From Alphaproteobacteria bacterium (GTDB taxonomy: Bacteria > Pseudomonadota > Alphaproteobacteria > Rs-D84): a stretch of 41,386 nucleotides of DNA. Below, piece after piece: positions 1 to 41,386 of the stretch. The position numbers and the translations under genes are program-made. The notes beneath the pieces were generated by a model. The model made no database searches. It saw nothing but the letters and a program-made list of their open reading frames with translations, and was not told the DNA's origin. Where the stretch lies: assembly GCA_017535105.1 (NCBI GenBank), contig JAFXUI010000001.1, forward strand, positions 238,612-279,997. The letters are read 5' to 3'. Each line of letters starts with the position of its first letter. Position 1 is the stretch's first letter.

Positions 1-148
1 TGTTTTTATATGGTAAAATTTGTCTGAAATAATCGGCAATGACATTTATCATGTACCATAAAAACAGTGCGACCAAAAATGGTATAAATATTGAACGTCC
101 CAGCCATAAAAAAGCAAGCATTAATAAAAGAAATATTGTTGTATGCAT
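1..148 (-). CDS. AI-2E family (PerM-like) transporter, N-terminal fragment
   Basis: The first 49 codons of a minus-strand gene run off the left edge. The start ATG (146-148) lies two bases after the sufC stop, so it is the distal gene of the suf operon. The peptide begins MHTTIFLLLMLAFLWLG, continues RSIFIPFLVALFLWYMINVIA and ends DYFRQILPYKN. It is one or two hydrophobic helices with a PFLVAL..Y.IN..AD segment that resembles the first helices of AI-2E exporter/PerM family permeases. Family assignment rests on this short segment only. The substrate cannot be told, and the family name does not imply autoinducer transport here. Confidence 0.6.
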   Translation of the reverse strand, partial: MHTTIFLLLMLAFLWLGRSIFIPFLVALFLWYMINVIADYFRQILPYKN

Positions 149-150
149 TT

Positions 151-828
151 TTACCCCCGTATTATTTTTCCGTTTTTGATTTTTATTTCGTCAGTCGGTT
201 TAACCATTTTCGTAAACTGTGATTGGTGTGATATGAATAAAAATGTTGTGTCGCGCATCGCGCTTATTGTGTCGGCAATTTGCTTTTGTGTGTCGGCATC
301 AGCACCGGAATCTGGTTCGTCCAATATTGCAAGTTTTGGTTGTGTTAAAATCAGTTGCAATAACATTAAACGTTTGCGTTCACCCCCAGAAAATCCGACA
401 TTTATGCTGCGATTCAACCAATCTTTTGGAATGTTTAATTTTTCGCGCACAGATTCCAATTGCGACAAAAATTCCGCCATAGATAATTCGCGACCGGTAT
501 TAAAATGCGTATGCGCAACCATGGAATGTTTCAGAAAACTTAAAACCGTCAGTCCCGGTATTTCAGGCACATTTTGTGCACCGATAAATATGCCCAGAAG
601 CGCACGCGTTGTTGTGTTTTCGTGTGTGATATCGCGACCATCAAAAATAATACACCCCCCATCAAACGTATATTCGGGGTTGCCGATAATTGTTTGTACA
701 ATTGTTGATTTCCCAGAACCATTTGGTCCAGACAACAATACACGCGCACCACGTTTGACACGGAAACTTACGTCGTGCAACAATTCACGTCCGTCCATAG
801 ATACAAAAAGATTTTTTACTTCTAACAT
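151..828 (-). CDS. sufC: Fe-S cluster assembly ATPase SufC
   Basis: This 225-residue ABC-type ATPase works with SufB (and SufD) in the cytoplasmic SUF scaffold that builds iron-sulfur clusters. It has a Walker A GPNGSGKST near residue 34, a signature GFSGGERKR near 148 and a Walker B LAILDEPDSGAD near 170, with a switch histidine in LFISHQ. The length is slightly below the usual 245-260 residues. The start ATG at 826-828 is preceded by an AGGA-containing stretch. It follows sufB by 26 bases and precedes the permease fragment by 2 bases, so it is co-transcribed. SufD, SufS and SufU/E are not in the window. Confidence 0.95.
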   Translation of the reverse strand: MLEVKNLFVSMDGRELLHDVSFRVKRGARVLLSGPNGSGKSTIVQTIIGNPEYTFDGGCIIFDGRDITHENTTTRALLGIFIGAQNVPEIPGLTVLSFLKHSMVAHTHFNTGRELSMAEFLSQLESVREKLNIPKDWLNRSINVGFSGGERKRLMLLQLILTQPKLAILDEPDSGADADTQKQIADTISAMRDTTFLFISHQSQFTKMVKPTDEIKIKNGKIIRG

Positions 829-854
829 TTTCTTTTTTATCCTGTATTCCTATT

Positions 855-2180
855 TTAATGCGACAGTGCCATCTGAATCAACTGTTTAGATTCAACCAAA
901 AATTCCATTGGTAATCGTGCAATAATTGGCGCCGCATTTGCACCGATAATAAGTGCCGTTGCCGTGTCAATGTCAATTCCCGATTGCATAAGGAATTGTA
1001 ATTGTTTTGCATCAATTGCACCAGTTGTTGCCTCGTGACTTTGGGTGTTGTCACCGTTTGTATGAATTATGGTCGGTAATGTATTTGCAACCGCGCGATT
1101 TCCAATTATACGTGTATCACACTTTGATGCGTTTTTGGAATTGTGACCCGCAAACGAAACCATACTGCGAAACGTCTGTTTTGAATTGTCCAAGGCAACA
1201 CCGTACGACAAAATATTTGATACAGTGTTGTCGCCAATATGAATCATTTTTGTACCCGTATCTGCACATTGTCCACCACGTGTTATGGTAAGTGAATAAA
1301 AGTCGCTATGTGCATTGTTTCCGGCTAAAATTGAAGATGGGTATTTCCAGGTAAGTGCCGAACCAATTTCAATCTGGGTCCAATTTAGTGTTGCGTTTTC
1401 ATCGCATTTTCCACGTTTGGTGACAAAGTTCAGAATGCCACCAACATTTTTCCCGTTTTTATTTTCGCCGGCATACCAATTTTGCACAGTTGAATATTTT
1501 ACAGTTGCACCCGTATGTACAACAATTTCAACAACCCCGCTGTGTAATTGGTGGTTTGGTCGGCGGGGGGCGCTGCACCCCTCCATATACGACAATTCGG
1601 AACCTTCATCGGCGATGATAAGCGTGCGTTCAAATTGTCCGATTTTCGCAGTTTCAATTCGAAAATAACTGGCAAGATCAATCGGGCATTTTGTGTGTGG
1701 CGGAATATAGACAAATGTACCGTCTGAAAAAACGGCTGCGTTCAGTGCCGCAAAAAAGTTATCGTTTTGTGGTACAACCGTTCCCAGATATTTTTTTACC
1801 AAATCGGGATATTGTTGAACGGCATCGGAAAAGGGTAAAAAGATAATTCCCAACTTCTTCAATTCGGTTGAATAAGACGTGTGTACAGATTTGCTGTCAA
1901 TAACAGTATCTGTCGCCATGCCGAGCAGGGCGCGCTGTTCTGATTCAGGCAAACCCATTTTGTCATAGGTTTCTTTTAATTCGGAATTATCGATTGGCTT
2001 TGATTCATTATAGTAATTCAACGCATCATAATTGATTGGCTCATAGTCAAATTCAGCCCAATGTGGTTCCGTCATTTTTTGCCATGCACGAAAAGCCGCC
2101 ACGCGCCAGTCGGATAGCCATTTCGGCTCTTTACGGCGTGCGGATATATCGCGAACAAGATTTTCAGATAACTTATTCAT
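855..2180 (-). CDS. sufB: Fe-S cluster assembly scaffold SufB
   Basis: A 441-residue scaffold subunit of the SufBCD complex, on which nascent Fe-S clusters form. The family fold is visible as the C-terminal beta-helix with SYMEGCSAPRRPN, conserved histidines (HSGVVEIVVH) and the core WTQIEIGSALTWKYPS. SufB rather than SufD is preferred because of the length and the Y.EGC.AP segment. The start chosen is the ATG at 2178-2180 (MNKLSENLV). It overlaps the stop of the upstream gene (ATGAATAA), a pattern of translational coupling, and an upstream in-frame start would extend far into that gene. SufB is normally about 480 residues, so this is a compact form. Confidence 0.93.
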   Translation of the reverse strand: MNKLSENLVRDISARRKEPKWLSDWRVAAFRAWQKMTEPHWAEFDYEPINYDALNYYNESKPIDNSELKETYDKMGLPESEQRALLGMATDTVIDSKSVHTSYSTELKKLGIIFLPFSDAVQQYPDLVKKYLGTVVPQNDNFFAALNAAVFSDGTFVYIPPHTKCPIDLASYFRIETAKIGQFERTLIIADEGSELSYMEGCSAPRRPNHQLHSGVVEIVVHTGATVKYSTVQNWYAGENKNGKNVGGILNFVTKRGKCDENATLNWTQIEIGSALTWKYPSSILAGNNAHSDFYSLTITRGGQCADTGTKMIHIGDNTVSNILSYGVALDNSKQTFRSMVSFAGHNSKNASKCDTRIIGNRAVANTLPTIIHTNGDNTQSHEATTGAIDAKQLQFLMQSGIDIDTATALIIGANAAPIIARLPMEFLVESKQLIQMALSH

Positions 2181-2721
2181 TGTCTTGTTGGTTGGCCAAG
2201 GTACGTGCCTGGGCAAAGAATGTCAGAGATTGTCCCAACAGCCCGTTTGTAAATGTTGCGGTCAACATACCGTCTGGTTCGGTTTTTGTTAAATGCAACA
2301 GCAAACTGTCTGCGCGTGCGATGTAATTTTCAATGTTGCGTGCGACTTCGGCATTATTTTTAATCGCGCGACGCAGTTTTTCCAACGCAAATGGGTTTTT
2401 CGCATATTCGTCCATAATGCCACCCAGTGCGCGCCACAATGGGTGTTCATTGGTGTTTCGTGGCATAATATTGATTGCCGCCATAACGGGAATAAGATTC
2501 TGTAATAAATCTTGGTAAATCATTTCGGCATTTTCGGCAACCGCGTTCGTTGCAGATTTTGTTTTCAATATCGATTGCATTTTTACAATAAGGTTATATT
2601 GAAATTCCAGTGTCTTGTTTATGTTTTTTATGTATGCGTTTGTATGAACGGTCATAATAACGGCCCAAACAGACAAGACAATCAGAAGTGAAATACCGAC
2701 CAAAATCAATATGTTTTCCAT
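2173..2721 (-). CDS. small membrane-anchored protein of unknown function, first gene of the suf operon
   Basis: A 182-residue protein that I do not recognise. One N-terminal membrane helix (residues 3-25, ILILVGISLLIVLSVWAVIM) is followed by a soluble helical part with coiled-coil character (NINKTLEFQYNLIVKMQS). The ATG at 2719-2721 is chosen because a GGGGAT ribosome site lies just upstream. A longer TTG start 30 bases earlier has no such site. The stop overlaps the sufB start, so it is translationally coupled to the Fe-S genes. It may be a membrane tether or unrelated cargo of the operon; the sequence does not decide. Confidence 0.75.
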   Translation of the reverse strand: MENILILVGISLLIVLSVWAVIMTVHTNAYIKNINKTLEFQYNLIVKMQSILKTKSATNAVAENAEMIYQDLLQNLIPVMAAINIMPRNTNEHPLWRALGGIMDEYAKNPFALEKLRRAIKNNAEVARNIENYIARADSLLLHLTKTEPDGMLTATFTNGLLGQSLTFFAQARTLANQQDNE

Positions 2722-2833
2722 AATTTTATCCCCATTTTTGTGTTTTAACAATCCCAGTATAACACCTTTTGTCGATTCGTGCGATTTTATCTTGTGAATA
2801 AAAATTTTGTTTTGGGTGGGGTGTTTTTAGGTC

Positions 2834-2862
2834 TTGCACAGATTCGGTCAAATTGGTATAAT
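2834..2862 (+). promoter_or_regulatory. sigma70-type promoter of the pilus genes
   Basis: TTGCAC (2834-2839), 17 bases, then TATAAT (2857-2862), a nearly ideal vegetative promoter 36 bases before the TcpQ-like gene, whose ribosome site is AAGGAAGG. Confidence 0.8.
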
Positions 2863-2897
2863 ATACATATTAAATAGGAAAAGAAAGGAAGGTTCAT

Positions 2898-3827
2898 ATG
2901 TTCCGCAAGATTCTAATTGCAGCAATGTTTTGTTGTGCGGCGGGTTATTGCTTTGCCGCAAGTGACGGTATGCCCCAGGTTGTCACTTCTGAGGTTTTTT
3001 ATACCCAGGATAAGACGGTCGATGTTCAAAATGACGCGGTGCGCGAAGATTATTCTGAACAATCTGTCGAAGTGCCGGCATGGCCATTGGCTGGTTCTGA
3101 TGCAGATGTCGAAGTTTCCTGTGCCGAAGGTGCGTGTAGCAAATCAAAACAGTCGGACAATATCCGTATCGTGTCCAAGATTGGTTCGGACCTGGTCGTT
3201 GAAAATAATTTCAATTTGGGTACACGTGGCGATTTTTCTGGTTGGTCGGGCGGCGCAAATATGTTGCATGGAACACAAATTCCAGTTGGGTTTGATGACG
3301 AATGTAATAACGGTTCCGAAATGCCATTGTTACATCGCGAAGTGTTGGAAGACGATGGTGGCGATGTTTTGGTGATGTCACGCAGTGGTCGTAAATCTTG
3401 TAATAAATATTCCGACGGTTATTCGGCATATCTGGCCAAGACGGGTTTATCAAAACAAGAAATCGCACAATTGAACGCCGAAGCGTCTTCGGACGAATTT
3501 GCGGCGACAGACGAAACCGAAATTGGTGTTGATTTATCAGCGGATGCCGAAGCCCCAGCGGTCGTTACAGACCAGGTTCGTTCATGGGTTGTTGCAAATG
3601 GCCAGACATTACGCGAAGTTTTGCAGTCATGGTGCGACAAAGAAGGTTGGGATTTGGTTTGGACAACAACACGTGAATATCCAATTGAAGCAAGTGCTGT
3701 ATTCAAGGGGCGTTTTGTTGATGTCGCGTCTGCGCTGGTTCGTAACTTTGGACGCGCAACACCAATTCCATATGCCAAGTTCTATAAGGGCAATCGGGTG
3801 TTGGTCGTATCAACCACAGAAGAATAA
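2898..3827 (+). CDS. TcpQ/PilL-like type IVb pilus biogenesis protein
   Basis: A 309-residue exported protein with a signal peptide (MFRKILIAAMFCCAAGYCFA, cleavage about residue 20). A long acidic, variable middle is followed by a C-terminal domain (about residues 225-308) with GQTLREVLQSWCDKEGWDLVW and a GNRVLVVST end. That is the pattern of the TcpQ C-terminal domain found in PilL/TcpQ proteins, which chaperone or attach to the secretin of type IVb pili. A paired CAEGAC motif lies in the middle. The next gene, 31 bases downstream, encodes a PilN-type secretin, which supports the assignment. It acts in the periplasm or at the outer membrane (inference from the family). Confidence 0.8.
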   Translation: MFRKILIAAMFCCAAGYCFAASDGMPQVVTSEVFYTQDKTVDVQNDAVREDYSEQSVEVPAWPLAGSDADVEVSCAEGACSKSKQSDNIRIVSKIGSDLVVENNFNLGTRGDFSGWSGGANMLHGTQIPVGFDDECNNGSEMPLLHREVLEDDGGDVLVMSRSGRKSCNKYSDGYSAYLAKTGLSKQEIAQLNAEASSDEFAATDETEIGVDLSADAEAPAVVTDQVRSWVVANGQTLREVLQSWCDKEGWDLVWTTTREYPIEASAVFKGRFVDVASALVRNFGRATPIPYAKFYKGNRVLVVSTTEE

Positions 3828-3858
3828 AATATTTGTTTGACCGTAGGAGAAAACACAT

Positions 3859-5487
3859 ATGATGAAGACGATGAAAATATTGTTTGTATGCGTTATGGGG
3901 GTCGCGGTGTTGACCGGGTGCGCACGAAAGGAATCGGCCAAAGTTGCGGCGTCGGTCGATCAAGATTTCGTGAATGCATATGACGCGTTCGAGATGTCTA
4001 AAAATCCACGTGCCAAGGTTGCCAGTGGCGATACGGTTTCTATGTCTGATGGTGTATGGTTGGGTAATAAATCTTTGGTGCCAGAACACAAGAATAATTT
4101 GCCGTCAAAATTCGAAACGGATTCTGGGGTTACAATATTATTAAATGAACCAGTGACATTACAAGTCTTGGCAAATGATATAAACGCTGTTACTGGGTTG
4201 CCGGTGAAAATCGACAGCCAGGTCAGTTCTGAAAAACTGAAAAAGACAATGAATATCGCATATACCGGAAAATTGTCCGGCCTGTTGTCCCAGGTTGCAA
4301 CAGATTTAGATTTGTTGTGGTACTATGACAAAACATCAATTGTATTCTATGAAACAGAAACTCGTACATTTGCATTGTATGCTCTGGGGACCGAGGTTTC
4401 GTATCAAACCGCAATGAATACAGATGATGGTAACCAGGTTTCATTGGAATCTACATTAAAAGAATGGGACGAAGTTGAAAGTGCAATTTCCGCCATTGTC
4501 GGTAAAAGCAGTAATGCCGACTTTACCGTATCGCGCAGTTTGGGAACAATTACTGTGACGGCACCACCATCAATTTTGGCGCGTGTTGGTGATTATATCA
4601 ATCGTCAAAACAAACGTCTGTCGCAATTGGTGACAATTGACGTCAAAGTGTTACAGGTGTCTATTTCTAATGATTCCGCATTTGGTCTGAATTTGGCCGC
4701 GGCGATAAACTCAACGTCTGGATTGAATATCGTTGCAAATCCAAAGAACAATTTGGCCACTACCGAAGCAAGTTCAATGAATATCGCGGTGTTGTCTAAT
4801 ACGGTATCGGCATTGTCGGGTGCAACACACACCGTCAATGGTTCCGAAGTTGCTGGCGCATACACACAAAACGATATTATGAATGGTTCGTTGGCAAGTG
4901 TTGCGGGAACAAATGCGCTGGTTCAATCATTGGCAAAGCAGGGTAAAGTATCGTTGGTTACCAATGTTGGTGTGACAACCCGTAATAACCGTGTTGCGCC
5001 TGTGAATAACACACGTACAACCGGGTATATCAAACGGTTTGAATCTCGTAACTTTACAACAGTCGAATCGTCAACGGTTGACCAAGATGATTTGGAAACA
5101 GGTTTTTCAATGCAGTTGTTACCGAACGTTTTGGAAAACGGCAAGATATTGTTGTTGTTCAGAATGTCTGTACGTGAATTGTTAAAGATGTCAACCCAGA
5201 CAATTGGCGAAGTCACATTACAGTTGCCAGAGGTTGAAGAACGTAGTTTCATGCAAGAAGTAATTATGGAATCAGGTCAGATGTTGGTTGTTTCTGGATT
5301 TGAAAAACAGAATAACAGTGATACCCGTTATGGTTTGGGTGATCCGGACTTTATGGCATTGTCTGGTTCGCGTGAAACGGCAGCGCAACGTGATGTTTTG
5401 GTTGTTATCTTAACACCACAAGTTTTGATAAGCCCGATGGATTCTGAACGTACGATTCAGCAACATTGGGGTGCACCATTGAATTAA
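3859..5487 (+). CDS. pilN: PilN-family type IVb pilus secretin lipoprotein
   Basis: A 542-residue outer-membrane secretin that forms the pilus exit pore. It has a lipoprotein signal with lipobox LTGC (Cys21), an N-terminal STN-like region (VTLQVLANDINAVTGLPVKI, about residues 98-118) and an N-domain with TVTAPPSILARVGDYINRQ (about 232-250). The C-terminal secretin beta-domain includes LEERSFMQEVIM-like residues and GQMLVVSGFEKQNNSDTRYG. The match is to R64 PilN/TcpC/BfpB secretins rather than PilQ. The start is the first of two adjacent ATGs, with AGGAG 9 bases upstream. It is co-transcribed with the TcpQ-like gene and closed by a terminator. No assembly ATPase or platform gene lies beside it. 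Confidence 0.88.
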   Translation: MMKTMKILFVCVMGVAVLTGCARKESAKVAASVDQDFVNAYDAFEMSKNPRAKVASGDTVSMSDGVWLGNKSLVPEHKNNLPSKFETDSGVTILLNEPVTLQVLANDINAVTGLPVKIDSQVSSEKLKKTMNIAYTGKLSGLLSQVATDLDLLWYYDKTSIVFYETETRTFALYALGTEVSYQTAMNTDDGNQVSLESTLKEWDEVESAISAIVGKSSNADFTVSRSLGTITVTAPPSILARVGDYINRQNKRLSQLVTIDVKVLQVSISNDSAFGLNLAAAINSTSGLNIVANPKNNLATTEASSMNIAVLSNTVSALSGATHTVNGSEVAGAYTQNDIMNGSLASVAGTNALVQSLAKQGKVSLVTNVGVTTRNNRVAPVNNTRTTGYIKRFESRNFTTVESSTVDQDDLETGFSMQLLPNVLENGKILLLFRMSVRELLKMSTQTIGEVTLQLPEVEERSFMQEVIMESGQMLVVSGFEKQNNSDTRYGLGDPDFMALSGSRETAAQRDVLVVILTPQVLISPMDSERTIQQHWGAPLN

Positions 5488-5514
5488 TCAAAAAATAATT
5501 TTTAATATTTTTAA

Positions 5515-5543
5515 AATTCCGCAGAAATGCGGGATTTTTTTTA
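5515..5543 (+). terminator. terminator of the pilus gene pair
   Basis: Stem AATTCCGCA / TGCGGGATT (one G-U pair) with loop GAAA, followed by eight T (5535-5542), 28 bases after the pilN stop. Confidence 0.88.
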
Positions 5544-5681
5544 TAAAAAAGTGCTTTACATACATAACAGATTTTTACTAACCTTATTTGTAAGGATAGG
5601 ATTGAAACCGAATTCATGCGGCCGCGTGGATACGGTAGAGAGACAGGAGAAGGAATCACAAAAAACTGGCACTTTTTTATA
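5541..5681. ncRNA. candidate structured RNA with closing stem and two hairpins
   Basis: This gene-free stretch folds on paper into one closed structure. P1 pairs 5542-5554 with 5669-5681 (13 perfect pairs). P2 pairs 5568-5576 with 5660-5668 (3 bp, an A-A mismatch, 5 bp) after a 13-base bulge. P3 is a hairpin 5578-5599 (3 bp, A-A mismatch, 5 bp, loop TTTG). P4 is a hairpin 5607-5636 (ACCG, A-A mismatch, 8 bp with two G-U pairs, loop GGCC). A purine-rich strand (5637-5659) containing AGGAGAAGG remains unpaired. It does not match a riboswitch or ribozyme that I recognise. It could be an sRNA, a leader of the surface-protein gene at 5814, or a short inverted-repeat element. The strand is not proven; the G-U pairs fit the plus strand. 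Confidence 0.5.
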
Positions 5682-5813
5682 GTTTGATGACATCGAATTT
5701 TAATTACTTAAAGTTCGGTTTTTGTCGTTATCTTAAGGAATCCGGTTTTTTGCGTAAAATATTTGTTTCTTGGACGCAAGAAATAAATAAGGTTGAAAGC
5801 GATAAAGATATAT

Positions 5814-6389
5814 ATGAAACCGGTTCGTATAATCTTGATATGTTTAATATGTGGGCTTGTTTCCACCGCGCGCGCTGACATCGCCAGTGTGCAATACGTT
5901 CAATCAATTGTTTCATCGTTAACACCGCATCAGGCTGACTGGTCGCAAAGCGATTCGACAGCTGATGATTACATTAAAAACAAACCAACCATACCAACGG
6001 TTGGTGAAGGTGTGTTAACTATCCAGAAAAATGGAACAGATGTTGATACGTTTTCTGCTAATGCTACAACGAATACAACAATAAATATAACTGTGCCGAC
6101 AACCGCTGCGGACGTTGGGGCCGTGCCCACAACAACAACGGTTAATGGTCACGCTTTGTCATCAGATGTTTCGGTGACAAAAAGTGATGTCGGACTTGGG
6201 AATGTCGCAAATGTTGATACGACGAACGCCACAAACATTACCAGTGGCACCTTGGACGTTGCGCGCTTGCCAGTTGGCGCGACATCGTCTACGGTTGCTG
6301 CTGGTAATGATTTGCGGTTTGATACGGTATCGACAACTCAGCCATCTGGAACACCGCCAACGGGAACGGTGTTTATATGGTTCAACTAA
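5814..6389 (+). CDS. secreted surface protein with phage tail-fibre-like motifs
   Basis: A 191-residue protein with a signal peptide (MKPVRIILICLICGLVSTARA). The mature part is low-complexity and Thr/Val-rich. It holds QADWSQSDSTADDYIKNKP and DVGLGNVANVDTTNATN, both typical of bacteriophage tail-fibre and collagen-like adhesin shafts, then SGTLDVARLP and a TFIW-like end (GTVFIWFN). No phage genes surround it, so it is more likely a host surface protein built from such segments. The ATG at 5814 is chosen because it places the signal peptide at the N-terminus; a TTG 21 bases earlier is possible. The ribosome site is weak. It is related in style to the large protein at 40026. Confidence 0.7.
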   Translation: MKPVRIILICLICGLVSTARADIASVQYVQSIVSSLTPHQADWSQSDSTADDYIKNKPTIPTVGEGVLTIQKNGTDVDTFSANATTNTTINITVPTTAADVGAVPTTTTVNGHALSSDVSVTKSDVGLGNVANVDTTNATNITSGTLDVARLPVGATSSTVAAGNDLRFDTVSTTQPSGTPPTGTVFIWFN

Positions 6390-6420
6390 ATCGTCATATA
6401 TGATTGGATAAAGGAATAAA

Positions 6421-6446
6421 AAAAACACCCCGACGGGGGTGGTTTT
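6421..6446. terminator. bidirectional terminator between the surface-protein gene and rpsT
   Basis: Stem CACCCC (6426-6431) / GGGGTG (6436-6441) with loop GACG, flanked by an A-run on the left and TTTT on the right. On the minus strand the hairpin is followed by eight T, so it works best for rpsT. Confidence 0.85.
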
Positions 6447-6472
6447 CCTAAAGTGTTAGATTTTACAGAAAA

Positions 6473-6733
6473 TTATGCCATTTTTGCAACTTTCTTGGTC
6501 AATCTGGAAATCTTGCGGGCAGCGCGTTTTTTCGGCATAACCTTGCCAGCAGATTTCATCAACTTGCTTTCTGCGGCGCGTGTTGCAGCAACTGCAGACG
6601 CTTTATCCCCAGATTCGATAGCCTTGATTGCCTTTTTGGTTGCTGTCTTAACCGCACTGCGACGCGCAGTATTTACAGCATTTTTCTTTTCTGTTACCAA
6701 AACTCTTTTTTTAGATGACTTATGATTTGCCAC
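6473..6733 (-). CDS. rpsT: 30S ribosomal protein S20
   Basis: An 86-residue basic protein (MANHKSSKKR start, repeated Lys/Ala-rich helices, TKKAIKAIESGD in the middle), the full length of bacterial S20. It binds 16S rRNA early in small-subunit assembly. An AAGGAAAA ribosome site precedes the start. It is a single-gene unit that ends at the GC hairpin 27 bases downstream. Confidence 0.97.
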   Translation of the reverse strand: MANHKSSKKRVLVTEKKNAVNTARRSAVKTATKKAIKAIESGDKASAVAATRAAESKLMKSAGKVMPKKRAARKISRLTKKVAKMA

Positions 6734-6806
6734 TTTATTTTCCTTTTATTTTTGATATGTTTTTGATATTTTATAGAAAAGAAACATAAAATCAAGGAAA
6801 AATGAA

Positions 6807-7394
6807 ATGATGTACATATTTATATTAGTAATCTCTTATTTATTAGGGTCTGTTCCGATGGGCCTGTTGCTGACGCGTCTTGCGGGCAAGGGCGATTTGC
6901 GCAAGGTTGGATCTGGTAATATCGGTGCTACAAACGTTATGCGTGTCGGCGGATTGCGTCTTGCGGCATTGGCATGGGCCTTAGATATGGCCAAGGTAAT
7001 AGTGTCCGTATTTATTGGTAAGGTATATGGTGGTATCGGCGTTGGGGCATGGTGCGGTTTTGCGGCGATTGTTGGGCATTGTTTCCCGATATGGCTTAAA
7101 TTTCATGGGGGCAAGGGTGTATCGGGTTTGTTCGGTATGCTGTTAGCAATTTCACCGTTGACATTTGTATTTATTGGAATTGAATGGCTGATTGTGGCGC
7201 TGACAAGCGGGTTTTCATCACTGGGGGCATTGACTGTTTTTGTGCTTGTGCCGGTATTTGGTTTTGTTATAGATGTAAATGTTGGATATGCGTTCTTGGC
7301 AACGGTTATTTTAAGTGTTCTGCGACATCATGCGAATATTGCACGCCTTATCCGGGGGCAAGAGTCGCGTATAGAGTGGAAATGGAAAAAATAA
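6807..7394 (+). CDS. plsY: glycerol-3-phosphate acyltransferase PlsY
   Basis: A 195-residue polytopic inner-membrane enzyme that transfers the acyl group from acyl-phosphate to glycerol-3-phosphate, the first step of phospholipid synthesis. Family motifs are all present: GSVPMG near the N-terminus, GSGNIGATNVMR (motif 1), the central HCFPIWLKFHGGKGVSG (motif 2) and a C-terminal RHHANIARLIRGQESR (motif 3). AAGGA at 6795-6799 supports the first ATG of an ATGATG pair. Its partner PlsX is not in the window; PlsC is at 35806. Confidence 0.95.
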   Translation: MMYIFILVISYLLGSVPMGLLLTRLAGKGDLRKVGSGNIGATNVMRVGGLRLAALAWALDMAKVIVSVFIGKVYGGIGVGAWCGFAAIVGHCFPIWLKFHGGKGVSGLFGMLLAISPLTFVFIGIEWLIVALTSGFSSLGALTVFVLVPVFGFVIDVNVGYAFLATVILSVLRHHANIARLIRGQESRIEWKWKK

Positions 7395-7426
7395 TAAAAG
7401 GCGCACATTTTTGTGCGTTTTTTATT
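7395..7426 (+). terminator. terminator after plsY
   Basis: AAGGCGCACA / TGTGCGTTTT-type hairpin (GGCGCACA TTT TTGTGCG core) followed by a T-rich run immediately after the plsY stop. Confidence 0.65.
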
Positions 7427-7491
7427 TATTCTTTATTTTAACCCAAATTTGTGATATAATATTCTCTATAATACAAGAGGGAGTTTATATA

Positions 7492-8358
7492 ATGAAACGG
7501 GTATTTACATCGTTCGTTGTTTGTATGCTTGGTATTTTAAGTGCTGATTTTGCATCGGCGGCGACTGGTCGTTTGGGCGGTTATGCTAATACAAATGCGG
7601 CACGTATGCCATCAATACCGGTTGCAACGGTTGGTATTAAAACGGCCTCTAATTTGAATAATACACCACCGGCTTCGATGGGACGTGTTGATGAACAGGC
7701 CCCAGAACAAGAACAACAGCCGGAAACAAAACCCGAAGAAAAACCAGCAATTGATATGCGTGAAAAAGAACGCGAAGCCTGCATAAGAAATAACATTGGT
7801 ATCGGCAATACTTTTGTTTGGGCGTCACGGTACAGCGACATCGGTAATTATGCAACTATGATAGAAGATGTTGAAACACCGGCTAATAATGCGTGTTTTG
7901 TGCGTGTTGAATTGAAATCTGCGGACTCTCGAATCGATTTGGGTGGGTTCCCGGGTAAATATTTCGAAATGGGTCGCGATATTACTTGTGGCTCATGGGC
8001 AGACGAAGGCAAAATCGAACAACTTATATTGGACGCCAAAAAGAAAGGTCGTACATGGGCAACGGTTGGTGGCGCAGTTGGTGGCGCGGCATTGGGTGTT
8101 GGTGCCATGGAATTGTTTGGAAACAAATTGATTGATGGTGCGGTCCAGGGACAAAAGGCAACAAGAAATCTTAGTGAAGATGAATTGTTACGTTCCCAGT
8201 TGCTTGTGTTAAAGGACGAAAATAAGTCTGAGTATGATGCGGTTATGCAAGATTTGAAAGAACTGAAAAATTTGTGCGCTGACGATAAATGGTCGGGCGA
8301 AAAACCACAAGAATGTAGCGAAATAAACTATACATACTTGTTGGAAAACGCAAAATAA
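7492..8358 (+). CDS. secreted protein of unknown function with glycine-rich C-terminal helix
   Basis: A 288-residue exported protein. It has a signal peptide (MKRVFTSFVVCMLGILSADFASA), a Pro/Glu/Gln-rich linker (about residues 64-82, EQAPEQEQQPETKPEEKPA) and a globular part with four cysteines. Near the end is a glycine-rich hydrophobic segment (TVGGAVGGAALGVGAMELFG) of the glycine-zipper type. The same architecture, exported body then glycine-rich helix then Cys near the C-terminus, recurs in the proteins at 11203 and 13114, so they may be distant relatives. The ATG at 7492 follows AGAGGGAG. TATAAT (7455-7460) lies in TGATATAAT. No function can be given. Confidence 0.75.
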   Translation: MKRVFTSFVVCMLGILSADFASAATGRLGGYANTNAARMPSIPVATVGIKTASNLNNTPPASMGRVDEQAPEQEQQPETKPEEKPAIDMREKEREACIRNNIGIGNTFVWASRYSDIGNYATMIEDVETPANNACFVRVELKSADSRIDLGGFPGKYFEMGRDITCGSWADEGKIEQLILDAKKKGRTWATVGGAVGGAALGVGAMELFGNKLIDGAVQGQKATRNLSEDELLRSQLLVLKDENKSEYDAVMQDLKELKNLCADDKWSGEKPQECSEINYTYLLENAK

Positions 8359-8365
8359 TAAAAAG

Positions 8366-8386
8366 TCCCGCGATGCGGGATTTTTT
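8366..8386 (+). terminator. terminator upstream of dprA
   Basis: TCCCGC (8366-8371), loop GAT, GCGGGA (8375-8380), then six T. Confidence 0.9.
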
Positions 8387-8406
8387 AATTCAAGATTTTA
8401 TTCATA

Positions 8407-8424
8407 TATAGTATATTACACGTA
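8407..8424 (+). promoter_or_regulatory. possible promoter for a leaderless dprA transcript
   Basis: TATATT (8412-8417), or the overlapping TATAGT (8407-8412), ends 6-11 bases before the dprA ATG at 8424. No Shine-Dalgarno sequence is seen before that ATG. The mRNA could therefore begin at or next to the start codon. No good -35 is visible. Confidence 0.4.
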
Positions 8425-9446
8425 TGTCAGATTTATTTAATAAATTGTTGATTTTACGTACACCGAAAATCGGACCGGTACGCTATGCCGAAATCATATC
8501 GCAATTTGGCGCGCTTGACGCGGCGGTTGATGCAATCGGTGTGAACGATTCAGTGCGCGACAGTGTTGCACGCGAAATGGACGTGGCGGCACAGTTAAAC
8601 ATTACATACATATCAGACGATGAAGATTTATATCCGCCACTTTTACGTGCGGTAAAAAATCATCCGCCGGTGATTACGGCGCGGGGTAATTTGGAAACAT
8701 TGAAAAAGCGTTGTGTGGGTATGGTGGGTACGCGGCACGCGACCGCTGCTGGTATGGAGTTTATGGGGAATCTGGCAACCGCATTTGCATCGCATGACTT
8801 TGCAGTCGTATCGGGTATGGCAATGGGAACCGATTCGGCGGCACATCGTGGCGCACTACGTGCGAATGGCGACACACAAACAATTGCGGTCCTGGGTGGC
8901 GGGGTTGATTATATATGGCCACTGGAAAACGAATCGTTATATTATGAAATTGTGGAACGTGGTGTGGTAATAAGTGAAATGCCGGTGGGCTTTAAGCCAA
9001 CGGGATCAAACTTTGTTCAACGCAATCGTTGGATTGCAGGTTTGTCTGAAAAGTTGATATTGGGTGAAGCAGACCTGAAATCTGGCAGTATGACAACCGC
9101 GCGATTCGGTGTGGAAATGGGACGCGAATTATGGGCGATTCCGTCACACCCCGCAGATTCACGGGCCGTTGGTCCAAATTCATTAATTGCGAATGGTGTG
9201 GCAAAATTATGTATGGGCGAATCGGATTTCTTTGGCGATAAAAAAACGACAAAAAAATCGAACGAAAAAAATATAAATTCCGAATCAGAAAATGACGTTT
9301 TGGATAAATTAGGAACAATTCCTTTGTCCGAATCTGTATTGACACAAATTGTCAAAAAAAGTGTTTCGGAAATTAAACGCGATTTAGTTGTACTGGAATT
9401 GCGCGGTGCTGTGAAAAAAGTGGACGGTGGATACATTCGACTGTGA
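8424..9446 (+). CDS. dprA: DNA processing protein DprA (Smf)
   Basis: A 340-residue cytoplasmic protein that binds incoming single-stranded DNA and loads RecA during natural transformation. It has an N-terminal helical part with a HhH-like segment (KIGPVRYAEI). The Rossmann-like core carries GTRHATAAGMEF, VVSGMAMGTDSAAHRGAL, AVLGGGVDYIWP and the SGSMTTARFGVEMGRELWAIP end. A Lys/Asn-rich linker leads to a C-terminal winged helix (about residues 290-340). Length and domains are typical. It is monocistronic, with terminator upstream and a long non-coding gap downstream. With the type IVb pilus genes it may hint at DNA uptake, but no comEC is in view. Confidence 0.95.
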   Translation: MSDLFNKLLILRTPKIGPVRYAEIISQFGALDAAVDAIGVNDSVRDSVAREMDVAAQLNITYISDDEDLYPPLLRAVKNHPPVITARGNLETLKKRCVGMVGTRHATAAGMEFMGNLATAFASHDFAVVSGMAMGTDSAAHRGALRANGDTQTIAVLGGGVDYIWPLENESLYYEIVERGVVISEMPVGFKPTGSNFVQRNRWIAGLSEKLILGEADLKSGSMTTARFGVEMGRELWAIPSHPADSRAVGPNSLIANGVAKLCMGESDFFGDKKTTKKSNEKNINSESENDVLDKLGTIPLSESVLTQIVKKSVSEIKRDLVVLELRGAVKKVDGGYIRL

Positions 9447-9805
9447 ATCTTTTCTTGTCTATACAGTGTCTATACAAAGCGCGGAAAACTGGTAAAAAAA
9501 CGAATCGTTGTCAAAAAATAAATCTTTAATTTTTTATCAAGATTTATTTGCAAATCGAAAATTATCTTATAAATTGTTTCCTGTAATCCAAACGATTGAT
9601 AAACATCAATCACCAAAGCGGTTGGCGGAATATCAATAAGATAGAAAACTAACCACTGACAAAGCGAGAGGGTATAACCAAAGTAGGGCAAACATAAACA
9701 CTAAATTTTTTGTAACGGAAAAATTTAGCGTTTATGTGCAGGGTGCTTTTTATACTCTTACGCACAAAGCAGGAAACTCTTTTAGGGAAGGAAAGGAGAA
9801 ACGAC
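9447..9805. promoter_or_regulatory. dnaA upstream regulatory region, possible origin-like segment
   Basis: This 359-base gene-free stretch is unusually rich in symmetrical elements. A direct repeat TGTCTATACA occurs at 9456-9465 and 9467-9476, an 11-base period. An 11-base inverted repeat AAATAAATCTT / AAGATTTATTT (9516-9526, 9539-9549) lies in AT-rich DNA. ATTGAT / ATCAAT follows at 9595-9610, and a long hairpin at 9693-9736. No clear DnaA box (TTATNCACA) was found by eye, so an origin is only a possibility. An ORF on the minus strand (9470-9691) starts with TTG and is not credible. Confidence 0.4.
9693..9736 (+). promoter_or_regulatory. long palindrome upstream of the dnaA promoter
   Basis: Arms CATAAAC-A-CTAAATTTTT and AAAAATTTAG-C-GTTTATG give 17 pairs with one A/C mismatch around an 8-base loop TGTAACGG. 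It is not followed by a T-run. A -10-like TATACT (9751-9756) lies 14 bases downstream, so the right arm covers the expected -35 position. That suggests an operator rather than a terminator. Confidence 0.6.
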
Positions 9806-11074
9806 ATGCAGGTAGCGGCAACAAAACAAATGACAAACTTGGATTTAATCCGTGGGGCCATTGCCGCAAAAATTGATAACGCTTGTTTTTCTGCTTGGAT
9901 TGAACCTCTGGATTTTGATATTTCCGAAAATGTTTTACAACTGGGTGCGCAAAATCAGTTTTCTGCGGACTATGTTTCGTCTGTATATGGAAATGTTTTG
10001 TCATCGGTTGCAAGTGAACATGGTTTATCATTAAATATATATGTGCGTGGCGCCACGGTGGCACCAATTGCAAATGACAATTCGGTCGCAACATATGCGC
10101 CAATGCGTTCAGCGACCAACGCATGTGCATTTGATGCGTTTGTTGCATCCGAAGAAAACGCATTCGTCTTGTCGGCATGTAAAAAAATATCAGCGGGTTC
10201 TGTTTCTTTCAGCCCGCTGTTTATTTATGGGCCATCGGGTGCGGGCAAAACATTATTGGCGGGGTGTATTCGTGATGCGTCCGCGGGCCGCGTAGTAATG
10301 ATGACGGGTGGCGGTTTTGTTTCTGAATTCACACGTTCGTTGCGTGACCATAATATTTACGCGTTCAAAGATTATTGCCGTAACTGTGACACATTTATTT
10401 TGGACGATGTGAACGCGTTGGCGGGCAAGCGTGCAACAATGGACGAATTTGTCCAGTTGGTTATCGATTTACGCAATGCTGGTAAAAACGTTGTTTTAAC
10501 ATCAAATACGGCCCCAAATAATTTGACCGGTTTTGACAGACATGCCCAATCATTGTTTGCGTCTGGTTTGACGGCGGACGTGGTGGCACCAAATGATAAT
10601 GTTAAACGTGTAATGCTTATGCGTGCGGGTGTTTCTGCAAACGTTGCATCGGCATTGGCATCGCGTATCGCATCGGACGGGCACATGGTTGCGGGTGTCG
10701 CAAATAAAATCAAAACATACGCCGAATTAATGAATGCCGATGTCACTGTGGACGTTGCTGAACGTTTACTGGTGGACGTATTAAAGAAATCAAAAACCCC
10801 AATTGCGATGGTTAAATCAATGTGCGCATCAATGGGTGTATCGTATGACGCGGTATGTGGTACGGGTCGCAATCGTTCATTGGTCTTGGCGCGCCAGGTA
10901 ATGATGGTTGTATTAAAGGGTGTAACAAAGTTGTCACTTTCGGAAATTGGAAATTATGTTGGTGGGCGCGATCATGCAACGGTGATGTATGCGATAAAAC
11001 AGATTGAAAAACAAATGGCGTCTGATTTGGTTTTGGCGGCACAGATAAACGATATGATTGCGGAATATAAATAA
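9806..11074 (+). CDS. dnaA: chromosomal replication initiator DnaA, divergent form
   Basis: A 422-residue AAA+ initiator that binds and opens the replication origin. Domain I is at residues 1-75 and a short linker follows. The AAA+ core has Walker A GPSGAGKT (about 149), Walker B FILDDVNAL and sensor 1 VVLTSN. C-terminal domain IV holds the DnaA signature RSLVLARQVMMVVLKG...SLSEIGNYVGGRDHATVMYA. Oddities: the box VII motif normally read as SRFGWGL is SLFASGL, and the sensor II ALNR is VANK, so two conserved arginines are absent. Start ATG 9806 follows AAGGAAAGGAGAA. It is not followed by dnaN, which is at 24810. Confidence 0.88.
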   Translation: MQVAATKQMTNLDLIRGAIAAKIDNACFSAWIEPLDFDISENVLQLGAQNQFSADYVSSVYGNVLSSVASEHGLSLNIYVRGATVAPIANDNSVATYAPMRSATNACAFDAFVASEENAFVLSACKKISAGSVSFSPLFIYGPSGAGKTLLAGCIRDASAGRVVMMTGGGFVSEFTRSLRDHNIYAFKDYCRNCDTFILDDVNALAGKRATMDEFVQLVIDLRNAGKNVVLTSNTAPNNLTGFDRHAQSLFASGLTADVVAPNDNVKRVMLMRAGVSANVASALASRIASDGHMVAGVANKIKTYAELMNADVTVDVAERLLVDVLKKSKTPIAMVKSMCASMGVSYDAVCGTGRNRSLVLARQVMMVVLKGVTKLSLSEIGNYVGGRDHATVMYAIKQIEKQMASDLVLAAQINDMIAEYK

Positions 11075-11102
11075 AGAGTTTCTTGTTTGGTTGTTGTGAA
11101 TA

Positions 11103-11131
11103 AATCGCCGCTATTGTGCGGTGATTTTTTT
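11103..11131 (+). terminator. dnaA terminator
   Basis: AATCGCCGC (11103-11111), loop TATTGT, GCGGTGATT (11118-11126) with one G-U pair, and a run of seven T. Confidence 0.88.
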
Positions 11132-11140
11132 ATATTCCAT

Positions 11141-11190
11141 TTGGAACAGGGCGAAAAATATGATAAAATACATTAAAAGTATTGTTCCAA
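11141..11190 (+). promoter_or_regulatory. promoter flanked by TTGGAAC / GTTCCAA inverted repeat
   Basis: -35 TTGGAA (11141-11146), 17 bases, -10 TAAAAT (11164-11169) within TGATAAAAT. The -35 is part of TTGGAAC (11141-11147), which is repeated inverted as GTTCCAA (11184-11190) in the leader just before GGGGGAGAA. The same arrangement occurs at 13052-13101. Confidence 0.7.
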
Positions 11191-11202
11191 TGGGGGAGAA
11201 TA

Positions 11203-12960
11203 ATGAAAAAAATAATTATTTGTATGTTGTGTTTATTCATGGCCATGCCGGCATTCAGTGCTGAAAATTGCAGTAAATATGGTGTTAAACCCGGGCAATT
11301 TATATTAATGAAGTCAGGCACAGCGTGGTATGTCAAAGAATGTGTCCAAGATGGCAATAAAGAAAAATTGCGTGATAAAGAAGTCGCACAATTTTGTGAT
11401 AACCCAAGCGAGGCTCTTAACGGTTGGGAAAATCGTGCAGTACGTGGAAATGCGACATTGCGCGTGAAAACAAGCGCAATTATTGATGGTGATATTAATA
11501 AAACGGGTAACATCGCTTTGTCTGAATATTGGGATAAAAATACGGCATGTTTATTCTGTGATGACGGGTATTCTTATAAAAATGGGCGGTGCGAAGAAGA
11601 TATGGCGCAGAGTTGTACCACATTGGCATCTGCTAAATGTAAAAGAAGCAAGCATTTGATTGGTTCTGGTTTGAATGGTTGCTTTGTATGTGATAATGGT
11701 GAAAAAGCGTCTTGTCGTGCCGGAAACAGAATCTTTTTACATACTGGGCGTGTTGCAGGTAGTGGTAGTGAGTTTATGAATCAAGTGTGGGAATGTAACC
11801 CAGATAAGAAAGAGTGGACGCATAAATCGCCAGAGGTATGTAAAGATTCGCCAGATTTGTCCGGCGATATTGCGGCAAAAGGTGTAATACGAGAAATTAT
11901 TAATCCAGACACAGAAGAATCTCATAATAACGCGTCCAGTTGGGTTATTGATAATGGTGATATTTGTGTAAAATATTCATGTGATACCAGCAAGGGTTAT
12001 ATTCGTGATGGTAATAAATGTATCCAACCCCGTAATTGGAAAGAATTGTGTGAAGCGGACACCAGTGGCGGTATCTATGATGAACAAACTGGTGCGTGCT
12101 TATGCTATGAGGAAAAAGGCCAGGAAAAAGATGGACATTCATGTAAGTGTTCGCAAGAAGGTTTTGTCTATGATAAAAATGCCAAACCAGATGGTAAATG
12201 TGTGAAAGATCCAAAACTGGTAGCGGCAGAAAATCAGCAACAACAGCAAGCCCAAAACAATCGTAACAAATGTACATCTTCGGGTGGAAGTTACGAAAAT
12301 GGAAAGTGCACATGTTCGGAAAGTAAGAACTTGCTTTTGGGCAATGGCGAATGCAAATGTAAAAGCAACGATTTCAAATTTGAAAATGCCGCAGTTGGTT
12401 GTGTTGAAAAAGATGAATCAATTCGCAGAAAAGCATGTGAATCAGCGGCCGACACCGGGGCATATTGGGACGGAACAACATGTTTGTGCAACGCACCAGA
12501 CTTGGTATTCATTGCTGGCAAATGCCAAGAAATAGCCGAAGCAACAGAATGTAAAGCGGCGTCCAAGGTTGCAACATGGGATTCGCAAAACCTTGTTTGT
12601 TTGTGCAAGAAAGCCGGCTATGAATGGGTTGATAAAACATGTCGCCCAAGTGCAGAGACAGTTGCCGCCGAAAACGAATTAAAGGCGACCCAGAAAGTCA
12701 GAACACTTGTCGAGGGGTTAAAGACAAAGTTTGCAAGTTTGGGTGTGTCGGTATGGAAAGATAAAGAGGGTAATTTCAATAAAGCACGTTTGGCATCTGA
12801 TTCAATTGCGGGTGTTGTGTTGGGTACCGCGGGTGGTTTAATTACAAGCCATGTTGTTAAAAAGAACCAGGTCAAGAGTGGTTTTGAAGATATCCAATGT
12901 GTTGTCGGTGGACAAAAGGTTGCCGATTGGGGTGACGAGTTTACGGTCGGCATACAATAA
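11203..12960 (+). CDS. secreted cysteine-rich protein with EGF-like repeats, paralogue A
   Basis: A 585-residue exported protein of unknown function. It has a signal peptide (MKKIIICMLCLFMAMPAFSA), then many short Cys modules of the CLCYEEKG, CKCSQEGF and CTCSESK type, spaced like EGF or growth-factor-receptor Cys repeats, with a Gln-rich stretch (ENQQQQQAQNNRNK) between. Near the C-terminus is a glycine-rich hydrophobic helix (SIAGVVLGTAGGLITSHVV) and a conserved end GGQKVADWGDEF. From about residue 410 to the end it is closely similar to the product of the next gene. The many cysteines imply disulfides outside the cytoplasm. Start ATG 11203 follows GGGGGAG. Adhesin or envelope structural protein is a guess. 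Confidence 0.8.
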   Translation: MKKIIICMLCLFMAMPAFSAENCSKYGVKPGQFILMKSGTAWYVKECVQDGNKEKLRDKEVAQFCDNPSEALNGWENRAVRGNATLRVKTSAIIDGDINKTGNIALSEYWDKNTACLFCDDGYSYKNGRCEEDMAQSCTTLASAKCKRSKHLIGSGLNGCFVCDNGEKASCRAGNRIFLHTGRVAGSGSEFMNQVWECNPDKKEWTHKSPEVCKDSPDLSGDIAAKGVIREIINPDTEESHNNASSWVIDNGDICVKYSCDTSKGYIRDGNKCIQPRNWKELCEADTSGGIYDEQTGACLCYEEKGQEKDGHSCKCSQEGFVYDKNAKPDGKCVKDPKLVAAENQQQQQAQNNRNKCTSSGGSYENGKCTCSESKNLLLGNGECKCKSNDFKFENAAVGCVEKDESIRRKACESAADTGAYWDGTTCLCNAPDLVFIAGKCQEIAEATECKAASKVATWDSQNLVCLCKKAGYEWVDKTCRPSAETVAAENELKATQKVRTLVEGLKTKFASLGVSVWKDKEGNFNKARLASDSIAGVVLGTAGGLITSHVVKKNQVKSGFEDIQCVVGGQKVADWGDEFTVGIQ

Positions 12961-12974
12961 AGTCGATATAAAAT

Positions 12975-12999
12975 AAAAACGCCCGTTCGGGCGTTTTTT
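12975..12999 (+). terminator. terminator after paralogue A
   Basis: AAAAACGCCCG / CGGGCGTTTTT (12975-12985, 12988-12998), a strong GC stem with T-run. Confidence 0.92.
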
Positions 13000-13051
13000 A
13001 TTGCGGTTGTAAAGAAAGACATAATCCCAGAATTATATTCATATATTCTAT

Positions 13052-13101
13052 TTGGAACGGGTCCCAAAATATGATAAAATATAGTAAAAGTACTGTTCCA
13101 A
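13052..13101 (+). promoter_or_regulatory. second copy of the palindrome-flanked promoter
   Basis: -35 TTGGAA (13052-13057), 17 bases, -10 TAAAAT (13075-13080) within TGATAAAAT. TTGGAAC (13052-13058) pairs with GTTCCAA (13095-13101). Spacing and leader match the copy at 11141 almost base for base. Confidence 0.7.
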
Positions 13102-13113
13102 TGGGGGAGAACG

Positions 13114-14853
13114 ATGAGAAAAACTCTGATATTTTTGTGTTGTTTATTTACCATGAATTCGGCAATGGCTGTTCTTGAATTGGGGAACATTTCGAATCCA
13201 TTGGGTTGGGTACAAACGACACAACAGGGTACATATACTGTTTCACAAGACGGTGTGTCATTGTTTTACCGGGGAAAAGATACAGGTATGAAGTTGTCAA
13301 AAGTTTCTAGACCTGGAAACCAAATAAAATTATTTGATTATGATATTCCTAAAAAACCGGTAACCCCGAAACCAACACCAGTAAACCCGCAACCAGTAAA
13401 CCCGCAACCGGTAAACCCACAACCAGTAAACCCGACACCAGTGAAACCTGGTGTAGCAGTGACGGCATTAGAAGTAGCAGGTGGCTTGATAATGCAAGAT
13501 CAAGGATTCGAAGGCCTTATTGCTGCAAATGGTGTATCGGAACAAAAGAAAACATGGAGTGACTTTGGCGCAAGCACTCTTTCTGGTGGTTTAGCTGGTG
13601 CTGGATCAACGGCGGCAGCGGCAGCAATTATAAATGTTATACCTGTGGGCGGTCAGATTGCCTATGGGGTTGCTATCGCAGCAGGTGCGGTTGTTGGTGC
13701 AGTTGGTGGTGCAATTGTTTCAGGAAAAAGAATTTTTGCTGAAACCGACTGTGAAACCGATCCTGTGGTTGGAAAGTATGCATGTTGCAATATATCAAAC
13801 TTGTCAAAGATTGATGCTGTGCGTGTTGGTATTGGTGGCGAAATGTTTTCGGAATTTCCGTACGTACGTAGATGTGTCCAGGGTAAAGACGAGTATGTTG
13901 TTGAACAATCTTGGTTAAAGGGACGTTTCTTGGACGATCATTGGAGCGCAGAAGCAGTCGTAAAATTCTGTGATGGCTATGAAATGCCAGAAGATGGAGA
14001 TTTTAAAATCCAAGTGTATGGCGCAAGTGAAGAAGAGGGCAAGGTTTGTTGGTTGTGGGAATGTGCAGATGAGGGATATTCAAGACAAGGTAGCAAGTGC
14101 GTCAAAGGTGCTGTTGTACCAAGTGATGATGTCGAAGAAAGTGAACCTTCGTTACAGAGATGTGTAACAAATCGTGAAACAGCCGAAGGTAAAGCGTGTT
14201 GTTACTTAAGTGCAAAAGTTGCAAAGTTTGTAAATGGTAGTTGCTTCTGTGTAAATGGTGGTAATTTCGTTATGAACCAAGACGGTAAGGGTGGAACATG
14301 CGTTAAAGCCACAGAAAATACAGACGAATCAGTATGTAAAGCGGCGGCTGATACGGGCGCATATTGGGACGGAAAAAAGTGCCTGTGCAACGGGTTAGAT
14401 TTGATATTCATTGGTGGTAAGTGTCAAGAAATAGCCGAAGCAAAAGCATGTAAGGCAGCGTCAGACGTTGCAATATGGGATTCTGTAAAACGTGTTTGCA
14501 CATGTAAAAAAGCTGGTTATGAATGGCTTGGGGCAACATGTCACCCAAATCAAGAAGTACTTGCCGCTGAAAACGAAGCAAAGAAAAAAGTTCAATCACT
14601 TGTCGAAGGATTGAAAACCAAGTTTGCGAGTTTTGAAAAGTCAGTATGGAAAGATAAAGAGGGTAACTTTAACAAAGCGCGTTTGGCATCTGATTCAATT
14701 GCGGGCGTTGTGTTGGGTACCGCTGGTGGTTTAATCACAAGTCACGTTGTTAAAAAGAGTCAGGTCAAGAGTGGCTTTGAAGACGTCCAATGCACAGTCG
14801 GTGGACAAAAGGTTGCCGATTGGGGTGATGAATTTTCAGTTGGTATACAATAA
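13114..14853 (+). CDS. secreted cysteine-rich protein, paralogue B
   Basis: A 579-residue exported protein sharing promoter and C-terminal third with the preceding gene but not the N-terminal two thirds. A signal peptide (MRKTLIFLCCLFTMNSAMA) and a beta-like start lead to a proline repeat VNPQP x4 (about residues 90-109). Then comes a glycine/alanine-rich double hydrophobic segment (GGLAGAGSTAAAAAIINVIP and AYGVAIAAGAVVGAVGGAIV). A Cys-rich middle and the shared C-terminal block from DTGAYWDGKKCLCN to GGQKVADWGDEFSVGIQ complete it. No enzyme motif is seen. It is likely an envelope or surface protein. The ATG at 13114 follows GGGGGAGAACG. Confidence 0.8.
   Translation: MRKTLIFLCCLFTMNSAMAVLELGNISNPLGWVQTTQQGTYTVSQDGVSLFYRGKDTGMKLSKVSRPGNQIKLFDYDIPKKPVTPKPTPVNPQPVNPQPVNPQPVNPTPVKPGVAVTALEVAGGLIMQDQGFEGLIAANGVSEQKKTWSDFGASTLSGGLAGAGSTAAAAAIINVIPVGGQIAYGVAIAAGAVVGAVGGAIVSGKRIFAETDCETDPVVGKYACCNISNLSKIDAVRVGIGGEMFSEFPYVRRCVQGKDEYVVEQSWLKGRFLDDHWSAEAVVKFCDGYEMPEDGDFKIQVYGASEEEGKVCWLWECADEGYSRQGSKCVKGAVVPSDDVEESEPSLQRCVTNRETAEGKACCYLSAKVAKFVNGSCFCVNGGNFVMNQDGKGGTCVKATENTDESVCKAAADTGAYWDGKKCLCNGLDLIFIGGKCQEIAEAKACKAASDVAIWDSVKRVCTCKKAGYEWLGATCHPNQEVLAAENEAKKKVQSLVEGLKTKFASFEKSVWKDKEGNFNKARLASDSIAGVVLGTAGGLITSHVVKKSQVKSGFEDVQCTVGGQKVADWGDEFSVGIQ
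13381..13440 (+). repeat. 15-base tandem repeat encoding VNPxP
   Basis: Four units of 15 bases (GTAAACCCGCAACCA type) at 13381, 13396, 13411 and 13426, with a few substitutions. They are in frame and encode a proline-rich spacer in paralogue B. Copy number could vary between strains. Confidence 0.9.
14332..14853 (+). repeat. 3' block duplicated between the two cysteine-rich genes
   Basis: The last ~520 bases of paralogue B correspond to 12432-12960 of paralogue A. Long stretches are near-identical at DNA level (for example around 14645-14850 versus 12752-12957), indicating recent duplication or gene conversion, whereas the gene middles differ. Confidence 0.85.
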
Positions 14854-14877
14854 AAAACGCCCGTTTGGGCGTTTTTT
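14852..14877. terminator. bidirectional terminator shared by paralogue B and parE
   Basis: AAAAAACGCCC (14852-14862), loop GTTT, GGGCGTTTTTT (14867-14877). It overlaps the stop codons of both converging genes (14851-14853 plus, 14876-14878 minus). Confidence 0.92.
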
Positions 14878-16855
14878 ATACAAATAAATCTTTCACAAAT
14901 TGGGCATGTTCGGTAATAAACTTGAATCGGAACTCTGGCTTTTTACCCATCAATTCGGAAACAATTGTACGTGTTTTTTCCGTGTCTTCCATTCCGTCGT
15001 CTGTTTTCGGTGGTAAATCAACGCGAATCAAACGGCGTGTTTTTGGTGACATTGTTGTTTCACGTAACTGGTTCGGCATCATTTCACCAAGCCCCTTAAA
15101 GCGCGAGATTTCAACACGTTTGTTTTTGTATTTACCATTCTGTAATTCTTCCAATTCTTCATCAGTATCAACGTATATTGATTCAGTGCCACATGTTAAT
15201 TTATACAGTGGTGGACAAGACAAATACAAATGTCCCCCATAAATCAGTTGAGGCATATACTGATAGAAAAATGCCATCAACAGTGACGCAATGTGTGAAC
15301 CGTCGACATCGGCATCGGTCATGACGATAATTTTTTCATAACGTAATTTTGATTCGTCCCAATCTTTCGCAGTGCCGGCACCGATAATATCAATCAATTC
15401 ATTTAATTCCTTGTTCGCGTTAAAGCGTTCATCGGAATTAGACATAACGTTTAAAACCTTACCACGTAATGGCATAATCGCCTGGGTCGCGCGTTCGCGT
15501 GCCTGTTTTGCGGTACCGCCCGCAGATTCGCCTTCGACAATAAATAATTCGGTTCCTTCGACCCCGTGTTTAGAACAGTCGGCCAACTTTGCTGGCATAC
15601 GTGCACGTTTGGTCGGGGTTTTACGCGCAATATCTTTGACCTGTTTGGTTTTGATACGCGCATTCGCCAAATTGATTACAAAGTCCAAAATCGCGTTTGC
15701 TGTTTTCGGGTCGGACGCCAAAAACATTTCCCATGGATCGCGCAGGGCGTTTTCGGTGTAGCGCGCGATTTCCGGGTTTGATAATTTTTCTTTGGTCTGG
15801 CCCAGGAACTGGGGTGTTTTATAAAACACCGAAACAATCGCCGCAACGGAATCAAATACGTCTTCACCAATAATGTTTGCCGCGGCCTTGTTATTTACCT
15901 TTTCACCATACGCTTTTATTCCCTTAGTAATCGCAGATTTAAAACCGCTTTCGTGTGTACCACCGTCAATGGTTGCGATTGTATTACAATACGATGCGAA
16001 AAATCCGTCATCAGATGCCGCGCCATTTTCATCGGTCAATATTGTTAACGCCCATTCAACACGGCCAGCATCGTCTGGGAAATCAACCGTGCCACTGAAT
16101 ATACGGGGTAAAATCTTGGGTTCTGAATCAGTTTTTTCCGCCAAGAAATCGGCAACACCGTTCGCATAGAAAAATGTAGTTGTGGCGGGAATACCCATAT
16201 CTTCGGTAAGCAATGTTGGGTTACAGCGCCAATCAATTTTTACACCGCGCGACAGGAAAGCCTTGGCCCGCGCCATACGATATATTTTAATTGGTTTGAA
16301 CACCGCGTTCGCACCGAAAATCTGATCATCAATTGTGAAACGGATTTTTGTTCCGTGCGATTTGGTTGCGTCACCACGTGTAATGGGACTTGTTGCGACA
16401 CCACGGGAAAAAGTCTGGTGCCATTCATACCCATCACGGGAAATAGTCACAATCATTTCGGACGACAGTGCGTTCACAACCGCTGAACCAACACCGTGCA
16501 GACCACCACTGGTCTTGTAAACATTATTATTGAACTTACCGCCCGAATGTAGGGTGGTTAAAATAACCTCCAATGCAGATTTGCCCGGGTATTTTGGGTG
16601 CTCGTCAACCGGAATGCCACGACCATCATCGGTAATTTCAATCGTTTTCGCATCAATCAAATCGACCGATATTTTTTTCGCAAATCCGGCGACCGCTTCG
16701 TCAATCGAATTGTCCAGAATCTCGATAGGTAAATGGTGCCACGCCTTTTCATCTGTACCGCCAATATACATGCCAGGGCGCAGACGGACAGGCTCCAGCC
16801 CCTCAAGGACCTGGATATCAGATGCATCGTATGTATGTGTGTTCTTTTCAACCAT
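14876..16855 (-). CDS. parE: DNA topoisomerase IV subunit B
   Basis: A 659-residue ATPase subunit that with ParC unlinks daughter chromosomes. It has a GHKL ATP site (EILDNSIDEAVAG, DDGRGIPVD, GGLHGVGSAVVNALS), the transducer domain, then a TOPRIM domain with IVEGESAGGTAKQ, PLRGKVLNV and TDADVDGSHI, and a C-terminal end EHAQFVKDLFV. ParE rather than GyrB is indicated by the IGGTDEKAWHHLP segment and by the length (GyrB is about 800). The start at 16855 gives MVEKNTHTYDASDIQVLEG. There is no obvious ribosome site; see the promoter entry. ParC is not in the window. Confidence 0.93.
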   Translation of the reverse strand: MVEKNTHTYDASDIQVLEGLEPVRLRPGMYIGGTDEKAWHHLPIEILDNSIDEAVAGFAKKISVDLIDAKTIEITDDGRGIPVDEHPKYPGKSALEVILTTLHSGGKFNNNVYKTSGGLHGVGSAVVNALSSEMIVTISRDGYEWHQTFSRGVATSPITRGDATKSHGTKIRFTIDDQIFGANAVFKPIKIYRMARAKAFLSRGVKIDWRCNPTLLTEDMGIPATTTFFYANGVADFLAEKTDSEPKILPRIFSGTVDFPDDAGRVEWALTILTDENGAASDDGFFASYCNTIATIDGGTHESGFKSAITKGIKAYGEKVNNKAAANIIGEDVFDSVAAIVSVFYKTPQFLGQTKEKLSNPEIARYTENALRDPWEMFLASDPKTANAILDFVINLANARIKTKQVKDIARKTPTKRARMPAKLADCSKHGVEGTELFIVEGESAGGTAKQARERATQAIMPLRGKVLNVMSNSDERFNANKELNELIDIIGAGTAKDWDESKLRYEKIIVMTDADVDGSHIASLLMAFFYQYMPQLIYGGHLYLSCPPLYKLTCGTESIYVDTDEELEELQNGKYKNKRVEISRFKGLGEMMPNQLRETTMSPKTRRLIRVDLPPKTDDGMEDTEKTRTIVSELMGKKPEFRFKFITEHAQFVKDLFV

Positions 16856-16864
16856 GGTGATATA

Positions 16865-16893
16865 TTATTAGAACATTATTTGATTTTGTGCAA
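16865..16893 (-). promoter_or_regulatory. parE promoter, probably leaderless or nearly so
   Basis: On the minus strand TTGCAC (16888-16893), 17 bases, TAATAA (16865-16870), then nine bases to the parE ATG. The expected start point falls within a few bases of the initiation codon, which fits the lack of a Shine-Dalgarno sequence. Confidence 0.55.
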
Positions 16894-16947
16894 ACGAAAA
16901 AATTGCATTTATCCCGAAAATACGGCAATTTTTGTTAGGGCGGGGGA

Positions 16948-16977
16948 CTTGATTTTATGGGGCGCGCGCCCTATATT
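16948..16977 (+). promoter_or_regulatory. dnaJ promoter resembling the alphaproteobacterial heat-shock type
   Basis: CTTG (16948-16951), 18 bases, CCTATAT (16970-16976). This fits the CTTG-N17/18-CYTATNT pattern reported for heat-shock sigma factors in alphaproteobacteria. The same site reads as TTGATT-17-TATATT (16949-16954, 16972-16977) for the housekeeping factor. The spacer is a GC-rich palindrome GGGCGCGCGCCC. Confidence 0.6.
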
Positions 16978-17006
16978 TATCTCAACAAGTATTTACGGAC
17001 GTAAAA

Positions 17007-18137
17007 ATGAACAAAAATCCATATGAAGTTTTGGGGGTGGCCCGTGACGCGTCAGATGCAGATATCAAGCGGGCGTATCATAAATTAGTGCTTAAATACC
17101 ACCCGGATAAAAATCCCGGGGATAAGTCAGCCGAAGAAAAGTTTAAAGAGGTCAATAACGCCTTTGATATCCTAAAAGACCCACAGAAACGTGCGGCGTA
17201 TGACCGTTTTGGTGATGCAGCATTTGCCGGTGGTAATGGGGCATCTGCGGGGGCCGGCTTTGGCGGAAATCCGTTCGGTGGCGGTGCTTTCCACTTTGAT
17301 ATGGGTGGTGGCGCTGGTATGGACGACATTTTGCGTGAGGCTATGCGTGGTTTCGGCTTTGATATGGGTGGCGGTGCGCGTGGCGCGGCACAAAACCGTG
17401 CGGGACGCGATTTGTTGGACGAAGTGGTAATTGACCTGCGCGACGCTTATTTTGGCACAAACCATACTGTCAACTTTTCAAGCAAGGTAAATTGTGAAAA
17501 ATGTCATGGGTACGGTACAGCAGACGGAAAACCGGCCCCAACATGTACGCGCTGTGGCGGTTCGGGCTTTGTTCATACGCGCCAGGGATTTTTTGCAATG
17601 GAAACACCATGCCCGGAATGTAACGGTCTGGGGCATAAAATTGATAAAAAGTGTTCGGCATGTGACGGAACGGGTGCGGTTCATAAATCGCGCAGTATTG
17701 ATGTAAAGATTCCGGCCGGTATCGAAGATGGCGCAAGATTACGTTTGGCGGGCCAGGGCGAAGCGGGTACCAACGGTGCACCGGCTGGTGACTTTTACCT
17801 GGACGTGCGTATTCGTCCAGATAAACGATTCGTACGTAATGGGGCCGACCTGATTATGCGTATGGACGTTCCGTTCACTACACTTGCGCTGGGTGGTGAA
17901 ATTGAAATAGAAACAATTGATGACAAAAAGTTGTCGGTTAAGGTTCCAAGTGGTACCCAAGTTGGTGAAAAATTGCGTGTACGTGGTCACGGTATGCCAA
18001 CAGGAAGACGTGCCGATTCGTTTGGTGATTTGTATATCGAAATTGCAATATCTATTCCAACAAAATTGACCGAAAAACAGAAAAAGATTTTAACAGAATT
18101 TTCTGAAACCAAGTCCGCAAAGAAAGGTTGGTTTTAA
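17007..18137 (+). CDS. dnaJ: chaperone DnaJ (Hsp40)
   Basis: A 376-residue co-chaperone that delivers substrates to DnaK and stimulates its ATPase. The J domain (residues 1-70) has the HPD motif at 32-34. A long Gly/Phe-rich region follows (about 75-130). Four zinc-finger repeats are [24 protein letters not shown] and CSACDGTG (about 155-222), then the substrate-binding C-terminal domains. All are intact. DnaK and GrpE are not adjacent, so the gene stands alone here under what looks like a heat-shock promoter. The ribosome site is weak (GGACG). Confidence 0.96.
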
Positions 18138-18157
18138 CGTTAAATTAATATTATAAG

Positions 18158-18203
18158 AAAACGCGCTATGCACAGTATTTGATGTACATAGCGCGTTTTT
18201 ATA
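18158..18203. terminator. bidirectional terminator between dnaJ and pgsA
   Basis: 13-base arms AAAACGCGCTATG (18158-18170) and CATAGCGCGTTTT (18187-18199) with a 16-base loop, ending in T/A runs on both strands. Confidence 0.9.
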
Positions 18204-18218
18204 TGTGTTAGTTCTACA

Positions 18219-18818
18219 TTATTTCTTTTTTACTTTTTTCAACTTTTCAATAAATGTAAATGTGTATTCTGTGGCCGACCAAACAGATGCCAATAACGAT
18301 ACCCATAAACCAATCATACCAAAACCAAACAACGCACGGAACGCCATCAGGTAACGTGGTGACATCGGTGTTTTCAATGTGCTTAATGCGAACAATGTTA
18401 AAATCGCAGTAATTGTTATCATCTGTAAAGTGGTTTTAATTTTGCCCATTGAAAAGCGTGCCTTTGGTACCGGCATTTCAATTTTTTGTGTTCCCAAGAA
18501 TTCACGCAGGCCACTGATGTACAATTCACGTGCAATCATAATGATTATTGGAACGACAACAAACCACAATGGCATCATAACCGTCAACATAATAAATGTA
18601 TTCACGACAATCAGTTTGTCGCCAATATGATCCATCACACCGCCCAGTTTGGTGCAAACATCATATTTGCGTGCCAAATATCCGTCAAAGAAATCGGACA
18701 AAGCCGCCAAGACAAACAATATCAACGATGTCCAAGTCAGTTGAAACCAAAGGGTTGGTATAATCGCAAAAGCCGCAGCAATACGGAATGCAGACAAGAA
18801 GTTTACAAAGAATTTCAT
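18219..18818 (-). CDS. pgsA: CDP-diacylglycerol-glycerol-3-phosphate 3-phosphatidyltransferase
   Basis: A 199-residue inner-membrane enzyme that makes phosphatidylglycerophosphate, the committed step to phosphatidylglycerol. The CDP-alcohol phosphotransferase motif D-x2-DG-x2-AR-x8-G-x3-D-x3-D is seen as SDFFDGYLARKYD ... LGGVMDHIGD. Four to six hydrophobic helices and the N-terminal FRIAAAF follow the family pattern. Length is typical. AAGGAGAAAAAAT precedes the start. It lies 35 bases after uvrC and is probably co-transcribed with it, an arrangement often seen in proteobacteria. Confidence 0.94.
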   Translation of the reverse strand: MKFFVNFLSAFRIAAAFAIIPTLWFQLTWTSLILFVLAALSDFFDGYLARKYDVCTKLGGVMDHIGDKLIVVNTFIMLTVMMPLWFVVVPIIIMIARELYISGLREFLGTQKIEMPVPKARFSMGKIKTTLQMITITAILTLFALSTLKTPMSPRYLMAFRALFGFGMIGLWVSLLASVWSATEYTFTFIEKLKKVKKK

Positions 18819-18853
18819 ATATTTTTTCTCCTTTATTTATATATGTAATCTGA

Positions 18854-20278
18854 TTATAACACGTCCGAATGGAAATAGTCATATATTTTTTTCGCAAAAC
18901 TGTCACCCAATTCTGGAACACGACGCAGGGCATCAATATCGGCATTCATTATGGCGCGTGGTGAACCAAAGTGGGCAAGTAACAGGTGTTTGCGTTTTGG
19001 ACCAATGCCGTCAATTTCATCTAATACGGACGCAGTCATCTTTTTGGCGCGTGTTGTACGATGATATGTAATGACGAATCGGTGTGCTTCGTCACGAACG
19101 GCGCGCAACATTAAAAACAATGGTGAATCTTTTGGCATATCGTGATACTCGGTTCCATCGGGCATAATAAAATGTTCGTCGCCATTACGCACAACACCCT
19201 TGGTCACACCAAGTATTGCGATGTTTGGTGCAACGCGATGTGCGATGTTCCATTGTGCCGGGCCACCATCAACAATTATTAAGTCAAGTTTTGGTCCACG
19301 TGTAACGGCACGTGAAACAAATTCTTCCATCATTGCGATATCGTTACCACTGCGTTTTTTATCGTTTAATTTAAAGTGACGATATCCAGATTTATCAAAG
19401 CCATTGTGTCCAAATGTTATCATCGCGCCAACGGGGTTTGTCCCGAATAAATGCGAGTTATCAAATACCCCCGCTGTTTCTATTTTTATACCCAACCATT
19501 TTTCCAAAGCATCAACGTTTTTATCCCAATTTGAAATTGTGCTATGTACACGATTCCGCTGTATACCGCGATTTGATGTATGTGTCAATGCGGCAATTTT
19601 ATCACGACAAATTGCGGCGTTTTCAAAGTCGGTTTCGTTGGAATATTTTTGCATTTGTTTTTGTAAATCGTGAATGATTGGTTCGCTGTCGCCGGTCAAA
19701 ATTCGTCGTGCCAACGCAACACGTTCATTGTAATCGGTTTGGGCGACTGTACATGGTGCGCTACATCGTCCGATTTGGTGTAACAGACATGGTCGTGCGC
19801 GATTGCGCATGAATGTATCGGTACATGTACGCAAGCCACATACCTTTTGTATGGTTTTAATTGTTTCGTTTAATGCGGAAACAGATGGGTATGGTCCAAA
19901 AACATCACGACGTTGGGTAACCCGACCACGAAATTTCATGAGCCGTGGGTATTCCGACTTGGTCAGCGCAATCATCGGGTACATTTTCCCATCGGTCAGC
20001 ATAATGTTATATTTCGGCTTTTGGGTCTTAATCAGTTCTTGTTCCCGAATAAGCGCGTCCGATTCTGTGGGGACGATTTCCCAATCAACACGCGCGACCA
20101 GTGTACGCATAACCTGTTTATGGGGTTCCAATTTTGATATGTCAATGTACTGTTTCAGGCGGTTATAAAGGTTTTTTGCCTTGCCCACGTAAAGCAGTAC
20201 GCCGTCTTGGTCATACATTTTGTATACGCCAGGGGACCGCGGGGCATTTTCAATTAAATCTGTAAATTGAATATTCAT
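18854..20278 (-). CDS. uvrC: excinuclease ABC subunit C, compact form
   Basis: A 474-residue nuclease subunit of nucleotide excision repair. It has an N-terminal GIY-YIG domain (PGVYKMYDQDG, LLYVGKAKNLYNRL), the cysteine cluster CLLHQIGRCSAPC, a UVR/UvrB-binding helix pair (MQKYSNETDFENAAICRDKI), an RNase H-like domain (VFDNSHLFGTNPVGAM, LIIVDGGPAQW, RDEAHRFVITYHR) and C-terminal helix-hairpin-helix repeats (LDEIDGIGPKRK, LRRVPELGDSFAKKI). UvrC is usually about 600 residues. Roughly 100 residues between the UVR motif and the RNase H domain are missing, with no frameshift. The ATG at 20276-20278 is chosen because it gives a family-like N-terminus. Confidence 0.93.
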   Translation of the reverse strand: MNIQFTDLIENAPRSPGVYKMYDQDGVLLYVGKAKNLYNRLKQYIDISKLEPHKQVMRTLVARVDWEIVPTESDALIREQELIKTQKPKYNIMLTDGKMYPMIALTKSEYPRLMKFRGRVTQRRDVFGPYPSVSALNETIKTIQKVCGLRTCTDTFMRNRARPCLLHQIGRCSAPCTVAQTDYNERVALARRILTGDSEPIIHDLQKQMQKYSNETDFENAAICRDKIAALTHTSNRGIQRNRVHSTISNWDKNVDALEKWLGIKIETAGVFDNSHLFGTNPVGAMITFGHNGFDKSGYRHFKLNDKKRSGNDIAMMEEFVSRAVTRGPKLDLIIVDGGPAQWNIAHRVAPNIAILGVTKGVVRNGDEHFIMPDGTEYHDMPKDSPLFLMLRAVRDEAHRFVITYHRTTRAKKMTASVLDEIDGIGPKRKHLLLAHFGSPRAIMNADIDALRRVPELGDSFAKKIYDYFHSDVL

Positions 20279-20286
20279 AATCTTTA

Positions 20287-20295
20287 TGATAAAAT
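20287..20295 (+). promoter_or_regulatory. TGATAAAAT extended -10 of the prepilin gene
   Basis: TGATAAAAT occurs 31 bases before the prepilin ATG. The same nonamer or a one-base variant precedes genes at 11203, 13114, 29963, 34369 and 34938, which supports a -10 role. Confidence 0.5.
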
Positions 20296-20325
20296 AATAT
20301 AAAGAAAAATCAAATGGGGGACAAA

Positions 20326-20790
20326 ATGAAACAAGAATCTGGTCGATCAATGATCGAAATGCTTGGTGTATTGGCCATTATGGGCCTTATCACCGTTGGC
20401 GCAATCGGCATGATTGCGACGGCTATGCGTACACAGAAACGCAGTGCGATAAATGACGAAGTGCTGCAGATTGTGACGGGTGTACGCCAGTTGTTGGGCG
20501 AATATGATGACTTTTCTAATATCAACGATGCAACAATATTTGGTGCAATTGGTATGTCGAATAAAAACCCATATGGTGGAACATATACATTGTCGGTTGA
20601 CCCATCGAATTCACGCCAGTTTATTGTTGGTATAACGGGTTTAAGTGAATCTGATTGCGAATTTTTGGCAACAAAAGCATGGTCCGATTCGGTTGGTTAT
20701 CAAATGTCCGGTGGTAAACAGAGTGGGGCGGTTGGTGATTGTCGTAACGCAATGGGCAACAATACCGTTCATATCACATACGGTGATTAA
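20326..20790 (+). CDS. type IVb prepilin-like protein
   Basis: A 154-residue pilin precursor. A very short leader MKQESG is followed by RSMIEMLGVLAIMGLITVGAI. That is the prepilin peptidase site (after Gly6), with Glu at +5 of the mature protein, then the hydrophobic assembly helix. The C-terminal part has two cysteines (SDCEF, GDCRN) that could form the disulfide loop of type IV pilins. It is short and PilS/type IVb-like. It probably assembles through the PilN secretin encoded at 3859. The ATG at 20326 follows GGGGGA at a normal distance; an in-frame ATG 12 bases earlier overlaps that site. Confidence 0.82.
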   Translation: MKQESGRSMIEMLGVLAIMGLITVGAIGMIATAMRTQKRSAINDEVLQIVTGVRQLLGEYDDFSNINDATIFGAIGMSNKNPYGGTYTLSVDPSNSRQFIVGITGLSESDCEFLATKAWSDSVGYQMSGGKQSGAVGDCRNAMGNNTVHITYGD

Positions 20791-20808
20791 ACGTTACGAG
20801 GGCCGCGT

Positions 20809-21786
20809 ATGGCGGATGTCAAAATAGTTTCAAAGGTTGAAGACGGAACGCGCCTTATGCGTTGGTTTGGGCGACATTTCCCATCGTTGCCCAATGCCGA
20901 ATTTCATAAACTTTGTCGTGGTGGGCAAATCAGGCTGAATTCTTCGCGTGTTCGTGGAACCGAAATTCTGCGTTCTGGTGATGCAATCCGGGTGCCACCA
21001 ACAATTTCTGGATATACGGCGGAAAAAACCAAGAAGACAGAGTCGGGCGAAAAGTTTTCTTTGTCTGATTTGGAACAATTGCGCAAATGTATAATTCACA
21101 GTGATGACGATATTGTCGTTTTTGACAAGCCGGCGGGTTTGGCGGTGCAGGGTGGTACAGGTATTCGTAAATCGATTGATAAAATGGCGGCGGCTATGTT
21201 TCCATATGCCAAGATATCATTGGTACATCGTCTGGACAGGGAAACCAGTGGTGTGTTGGTTGTCGCAAAAAATCAACGTGCCGCACAAAGTTTGGCATCA
21301 GAGTTTCAATCAAAAACAGCACATAAAGAATATCTGGCTTTATTAAATGGCAATGTGAAAAAGAAGCACGATGTCATAGATAACTATATAAGCAAAGGTC
21401 AGGTTTTTGATTCCCCAACACGCATAAACAATGGCACAGGTCAACGTCCCCAACGGGCGATAACGGAATATGAAGTGTTGGCAACGGCAGGTTGTGTATC
21501 GTGGGTTTTATTCAAACCACAAACCGGCCGTACGCACCAGTTACGTGTACATAGCGCGATTTGTTTGAATGCACCAATTGTTGGTGATGACGTATATGGT
21601 CGCAAAAAAAGAATGGACGCCGCATTAAAAGCAATGCTGACAACAAACAATTTGCATTTGTTGGCATATCGTTTAACATTTCGTCACCCAACAACGGGAC
21701 GGTTGTTAACGTTCTGTGCGGGGGTACCAGAGTTTATGAAACCTGTGATGAAGTTTTTGGAATTACAGTTACCGAAATGTGATTAG
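20809..21786 (+). CDS. RluA-family 23S rRNA pseudouridine synthase (RluC-like)
   Basis: A 325-residue enzyme that isomerises uridines in rRNA. An N-terminal S4 RNA-binding domain (about residues 10-65, FHKLCRGGQIRLNSSRVRGTE) is followed by the RluA catalytic domain. That domain has the active-site aspartate in VHRLDRETSGVLVVAK, the GRTHQLRVHSA motif and VGDDVYG. Order and length match RluC/RluD. The exact target position cannot be told from sequence. It starts 18 bases after the prepilin stop and ends 4 bases before the AsmA gene. Confidence 0.9.
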   Translation: MADVKIVSKVEDGTRLMRWFGRHFPSLPNAEFHKLCRGGQIRLNSSRVRGTEILRSGDAIRVPPTISGYTAEKTKKTESGEKFSLSDLEQLRKCIIHSDDDIVVFDKPAGLAVQGGTGIRKSIDKMAAAMFPYAKISLVHRLDRETSGVLVVAKNQRAAQSLASEFQSKTAHKEYLALLNGNVKKKHDVIDNYISKGQVFDSPTRINNGTGQRPQRAITEYEVLATAGCVSWVLFKPQTGRTHQLRVHSAICLNAPIVGDDVYGRKKRMDAALKAMLTTNNLHLLAYRLTFRHPTTGRLLTFCAGVPEFMKPVMKFLELQLPKCD

Positions 21787-21790
21787 TAAA

Positions 21791-23896
21791 ATGGCACGCA
21801 AAAAGAAGAAAAATATTTTTCTGAAAGTGTTTCGTATCATTGGCCTGTTCTTTGGCGTGATGGCGGTGGCGGTATTTGTCGCGTTAAGTCAGGTAAATCT
21901 TGAAACACTGCGTGGGAATATTTTAAACGTGTTGCGCAATTCAACCGGAATGCCGGTGGAAATAGATGGCGCGGTATCGTGGAAATTTTCATTACGTCCA
22001 AAAATTGAATTACATAATGTTCGCGTAAAAAATGCCGAATGGGCCAAGTCTGAATATGGTTTTGATGCGGATAAAATTGATGTCACTTTGAATTTGGTGT
22101 CGTTGTTACGTAATCACCCAACAATACAAAATGTCAGTATAAATGATGCCAAGATAGCATTGGAAAAAAATTCAAATGGTGAATTTTCTTTGGTATCGAA
22201 TGATGACGAAACCGATGATGACAAAAACCCAGATAAAGAGAAAACAAAATCACAACCAAAGTACCCGGTTAAAAGCATGGGAATTGGTGGTTTGGAAATA
22301 CATAATTTAAGTGCGAATATTGATGGTGAAAAATATGCGATATCTAATTTCCAAATGCGGTATATGTCGCGCAATAATAAACGCGAGTTTTCGGGTTGGT
22401 TGAAATCTGGAATGAAAGTTTTCCCATTTGTTGTGTCGTTTTCAGAATACAATGCAGAACGCAAAATTTATCCAATGAGTATCGCCTTCACAACAGGCGG
22501 AACACCGTTAATCGCGAATGTTGCATTAGAAGGTACAAGTTTAGCCCCGATTGATTTTATCATAAAGGGGGACGTTCCAGATTTGGCGGCATTTGGTTCG
22601 GCGATTGGACAGAAATGGGCTGAATTACCACCAATGTCAATAAATATGGCGGGTGGTTTTGGTAAAAGTAAATTGACTTTGCGTAAGTCATCAATTGCGG
22701 TGCGTGGTGTAAATGTCAATGTGTCTGGGGAATATGATTGGTCGAAAAGCATACCAAAGATTATTGCGAATGTTGATGCAGGCAAGGTTGATTTAGAAGA
22801 GATGTTTCCGCGTACGCATACATGGGTACACCCAAAGCGCGATTTAAATGCGTTTAAGGGTACGCCACTTTACGGTGATGTGTTAAATCATGTTAATTTA
22901 CAGGCGCGCATAAAAATAAAAAGTTTAGTTGTATATCGCGACTTGTCTTTGGACGATATGGACGCAGAACTTACAACAAATGCGGGTCATGGTCGTGTTG
23001 ATATGAACTTTATTTTCGCAGATGGCAAGTTCCGAGTAGCGTCTAATTTTGATATTGATGCAGATGGTCGTGTGTATGCTAATTCGGCTGTACGCGCCGA
23101 AAACATGTACATAGGGACATTGATGTACCAAGTGCGTGAAGACAATGTGATTTCAGATTTGCCTGTGAACATCAGTATATATGCAGTTGCAAATGGACGT
23201 GATTTATCAGAGTTTATGAAAACAATTACGGGACCTGTTTTAATCAAATCAACGGGGTCGGGATATGCTCATTCAGATTTGGTTTCTAATATTTATGGCA
23301 AGGATACATTGACATCATTGCGTCACAGTATTCAAGATATGTTTTCAGACGAGAATGAACACGATAAAATTAAAATAAAGTGCGCAACGGTAAATGTAAA
23401 ATTGCGCAATGGGTTGGCAGAAACACAAAATGGTGTTGCCGTTGAAACAAATGCAATCAATGCGCGTTTGGCGGGCAGTGTCGATTTAGGTAAAGAAAAA
23501 ATGAAACTGGCGTTGACAACGGTGCCGGTGCGCGGACTTAAATTATCGCTTTCGGGGAACGTTGTGAACTCGGTAGAAATTACCGGCAATTTATCCGAAC
23601 CAGATGTAAAGGTTAGTGGCCTTTCGGTCGCGGGCAAGGTTGCATCTGCAACAGGTATCGGTTTGTTGTTGGCACCGTTCACCGGTGGTCTGTCAGTTGT
23701 TGCAGGTGCCGGAATCGGACTGGTGGCGGGTGATTTGTTGGAAAATTGGTTGGCAGATGATGAACCATGTCGGACCGCGGCAAAACATGGTGCACCAGTA
23801 CGGCGTGATGATCCAAAATGGTTTAATACACCAGTTTCTGATTTAATGAATAGTGTATTTGACAATACGCAACAATTGGACGAAACTACAGAATAG
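21791..23896 (+). CDS. AsmA family envelope protein
   Basis: A 701-residue protein anchored by one N-terminal helix (about residues 13-35) after a Lys-rich cytoplasmic start. A long repetitive beta-rich periplasmic region includes the AsmA hallmark GMPVEIDGAVSWKFSLRPKI, a charged low-complexity insert (DDETDDDKNPDKEKTK), and later AsmA_2-like beta repeats (LSGNVVNSVEITGNLSEPDV). Near the end is a glycine-rich hydrophobic segment. AsmA-type proteins are thought to bridge the periplasm in lipid transport. The ATG at 21791 has no clear ribosome site and sits 4 bases after the upstream stop, so coupling is likely. A GTG at 21779 is the alternative. Confidence 0.85.
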   Translation: MARKKKKNIFLKVFRIIGLFFGVMAVAVFVALSQVNLETLRGNILNVLRNSTGMPVEIDGAVSWKFSLRPKIELHNVRVKNAEWAKSEYGFDADKIDVTLNLVSLLRNHPTIQNVSINDAKIALEKNSNGEFSLVSNDDETDDDKNPDKEKTKSQPKYPVKSMGIGGLEIHNLSANIDGEKYAISNFQMRYMSRNNKREFSGWLKSGMKVFPFVVSFSEYNAERKIYPMSIAFTTGGTPLIANVALEGTSLAPIDFIIKGDVPDLAAFGSAIGQKWAELPPMSINMAGGFGKSKLTLRKSSIAVRGVNVNVSGEYDWSKSIPKIIANVDAGKVDLEEMFPRTHTWVHPKRDLNAFKGTPLYGDVLNHVNLQARIKIKSLVVYRDLSLDDMDAELTTNAGHGRVDMNFIFADGKFRVASNFDIDADGRVYANSAVRAENMYIGTLMYQVREDNVISDLPVNISIYAVANGRDLSEFMKTITGPVLIKSTGSGYAHSDLVSNIYGKDTLTSLRHSIQDMFSDENEHDKIKIKCATVNVKLRNGLAETQNGVAVETNAINARLAGSVDLGKEKMKLALTTVPVRGLKLSLSGNVVNSVEITGNLSEPDVKVSGLSVAGKVASATGIGLLLAPFTGGLSVVAGAGIGLVAGDLLENWLADDEPCRTAAKHGAPVRRDDPKWFNTPVSDLMNSVFDNTQQLDETTE

Positions 23897-23923
23897 GCGA
23901 ATACATAAAATCAGGGGGCGTGA

Positions 23924-24682
23924 ATGTTTAATTGGCTGGACCTTGTACAAATACTGGTAATCGTTATCCTGATATGGATATTCTATCGGACGTTCATTAA
24001 AAATACTCAATCAGAAAAATTAGTTCGTGGGTTATTCAGTTTGGCGGCATTGTGGATATTGGGGTTCGTAATGTCGTGGGCTCACCTTTGGTTATTGGGG
24101 CGCTTTTTCCATTGGACCGCATTGTTTTTGTCGTTAAGTTTGATTGTTGTATTCCAGCCGGAATTGCGAAAGTTTATTGCGATGATGGGTAATGTTGATA
24201 CGTGGCGTGAAATTATCGCACATGGTGGAATTGGTATGCGTGACACATCAAGTTTGGACGCAATTTGTTCGGCGGTGGAATATATGTCGGCGAAACATAC
24301 GGGTGCGCTGATTGTATTTCCAATGAAAATGACAGACAGCGTAATTACAAAGCCCGGTGTGCGTATTGATGCGGCAATAACAACCGAACTGATTTTAACA
24401 ATATTCTTTAATAAAACACCATTACACGATGGGGCAATGATAATTGAAAATAACCGTATTGCCTATGCGGGTGCGATATTGCCATTGTCCCAGAATAACC
24501 TTAATTGGAAATATGGTACACGTCATCGTGCGGCATTGGGTTTGTCGGAACAGTCGGGTGCGGTCGTGTTGGTTGTATCCGAAGAATCAGGCGATATTTC
24601 CATTGCTGAACGTGGTAAATTCACAAAATATGACGATATTAAAAAATTACGCGCCAAACTGGAAAAAGTTTTGGAAAAATAA
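23924..24682 (+). CDS. cdaA: diadenylate cyclase CdaA (c-di-AMP synthase)
   Basis: A 252-residue membrane enzyme that condenses two ATP to c-di-AMP. Three N-terminal membrane helices (about residues 8-24, 38-58, 62-77) end in FQPELRKF, a hallmark of CdaA/DacA. The DAC catalytic domain has the DGA motif at 169-171 (PLHDGAMII) and the RHR motif at 200-202 (GTRHRAALGLSE). Both signature motifs are intact, so activity is expected. AGGGGG precedes the ATG. The partner CdaR, usually next to it in Firmicutes, is absent. The upstream neighbour is the AsmA gene (27-base gap), and a terminator follows. This enzyme is uncommon in alphaproteobacteria. Confidence 0.92.
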   Translation: MFNWLDLVQILVIVILIWIFYRTFIKNTQSEKLVRGLFSLAALWILGFVMSWAHLWLLGRFFHWTALFLSLSLIVVFQPELRKFIAMMGNVDTWREIIAHGGIGMRDTSSLDAICSAVEYMSAKHTGALIVFPMKMTDSVITKPGVRIDAAITTELILTIFFNKTPLHDGAMIIENNRIAYAGAILPLSQNNLNWKYGTRHRAALGLSEQSGAVVLVVSEESGDISIAERGKFTKYDDIKKLRAKLEKVLEK

Positions 24683-24728
24683 ACGCCGTATTTTATACAT
24701 TTAGCCAATATAAATTATAACTAAAAAT

Positions 24729-24755
24729 GGTGCTTGCACCGAATCGGTGTTTTTT
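24729..24755 (+). terminator. terminator of the prepilin-rlu-asmA-cdaA run, with an overlapping alternative hairpin
   Basis: CACCG (24737-24741), loop AAT, CGGTG (24745-24749), then six T. The segment GCACC also pairs with GGTGC (24729-24733) to give a competing hairpin GGTGC-TT-GCACC, so the two folds exclude each other. Confidence 0.75.
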
Positions 24756-24809
24756 GGTAGTATTACCCCGAAAGGAATGTAGGCGTAATAATAAACAGGA
24801 GCATACAAA

Positions 24810-25928
24810 ATGGAATTTTCGGTATTTCGTCAGGTTTTAATCCGTGCGCTGGGGCACATGCAATCTATTGTGGAAAAGCGTGCAACTCTGCCGATTTTGA
24901 TGAATGTAAAGATTGAAGTTGGTGACGATTTGGTATTGTCGGCAACCAACGTTGACTTGGAATTGGTGGAACATGTGGTCGCGGATATCACATTGGGTGG
25001 CAAAACAACTGTGCCGGTCCAAATGCTGTATGACATTGTTCGTAAATTGCCAGATGATGCCGAAATAAGTTTCAAGCAATCGGGTGACCAATTGGTTGTG
25101 TCAAGTGGCCGTGCGGTATTCCATTTGCCAATTTTGCCGGCTGAAAACTTCCCGGCAATGGCGGGCAGCAATTTGACCACCAAGTTCCAAATGACAACTG
25201 GTGATTTGGCGCACCTTATTAATCAAACAAAGTTTGCAATTCCAACCGATGATGTTCGTTATCACTTGGGCGGTATCTTCTTCCACATATCCGAAGAGGG
25301 TAAATCAAAAATGCTTACGGCGGTTGCAACCGACGCGCAACGTATGGCGTTGTGTGCAATGGCGGCCCCAGCGGGCAGTGCGGAAATGCCATCGGTCATT
25401 TTGCCACGCCGTGTAATTGGTGAATTGTCCAAATTATTGGAAGATGCAACAGTAGACGATGTTTTGGTTGAATTGTCGGATACCAAGGCTCGCTTTACCG
25501 TTGGCCCAGCCACATTGACAAGTAAATTGGTTGATGCGCAATATCCAAACTATCGCGTTGTTATTCCAAAGGGTAATGACAAGATTGCAATTTTGGATAG
25601 AAAGCAATTTGTGAATGCTGTGGACTTGGTTTCGGTTGCATCAATTGATAAAACAAAATCTGTTCAATTGACATATTCTATGAATAAATTGGTTATCAAT
25701 GCGTCTAGCCCAGATGCCGGAACCGCGACCCAGGAATTAGATGTTGAATACAATGGTGACAATTCATTCACAATTGTATTTAATGTAAAGTTCTTGTTAG
25801 ACGTTGCGGGTCAAGTAGAGGGTGACAAGTTCCAAATGGAAATGCAGGACCCATTATCACCAACAATCATCAAATCAACAGACAAGAAAACCGATTCGTT
25901 ATTCGTGTTGATGCCAATGCGTATGTAA
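24810..25928 (+). CDS. dnaN: DNA polymerase III beta clamp
   Basis: A 372-residue sliding clamp that tethers the replicative polymerase. It has three repeated clamp domains. Family landmarks include the N-terminus VFRQVLIRALGHMQSIVEKRATLPIL, the central LNQTKFAIPTDDVRYHLGGI-like segment, and the terminal LFVLMPMRM that forms the peptide-binding pocket edge. ACAGGAG precedes the ATG. It is not linked to dnaA and recF as in many bacteria. It forms a single-gene unit bounded by terminators. Confidence 0.97.
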   Translation: MEFSVFRQVLIRALGHMQSIVEKRATLPILMNVKIEVGDDLVLSATNVDLELVEHVVADITLGGKTTVPVQMLYDIVRKLPDDAEISFKQSGDQLVVSSGRAVFHLPILPAENFPAMAGSNLTTKFQMTTGDLAHLINQTKFAIPTDDVRYHLGGIFFHISEEGKSKMLTAVATDAQRMALCAMAAPAGSAEMPSVILPRRVIGELSKLLEDATVDDVLVELSDTKARFTVGPATLTSKLVDAQYPNYRVVIPKGNDKIAILDRKQFVNAVDLVSVASIDKTKSVQLTYSMNKLVINASSPDAGTATQELDVEYNGDNSFTIVFNVKFLLDVAGQVEGDKFQMEMQDPLSPTIIKSTDKKTDSLFVLMPMRM

Positions 25929-25948
25929 TTGCGAATTGGTTATGGTTT

Positions 25949-25973
25949 GCCCCACGTTTTGTGGGGCTTTTTT
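25949..25973 (+). terminator. dnaN terminator
   Basis: GCCCCAC (25949-25955), loop GTTTT, GTGGGGC (25961-25967), six T. Confidence 0.93.
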
Positions 25974-26046
25974 ATTAAAAAAATGTTGATTTTATGGCCC
26001 AAGATTTTATAATTGTCGCGGTATTTTTAATCAAAGAGGTATTACA

Positions 26047-26616
26047 ATGGCATCATACATTGCAAACGATATGCGTGTTGGTTGGGTTATTTCCCACAAC
26101 GGTAAACGTTATTCTGTCACATCAATTACCAAGGTTAAACCGGGTAAGGGTGGTGCGTTTGTCCAGGCGGACTTGCGCGATATCGATTCTGGAAACAAGG
26201 GGGGCGATCGTTGGCGCGCCGAAGACAAGGTTGAAAAATTGATGGTCGAAGATTTCGATTGCCAATATTTGTATTCAGATGGCACAGATGCGTTCTTTAT
26301 GAACTTGTCCGACTATGAACAATTCACAATGCCAGTAGATTCGTTGGGCGAACAAATGAAATTCTTGGCTCCGGAAATGACGGTCAAGGCGAACTTTGTA
26401 GAAGGTAACCCGGTATCTATCTCGTTGCCAAAAACAGTTATCGCAACAGTTGTCGAAACAGAACCGGCGTTAAAGGGTCAAACCGTTTCATCGTCTGGTG
26501 GTAAACCGGCAATTTTGGATAACGGTGTGCGTGTCCAGGTTCCATTGTTTATTGAACAAGATGAAAAGATTGTTGTGAATACTGAAACATTGGAATATGT
26601 TGAACGCGCAAAATAA
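26047..26616 (+). CDS. efp: translation elongation factor P
   Basis: A 189-residue factor that relieves ribosome stalling at polyproline. It has the three-domain EF-P layout. The tip loop KPGKGGAF places a lysine at residue 34, the site that is beta-lysylated in many bacteria. SISLPKTVIATVVETEPALKG marks domain III. An AAAGAGG ribosome site precedes the ATG. No EpmA or EpmB gene is in the window. The proline-rich repeat protein at 13114 would be a natural client (inference). Confidence 0.96.
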   Translation: MASYIANDMRVGWVISHNGKRYSVTSITKVKPGKGGAFVQADLRDIDSGNKGGDRWRAEDKVEKLMVEDFDCQYLYSDGTDAFFMNLSDYEQFTMPVDSLGEQMKFLAPEMTVKANFVEGNPVSISLPKTVIATVVETEPALKGQTVSSSGGKPAILDNGVRVQVPLFIEQDEKIVVNTETLEYVERAK

Positions 26617-26633
26617 GTTGTCCTATTGCATTG

Positions 26634-26665
26634 AAAAGAACCGTCCGTTTGGGACGGTTCTTTTT
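26634..26665 (+). terminator. efp terminator
   Basis: AAAAGAACCGTCC (26634-26646), loop GTTTG, GGACGGTTCTTTT (26652-26664), a 13-base stem with T-run. Confidence 0.93.
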
Positions 26666-26669
26666 GTTT

Positions 26670-26696
26670 TGTAGTGTGCTTTGTAAGCATACTACA
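26670..26696. repeat. 12-base hairpin after the efp terminator
   Basis: TGTAGTGTGCTT / AAGCATACTACA with a TGT loop and one G-U pair. It follows the efp terminator by five bases, is not followed by a T-run and lies 28 bases before a promoter. Function unknown. Confidence 0.6.
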
Positions 26697-26724
26697 ATGA
26701 AGATTCTTCGTTGCCAATTTTTTA

Positions 26725-26753
26725 TTGATTGTAGGTTTTATGTCTTGTATACT
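26725..26753 (+). promoter_or_regulatory. promoter of the small RNA
   Basis: TTGATT (26725-26730), 17 bases, TATACT (26748-26753), giving an expected start near 26761 with no open reading frame behind it until 26997. Confidence 0.75.
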
Positions 26754-26760
26754 ATTTCTG

Positions 26761-26972
26761 TCACAGTGAGTTGCTGTGATGGGGTGTCAAGACCCTTTTG
26801 ATAGCGTTGGAATATGTTCCCGTGGCGTGTGCGATAGTGGACGTGTTACGACGATAAGTCCCCTGACTAATATGGTCAGGAGGGCTTGCGAATATATTGA
26901 ATAAGCAGCACAATTCTATCAAATTGTCTTGAACCTCCTGACCACCAAGTATTTGGTGGTTTTTTATTCGGT
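26761..26972 (+). ncRNA. structured small RNA, possibly 6S RNA
   Basis: About 205 bases between a good promoter and a terminator with no coding potential. A 5' hairpin TCACAG/CTGTGA (26761-26779) comes first. A long-range closing stem follows: CAAGAC (26788-26793) with GTCTTG (26926-26931), and TTTGATAG (26797-26804) with CTATCAAA (26916-26923). Inside is a large asymmetric bubble, then an apical hairpin 26857-26886 (CCTGAC/GTCAGG plus flanking pairs with one bulged A). A rod with a closing stem, central bubble and apical stem of this size is the 6S RNA plan, and AGTCCCCTGA recalls the enterobacterial 6S sequence. Identity is not certain; a leader of the next gene is the alternative. The terminator is ACCACCAA/TTGGTGGT plus T-run (26941-26967). 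Confidence 0.55.
26941..26967 (+). terminator. terminator of the small RNA
   Basis: ACCACCAA, loop GTAT, TTGGTGGT, then six T, ending 30 bases before the next ATG. Confidence 0.88.
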
Positions 26973-26996
26973 TTATGATAAAAAAGGAGTTTTGTA

Positions 26997-27710
26997 ATGG
27001 GTGGATTTATCAAGCAAATTTCAAGGTTTTTACATGTAAATTGTAAAAAGTTTTATGTTGATGATAAAGGCAATCTGTTTGTTTTATTTAAATCAAATGG
27101 AGAACGTGTGTATAACCCAAAAATAAAGGGACTGAAGGTAGAATTTCATGGTCATAATTCTATTGTCGAAATACATGAACCGTGCCAATTTAAGAATTGT
27201 GAACTTAAAATGAAATCTAATTGTACGATAAAAATTGAAGAAACAAAATATCTTATAAATAATCTGAAAACAGAAAATATTATGCAGGATAATACCACTG
27301 TTGAAATAGGAAAAAACTTTCTTTGTTGTGGTTTAACTATGATTCTTGCTGATGAACCAAATCTTACAGTTAAGATAGGGAAAGATTGTATGTTTGCAAG
27401 AAATTGTGTTATTTTCCCAAGTGATTCTCATTCGATATTTAATGAAAATGGGACTTTGATAAATTTAGGTGAAAGTGTTGTAATTGGTAATCATGTATGG
27501 CTCGGATTAAATGTTAGTGTTCTGAAGGGCTCAATAATACCAGACAATTGTGTTGTTGGTTATAATAGTGTGTACACAAAAGCATCTATTAAATATTATA
27601 AGGTCGCAGATACAAATCTTGGTGCGGTTTTTGCAGGTGCACCAGCTAAAGTTGTCAAGACAAATATAAACTGGAGCAAAGCGAATCCATGCTATCGTGT
27701 AGAATGGTAG
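26997..27710 (+). CDS. hexapeptide-repeat acyltransferase (sugar O-acetyltransferase type)
   Basis: A 237-residue enzyme of the left-handed beta-helix acyltransferase superfamily. Hexapeptide-like turns run from about residue 50 to 215. The CatB/WbbJ-type catalytic segment is DSHSIFNENG with GESVVIGNHVWLGLNVSVLKGSIIPDNCVVG, and FAGAPAKVV is the typical end. Members acetylate sugars of capsules, O-antigens or glycans. The target cannot be told. AAGGAG precedes the ATG. The gene is visibly more AT-rich than its neighbours, and it stands alone between the small RNA and a converging gene, so it may be horizontally acquired. Confidence 0.85.
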   Translation: MGGFIKQISRFLHVNCKKFYVDDKGNLFVLFKSNGERVYNPKIKGLKVEFHGHNSIVEIHEPCQFKNCELKMKSNCTIKIEETKYLINNLKTENIMQDNTTVEIGKNFLCCGLTMILADEPNLTVKIGKDCMFARNCVIFPSDSHSIFNENGTLINLGESVVIGNHVWLGLNVSVLKGSIIPDNCVVGYNSVYTKASIKYYKVADTNLGAVFAGAPAKVVKTNINWSKANPCYRVEW

Positions 27711-27731
27711 AAGATATTGTTATGATTTTTT

Positions 27732-28403
27732 TTATATTTTTAATGTGATTAAAAATTGTTTTTGTTGCGGTGTTATTCGGTATGATTCAATCGCTTTCTG
27801 AATCGTTTTGTTATGTGTCCAAGTATCCAATTTTTTATTTTCAATAATACCAATAACATCGTTCCAATTTTTCGCGAGTGCAGTTGCAAAATACCACGCA
27901 CGCATCATATTGATATAGTATTCGTTGCTTTTGACTTTTATAACCATATCTGCATACGAAGAATTAAACTTTTCACCCAGATAAAATCGCATAAGCAGTC
28001 CGATTGCAAATCGAACAGTATATGTGTGATTTGATTTTATCCATTTGCGAATATATGTCAAAAGTATATCAAGATTTTTTGTAAAAATTTTTGGTATTAA
28101 TTGGTCGCATGTGGCCCAATTGTCCACATACGGCAAAAATACATCAATAAGGTTTATACATTTTTCTATGTCGCGAATGTCGGATAATATAAATGCGTGA
28201 ATCTGATTTTCTTCGAAATATTTGTGGGGCAGTTCGGATAAAAACTTGTCGGAATCAGAAATTGTTTTTGCGTATTTACGCAAATCGGGTGTACGAACAC
28301 CAATCACTTTTTTCGATTCGGTTGTTGGTATCAATGACGCGTTAAACTGTGCGAATTTTTCATCGCGCATATTAAACAAATCGTTCTGGATCTTTGTCGG
28401 CAT
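27732..28403 (-). CDS. AlkD-like DNA alkylation repair protein
   Basis: A 223-residue HEAT-like repeat protein of the DNA alkylation repair (AlkC/AlkD) family, which removes bulky or cationic alkylpurines. Diagnostic residues are the GVRTPDLRKYAK segment, VDNWATCDQLIP (the W..CD motif with the catalytic-type aspartate), and TVRFAIGLLMRFY. Length matches AlkD. Its ATG starts one base after the fba stop, so the two are translationally coupled. There is no separate ribosome site apart from an AAGAT stretch in the fba end. Confidence 0.88.
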   Translation of the reverse strand: MPTKIQNDLFNMRDEKFAQFNASLIPTTESKKVIGVRTPDLRKYAKTISDSDKFLSELPHKYFEENQIHAFILSDIRDIEKCINLIDVFLPYVDNWATCDQLIPKIFTKNLDILLTYIRKWIKSNHTYTVRFAIGLLMRFYLGEKFNSSYADMVIKVKSNEYYINMMRAWYFATALAKNWNDVIGIIENKKLDTWTHNKTIQKAIESYRITPQQKQFLITLKI

Positions 28404-28404
28404 A

Positions 28405-29349
28405 TTATATCTTGTTTTTGCTGCCCATTATATGTGTTATTTCATCGATACACACATCGGTCATATTTTTCATGGCCGACGACAAATAATCACGTGGGTT
28501 AAATGCGTTTGGATTTTGTTTTAATGATTCACGTACGCCCGCGGTAAATGCCAACCGTAAATCGCTGTCGATATTTATTTTACAGATGTTTGTTTTAGCG
28601 GCGCGTTTTAGTTGGGCAATATCGATTCCGCGTGCGCCACGTATTTTCCCGCCACATTGATTTATTATATCAACATATTTTGTTGGAATTGTTGATGCAC
28701 CGTGCAAGACCAATGGAAAGTCGGGTAATTGTTTTGCGATTTGTTTTAAGATGTCGAACCGCAAAGATTCGTCATCGCTTTTGCGTTTGTATGCGCCGTG
28801 ACTGGTGCCAATGGCAATGGCCAGAGAATCAACCCCGGTTTTACGTATAAATTCAACCGCATCATCGGGGCGGGTATATGATGAATTTTCTGATTGGGTA
28901 TTTTCGTCTTCGATACCCGATAAAATACCTAATTCTGCTTCAACCGAAACGTTGTGTTTGTGGGCGTATTTTGCAACCGCGCGCGACAGTTTTACATTTT
29001 CATCAAATGGTAAACTTGATGCGTCAATCATAACCGATGAAAAACCGTTATCAATTGCGTGGATACATGCGTCCAGTGAATGTCCGTGGTCCAGGTGCAG
29101 CGCAATCTGTTCGCGTGGTGATATACATGCGCCGGTAATTAGTCCCAGCAACATATCGGTTTCCATATATTTCAGCGCGCTTTCAGATACAGCCAAGATG
29201 ACCGGACTGTGCGTTTTACGTGCCGCCGCCAAAATCGCGTTCAGGGTTTCCATGTTATAGAAATTAAATGCCGGTATCGCATATCGCCCCCGCAACGCAT
29301 CGGCAAACATTTCGTGCGTATTTACCAAACCAAAATCTGAGTATTTCAT
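28405..29349 (-). CDS. fba: class II fructose-bisphosphate aldolase
   Basis: A 314-residue zinc aldolase that splits fructose-1,6-bisphosphate in glycolysis or joins the trioses in gluconeogenesis. Class II landmarks are IPAFNFYNMETLNAI near the N-terminus, the zinc-binding LHLDHGHS, the SVMIDASSLPFDENV segment, EAELG, GTSHGAYK, and LHGAST. The ATG at 29347-29349 is chosen because it follows GGAGAAATCACT and gives the normal N-terminus; longer reading would add 32 residues without family similarity. Confidence 0.94.
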   Translation of the reverse strand: MKYSDFGLVNTHEMFADALRGRYAIPAFNFYNMETLNAILAAARKTHSPVILAVSESALKYMETDMLLGLITGACISPREQIALHLDHGHSLDACIHAIDNGFSSVMIDASSLPFDENVKLSRAVAKYAHKHNVSVEAELGILSGIEDENTQSENSSYTRPDDAVEFIRKTGVDSLAIAIGTSHGAYKRKSDDESLRFDILKQIAKQLPDFPLVLHGASTIPTKYVDIINQCGGKIRGARGIDIAQLKRAAKTNICKINIDSDLRLAFTAGVRESLKQNPNAFNPRDYLSSAMKNMTDVCIDEITHIMGSKNKI

Positions 29350-29371
29350 AGTGATTTCTCCATTTATCCGA

Positions 29372-29380
29372 ATTATAGCA
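29372..29380 (-). promoter_or_regulatory. extended -10 promoter of fba
   Basis: The minus strand reads TGCTATAAT, a perfect TGnTATAAT extended -10, 23 bases before the fba ATG. The -35 region is poor. Confidence 0.65.
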
Positions 29381-29502
29381 TATTTTTGGCGGAAAGTAGG
29401 GGATTTTTTGCGAATTGCTTGACAATAGGGGTGTTTGTGCAACAATTAAATCGTCGAATCGGGGGCGTCTTGAGAGAGCCGTTTTTAACAAGGGAAAAAG
29501 TT

Positions 29503-29850
29503 ATGAAAAAAGCTTTGGTTTCAATTGTCGCATTGGCAGCATTGGCGGGTTGTGCATCATACGATTATTATCGTGGCGGTGTGCGTTATGTTCAAGACGG
29601 GGAAGATTGCATCTTCTATTATGGTGAATATGGTTCACATTATTCGAACGACATTCGTACATTGGATACAGATAAGCGTGTTGTTTATCGTAACACCAGT
29701 TGTGCTGATTTGTTTGCTCGTGACAATGGTGGGGTTGCACCACGTACAAATCGCGCGGTTTTGACACGTGCGGCACAGCCAGCACCATCATGTGGTTGTG
29801 AAAAGTGCGCAAAAGCAAACAAGCACTATGTTATCGTTCCTGCAATGTAA
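29503..29850 (+). CDS. small lipoprotein of unknown function
   Basis: A 115-residue protein with a lipoprotein signal (MKKALVSIVALAALAGC, lipobox LAGC, Cys17). The mature part is rich in Tyr and carries four more cysteines, ending CGCEKCAKANKHYVIVPAM. The CxCxxC-like cluster could bind metal or form disulfides. AAGGGAAAAAG precedes the ATG. TTGACA at 29419-29424 is a possible -35, but no good -10 follows at the right distance. I do not recognise a family. Confidence 0.75.
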   Translation: MKKALVSIVALAALAGCASYDYYRGGVRYVQDGEDCIFYYGEYGSHYSNDIRTLDTDKRVVYRNTSCADLFARDNGGVAPRTNRAVLTRAAQPAPSCGCEKCAKANKHYVIVPAM

Positions 29851-29869
29851 ATCATTGTAGAGATAAAAT

Positions 29870-29895
29870 AAAAGGCACCCAAGCGGGTGCCTTTT
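29870..29895 (+). terminator. terminator after the lipoprotein gene
   Basis: AAAAGGCACCC (29870-29880), loop AAGC, GGGTGCCTTTT (29885-29895). Confidence 0.9.
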
Positions 29896-29962
29896 ATATT
29901 TGAAAAACACCTTTTTTTATGATAAAATTGTATTACAAGAAAATATAAGAAAGGGGATTTCT

Positions 29963-30313
29963 ATGAAGAAAGTTATGAATAAAGTTAATATGGCGATTAT
30001 CGGCATGATGGTTGCAAGCCCGGCATTTGCTGTGGTTAATGAAAGTGCGCTGTGTGTATTTATGAAGGATCTGCGCGGTGTGTTTAACATGCTGCGGACG
30101 TTCTGCTTTATCGGTGCGGCATTCATTATCGCTGGTTGGGCATGGGGCTATATTTCCAAGGGTGCCGGAAAAGACGGTGCAATGGAAGATCTGAAGACAA
30201 AGGGTACAGGTCTGTTGATTGGATTTATCCTGTTGTTCAGTGTTGGTTTGATATTACAATTCTTGGTCAGTGCATCCGGTGGTAAGGCGTTGGGTTGTGT
30301 GATGGATTGGTAA
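29963..30313 (+). CDS. VirB2/TrbC-like small membrane protein
   Basis: A 116-residue protein with a signal peptide (MKKVMNKVNMAIIGMMVASPAFA) and two hydrophobic helices (about residues 48-64, TFCFIGAAFIIAGWAWG, and 83-103, GLLIGFILLFSVGLILQFL) joined by a charged loop. This is the plan of VirB2/TrbC conjugative pilins, and the VFNMLRTFCFIGA segment looks similar to short VirB2-like proteins. No other type IV secretion genes lie nearby, so the assignment is tentative and any small inner-membrane protein would fit. AAGGGGA precedes the ATG; TGATAAAAT at 29920-29928 is the probable -10. Confidence 0.55.
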   Translation: MKKVMNKVNMAIIGMMVASPAFAVVNESALCVFMKDLRGVFNMLRTFCFIGAAFIIAGWAWGYISKGAGKDGAMEDLKTKGTGLLIGFILLFSVGLILQFLVSASGGKALGCVMDW

Positions 30314-30335
30314 TATAATCGAAACGATAAAAATT

Positions 30336-30366
30336 AAACGCGGTCATGATGTGACCGCGTTTTTTT
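30336..30366. terminator. bidirectional terminator between VirB2-like and RHH genes
   Basis: AAACGCGGTCA (30336-30346), loop TGATG, TGACCGCGTTT (30352-30362), with T-run; it touches the stop of the converging gene at 30365. Confidence 0.9.
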
Positions 30367-30586
30367 ATTTGTCCTCTACGTTAGCAAGTGAGAATAGAAC
30401 AGATGATATCAATGACTGATAGGGGACATGTTGTTGTTCTGCCAGTTGTTTAATCTTGTCCAGAACGGGTTTTGGAATACGCATATTGATTACACAGTCA
30501 GACTTGTTAAACGTCTTGTATGCGGCATATTCACGCAATAACGCTTCGATGTTCATTATAAACAATTGTTGCATAACGTTTGGCAT
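30365..30586 (-). CDS. orphan ribbon-helix-helix DNA-binding protein (BrnA/CopG antitoxin-like)
   Basis: A 73-residue protein. The strand-helix-helix segment INMRIPKPVLDKIKQLAEQQ with HVPYQSLISSVLFS is typical of CopG/BrnA-like antitoxins and repressors. No toxin gene lies beside it, so it is either an orphan antitoxin or a plain regulator. The ATG at 30584-30586 follows AGGGGTG. It diverges from tolB, and the shared 214-base region holds its own promoter and a short direct-repeat array, which suggests local regulation (inference). Confidence 0.75.
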   Translation of the reverse strand: MPNVMQQLFIMNIEALLREYAAYKTFNKSDCVINMRIPKPVLDKIKQLAEQQHVPYQSLISSVLFSLANVEDK

Positions 30587-30630
30587 TTGACACCCCTATA
30601 CATTAAACAATACGTTCGTAATTACAGTTG

Positions 30631-30658
30631 ACTATATCAGTGTATTTACAATTGTCAA
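30631..30658 (-). promoter_or_regulatory. promoter of the RHH gene
   Basis: On the minus strand TTGACA (30653-30658), 16 bases, TATAGT (30631-30636), about 45 bases before the ATG. Confidence 0.8.
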
Positions 30659-30686
30659 TACAAATATAAATACATGTGTATCGGCG

Positions 30687-30734
30687 GGTGTAAAGACGGT
30701 TGTAATGGCGGTTGTAAATCGTGATTTTGTAAAT
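30687..30734. repeat. short direct-repeat array in the RHH-tolB intergenic region
   Basis: GGGTGTAA, GGTTGTAA and GGTTGTAA, with TGTAA at 30689, 30701 and 30713 (12-base period), and a fourth looser TTTTGTAA at 30728. The array lies just upstream of the tolB -35. Confidence 0.6.
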
Positions 30735-30740
30735 AATATT

Positions 30741-30769
30741 TTGCTTTTTGCGTATGGTATGTATACAAT
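30741..30769 (+). promoter_or_regulatory. tolB promoter
   Basis: TTGCTT (30741-30746), 17 bases, TACAAT (30764-30769), 31 bases before the tolB ATG. Confidence 0.65.
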
Positions 30770-30800
30770 GGCTTGTGTCATTTAATTAGGAAGGAAAAAT

Positions 30801-32120
30801 ATGCTTAAAAAAATATTTGCGGTGTTCGCGATTTGTTTCGCGTTTGTTTTGCCAGTGCGTGCGGAATTGAAAGTTGATATTGTTGCGGGGGCACTGGACC
30901 CGACATCGATTGCGGTACAAAAGTTCGAAACGGGTTCGGGTGTTTCATCTTCGGACGCCAAAACAATACGTGAAGTGGTCGAGGCCGACCTTAAACGTAC
31001 GGGGTTGTTTCGTATTGTTTCGCATGATGCGTTTCCAGAATATGTAAAAATGGGCGAAATGCCGAATTTCAAGTCGTGGATGGCAATTAAAACGCAAGTT
31101 TTGGTCCAAGCACGTATGAATGTGGAATCGGGTGGTAATTATAAATTAGAGTTCTTTGTTTGGGATATAAATGGTACCGAACAAATAGAGGCGCAGAGTT
31201 TGGTTGCATCTAAAAAATCTGTGCGGCGTATGGCGCACATCATGGCGGACGCGATTTATGAACGTCTGACCGGTGAAATTGGTTATTTTGATACACAAAT
31301 TGTGTTTATCGCGGAAACGGGGCCGGTACATAATCGTGAAAAGCGTATGGCCATTATGGACCAAGACGGCCACGGGTTGCGTTATTTGTCTGAAGCAAAA
31401 TCGTTTGTTATGTCGCCACATTTTTCACCAAATATGCGGACGGTTGTATTTTTATCATATCGCGATGACGACCCAATGGTTTGGAGCCTGGATTTAGATA
31501 CGGGTGAACAACGGCGCCTTGGGCAATTTGGTGGAATGAATTTTGCACCACGTTTTTCACCAGACGGTACAAAAATCGCGCTGTCATTGGTCAAAGACGG
31601 TATTACCCACATATATGAATACGACATCGCAAGCAAATCATTGCGCCAGTTGACGTTTGGTAATTCGATAAATACCAGTCCGTCTTATTCTCCAGACGGT
31701 AAAAAGTTGGCATTTAATTCGGATCGGTCGGGTCGTCAACAGATTCATATACTTGATTTAGATTCTTTGGCGGAACAGCGTATAACATACGGGGCGGGGC
31801 GCTATGCAACGCCGGCGTGGTCGCCCGATGGTAAGTTTATTGCGTTCACCAAAATTGCGGACGATACGTTCTATGTGGGCATTATGGATCCGCGTGGTCG
31901 TAACGAAAAGATTTTGGCGGGTGGCTGGTTTATGGAGGCACCGTCATGGGCCCCGGGTTCGCGCCGCATTGTATATTATGAAACAGAACGCGCGATTGAC
32001 GATATTGAACGCATAAGCCATATTCGCAGTGTTGATATTACCGGACAAAACATTTACGACATTGATTTGCCAGAAAATGTGAACGGTCTGGAACCAACAT
32101 GGTCCCCACGTTTAATGTAG
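30801..32120 (+). CDS. tolB: Tol-Pal system beta-propeller protein TolB
   Basis: A 439-residue periplasmic protein that binds Pal and couples the Tol motor to the outer membrane in cell constriction. It has a signal peptide (MLKKIFAVFAICFAFVLPVRA), an N-terminal alpha/beta domain (about 22-160) and then six propeller blades with repeated SPDGKKLAFNSDR-type motifs (SPDGTKIALS, SPDGKFIAFT). Length is normal. The ribosome site is AGGAAGGAAAAAT. Its partner Pal is at 38729 on the other strand, and TolQRA are absent, so the usual tol-pal cluster is broken up here. Confidence 0.96.
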   Translation: MLKKIFAVFAICFAFVLPVRAELKVDIVAGALDPTSIAVQKFETGSGVSSSDAKTIREVVEADLKRTGLFRIVSHDAFPEYVKMGEMPNFKSWMAIKTQVLVQARMNVESGGNYKLEFFVWDINGTEQIEAQSLVASKKSVRRMAHIMADAIYERLTGEIGYFDTQIVFIAETGPVHNREKRMAIMDQDGHGLRYLSEAKSFVMSPHFSPNMRTVVFLSYRDDDPMVWSLDLDTGEQRRLGQFGGMNFAPRFSPDGTKIALSLVKDGITHIYEYDIASKSLRQLTFGNSINTSPSYSPDGKKLAFNSDRSGRQQIHILDLDSLAEQRITYGAGRYATPAWSPDGKFIAFTKIADDTFYVGIMDPRGRNEKILAGGWFMEAPSWAPGSRRIVYYETERAIDDIERISHIRSVDITGQNIYDIDLPENVNGLEPTWSPRLM

Positions 32121-32141
32121 GAATAAACAAAAGGCAGAGAG

Positions 32142-33893
32142 ATGACGTTTCCAAAAACGGTCAAAGGCTTTTATTGGTTGATTGTGAAAAAGTTCCCATT
32201 GTTCTTTGGGACAATGTTTATTGGTGGAATTTTGATGCGTGTCGCCCGTCTTGTAGTCTTTCCATTAACCAATAAATTTATATTTTCTATTTTTGATGGG
32301 AATAATATTCATAATATAAGGTATGTCGTATATATTATTCTTGGGGTGATATGTTTATATTTAGCCGAAGATTTTTTAACAATTGTTCGTTCTGTTGTAA
32401 GCGGGTATTACACAGAACGGATTATGGCGTATAAAAATATGCTGTTAACTCAGCGTATTTTCCAAAATGATGGTCAATATTTTATTGATAACCCATCTGG
32501 GCAATTATTGTCCTGGACGCGTGATGTTTCGCAATATCAATTTCAAATGACGTATCAGTTTTGGTCCAACATAATTGGTGTTGGATTGGGTTTTCTTGCG
32601 ATTGTTGGAATAATGTTGAAAATAAATGTTTGGATTTTATTGCTGGCTTTGTCCCAGGGAATAATTCGTGTTGTTTGGCAATATTTTAAATTGAAACCGT
32701 ATAATAAAACGCGCCGTGAACATACATTAGCGGTTGCTAAATGGAGTGGTGTTCGGACAGACGCTTTAGATAATGCATTAAATGTAAAACAAAATGGCAG
32801 TTCAGAATACGAAGCGCAATATATATATGATGCACGCAAGCCATTAATGGGTTTATACCAAAAACAAGAATATCAAGACAGGGTTCGTTGGGTCCCGTCA
32901 TCAATGACAGCGACAATTGCCGAGATGTCAATGATTGTTTTGTGTGTCATTTTGGTCGCAAAGGGCCAGATGAATATTTCTGATATGGCATTTGTGTTGG
33001 CTGGTTTCAACGCAATATCTGGGGCGTTTATAGATATGAACAGGACCATTCAAGAATATTCCGAGGCGTCTGCCATTGCGACAGTGGCATGGGAAAAATT
33101 AAATGCACCAATAAAGGTCGCAGATAAACCAAATGCCAAGAATATGAAATTAAAATCTGCGCCGGAAATAGACTTTGACAATGTTTCGTTTGGTTATGGC
33201 GACAGGGGTGTGTTGAAAAATTTTGATTTGCATATCAAGCCGGGTGAAAAAATCGGTATTGTTGGACTTTCGGGGGCTGGAAAATCAACCCTGTGTAATT
33301 TAATGTTGCGTATGTATGATGTGAATGATGGCGCGGTTTCGGTGAACGGTACCGATATTCGTGATGTAAAACAAGATTCTTTGCGTCAGCATATCGCGTA
33401 TGTCCCGCAAGAATCGGTGTTGTTCAATCGGACGATTTTGGAAAATATTCGTTATGCGCGACCAAATGCATCACGCCGTGATGTAATTACTGCGGCCAAG
33501 CGCGCGCACATTCACGACTTTGTTATGGGGTTACCAAATGGATATGATACGTTGGTTGGAAATCGCGGAATAAAATTATCTGGTGGTCAACGTCAACGAA
33601 TTGCAATTGCGCGTGCGTTGCTTAAAAATGCGCCGATTTTGATTTTAGATGAAGCGACATCGGCCCTTGATTCCCAAAACGAGTTGTTTATCCAAAAATC
33701 GTTAAAACTGGTGATGAATAACAAGACGACTGTTGCAATTGCACACCGTTTATCAACTTTACGTAATATGGACCGTATAGTTGTAATGTCGCGTGGTCGT
33801 ATTGTTGAGGCGGGTTCGCACAACGAACTGCTACGGCGGGGTGGGGCGTACAAGAAATTATGGAATATGCAAACGAATGGGTTTATCGGGTGA
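32142..33893 (+). CDS. ABC exporter, fused permease-ATPase
   Basis: A 583-residue half-transporter of the MsbA/multidrug type in the inner membrane. Six hydrophobic helices lie in residues 15-310. The ATPase domain has Walker A VGLSGAGKSTL (about 375), the Q-loop YVPQESVLF, signature LSGGQRQRIAIARAL, Walker B PILILDEATSALD and switch AHRLSTL. Specificity (lipid, peptide, drug) is not readable from the sequence. It follows tolB by 21 bases, and its TGA overlaps the GTG of the first nuclease-like gene, so the three probably form one operon. Export of the secreted neighbours is unlikely because they carry their own signal peptides. Confidence 0.9.
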   Translation: MTFPKTVKGFYWLIVKKFPLFFGTMFIGGILMRVARLVVFPLTNKFIFSIFDGNNIHNIRYVVYIILGVICLYLAEDFLTIVRSVVSGYYTERIMAYKNMLLTQRIFQNDGQYFIDNPSGQLLSWTRDVSQYQFQMTYQFWSNIIGVGLGFLAIVGIMLKINVWILLLALSQGIIRVVWQYFKLKPYNKTRREHTLAVAKWSGVRTDALDNALNVKQNGSSEYEAQYIYDARKPLMGLYQKQEYQDRVRWVPSSMTATIAEMSMIVLCVILVAKGQMNISDMAFVLAGFNAISGAFIDMNRTIQEYSEASAIATVAWEKLNAPIKVADKPNAKNMKLKSAPEIDFDNVSFGYGDRGVLKNFDLHIKPGEKIGIVGLSGAGKSTLCNLMLRMYDVNDGAVSVNGTDIRDVKQDSLRQHIAYVPQESVLFNRTILENIRYARPNASRRDVITAAKRAHIHDFVMGLPNGYDTLVGNRGIKLSGGQRQRIAIARALLKNAPILILDEATSALDSQNELFIQKSLKLVMNNKTTVAIAHRLSTLRNMDRIVVMSRGRIVEAGSHNELLRRGGAYKKLWNMQTNGFIG

Positions 33894-34303
33894 AGATAAA
33901 AAGTTTGTTCTTTTTTATAATGCTTGCTGTGCCGAGTTTGGCATTTGCAGTACCGGCAACGGTTGGATATGTTTTTGACGGTGATACCTTTGCGGCGGTT
34001 GTACATTTGGACAAAAATACTGATGTTGACGTGCGTGTGCGTTTAATAAATGTTGATACGCCTGAAATGAACGGTAAATGTGAATCGGAAAAACAGCGCG
34101 CAAATGCGGCGCGTAATCGGTTAATGGCACTTGTGCCAAATGGTTCGATTGTAGAATTGAAAAATATTAAAGATGATAAGTATGCTGGGCGAATTGACGC
34201 TAATGTAATTTTACCCGATGGTCGTGATGTGGGGCGCGTTTTAATTAATGAAAAATTTGGTCGGGCATACAGTGGCGGGCGGCGTGAAAGTTGGTGCGAC
34301 TGA
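33890..34303 (+). CDS. secreted thermonuclease-like protein, copy 1 (active site intact)
   Basis: A 137-residue secreted protein of the staphylococcal nuclease (SNase/TNase) fold. A GTG start overlaps the upstream TGA (GTGA) and gives a signal peptide ending PSLAFA. An ATG at 33860 is the alternative, but it would put 10 residues before it. The calcium/catalytic pattern is complete: DGDTF, then RLINVDTPE with Arg eight residues before Glu (the Arg35/Glu43 pair of S. aureus nuclease), then KYAGRIDANV with the second arginine (Arg87-like). It ends with DGRDVGRVLI and a C-terminal Cys. It should cleave DNA or RNA outside the cytoplasm. Confidence 0.88.
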   Translation: MKIKSLFFFIMLAVPSLAFAVPATVGYVFDGDTFAAVVHLDKNTDVDVRVRLINVDTPEMNGKCESEKQRANAARNRLMALVPNGSIVELKNIKDDKYAGRIDANVILPDGRDVGRVLINEKFGRAYSGGRRESWCD

Positions 34304-34315
34304 TTTCGGTTTTTA

Positions 34316-34344
34316 TTGAAAATAATCTTTGTGTGTGATAGAAT
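34316..34344 (+). promoter_or_regulatory. promoter of nuclease-like copy 2
   Basis: TTGAAA (34316-34321), 17 bases, TAGAAT (34339-34344) within TGATAGAAT. The surrounding sequence is nearly repeated before copy 3. Confidence 0.7.
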
Positions 34345-34368
34345 AATGACATTAAAAAAGAGGGCGAT

Positions 34369-34830
34369 ATGAAACACATTTTTGGGATATTTTTAGCATT
34401 GTTCGTTGTGAGTGGTGCATATGCAACATCTGCAACAGTTCTGGAAGTTGTTGATGGGGACACAATTGTTGTAGTAATACCAAGTGATACGGAAAATGAT
34501 GTTGTACAGAAAGTGCAGTTTGCTAATGCAAATGCACCAGAGTTTCCTGCGACATGTAGCGCAGTAAAACAAATTGCTCAACAAGCGCAAGATCGCGCAA
34601 AGGCTCTTATGCCACAGGGAACAACCGTTGAATTGAAAAATATCAAGGAGAATGATAAGTATAAGTATGTTGAAGCAAATGTAGTCTTGCCTGATGGTCG
34701 TGATGTTGGTGAAATTTTAATCAAAGAAAAACTTGCCAAATCATATGATGGCAAAAATCATGAGCCTTGGTGCAAGAAAAAAGTTGGAGTGCCTGGATCT
34801 TCGGTTCAGAAAAAACCTAAATCCAAGTAA
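34369..34830 (+). CDS. secreted thermonuclease-like protein, copy 2 (active site degraded)
   Basis: A 153-residue secreted SNase-like paralogue. The signal peptide MKHIFGIFLALFVVSGAYA is identical to that of copy 3. DGDTI is kept, but the next motif reads QFANANAPE where copy 1 has RLINVDTPE, so the catalytic arginine, the aspartate and the threonine are all changed and only the glutamate remains. The second arginine region reads KYKYVEANV and lacks it. A Lys-rich tail (QKKPKSK) is added. It is probably not a nuclease by the normal mechanism. It may bind nucleic acid or protein. The reading frame is intact, so it is kept by selection or very recent. Confidence 0.85.
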   Translation: MKHIFGIFLALFVVSGAYATSATVLEVVDGDTIVVVIPSDTENDVVQKVQFANANAPEFPATCSAVKQIAQQAQDRAKALMPQGTTVELKNIKENDKYKYVEANVVLPDGRDVGEILIKEKLAKSYDGKNHEPWCKKKVGVPGSSVQKKPKSK

Positions 34831-34887
34831 ATAATTGAATTTTGATATAGATAGGTGTGTGTACGTGTATTTTAAGGGCACTTTTTA

Positions 34888-34916
34888 TTGAAAAAGATGC
34901 TGTGGTGTGATAAAAT
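34888..34916 (+). promoter_or_regulatory. promoter of nuclease-like copy 3
   Basis: TTGAAA (34888-34893), 17 bases, TAAAAT (34911-34916) within TGATAAAAT, followed by ATGACATTA as before copy 2. Confidence 0.75.
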
Positions 34917-34937
34917 AATGACATTAGCGAGGGTGGC

Positions 34938-35339
34938 ATGAAACATATTTTTGGAATATTTTTAGCATTGTTTGTTGTGAGTGGTGCATATGCAACATCT
35001 GCAACAGTTAAAGAGGTTGTTGATGGGGATACTTTCTTTGCAACAATGTCGGGTAAAGAAGTGCGTATTAGTTTGGTAAACGTTGATACTCCGGAATTGC
35101 ATGGGCGATGCCAAAAGGAAGTTGATCTTGGATATAAAGCAAAAGAAAGATTAGCAGAATTAATCCCAGAAGGGACAACTGTAGAAGTAAAGGAAAATAC
35201 TAAAAATGAGTTTCATGGCAGAACGAAGATGAAAGCCAATGTAAAATTGTCCGATGGTCGTGATATCGGTGAAATTTTAATTAAGGAAAAAATTGGTCGT
35301 GCGTACGACTATAAAGTCGTTCCTGATTGGTGTAAATAA
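34938..35339 (+). CDS. secreted thermonuclease-like protein, copy 3 (Arg35-like residue lost)
   Basis: A 133-residue secreted SNase-like protein with the same signal peptide as copy 2. DGDTF and VDTPE are present and FHGRTKMKANV keeps the second arginine, but the residue eight before the glutamate is Ser (SLVNVDTPE). An Arg two residues earlier (VRIS) might substitute. It ends GRAYDYKVVPDWCK with the conserved C-terminal Cys-Lys. A GAGGGTGGC ribosome site precedes the ATG. Confidence 0.86.
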   Translation: MKHIFGIFLALFVVSGAYATSATVKEVVDGDTFFATMSGKEVRISLVNVDTPELHGRCQKEVDLGYKAKERLAELIPEGTTVEVKENTKNEFHGRTKMKANVKLSDGRDIGEILIKEKIGRAYDYKVVPDWCK

Positions 35340-35364
35340 CCTTGATGTAATGGGTGAGGTGACT

Positions 35365-35769
35365 ATGAAATATCTTTTTGGAATTTTTTTATCTTTGATT
35401 TTAGTAAATGGCGTGTACGCAAAATCAGTAACTGTGGGTACGATCGTTGATGGGGATACTTTCTTTGCAGAAGTATCAAGTGATGAAAATCCAATAGGTG
35501 TTTATTTGGTGAACGTTGATGCCCCAGAGTTAAATGGCAAATGTCAATCAGAAAAAGATCTTGCGATTACAGCAAAACAACGATTAGAGGAGTTGTTGCC
35601 AGCGGGGTCCGTTGTAGAAGTGAAAAATGCCAAAGAGACGGGTAAACGTCATAAAAGAATTAGAGGTAATGTTATTTTGTCAGATGGGCGTGATGTCGGT
35701 GAGATTTTAATTAAAGAAAATTTGGGGCATTCGTTTGATGGTGTACATCGCTACAGTTGGTGTAAATAA
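35365..35769 (+). CDS. secreted thermonuclease-like protein, copy 4 (Arg35-like residue lost)
   Basis: A 134-residue secreted SNase-like protein (signal MKYLFGIFLSLILVNGVYA). DGDTFF is kept, the key segment is YLVNVDAPE (Tyr for Arg, Ala for Thr), and KRIRGNV keeps a basic residue at the second arginine position. It starts 25 bases after copy 3 with a GGTGAGG ribosome site and shares its transcript. All four copies end in a WC or WCK motif, suggesting a conserved disulfide with the Cys after the DTPE motif (GKC, GRC). Confidence 0.86.
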   Translation: MKYLFGIFLSLILVNGVYAKSVTVGTIVDGDTFFAEVSSDENPIGVYLVNVDAPELNGKCQSEKDLAITAKQRLEELLPAGSVVEVKNAKETGKRHKRIRGNVILSDGRDVGEILIKENLGHSFDGVHRYSWCK

Positions 35770-35794
35770 AAATCTGGCAATGCCAGATTTTTTT
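35769..35794. terminator. bidirectional terminator between the nuclease array and plsC
   Basis: AAAATCTGGC (35769-35778), loop AAT, GCCAGATTTT (35782-35791), T-run on the plus strand and T-rich sequence on the minus strand. Confidence 0.92.
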
Positions 35795-35805
35795 ATTTCA
35801 TTTTT

Positions 35806-36513
35806 TTATGCACTGTGACGATTTATCGCTTCGGTTATTTCTTCCAATGACGCATTACACGGTAACATCGGTTCGAAGTAAATATTCGCGGTGCCGGCGG
35901 TCATTTTCCCGCGTTTTGGCCAATAAAGGCCAGAATCTGTTCCAACCGGTAAAATCGGTAATCTTAATTCGTGGGCCAAGAATAATAAACCGCGGCGCAA
36001 TGGTACGTGCGAGCCAGGTTTTACACGTGTACCTTCGGGGAAAATGACAAGTGTGCGACCGTTCATAATTTTCTTTGCGACATCGCGTTCCAACTTTTTC
36101 ATGTTTGTGCGACCGCGTGAACGGTTCACCGGTTGCAGTCCCATACGCCAAAAGGCCCAACCATAAATTGGAAACCACATAATTTCACGCTTGCAGATAA
36201 AAAACGCATTTGGAACAACGTGGGCCAAAACGATTATTTCCAACAACGACATGTGTTTTGATGCGATAATTGCCTTGCCATCAAAACGAGTGTTCCCATT
36301 TGGCAACATTGGAATACCGTTTTCTTCGGTTGGTGGAAAGTGTACCGTATATTTCACACCACAAACGATACGTGCAAGTAATCCCAATCCACGCGCGCAA
36401 CTTATTACCAAAAAATTATTCAGTCGGCCATTTATCAGCCCCACCAAGATTATTGGTGACCATAAAACAAAATGAACACCAGACAACAATTTAAAAATAA
36501 TTGTTCTGAACAT
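35806..36513 (-). CDS. plsC: 1-acyl-sn-glycerol-3-phosphate acyltransferase
   Basis: A 235-residue membrane enzyme that acylates lysophosphatidic acid to phosphatidic acid. An N-terminal hydrophobic region is followed by the acyltransferase motifs. Motif I is KHMSLLE, an H-x4-E in place of the usual H-x4-D. Motif II is around GLQPVNRSRG. Motif III is VIFPEGTR and motif IV is LPILPVGTDSG. It is the last gene of the ftsE operon, two bases after the DUF218 gene, an order shared with other alphaproteobacteria. Confidence 0.92.
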   Translation of the reverse strand: MFRTIIFKLLSGVHFVLWSPIILVGLINGRLNNFLVISCARGLGLLARIVCGVKYTVHFPPTEENGIPMLPNGNTRFDGKAIIASKHMSLLEIIVLAHVVPNAFFICKREIMWFPIYGWAFWRMGLQPVNRSRGRTNMKKLERDVAKKIMNGRTLVIFPEGTRVKPGSHVPLRRGLLFLAHELRLPILPVGTDSGLYWPKRGKMTAGTANIYFEPMLPCNASLEEITEAINRHSA

Positions 36514-36515
36514 TT

Positions 36516-37031
36516 TTATCCTTCTTTGATTCCAAACAATGTGACGATATATTTAATGTATTCGGTGGTCCAGCGTTCCAATCGTTTCGTTGCCGGCATT
36601 CCGTACAAGGTCGCAGGACAAGTAACGATTTCGGTTTCTGGTAATTCGTGCCGTATAAGGTATTCGGCGCGGTTCATATGATCTTCGGTAGTAACAATAA
36701 CAATTCGGTCAAGTCCAGTTTTTTCAACGATATTTTTTATAGCAATTGCGTTTTGATATGTTGATTTAGATTCTGATTCCAATGTGACGGGGTGTACCGC
36801 ATCAAAAGCCGCAGTATTTGTTGCACCAACACCAATAATATAAACATCTGTATCGGGATATTGTTTAACCTGGCGCATGGCAAATGGAATACGGCGTGAA
36901 TCGCCAGTTAAAACGAATATTGAATCATCGGGCATTATGTCGGCACAGCCACGCGGGGTGGACGATTTAAATACCATGCCGCCCATGACAAAAATTCCCA
37001 GCAATAAAAATGAAGGTGTTAAAAATTTCAT
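36516..37031 (-). CDS. DUF218 / YdcF-SanA-ElyC family membrane protein
   Basis: A 171-residue protein with one N-terminal helix (about residues 5-21) and a periplasmic alpha/beta DUF218 domain. The domain shows FVLTGDSRRIPFAMRQ, the SKSTYQNA motif and IVIVTTEDHMNRAEYL. Members such as ElyC and SanA influence envelope precursor handling, though the activity is unclear. It sits between ftsX (adjacent, no gap) and plsC, consistent with an envelope role. Confidence 0.88.
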   Translation of the reverse strand: MKFLTPSFLLLGIFVMGGMVFKSSTPRGCADIMPDDSIFVLTGDSRRIPFAMRQVKQYPDTDVYIIGVGATNTAAFDAVHPVTLESESKSTYQNAIAIKNIVEKTGLDRIVIVTTEDHMNRAEYLIRHELPETEIVTCPATLYGMPATKRLERWTTEYIKYIVTLFGIKEG

Positions 37032-37868
37032 TTAATCTTTCTGTAAAATCTTTAGTGTTGTACGGCGAGTCATCCATATCGCAAATATCGTAATTAGAAT
37101 TGGCAGAATAACCAAGCATGCCCAACCAACCCCAGTAATATTTAACATAGCCATTAAACCAACACGTGCCGAATGTGCCGATGACAAAACAAGCAGTAAT
37201 ACTGGTACCGCGGCAACAAATCCAATCAGTCCAGCGCACGCGGAAATTTTTGCGACGATAATTTGCATCTGGCGCGCAATGAACGAGTCGGTTGCGCCGA
37301 TTTGATTTAATATTTCCAGTTCTCGTTTGTGCAACATTGCAGTATTGCGTGCGATGTACGAAACACAGACCGCGATTGTTCCCAAAGTTAATGCTAAAAT
37401 AAGACCAGCAATCATTATCATTTTCCAACCCGCAGACATAGATGCGTGTAGTGCGCTGGCATGTGTTAAAAAGCGTGCGTGTGGCGAAATTGTTTTTGAC
37501 ATATCGCGCAAATCTGATTCAGATTTGAATTTAACCTCCCACACTTTTGGTAAATAGTTTTGTAATACGTTGCCACCCGATACCCACGGCCGCATAAGGT
37601 CGGACATTTCAGATTCTGATATTTCGTGCAATGTTTCAATTTTGGTTTTATTGTCATTCAAAATCTTGCGTACAGCCGGTTCACTTTTTTGATTTGTGAC
37701 CTGGACAGTTGCAGATGTTTTCCATTGTGCGTTCCAATCAACAACACCGGTACTGATTGAAATTGCGATGCCCAACGTCATCACAGATAAAAATGTCAGC
37801 AACGACATTATCGCGGTCATAAATACCGACTGGTCACGAACCAATGAAAATACAGTTGCTTTCTTCAT
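37032..37868 (-). CDS. ftsX: cell division protein FtsX
   Basis: A 278-residue integral membrane partner of FtsE. It has four membrane helices (about residues 15-38, 152-172, 203-225 and 245-262). The large periplasmic loop between helices 1 and 2 is the part that recruits peptidoglycan hydrolase activators. The FtsX core ELEILNQIGATDSFIARQMQ is present. Its ATG starts three bases after the ftsE stop. Confidence 0.93.
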   Translation of the reverse strand: MKKATVFSLVRDQSVFMTAIMSLLTFLSVMTLGIAISISTGVVDWNAQWKTSATVQVTNQKSEPAVRKILNDNKTKIETLHEISESEMSDLMRPWVSGGNVLQNYLPKVWEVKFKSESDLRDMSKTISPHARFLTHASALHASMSAGWKMIMIAGLILALTLGTIAVCVSYIARNTAMLHKRELEILNQIGATDSFIARQMQIIVAKISACAGLIGFVAAVPVLLLVLSSAHSARVGLMAMLNITGVGWACLVILPILITIFAIWMTRRTTLKILQKD

Positions 37869-37871
37869 ATT

Positions 37872-38651
37872 TTATGCGTTTCCAATATCGTCAAACTGTT
37901 TTGATAATTCCGAAAAATAGTTTTTAGGGGTCGGCCCCTTCCATACTTTTTTAGGTTCAGCCGTAGTTGATGATTTGCCGACAAAGCCGACGCGGTGATT
38001 TTCAACGTGAATTACCGGAAACTTATATGTTTCCATCAACTTTTTATTATGGGTCGCCAAAATAATAGTGGTACCGAACAATTTATTCATTTGGATAAAC
38101 AGTTCCATTAAACGCGATGCGTTTTCATCGTCCAAATTGCCCGTTGGTTCGTCCGCCAGTAATATAGACGGTTGGACAATAATGGCGCGCGCCACCGATA
38201 CGCGTTGTTGTTGTCCACCCGACAATTCCATTGGCTTTACATCGGCATATTTCCCAAGTCCGACCCAGTCCAAAACCTTGGTCACCAATTGTTTTACTTT
38301 TTTGTCGGCAATTCCACGCACACGCAGGGGCAGGGCGACATTATCAAAAACCGTCATGTGTGATAATAATGAATATTCCTGGAATACAATTGCCATTTTA
38401 TGACGCAATTTCGCGATATCGTCACGTGTCATTTCTGCGGTATTTTGTCCGAATAATTTAATTTGCCCACGTGATGGTTTGTGCAGTTGATATATCAACC
38501 GTAACAATGTTGTTTTACCGGCGCCCGATGCGCCCGATAAAAAATAAAATGCGCCACTGCTTATATTAAAAGAAACATCGCTAAGTACTTCGTTAGCGTT
38601 GTCATATGTCGCGGCAACATTTGCAAAAGAAATTGCTGTCTTTTCTTCCAT
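37872..38651 (-). CDS. ftsE: cell division ATP-binding protein FtsE
   Basis: A 259-residue ABC ATPase that works with FtsX in septal cell-wall remodelling. It has Walker A SGASGAGKTTLL, Q-loop VFQEYSLL, signature LSGGQQQRVSVARA, Walker B LLADEPTGNLDD and switch ATHNKKL. A C-terminal extension of about 40 residues after VGFVGKSS is not in E. coli FtsE (222 residues) and ends with KNYFSELSKQFDD. The ATG at 38649-38651 (MEEKTAIS) is chosen because it gives the standard N-terminus; an upstream in-frame start would reach into the pal terminator. Confidence 0.93.
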   Translation of the reverse strand: MEEKTAISFANVAATYDNANEVLSDVSFNISSGAFYFLSGASGAGKTTLLRLIYQLHKPSRGQIKLFGQNTAEMTRDDIAKLRHKMAIVFQEYSLLSHMTVFDNVALPLRVRGIADKKVKQLVTKVLDWVGLGKYADVKPMELSGGQQQRVSVARAIIVQPSILLADEPTGNLDDENASRLMELFIQMNKLFGTTIILATHNKKLMETYKFPVIHVENHRVGFVGKSSTTAEPKKVWKGPTPKNYFSELSKQFDDIGNA

Positions 38652-38700
38652 GATTTCGATGTTAGTAAAAAAATTTTTTACGGGCAAGAAAATAAACAAT

Positions 38701-38728
38701 AAAAAATCGCCCAAACGGGCGAAATTTT
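38701..38728 (-). terminator. pal terminator
   Basis: TCGCCC (38707-38712), loop of four, GGGCGA (38717-38722). On the minus strand the stem is followed by six T. Confidence 0.9.
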
Positions 38729-39124
38729 TTATTTAACTTTGGTTGTAACGTTTCTGTTCTTGGCCCAAACCTCTTCACCAGTACCCGGATATTGTGGGTT
38801 TTCTTTGCCATAAGAAATTGTTTTGATGCGTTCTGGTTCGATGCCGTCTTTGATAAGTGCGTGTGCAGCATTTCCCGCGCGCAGTGCGCCCAACGCCAAA
38901 TTATATTCTGTTGAACCACGTTCGTCACAGTGACCTTCAAGAACAACCTTAGAATTTGGGTTCTTTTTCATATACAATGCTTGCGCTTTCAATTCTTTTT
39001 GTGAGCAACTGTTTAATTCAGCCGAATCGAACGCAAAGAAAACCTTATTGTCTTCAATTTTGTCTGGTGCGCTGACACACGCGGCCAAGGCCAATAACAT
39101 CGGAATAAACATAACTTTTTTCAT
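38729..39124 (-). CDS. pal: peptidoglycan-associated lipoprotein Pal
   Basis: A 131-residue outer-membrane lipoprotein (lipobox LAAC, Cys16) that binds peptidoglycan and TolB. The OmpA-like domain (about residues 28-131) carries VFFAFDSAELN, VVLEGHCDERGSTEYNLALGALRAGN and the RIKTISYGKENP segment, which holds the diaminopimelate-binding residues. It is shorter than E. coli Pal because the linker after Cys16 is brief. A GAAAGGATAG ribosome site precedes the ATG. It stands alone rather than next to tolB. Confidence 0.96.
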   Translation of the reverse strand: MKKVMFIPMLLALAACVSAPDKIEDNKVFFAFDSAELNSCSQKELKAQALYMKKNPNSKVVLEGHCDERGSTEYNLALGALRAGNAAHALIKDGIEPERIKTISYGKENPQYPGTGEEVWAKNRNVTTKVK

Positions 39125-39193
39125 TTTCTATCCTTTCGTGACGAGATAAATTTACAAGTTTTTACAAAAGTTGTCAATATGTGATTTTTTCGT

Positions 39194-39222
39194 TTGGGAA
39201 CGATATCGAAATGTGATATACT
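39194..39222 (+). promoter_or_regulatory. promoter of the beta-barrel gene
   Basis: TTGGGA (39194-39199), 17 bases, TATACT (39217-39222) in TGATATACT. Confidence 0.65.
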
Positions 39223-39251
39223 GTTATAAAAATTAAAAGGGAGAAAATACC

Positions 39252-39962
39252 ATGAAAAAATTAGTCTCAGTAGTTGCACTTTTGACAGTCGTTTCGCCAG
39301 CTTTTGCTGCGGCACCACAGCCCAAAGCATTGAAAAAAACTAGCAGTGGGTACGATGTCACATACAGTTATCAAGATAAATCAAAATCTGGTTGGTATGG
39401 CGCATTGCGTGCTGATTTGAATTTCCTAAGTTGGACAAATAAATATTCAACTGATGCTGTCCCATTGGATCCTAATGAAGATCACAATGATTATTCGTTT
39501 GAACCATTGTTCGGTGTAGATTTTGCCTTTGGTAAACGTTTTGATTATTTCTGGCGTGCCGAAGTCGAAGCAGGGTATATTGCTGATTTTAATGATGATG
39601 GTCAAGGTGTCGAATATAAGTTCTCTTTGCCTTATTTGATGGCAAACGGTTATTATGATTTTACAAACGGCTTTTATGTTGGTGCAGGTCTTGGTATTTC
39701 ATTCCCAACTACTACGCTTAGCGCTCCTGGTTTTTCAGACGAGGACGATCGTAGCAAGACCGGTGTTTCACCAATGTTTGGTTTGATGGGCGGTTATTCA
39801 TACCGTTTGGACGACAGTTTCTTGATTGATTTACGTTACCGTTTTGCGGGTACTTGGGGAACGACTCATGAACGCGAACTCGCTAACACTTTCTATTTCA
39901 AGAATAAGATGGGCTTTGTTATGGATAATTCGATATCTGTTGGTGTCAGATATGAATTTTAA
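39252..39962 (+). CDS. outer-membrane beta-barrel protein
   Basis: A 236-residue protein with a signal peptide (MKKLVSVVALLTVVSPAFA) and alternating hydrophobic/polar strands throughout (WYGALRADLNFLSW, FWRAEVEAGYIADF, FYVGAGLGISF, FLIDLRYRFAGTW). It ends in SVGVRYEF, a C-terminal aromatic beta-signal for barrel assembly. The pattern is that of small eight-stranded OmpA/OmpX/Omp25-type barrels and the rickettsial surface antigens. Acidic loops (DPNEDHNDY, FSDEDDRSK) may face outward. AAAGGGAGAAA precedes the ATG. Confidence 0.85.
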   Translation: MKKLVSVVALLTVVSPAFAAAPQPKALKKTSSGYDVTYSYQDKSKSGWYGALRADLNFLSWTNKYSTDAVPLDPNEDHNDYSFEPLFGVDFAFGKRFDYFWRAEVEAGYIADFNDDGQGVEYKFSLPYLMANGYYDFTNGFYVGAGLGISFPTTTLSAPGFSDEDDRSKTGVSPMFGLMGGYSYRLDDSFLIDLRYRFAGTWGTTHERELANTFYFKNKMGFVMDNSISVGVRYEF

Positions 39963-39974
39963 CGTAAAAGGCTA

Positions 39975-40003
39975 TTGACCCCGATTCGCAAATATGATAA
40001 TAT
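39975..40003 (+). promoter_or_regulatory. promoter of the repeat-rich surface protein
   Basis: TTGACC (39975-39980), 17 bases, TAATAT (39998-40003). Confidence 0.7.
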
Positions 40004-40025
40004 TGTAGATATGGAAAGAGAGACC

Positions 40026-41386
40026 ATGAAAAAACATAATTTCAAAATTTCAACAATATCCGTTTTGTGCGTTTTGTGCGCGGGTTTAACAACTAATGCT
40101 ATGGCGGCCGCTTCGGTGCGCAGTTTGGGTGGTACGGGGACGTATGATGGTACGTCTGCGGCTTCGACTTCTACGCGTGCGGTTACACCAACACGTGCGG
40201 GTTCGTTACGTGTTTCGCCGGCTGGAACACGTTTGGTTTCGACAAACAATTCTGGCAAAGCTTCGTCCGGCACAGCAGCAACGACGACACAGCGTTTGTC
40301 AATTGGTAAATATTTGGGTAGCACTGTTACAGGTGTGCCTTCTGGTTCTTCGTCCAGCGGTTCTGGGGCAAGTGCTTCTGCTGCCGAAGTTGCAGAATTA
40401 CAAGAAAGAATTGATACGTTGGAAGAATCTGTGGGTGCACCAAATGCCCAGGCCAGCAACGAAACATTGTCTGGTCGTATTGCCGCAATCGAAGATCAAA
40501 TCGATTTGATTGAGGTTGGTGGTGTCCAGGGAAGCCAAGACGGTGTTGTAGAAGTTAGTGGCACCGGTGAAGTTTCTATCAATGTTGATAAATTGGTCGA
40601 AAAGTTAGAAGATCAGGGTGCAATTTCATCTTCTCGTGAAACAGAAATTCGTTATACATCGGGCAACGATTTGCAATGGCGTTATACATCTGGCTCGGCC
40701 CAGGATCAAGAATGGAAAACATTGTTGAATGCGTCGGCTTTGACAGGTGATTATGCAACAAGTGAAGAATTGGCGACAGCAGTTAATGCTTTGGCAACAA
40801 AAGAACAATTGAATGATTATGTCAAGGCAGCAGATTTACCAGCAATACCGACCAAGACCAGTGACTTGACTAATGACTCTGGTTTCTTGACATCGCACCA
40901 ATCGTTGGCTGACTATGCAACAACGGCTGCAATGAACGAAGCAATCCAACAAGCGCAATTAAATGGCCAGGTTGATTTGACCGATTATGCCAAGACAGCA
41001 GACTTGCCAACCAAGACAAGCGATCTTACAAATGATTCTGGATTCTTGACACAACATCAATCGTTGGCTGACTATGCAACAACGGCTGCAATGAACGAAG
41101 CAATCCAACAAGCGCAATTAAATGGCCAGGTTGATTTGACCGATTATGCCAAGACAGCAGACTTGCCGACAAAGACAAGCGATCTTACAAATGATTCTGG
41201 ATTCTTGACATCGCATCAATCGTTGGAAGGTTATGCTAAGACAGTAGACTTACCAACCAAGACCAGTGACTTGACCAATGATTCTGGATTCTTGACATCA
41301 CATCAATCGTTGGCTGATTATGCTAAGACAGCAGACTTGCCGACAAAGACAAGCGATCTTACAAATGATTCTGGATTCTTGACATC
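40026..41386 (+). CDS. repeat-rich secreted surface protein, C-terminus beyond the window
   Basis: An open frame of 453 codons that is still open at the right edge. It has a signal peptide (to about residue 27, ending TTNAMA), a Ser/Thr/Gly-rich region (about 30-118), a coiled coil (AAEVAELQERIDTLEESVG) and then repeats built from TKTSDLTNDSGFLTSHQSL and ADYA, alternating with AMNEAIQQAQLNGQVDLTDYAKTADLP. The SDLTNDSGFLT motif is common in phage tail fibres and trimeric shaft proteins. No phage module is near, so it is probably a cell-surface adhesin. ATG 40026 follows GAAAGAGAGACC. Confidence 0.85.
   Translation, partial: MKKHNFKISTISVLCVLCAGLTTNAMAAASVRSLGGTGTYDGTSAASTSTRAVTPTRAGSLRVSPAGTRLVSTNNSGKASSGTAATTTQRLSIGKYLGSTVTGVPSGSSSSGSGASASAAEVAELQERIDTLEESVGAPNAQASNETLSGRIAAIEDQIDLIEVGGVQGSQDGVVEVSGTGEVSINVDKLVEKLEDQGAISSSRETEIRYTSGNDLQWRYTSGSAQDQEWKTLLNASALTGDYATSEELATAVNALATKEQLNDYVKAADLPAIPTKTSDLTNDSGFLTSHQSLADYATTAAMNEAIQQAQLNGQVDLTDYAKTADLPTKTSDLTNDSGFLTQHQSLADYATTAAMNEAIQQAQLNGQVDLTDYAKTADLPTKTSDLTNDSGFLTSHQSLEGYAKTVDLPTKTSDLTNDSGFLTSHQSLADYAKTADLPTKTSDLTNDSGFLT
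40899..41216 (+). repeat. 159-base tandem repeat within the surface-protein gene
   Basis: Two units of 159 bases (53 codons), starting about 40899 and 41058, differ by only a few bases. Shorter derivatives of the same unit continue to the window end. Near-identity at DNA level means recent expansion, and it makes assembly errors possible. Confidence 0.9.

Follow-up and report, generated by a model that had tools for sequence, protein, structure and literature searches.

In the E. coli tisB mRNA, translation involves ribosome standby, with an unpaired site ~100 nt upstream, a 5′ structure and a sequestered ribosome-binding site (PMC7708055). Shine-Dalgarno (SD) sequences without a start codon are known in another role, as stabilisers of mRNAs such as ermC, cryIIIA and ompA (PMC3997798, PMC7509114). 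Leaders of the Stab-SD type have been described in bacteria that lack RNase E (PMC3997798), and the stability of the ompA mRNA depends on a strong SD, even when no start codon is present (PMC7509114).

The predicted leader analyzed here resembles that of tisB in having a 5′ structure, a putative unpaired docking region far upstream (166–176 nt, compared with ~100 nt in tisB) and a start region that may be closed. The two are not homologous, however: tisB is a type I toxin, while the gene served here encodes a surface protein, and the docking site proposed here is SD-like. With the Stab-SD leaders of cryIIIA and ermC, our leader shares an SD that has no start codon, but here the motif is flanked by two conserved hairpins, and the start codon may be closed. 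Like the E. coli ompA 5′ UTR, to which it is not homologous, it is the structured leader of a surface-protein mRNA. In ompA, the SD in question adjoins the start codon, whereas the one considered here is located far upstream.

The locus and its relatives

The window (the whole stretch of 41,386 nt of alphaproteobacterial DNA that was analyzed, to which all coordinates refer) carries the leader between a PilN-like secretin gene (3859–5487, with a match to PF00263 and a TIGR02520 score under the cut-off of that model) and the surface-protein gene (Table 1). The latter retrieved no family in Pfam or NCBIfam searches, and its matches in PHROGs are to tail proteins (best, 3.5e-7). Beyond it, there are a minus-strand gene that reads like ribosomal protein S20 (6473–6733) and a plsY-like gene.

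Table 1. Features of the leader and of its immediate surroundings (window coordinates).
Feature	Position	Strand	Basis
Intrinsic terminator of the secretin operon	5513..5538	+	Terminator scan; upstream boundary, outside the leader
-35 box TTTACA	5555..5560	+	Invariant in four orthologues; TTTACT in G021
-10 box TAACCT	5579..5584	+	Weak in the window; alignment of relatives
AAGGATAGGATT, conserved segment ~8 nt past the -10 box; predicted transcript start and free 5′ end	5592..5603	+	77.8% mean identity
Hairpin H1	5607..5636	+	34.8% identity, every counted pair kept
Purine-rich AGGAGAAGGAATCA, SD-like; proposed ribosome docking site	5645..5658	+	Conserved; predicted unpaired in most folds
Long hairpin H2	5659..5752	+	Predicted independently in four leaders and by RNAalifold; outer stem 5659–5669 with 5742–5752
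Hairpin H3 with invariant loop region UUGGACGCAA	5761..5788	+	Separate folds and RNAalifold; two pairs changed on both sides
Hairpin H4, enclosing the AUG (5814–5816)	5805..5836	+	92.9% identity; register shift and compensating base
Gene served by the leader; secreted protein with phage-tail-fibre-like segments	5814..6389	+	Signal peptide predicted; PHROGs tail matches

The initial annotation had drawn a three-way-junction RNA element at 5541–5681, composed of four stems, P1 to P4. When 115 genomes of the genus were searched with a covariance model of this structure, a single convincing match was obtained (38.2 bits), located on contig CAMOCR010000011.1 of an uncultured alphaproteobacterium (G138, identical to L082). 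The gene order in G138 is a TcpQ-like gene, the secretin gene, the element, the surface gene, the S20-like gene on the minus strand and the plsY-like gene. Another relative, G111, was found by reading downstream of the secretin gene in other genomes, and G151 was found by searching with the surface protein; a second covariance model, built on the window and G138 copies, scored G111 at 47.9 bits genus-wide and G151 at 24 bits in an unfiltered search. The leader adjoins the same genes in G111 and G151, and the order of secretin gene, element and surface-protein gene is common to all four species, as is the terminator hairpin CCGCAGAAATGCGG. A fifth relative, G021, keeps the promoter, AGGAGAGGACAUC and a long hairpin and is devoid of H1 and H3.

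No convincing copy was found elsewhere when the genome collection and IMG/VR were scanned for the pattern AAGGATAGGATT-N30-60-AGGAGAAG; out of 22 genome and 3 viral matches, only the one in G138 was real. A second match in the window's own genome (17 bases, C2:123554) is inside a protein-coding region and was ascribed to chance. Weak covariance matches in G108, G033, G012, G142 and G018 corresponded largely to a dispersed palindrome of the genus, which is distinct from the element, and those in G193 and at G111:C10 to promoters of other genes. A blastn search over 99 relatives, with the terminator included in the query, was swamped by this common terminator. Rfam (release 15) gave no family at the gathering score, in line with the initial annotation, and nothing convincing at relaxed thresholds, the best sub-threshold matches falling mostly on the upstream terminator. 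A literature search on small RNAs of gut alphaproteobacteria under the order name RF32, which was a guess, found nothing. The leader has so far been found only in this genus and belongs to no Rfam family, although structured leaders in general are a familiar type of element.

Conserved structure of the leader

As judged from the aligned sequences, the conserved unit is a structured leader of ~220 nt that extends from a predicted promoter to the start codon of the surface gene. The leaders of the window, G138, G111 and G151, when folded separately, each give a free 5′ end, H1, an unpaired AGGAGA, H2 and H3 (z-scores of −4.9, −4.8, −4.1 and −3.0, respectively), and RNAalifold recovers H1, H2 and H3 unguided. 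With H4 included, the structure has 41 pairs, and 96.9% of the alignment cells of the four sequences pair, compared with 44–55% when the partners are slid. Changes on both sides were seen at 8 pairs and in 14 cells, against shuffled means of 4.0 and 4.8. None of 300 column shuffles reached the consensus energy, though this control is lenient because runs of A and T get broken up.

Much of the primary sequence differs between the species (27.9% identity in the spacer and 49.8% in the interior of H2). H1 is the P4 stem of the initial annotation (ACCG-A-AUUCAUGC:GCGUGGAU-A-CGGU in the window), and five of its seven counted pairs have changed on both sides; the covariation that had been sought in homologues is thus present in P4, while P1 and P3 are not kept. 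H2, whose outer stem joins CAAAAAACUGG (5659) to CCGGUUUUUUG (5742) in the window, rests on few covarying pairs (one of eight counted). The lack of H1 and H3 in G021 means that both are dispensable there. A sequence within H1, GAATTCATGCGGCCGC (5609–5624), consists of an EcoRI site joined to a NotI site and resembles a cloning linker; since the pairing of H1 persists in relatives with other sequence, the resemblance is likely due to chance.

A leader of the surface-protein gene had been among the roles first suggested for the element, and it is supported by synteny, the shared promoter and a conserved structure that reaches the start codon and extends beyond it. A cis-acting structured leader of the gene at 5814 is, on this comparative evidence, very probable, with the reservation that there are only four orthologues, one of them divergent.

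Predicted promoter and transcript start

The leader has its own predicted promoter, with the pattern TTTACA-N18-TAnnnT conserved in the window, G138, G111 and G151. The -10 boxes of the relatives read TACGAT, TAAAAT, TAGAGT and TACACT, always at a spacing of 18 nt from the -35 box. The window -10 box matches at just three of six positions, which explains why a consensus scan missed this promoter. Given a promoter at 5555–5584, transcription should start near 5592. A similar layout is also present before other genes of the genus.

The element had initially been cut wrongly: 5541–5591 correspond to the promoter and its flank, and the conserved RNA structure extends to ~5836. The conserved 5′ end GGAUAGG (5592–5600) is complementary to the early codons CCGGUUC (5818–5828), and RNAalifold closes the leader there; with almost no variation on either strand, covariation offers no evidence for or against this pairing.

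The AGGAGA motif and the start codon

The purine-rich strand that had been noted as unpaired contains AGGAGAAGG, a sequence that is conserved and, in the predictions, mostly unpaired; in the long fold of the window, AGGAGA is partly paired at its first three bases. The motif is located between H1 and H2, and its duplex with the anti-SD has a predicted energy of −5.9 to −10.6 kcal/mol in five species. No ATG, GTG or TTG is present at a working distance from it in the aligned orthologues. A small upstream open reading frame following AGGAGA was rejected, as inspection of the alignment by eye showed that the orthologues have neither a start codon nor a frame in common. The anti-SD was searched for in the window's own genome and not found, probably because the assembly has no 16S gene; relatives with an assembled 16S gene (9 of 40) carry the usual anti-SD.

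H4 would pair the AUG with a segment that lies a few codons further downstream in the gene, and the first codons show almost no synonymous change across the four species. In the window, a two-base insertion before the AUG and a change of an Ile codon from ATT to ATA jointly re-form H4 in a new register, and in G021, GAG:CUC replaces GAA:UUC. The AUG is predicted to be paired in the window, G111 and G151 and mostly paired in G021; in G138, a competing fold would leave its U and G mostly open. By energy, H4 ranks fifth among 33 window genes, which is not unusual for the window. In the four orthologues, the local SD is weak, at −1.1 to −2.7 kcal/mol; G021 has a strong local SD-like stretch. An RNA thermometer was also considered and rejected, as H4 alone is predicted to remain closed from 20 to 45 degrees.

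A proposed standby model

Since the predicted leader resembles that of tisB in three parts important for standby (an unpaired site far upstream, a structure at the 5′ end and a start region that may be closed), we prefer standby as the explanation of its architecture. Transcription from the promoter at 5555–5584 would start near 5592, and the mRNA would fold into H1, H2 and H3, with the AUG enclosed in H4. With the help of the 5′ hairpin, the 30S subunit would bind to the unpaired AGGAGA 166–176 nt upstream and, once docked, could capture the locked start codon, whose own SD is very weak. Taken as a whole, a leader that works through ribosome standby is the best explanation of the locus, with a probability of roughly 0.45; if a cis-acting structured leader is granted, the chances of standby are about even. 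The more specific proposal, that in small-genome gut alphaproteobacteria a chromosomal surface-protein mRNA is translated by long-range standby via a start-less SD ~170 nt upstream, located between covarying hairpins and serving a hairpin-locked start codon, is put forward tentatively, as less likely than not.

Several observations speak against this explanation as a whole. H4 is nearly invariant and its energy unremarkable, and a competing fold is predicted in G138. G021 does without H1 and H3 and has its strong local SD-like stretch. In the window, the -10 box is poor and the first bases of AGGAGA are partly paired. If standby is true, long-distance standby would extend beyond type I toxin mRNAs, and the locus would be a natural non-toxin case in which docking and start opening are ~170 nt and two hairpins apart. 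Even without standby, the leader is conserved and had not been described before, and it probably governs the expression of a variable surface protein encoded beside the pilus secretin in uncultured gut bacteria.

Alternative readings

The leader may instead be a stabiliser of the Stab-SD or ompA type, with a 30S subunit bound at the start-less AGGAGA and the hairpins shielding the mRNA from nucleases and no ribosomes being fed to the AUG. A structured leader with a strong but start-less SD is what such a stabiliser would look like, and the loss of H1 and H3 in G021 is accounted for; left unexplained are the marked weakness of the local SD and the conservation of H4 at the AUG. In addition, protection of the ompA type usually goes with a free 5′ end that is short; here, this end would comprise ~14 nt. 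We consider this reading a close rival of standby, although a less probable one. Standby and Stab-SD have the docking of 30S at AGGAGA in common and differ in the later step, and sequence alone does not separate them. Control of the leader by CsrA is unlikely, as PF02599 had no match in the window's own genome and none over the cut-off in 30 relatives, the controls being positive.

A passive, fast-evolving leader, whose hairpins do no more than keep gene and promoter apart, would fit the low identity of the spacer and of the H2 interior and the absence of two hairpins in G021. It is improbable, given that H1 stays paired at an identity of 34.8% and that conservation extends to AGGAGA and to the loop of H3.

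An independent small RNA, transcribed from the same promoter and terminated ahead of the surface gene, is quite improbable as well. Although the promoter, the strong structure and the purine-rich free strand would suit it, the conserved structure continues to and across the AUG, and the same gene is always adjacent. A trans-acting small RNA was further assessed by its 3′ terminator: the consensus scan found no intrinsic terminator at 5592–5814, only the one upstream of the promoter.

The reading of the element as a three-way junction, or as a small mobile inverted-repeat element, delimited by the 13-bp repeat is very unlikely. P1 and P3 are missing in the relatives. The 5′ arms of P1, P2 and P3 are located within the conserved promoter or upstream of it, and a transcript from this promoter could therefore not form the junction. 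The own genome has a single copy, and only syntenic orthologues are convincing across the genus.

Stems of the initial annotation

What favoured that reading was the perfect 13-bp inverted repeat P1, which we confirm (5542–5554 with 5669–5681), and the low energy of the fold. The plus strand folds at −35.7 kcal/mol (z-score of −5.75, matched by none of 200 shuffles), and the minus strand has a z-score of −3.43. The exact structure first drawn is suboptimal, at −33.8 kcal/mol compared with a minimum of −35.5 (1.7 kcal/mol higher). A 13-bp repeat also arose in 14 of 2000 shuffles (0.7%) of the AT-rich intergenic region, and ~0.4 are expected across the whole window; P1 by itself is therefore weak evidence.

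All four stems can be drawn in the window sequence, but only P4 is conserved in the relatives. The single A-A mismatch ascribed to each of P2 (CAG-A-UUUUU:AAAAA-A-CUG), P3 (CUA-A-CCUUA:UAAGG-A-UAG) and P4 is present in the window and is not kept, being U-U in G138. In the three syntenic relatives, P1 is absent (at best 8–9 pairs, of unrelated sequences), and P3 has not been retained at its position. P2 competes with an alternative pairing, GAUUUUU:AGGAAUC, and its 3′ arm pairs with a downstream partner instead, in the outer stem of H2. A mobile element should be present in several copies with common ends; a search for these revealed, in the own genome, one copy, and its ends are not conserved. 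Three of the four stems thus vanish when relatives are compared, and the fold of one genome can mislead.

Variable genes and repeats downstream of the secretin gene

The surface-protein gene at 5814 is fast-changing. The slot that follows the secretin gene (5814–6389 in the window and its equivalents in the genus) contains tail-fibre-like genes, other surface genes, repeats or nothing, and the fact that this cargo is very unlike between species suggests rapid gene turnover at the site.

A palindrome akin to ATGCCGAATcTAAACGGtGGTTTAgATTCGGCAT is dispersed in the genus (L067, L068, L070, L128, L129, L132, L133 and L134). It also occurs after the secretin gene in L055–L060; often, two half copies flank the surface-gene leader there and could form a long hairpin. 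A second repeated hairpin, found after the secretin gene in L041, L046, L049, L051, L061, L062 and L063, combines variable GC-rich stems with a conserved CTCATGTAGCGTTTGTACACTACG-like core and may be a mobile element.

Follow-up and report, generated by a model that had tools for sequence, protein, structure and literature searches.

The DnaA of an Rs-D84 alphaproteobacterium and its family lacks the arginine finger and the sensor II arginine of the ATP switch

The ATP/ADP switch of DnaA is treated as near-universal, and how far switching and titration each account for the timing of initiation in E. coli is described as an open debate (PMC10235992, PMC12371093). A dnaA gene whose product lacks two arginines of this switch therefore raises the question of whether its lineage still uses the switch, uses it in another way, or carries a second, normal dnaA. 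Such a gene lies in the window, a stretch of 41,386 nucleotides from an alphaproteobacterium of the order Rs-D84 (GenBank assembly GCA_017535105.1, contig JAFXUI010000001.1). Candidatus Enterousia, which PMC12306168 assigns to this order, is characterized there as genome-reduced and probably partner-dependent. The genome of the window comprises 869,733 bases on 6 contigs and is 96% complete, not closed.

The gene encodes a full-length DnaA of 422 amino acids (422 codons plus stop; Table 1). Its membership of the DnaA family is given by the presence of domain I, an AAA+ domain III, and a helix-turn-helix (HTH) domain IV in one protein, with all 3 Pfam gathering cut-offs exceeded (PF00308, 104 bits against 23; PF08299, 69 against 31.5; PF11638, 31.5 against 24.6). 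The NCBIfam model TIGR00362 (DnaA) was the best family by far, with a score of 249.3 bits that lies under the equivalog cut-off of 343.9, which marks the protein as a divergent member. An AlphaFold2 model, calculated from an alignment of 29 sequences, had a mean pLDDT of 88.1, and the nearest solved structures retrieved by Foldseek were DnaA proteins, with domain III of B. subtilis fitting at 2.5 Å over 235 columns. An identity as Hda was considered and rejected. The 2 proteins have the AAA+ part in common, and the Hda model TIGR03420 gave a weak match (41.9 bits, cut-off 194.8), but Hda/HdaA has about 230 amino acids and no domains I and IV, both of which the window protein adds. Given the Shine-Dalgarno-like sequence in front of the ATG at 9806, an in-frame ATG at 9734 is probably not the start.

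Table 1. Positions in the window of dnaA and of the sites discussed in the text; residue numbers are those of E. coli DnaA, and f1 is the family of the window
Feature	Position	Strand	Basis and remarks
dnaA	9806..11074	+	only gene for a replication initiator detected in this genome; Pfam domains I, III, and IV
AAGGAG, Shine-Dalgarno-like	9793..9798	+	sequence; ends eight bases before ATG 9806
Walker A GPSGAGKT, kept	10229..10252	+	alignment; K178 position is K in 89/89 distinct f1 rows
Walker B FILDDV, kept	10394..10411	+	D235 in 89/89 and D236 in 86/89 distinct f1 rows
Sensor I, D269 to Asn	10505..10507	+	alignment; N 70/89 and D 5 among distinct f1 rows
Box VII DRHAQSLFASGL: R285 to Leu, R281 to His, D280 to Arg	10535..10570	+	alignment
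R281 to His, codon	10541-10543	+	alignment with E. coli DnaA
R285 (arginine finger) to Leu, codon	10553-10555	+	alignment with E. coli DnaA
Sensor II helix DGHMVAGVANK: R334 to His, R342 to Lys	10676..10708	+	alignment
R334 (sensor II) to His, codon	10682-10684	+	alignment with E. coli DnaA
R342 (Arg of ALNR) to Lys, codon	10706-10708	+	alignment with E. coli DnaA
Domain IV, DNA-binding part	10868..10990	+	R399, D433, and H434 kept; P423 to Ser, T435 to Ala, H439 to Tyr

Residues were assigned with DnaA of E. coli MG1655 as the ruler, aligned with the window protein and its relatives. A previous, sequence-only reading of the locus had described a DnaA that keeps Walker A, Walker B, and the DNA-binding signature while missing the arginines of box VII and sensor II. 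The alignment agrees with the first part of this description: K178, D235, and D236 are retained, so that the Walker A lysine and Walker B aspartate taken as the test for ATP binding are present. The missing box VII arginine is likewise real, as R285, the arginine finger, is a leucine. For sensor II, the arginine is indeed absent, but the wrong residue had been named: R334 is the arginine of VREL(EGAL), which is a histidine here, and not that of ALNR, which corresponds to R342. In the AlphaFold2 model, the sensor II helix begins at residue 292 in the 422-residue numbering, and this histidine (residue 293) is its second residue.

Whether these changes belong to one genome or to a lineage was read from alignments at 3 levels. 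The family of the window (f1) consists of Candidatus Enterousia (genus g1) and its kin, gut bacteria with tiny genomes. It was represented by 99 DnaA rows, 10 of which were identical from E. coli position 130 on, leaving 89 distinct rows; fragments reduce the readable rows to 88 at position 285 and 87 at position 334. These rows cover a subset of the f1 genomes with matches; beyond the genomes taken earlier, they include 30 selected loci and some further stretches, and the window gene (L001) is counted once. Forty-two named loci were assigned to f1 by 61-80% identity rather than by taxonomy label, and two carry the name Enterousia; from these named relatives, the genus of the window is Enterousia. 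The order was represented by 14 rows from other families, with L137 (G049), which is cut at a contig end, left out. The class rows came from other Alphaproteobacteria: of 72 genomes with a match outside f1, the 30 with the highest scores were taken, and 20 more, most of them with low scores, were picked.

No readable f1 row has an arginine at either position. Position 285 is occupied by leucine in 70, valine in 16, and isoleucine in 2 of 88 rows, and position 334 by histidine in 85 and asparagine in 2 of 87. An absence this complete goes beyond chance or sequencing error, and it settles 2 points on which the sequence-only reading had wished to be checked: close relatives have no arginine at the equivalent positions, and the change is common to the lineage. 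Among the class rows, R334 is an arginine in 50/50 and R285 in 47/50, so that the finger, missing from 3 of them, is not strictly defining for DnaA. Both arginines are present in 10 of the 14 order rows; the exceptions are G029 (Glu285 and Lys334), G027 (Phe285), G036 (Gly334), and G051 (Ala334).

The remainder of the f1 protein is a mixture of retained and replaced sites. The AID residues R227 and L290 are found in 86/89 and 85/88 rows, and the HTH core is retained; W6 and V211 of the H-motif are substituted in most rows. For the 867 pairs of f1 rows in the dS range 0.05-1.5, which share branches, dN/dS had a median of 0.19, and the eight closest pairs gave 0.025-0.13. The dnaA gene of f1 is thus under purifying selection and is not decaying. 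A few deviating rows were noted on the side. L195 (G202), L198 (G196), and L204 (G211), class rows from outside the order, have Leu, Leu, and His as the finger and keep R334. In genus g13, D236 of Walker B is a glycine in 3/3 rows (L110, L111, and L126), and a sister genome, G101, gave no DnaA match. Besides its main DnaA, G029 carries a second DnaA-like stretch (G029:C34:9328-10257) with stops in its first part.

The distribution of Hda, which triggers ATP hydrolysis by DnaA, was compared with that of the arginines. As the cut-off of TIGR03420 was reached in 0/84 genomes, it is no usable test for Hda here, and presence or absence was judged by the span of the profile match and the length of the frame. 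No separate Hda-sized match was found in the 46 f1 genomes searched (24 + 22). The remaining matches in f1 were DnaA itself, frames of 422-475 amino acids, the one checked being RarA-like, and frames of 330-363 amino acids, of which the one inspected is by eye presumably RuvB. Odd matches were seen in G010 (775 amino acids), G135 (708), G134 (366), and G143 (142, at a contig edge). An Hda-sized protein is encoded in 6/6 genomes of genus g4, which belongs to the order, and in G031 (222 amino acids), with a short frame in G028; in the class, it was present in 18 of 20 genomes tested, one of the 18 being weak. Wherever a genome has a full Hda, its DnaA row retains R334, and the losses of R334 seen are all confined to genomes without such a protein. 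In a tree built from 68 DnaA rows, some of which form long branches (L015, L012, L197, and others), R334 changes 4 times, R285 6 times, and Hda 6 times. Two independent pairs on supported branches bear on Hda and R334, and the sign test was not significant. The association between loss of Hda and loss of R334 is accordingly suggestive, and with so few independent events, an ordered loss is put forward as a suggestion only.

Mutants made in the laboratory indicate what these substitutions may do. In E. coli, R334H is reported to abolish the intrinsic ATPase activity, so that DnaA-ATP accumulates (PMC6478999). R334 is described as required for ATPase activity, RIDA, and DDAH and as dispensable for functional initiation complexes, and R285 as required for intrinsic ATPase activity and DDAH (PMC5742627); according to PMC10380432, R285 promotes the cooperative binding and assembly of ATP-DnaA. 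In Caulobacter, the mutant of the equivalent of R334 (R357A) is reported to over-initiate and to be unable to replace the wild type (PMC3193534). E. coli R334H and R334A, S. elongatus R328H, and Caulobacter R357A have all lost the sensor II arginine like the f1 protein, and R334H has the identical residue (PMC6478999, PMC3193534). Unlike these mutants, the change in f1 is natural and fixed in a family, the finger has gone as well, and no Hda was found. From the role of R285 in E. coli and the phenotype of the Caulobacter mutant, it follows that a working initiator without both arginines would need compensation.

From the sequence evidence, we consider it reasonably probable that the sole DnaA found here is still the replication initiator and has ceased to use the ATP/ADP switch. 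In f1, the protein has the appearance of an initiator that is dead for hydrolysis and the assembly of which would not rest on the classical finger. It would bind ATP without regulated hydrolysis, as His334 is the very change that renders E. coli DnaA ATPase-dead, and its protomers would assemble on closely spaced boxes without a contact from Arg285 to ATP. With no Hda found, the timing of initiation may rest on the amount of DnaA and its titration on the DNA rather than on conversion of DnaA-ATP to DnaA-ADP. The sequence-only reading had proposed that the control of initiation by ATP may operate in another way here; three observations back this, namely the residues themselves, their fixation throughout the family, and the failure to detect an Hda. 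A possible order of events is that Hda was lost, after which R334 and R285 could be lost freely, accompanied by a shift in the DnaA box and in the residues of the HTH; some relatives may afterwards have lost dnaA entirely.

The same substitutions could also mean that the ATP switch was rewired. The basic residue at position 280, or R281, would then act as a new inter-subunit finger, His334 and Lys342 would read the nucleotide, and ATP would still control assembly, though with another geometry. Position 280, which precedes the old finger by five residues, is acidic in 41/50 class rows (E 32, D 9) and basic in 88/88 readable f1 rows (R 81, H 4, K 3), so a moved finger could preserve the switch. 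Position 281 is arginine in 77 and histidine in 11 of the 88 rows, both Walker motifs are retained, and the near invariance of His334 and of Lys342 (87/87 rows) looks like a new constraint rather than drift. However, the histidine at 334 is the one reported to kill the ATPase in E. coli (PMC6478999), no Hda was found in f1, and the Walker B glycine makes hydrolysis unlikely at least in g13. On balance, we regard a rewired switch as unlikely, though worth serious attention.

A candidate origin was recognized in the spacer upstream of rpmJ. Repeats of TTTTCAACA lie upstream of this gene in 23/23 readable Enterousia genomes, namely 20 of the 24 genomes searched (4 had no rpmJ match) together with G050, G040, and G097, with 2-5 perfect copies per spacer. 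In the 20 regions, 69 copies were observed, against a mean of 0.90 and a maximum of 4 in 200 dinucleotide shuffles; the canonical TTWTNCACA was not enriched in the same regions (3 against 3.4 expected). In G050, an AT-rich spacer at 597.03-597.54 kb contains rpmJ and, ahead of that gene, numerous repeats of TTTTCAACA in both orientations. In the genome of the window (G000), the array lies on contig 2 at 95.39-95.57 kb, and it became apparent only when TTTTCAACA and TTTTYAACA were looked for in the sequence ahead of rpmJ.

A step in GC skew was found near the array in the 3 genomes checked. In G000, the skew is about 0 before the step at the array and +0.16 after it; in G003, with the array at about 23.7-23.9 kb, it starts at about 0 and has reached +0.17 at 26.4 kb. 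In G050, values of about -0.15 hold as far as 597 kb and of about -0.04 beyond, the skew turning positive only about 45 kb past the array, from about 642 kb. The distance from dnaA to the array is about 153 kb in both G000 and G050. An origin beside dnaA was considered and rejected, as dnaA does not lie at the skew step. TTWTNCACA matched 162 places in the genome of the window against 121 for a reversed control, without a cluster among the first 100 matches listed, and GTTTTCAACA matched 15 single, unclustered places against 8 in the control. In G050, no 400 bases within 372 kb held at least 4 9-mers like TTATCCACA (at most 1 mismatch), and 300 kb contained 110 such 9-mers, where permuted words averaged 58 (s.d. 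41) and 10 of 60 permutations reached this number, so that no clear genome-wide excess is seen.

TTTTCAACA differs from TTATCCACA at two positions and equals the DnaA box proposed for mollicutes, TT(T/A)TCAACA, a consensus that is doubted for phytoplasmas (PMC3322544). With an array matching this box and a skew step close by, the region upstream of rpmJ is the likely oriC in Enterousia, and the repeats are probably DnaA boxes, to which the protein would bind. Outside the genus, the array is also present at rpmJ in g14 (1 genome), g16 (2), and g12 (3/4); the g16 genomes have one perfect TTTTCAACA each and 3.5 copies of TTTTYAACA on average. The array was not found at rpmJ in 11 of the 17 readable f1 genomes outside Enterousia (G048, G056, G095, G106, G129, and members of g13 and g18) or in 10/10 order relatives read, out of 16 with an rpmJ match. 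The assignment as oriC is for this reason limited to g1, g14, g16, and 3/4 of g12. Beside the likely origin of G050, type IV secretion-like genes were noted (L214, 14316-17033), which by eye we take to be VirB4 and VirB3.

The DNA-binding domain has changed at positions that may correspond to this shift. PMC7561715 lists six residues that make base-specific contacts; of these, f1 retains R399, D433 (78/85 rows), and H434, and substitutes P423 (mostly by Thr, Ser, or Ala), T435 (Ala in 85/85), and H439 (Tyr in 84/85). The pair T435A and H439Y is also found in 10/14 order rows. R399 is described as reading the TTA part of the box and the helix 434-451 as reading TnCACA (PMC5742627). If the repeats are indeed DnaA boxes, a shift of the box towards TTTTCAACA has now been met for a second time, and P423, T435, and H439 are candidates for the residues that read it. 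The 9-mer is the same as that of the mollicutes, but Enterousia belongs to an unrelated phylum, and its array is situated at rpmJ, away from dnaA.

Another possibility is that DnaA is on its way out in this lineage, replication having become DnaA-independent and the protein persisting as a relic or in the role of a transcription factor, a situation known from DnaA-independent cyanobacteria and some endosymbionts. No DnaA match was obtained by family or alignment search in the draft genomes G024 (97% complete), G101 (92%, f1), G025 (84%), and G147 (82%, f1), nor in the Enterousia drafts G131 (87%, 70 contigs) and G005 (70%, 110 contigs); G108, where a fragment of DnaA lies at the edge of a contig, and G039, which likewise has fragments only, are not included among the DnaA-less genomes. 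The genes flanking dnaA in the sisters of G101 were not found in the 321,660 bases of G101 searched, with a control in which the search worked; this speaks neither for nor against a loss. The genomes of the order are reduced throughout (PMC12306168), dnaA is reported to have been lost repeatedly in cyanobacteria (PMC7198777), and the stem of f1 in the tree is long, at 1.97 changes per column. Yet the genomes without a match are drafts, the protein is under purifying selection with its DNA-binding core retained, and a conserved box array lies near the skew step in Enterousia. A DnaA that has ceased to initiate replication is therefore improbable. The DnaA-independent cyanobacteria and the symbionts without dnaA resemble f1 in a loosened control by DnaA and in part in their reduced genomes (PMC7198777), whereas the f1 protein is conserved and its likely boxes have been kept in Enterousia.

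The sequence-only reading had allowed for a paralogue beside a normal DnaA, and had proposed a genome-wide search for a second copy. That search returned a single match with both DnaA domains and no canonical copy; the only other, weak PF00308 match lies in a frame that by eye is presumably RuvB. One DnaA was also found in the single-contig relative G050 (1,001,484 bases, 99% complete). Even though the genome of the window is not closed, and though G130 has a second partial DnaA piece and G016 an extra match to domain IV only, a paralogue whose canonical partner is missing from the assembly can hardly be the explanation, given the single DnaA in G050, a DnaA C-terminal domain in 23 of the 24 Enterousia genomes searched (one match in 22, two in G016), and no f1 row examined with the canonical residue at 285 or 334. 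The 2 irregular matches are G130:C3:11-229, where a contig begins with part of an AAA+ domain of DnaA in addition to the DnaA on C57, and which is either a split gene or a second copy, and G016:C18:1040-1231, a second domain IV-like match in a 201-amino-acid frame of an Enterousia genome.

An initiator working without the ATP/ADP switch thus remains the preferred reading. Compared with canonical DnaA of E. coli, B. subtilis, and Caulobacter, the f1 protein is alike in domains I, III, and IV, in Walker A and B, in R227, L290, R399, D433, and H434, and in its fold; it differs in being without R285 and R334, mostly without D269, in the frequent replacement of W6 and V211, and in 3 of the 6 base-specific residues. 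More tentatively, and with doubts about the sum of its parts, we propose that the family has dismantled the switch as a whole: Hda gone, an ATPase-dead histidine in sensor II, a finger gone and possibly moved to a new basic residue, the DnaA box and the residues that read it shifted to the mollicute-like TTTTCAACA, and a pure clock of amount and titration. If this is true, a whole family has dismantled naturally what is treated as near-universal. For the debate on timing, a lineage that naturally lacks the switch residues, in which no Hda is found and which has one dnaA and a candidate origin, would offer those who favour titration an experiment done by nature. In the literature accessible to our search, outside of which most subscription journals fall, nothing was found on DnaA in Rs-D84 or on natural loss of these arginines.

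Two further features of the window were noted near dnaA. Upstream, a TcpQ-like protein followed by a secretin (2898-5487, + strand) and dprA (8424-9446) are components of a type IV pilus or of competence, present here although the genome is reduced. Downstream, the adjacent unassigned open reading frames at 11182-12960 and 13114-14853 (+ strand; 592 and 579 amino acids) have sub-threshold matches to DUF5874 and are possibly a duplicated pair beside dnaA.
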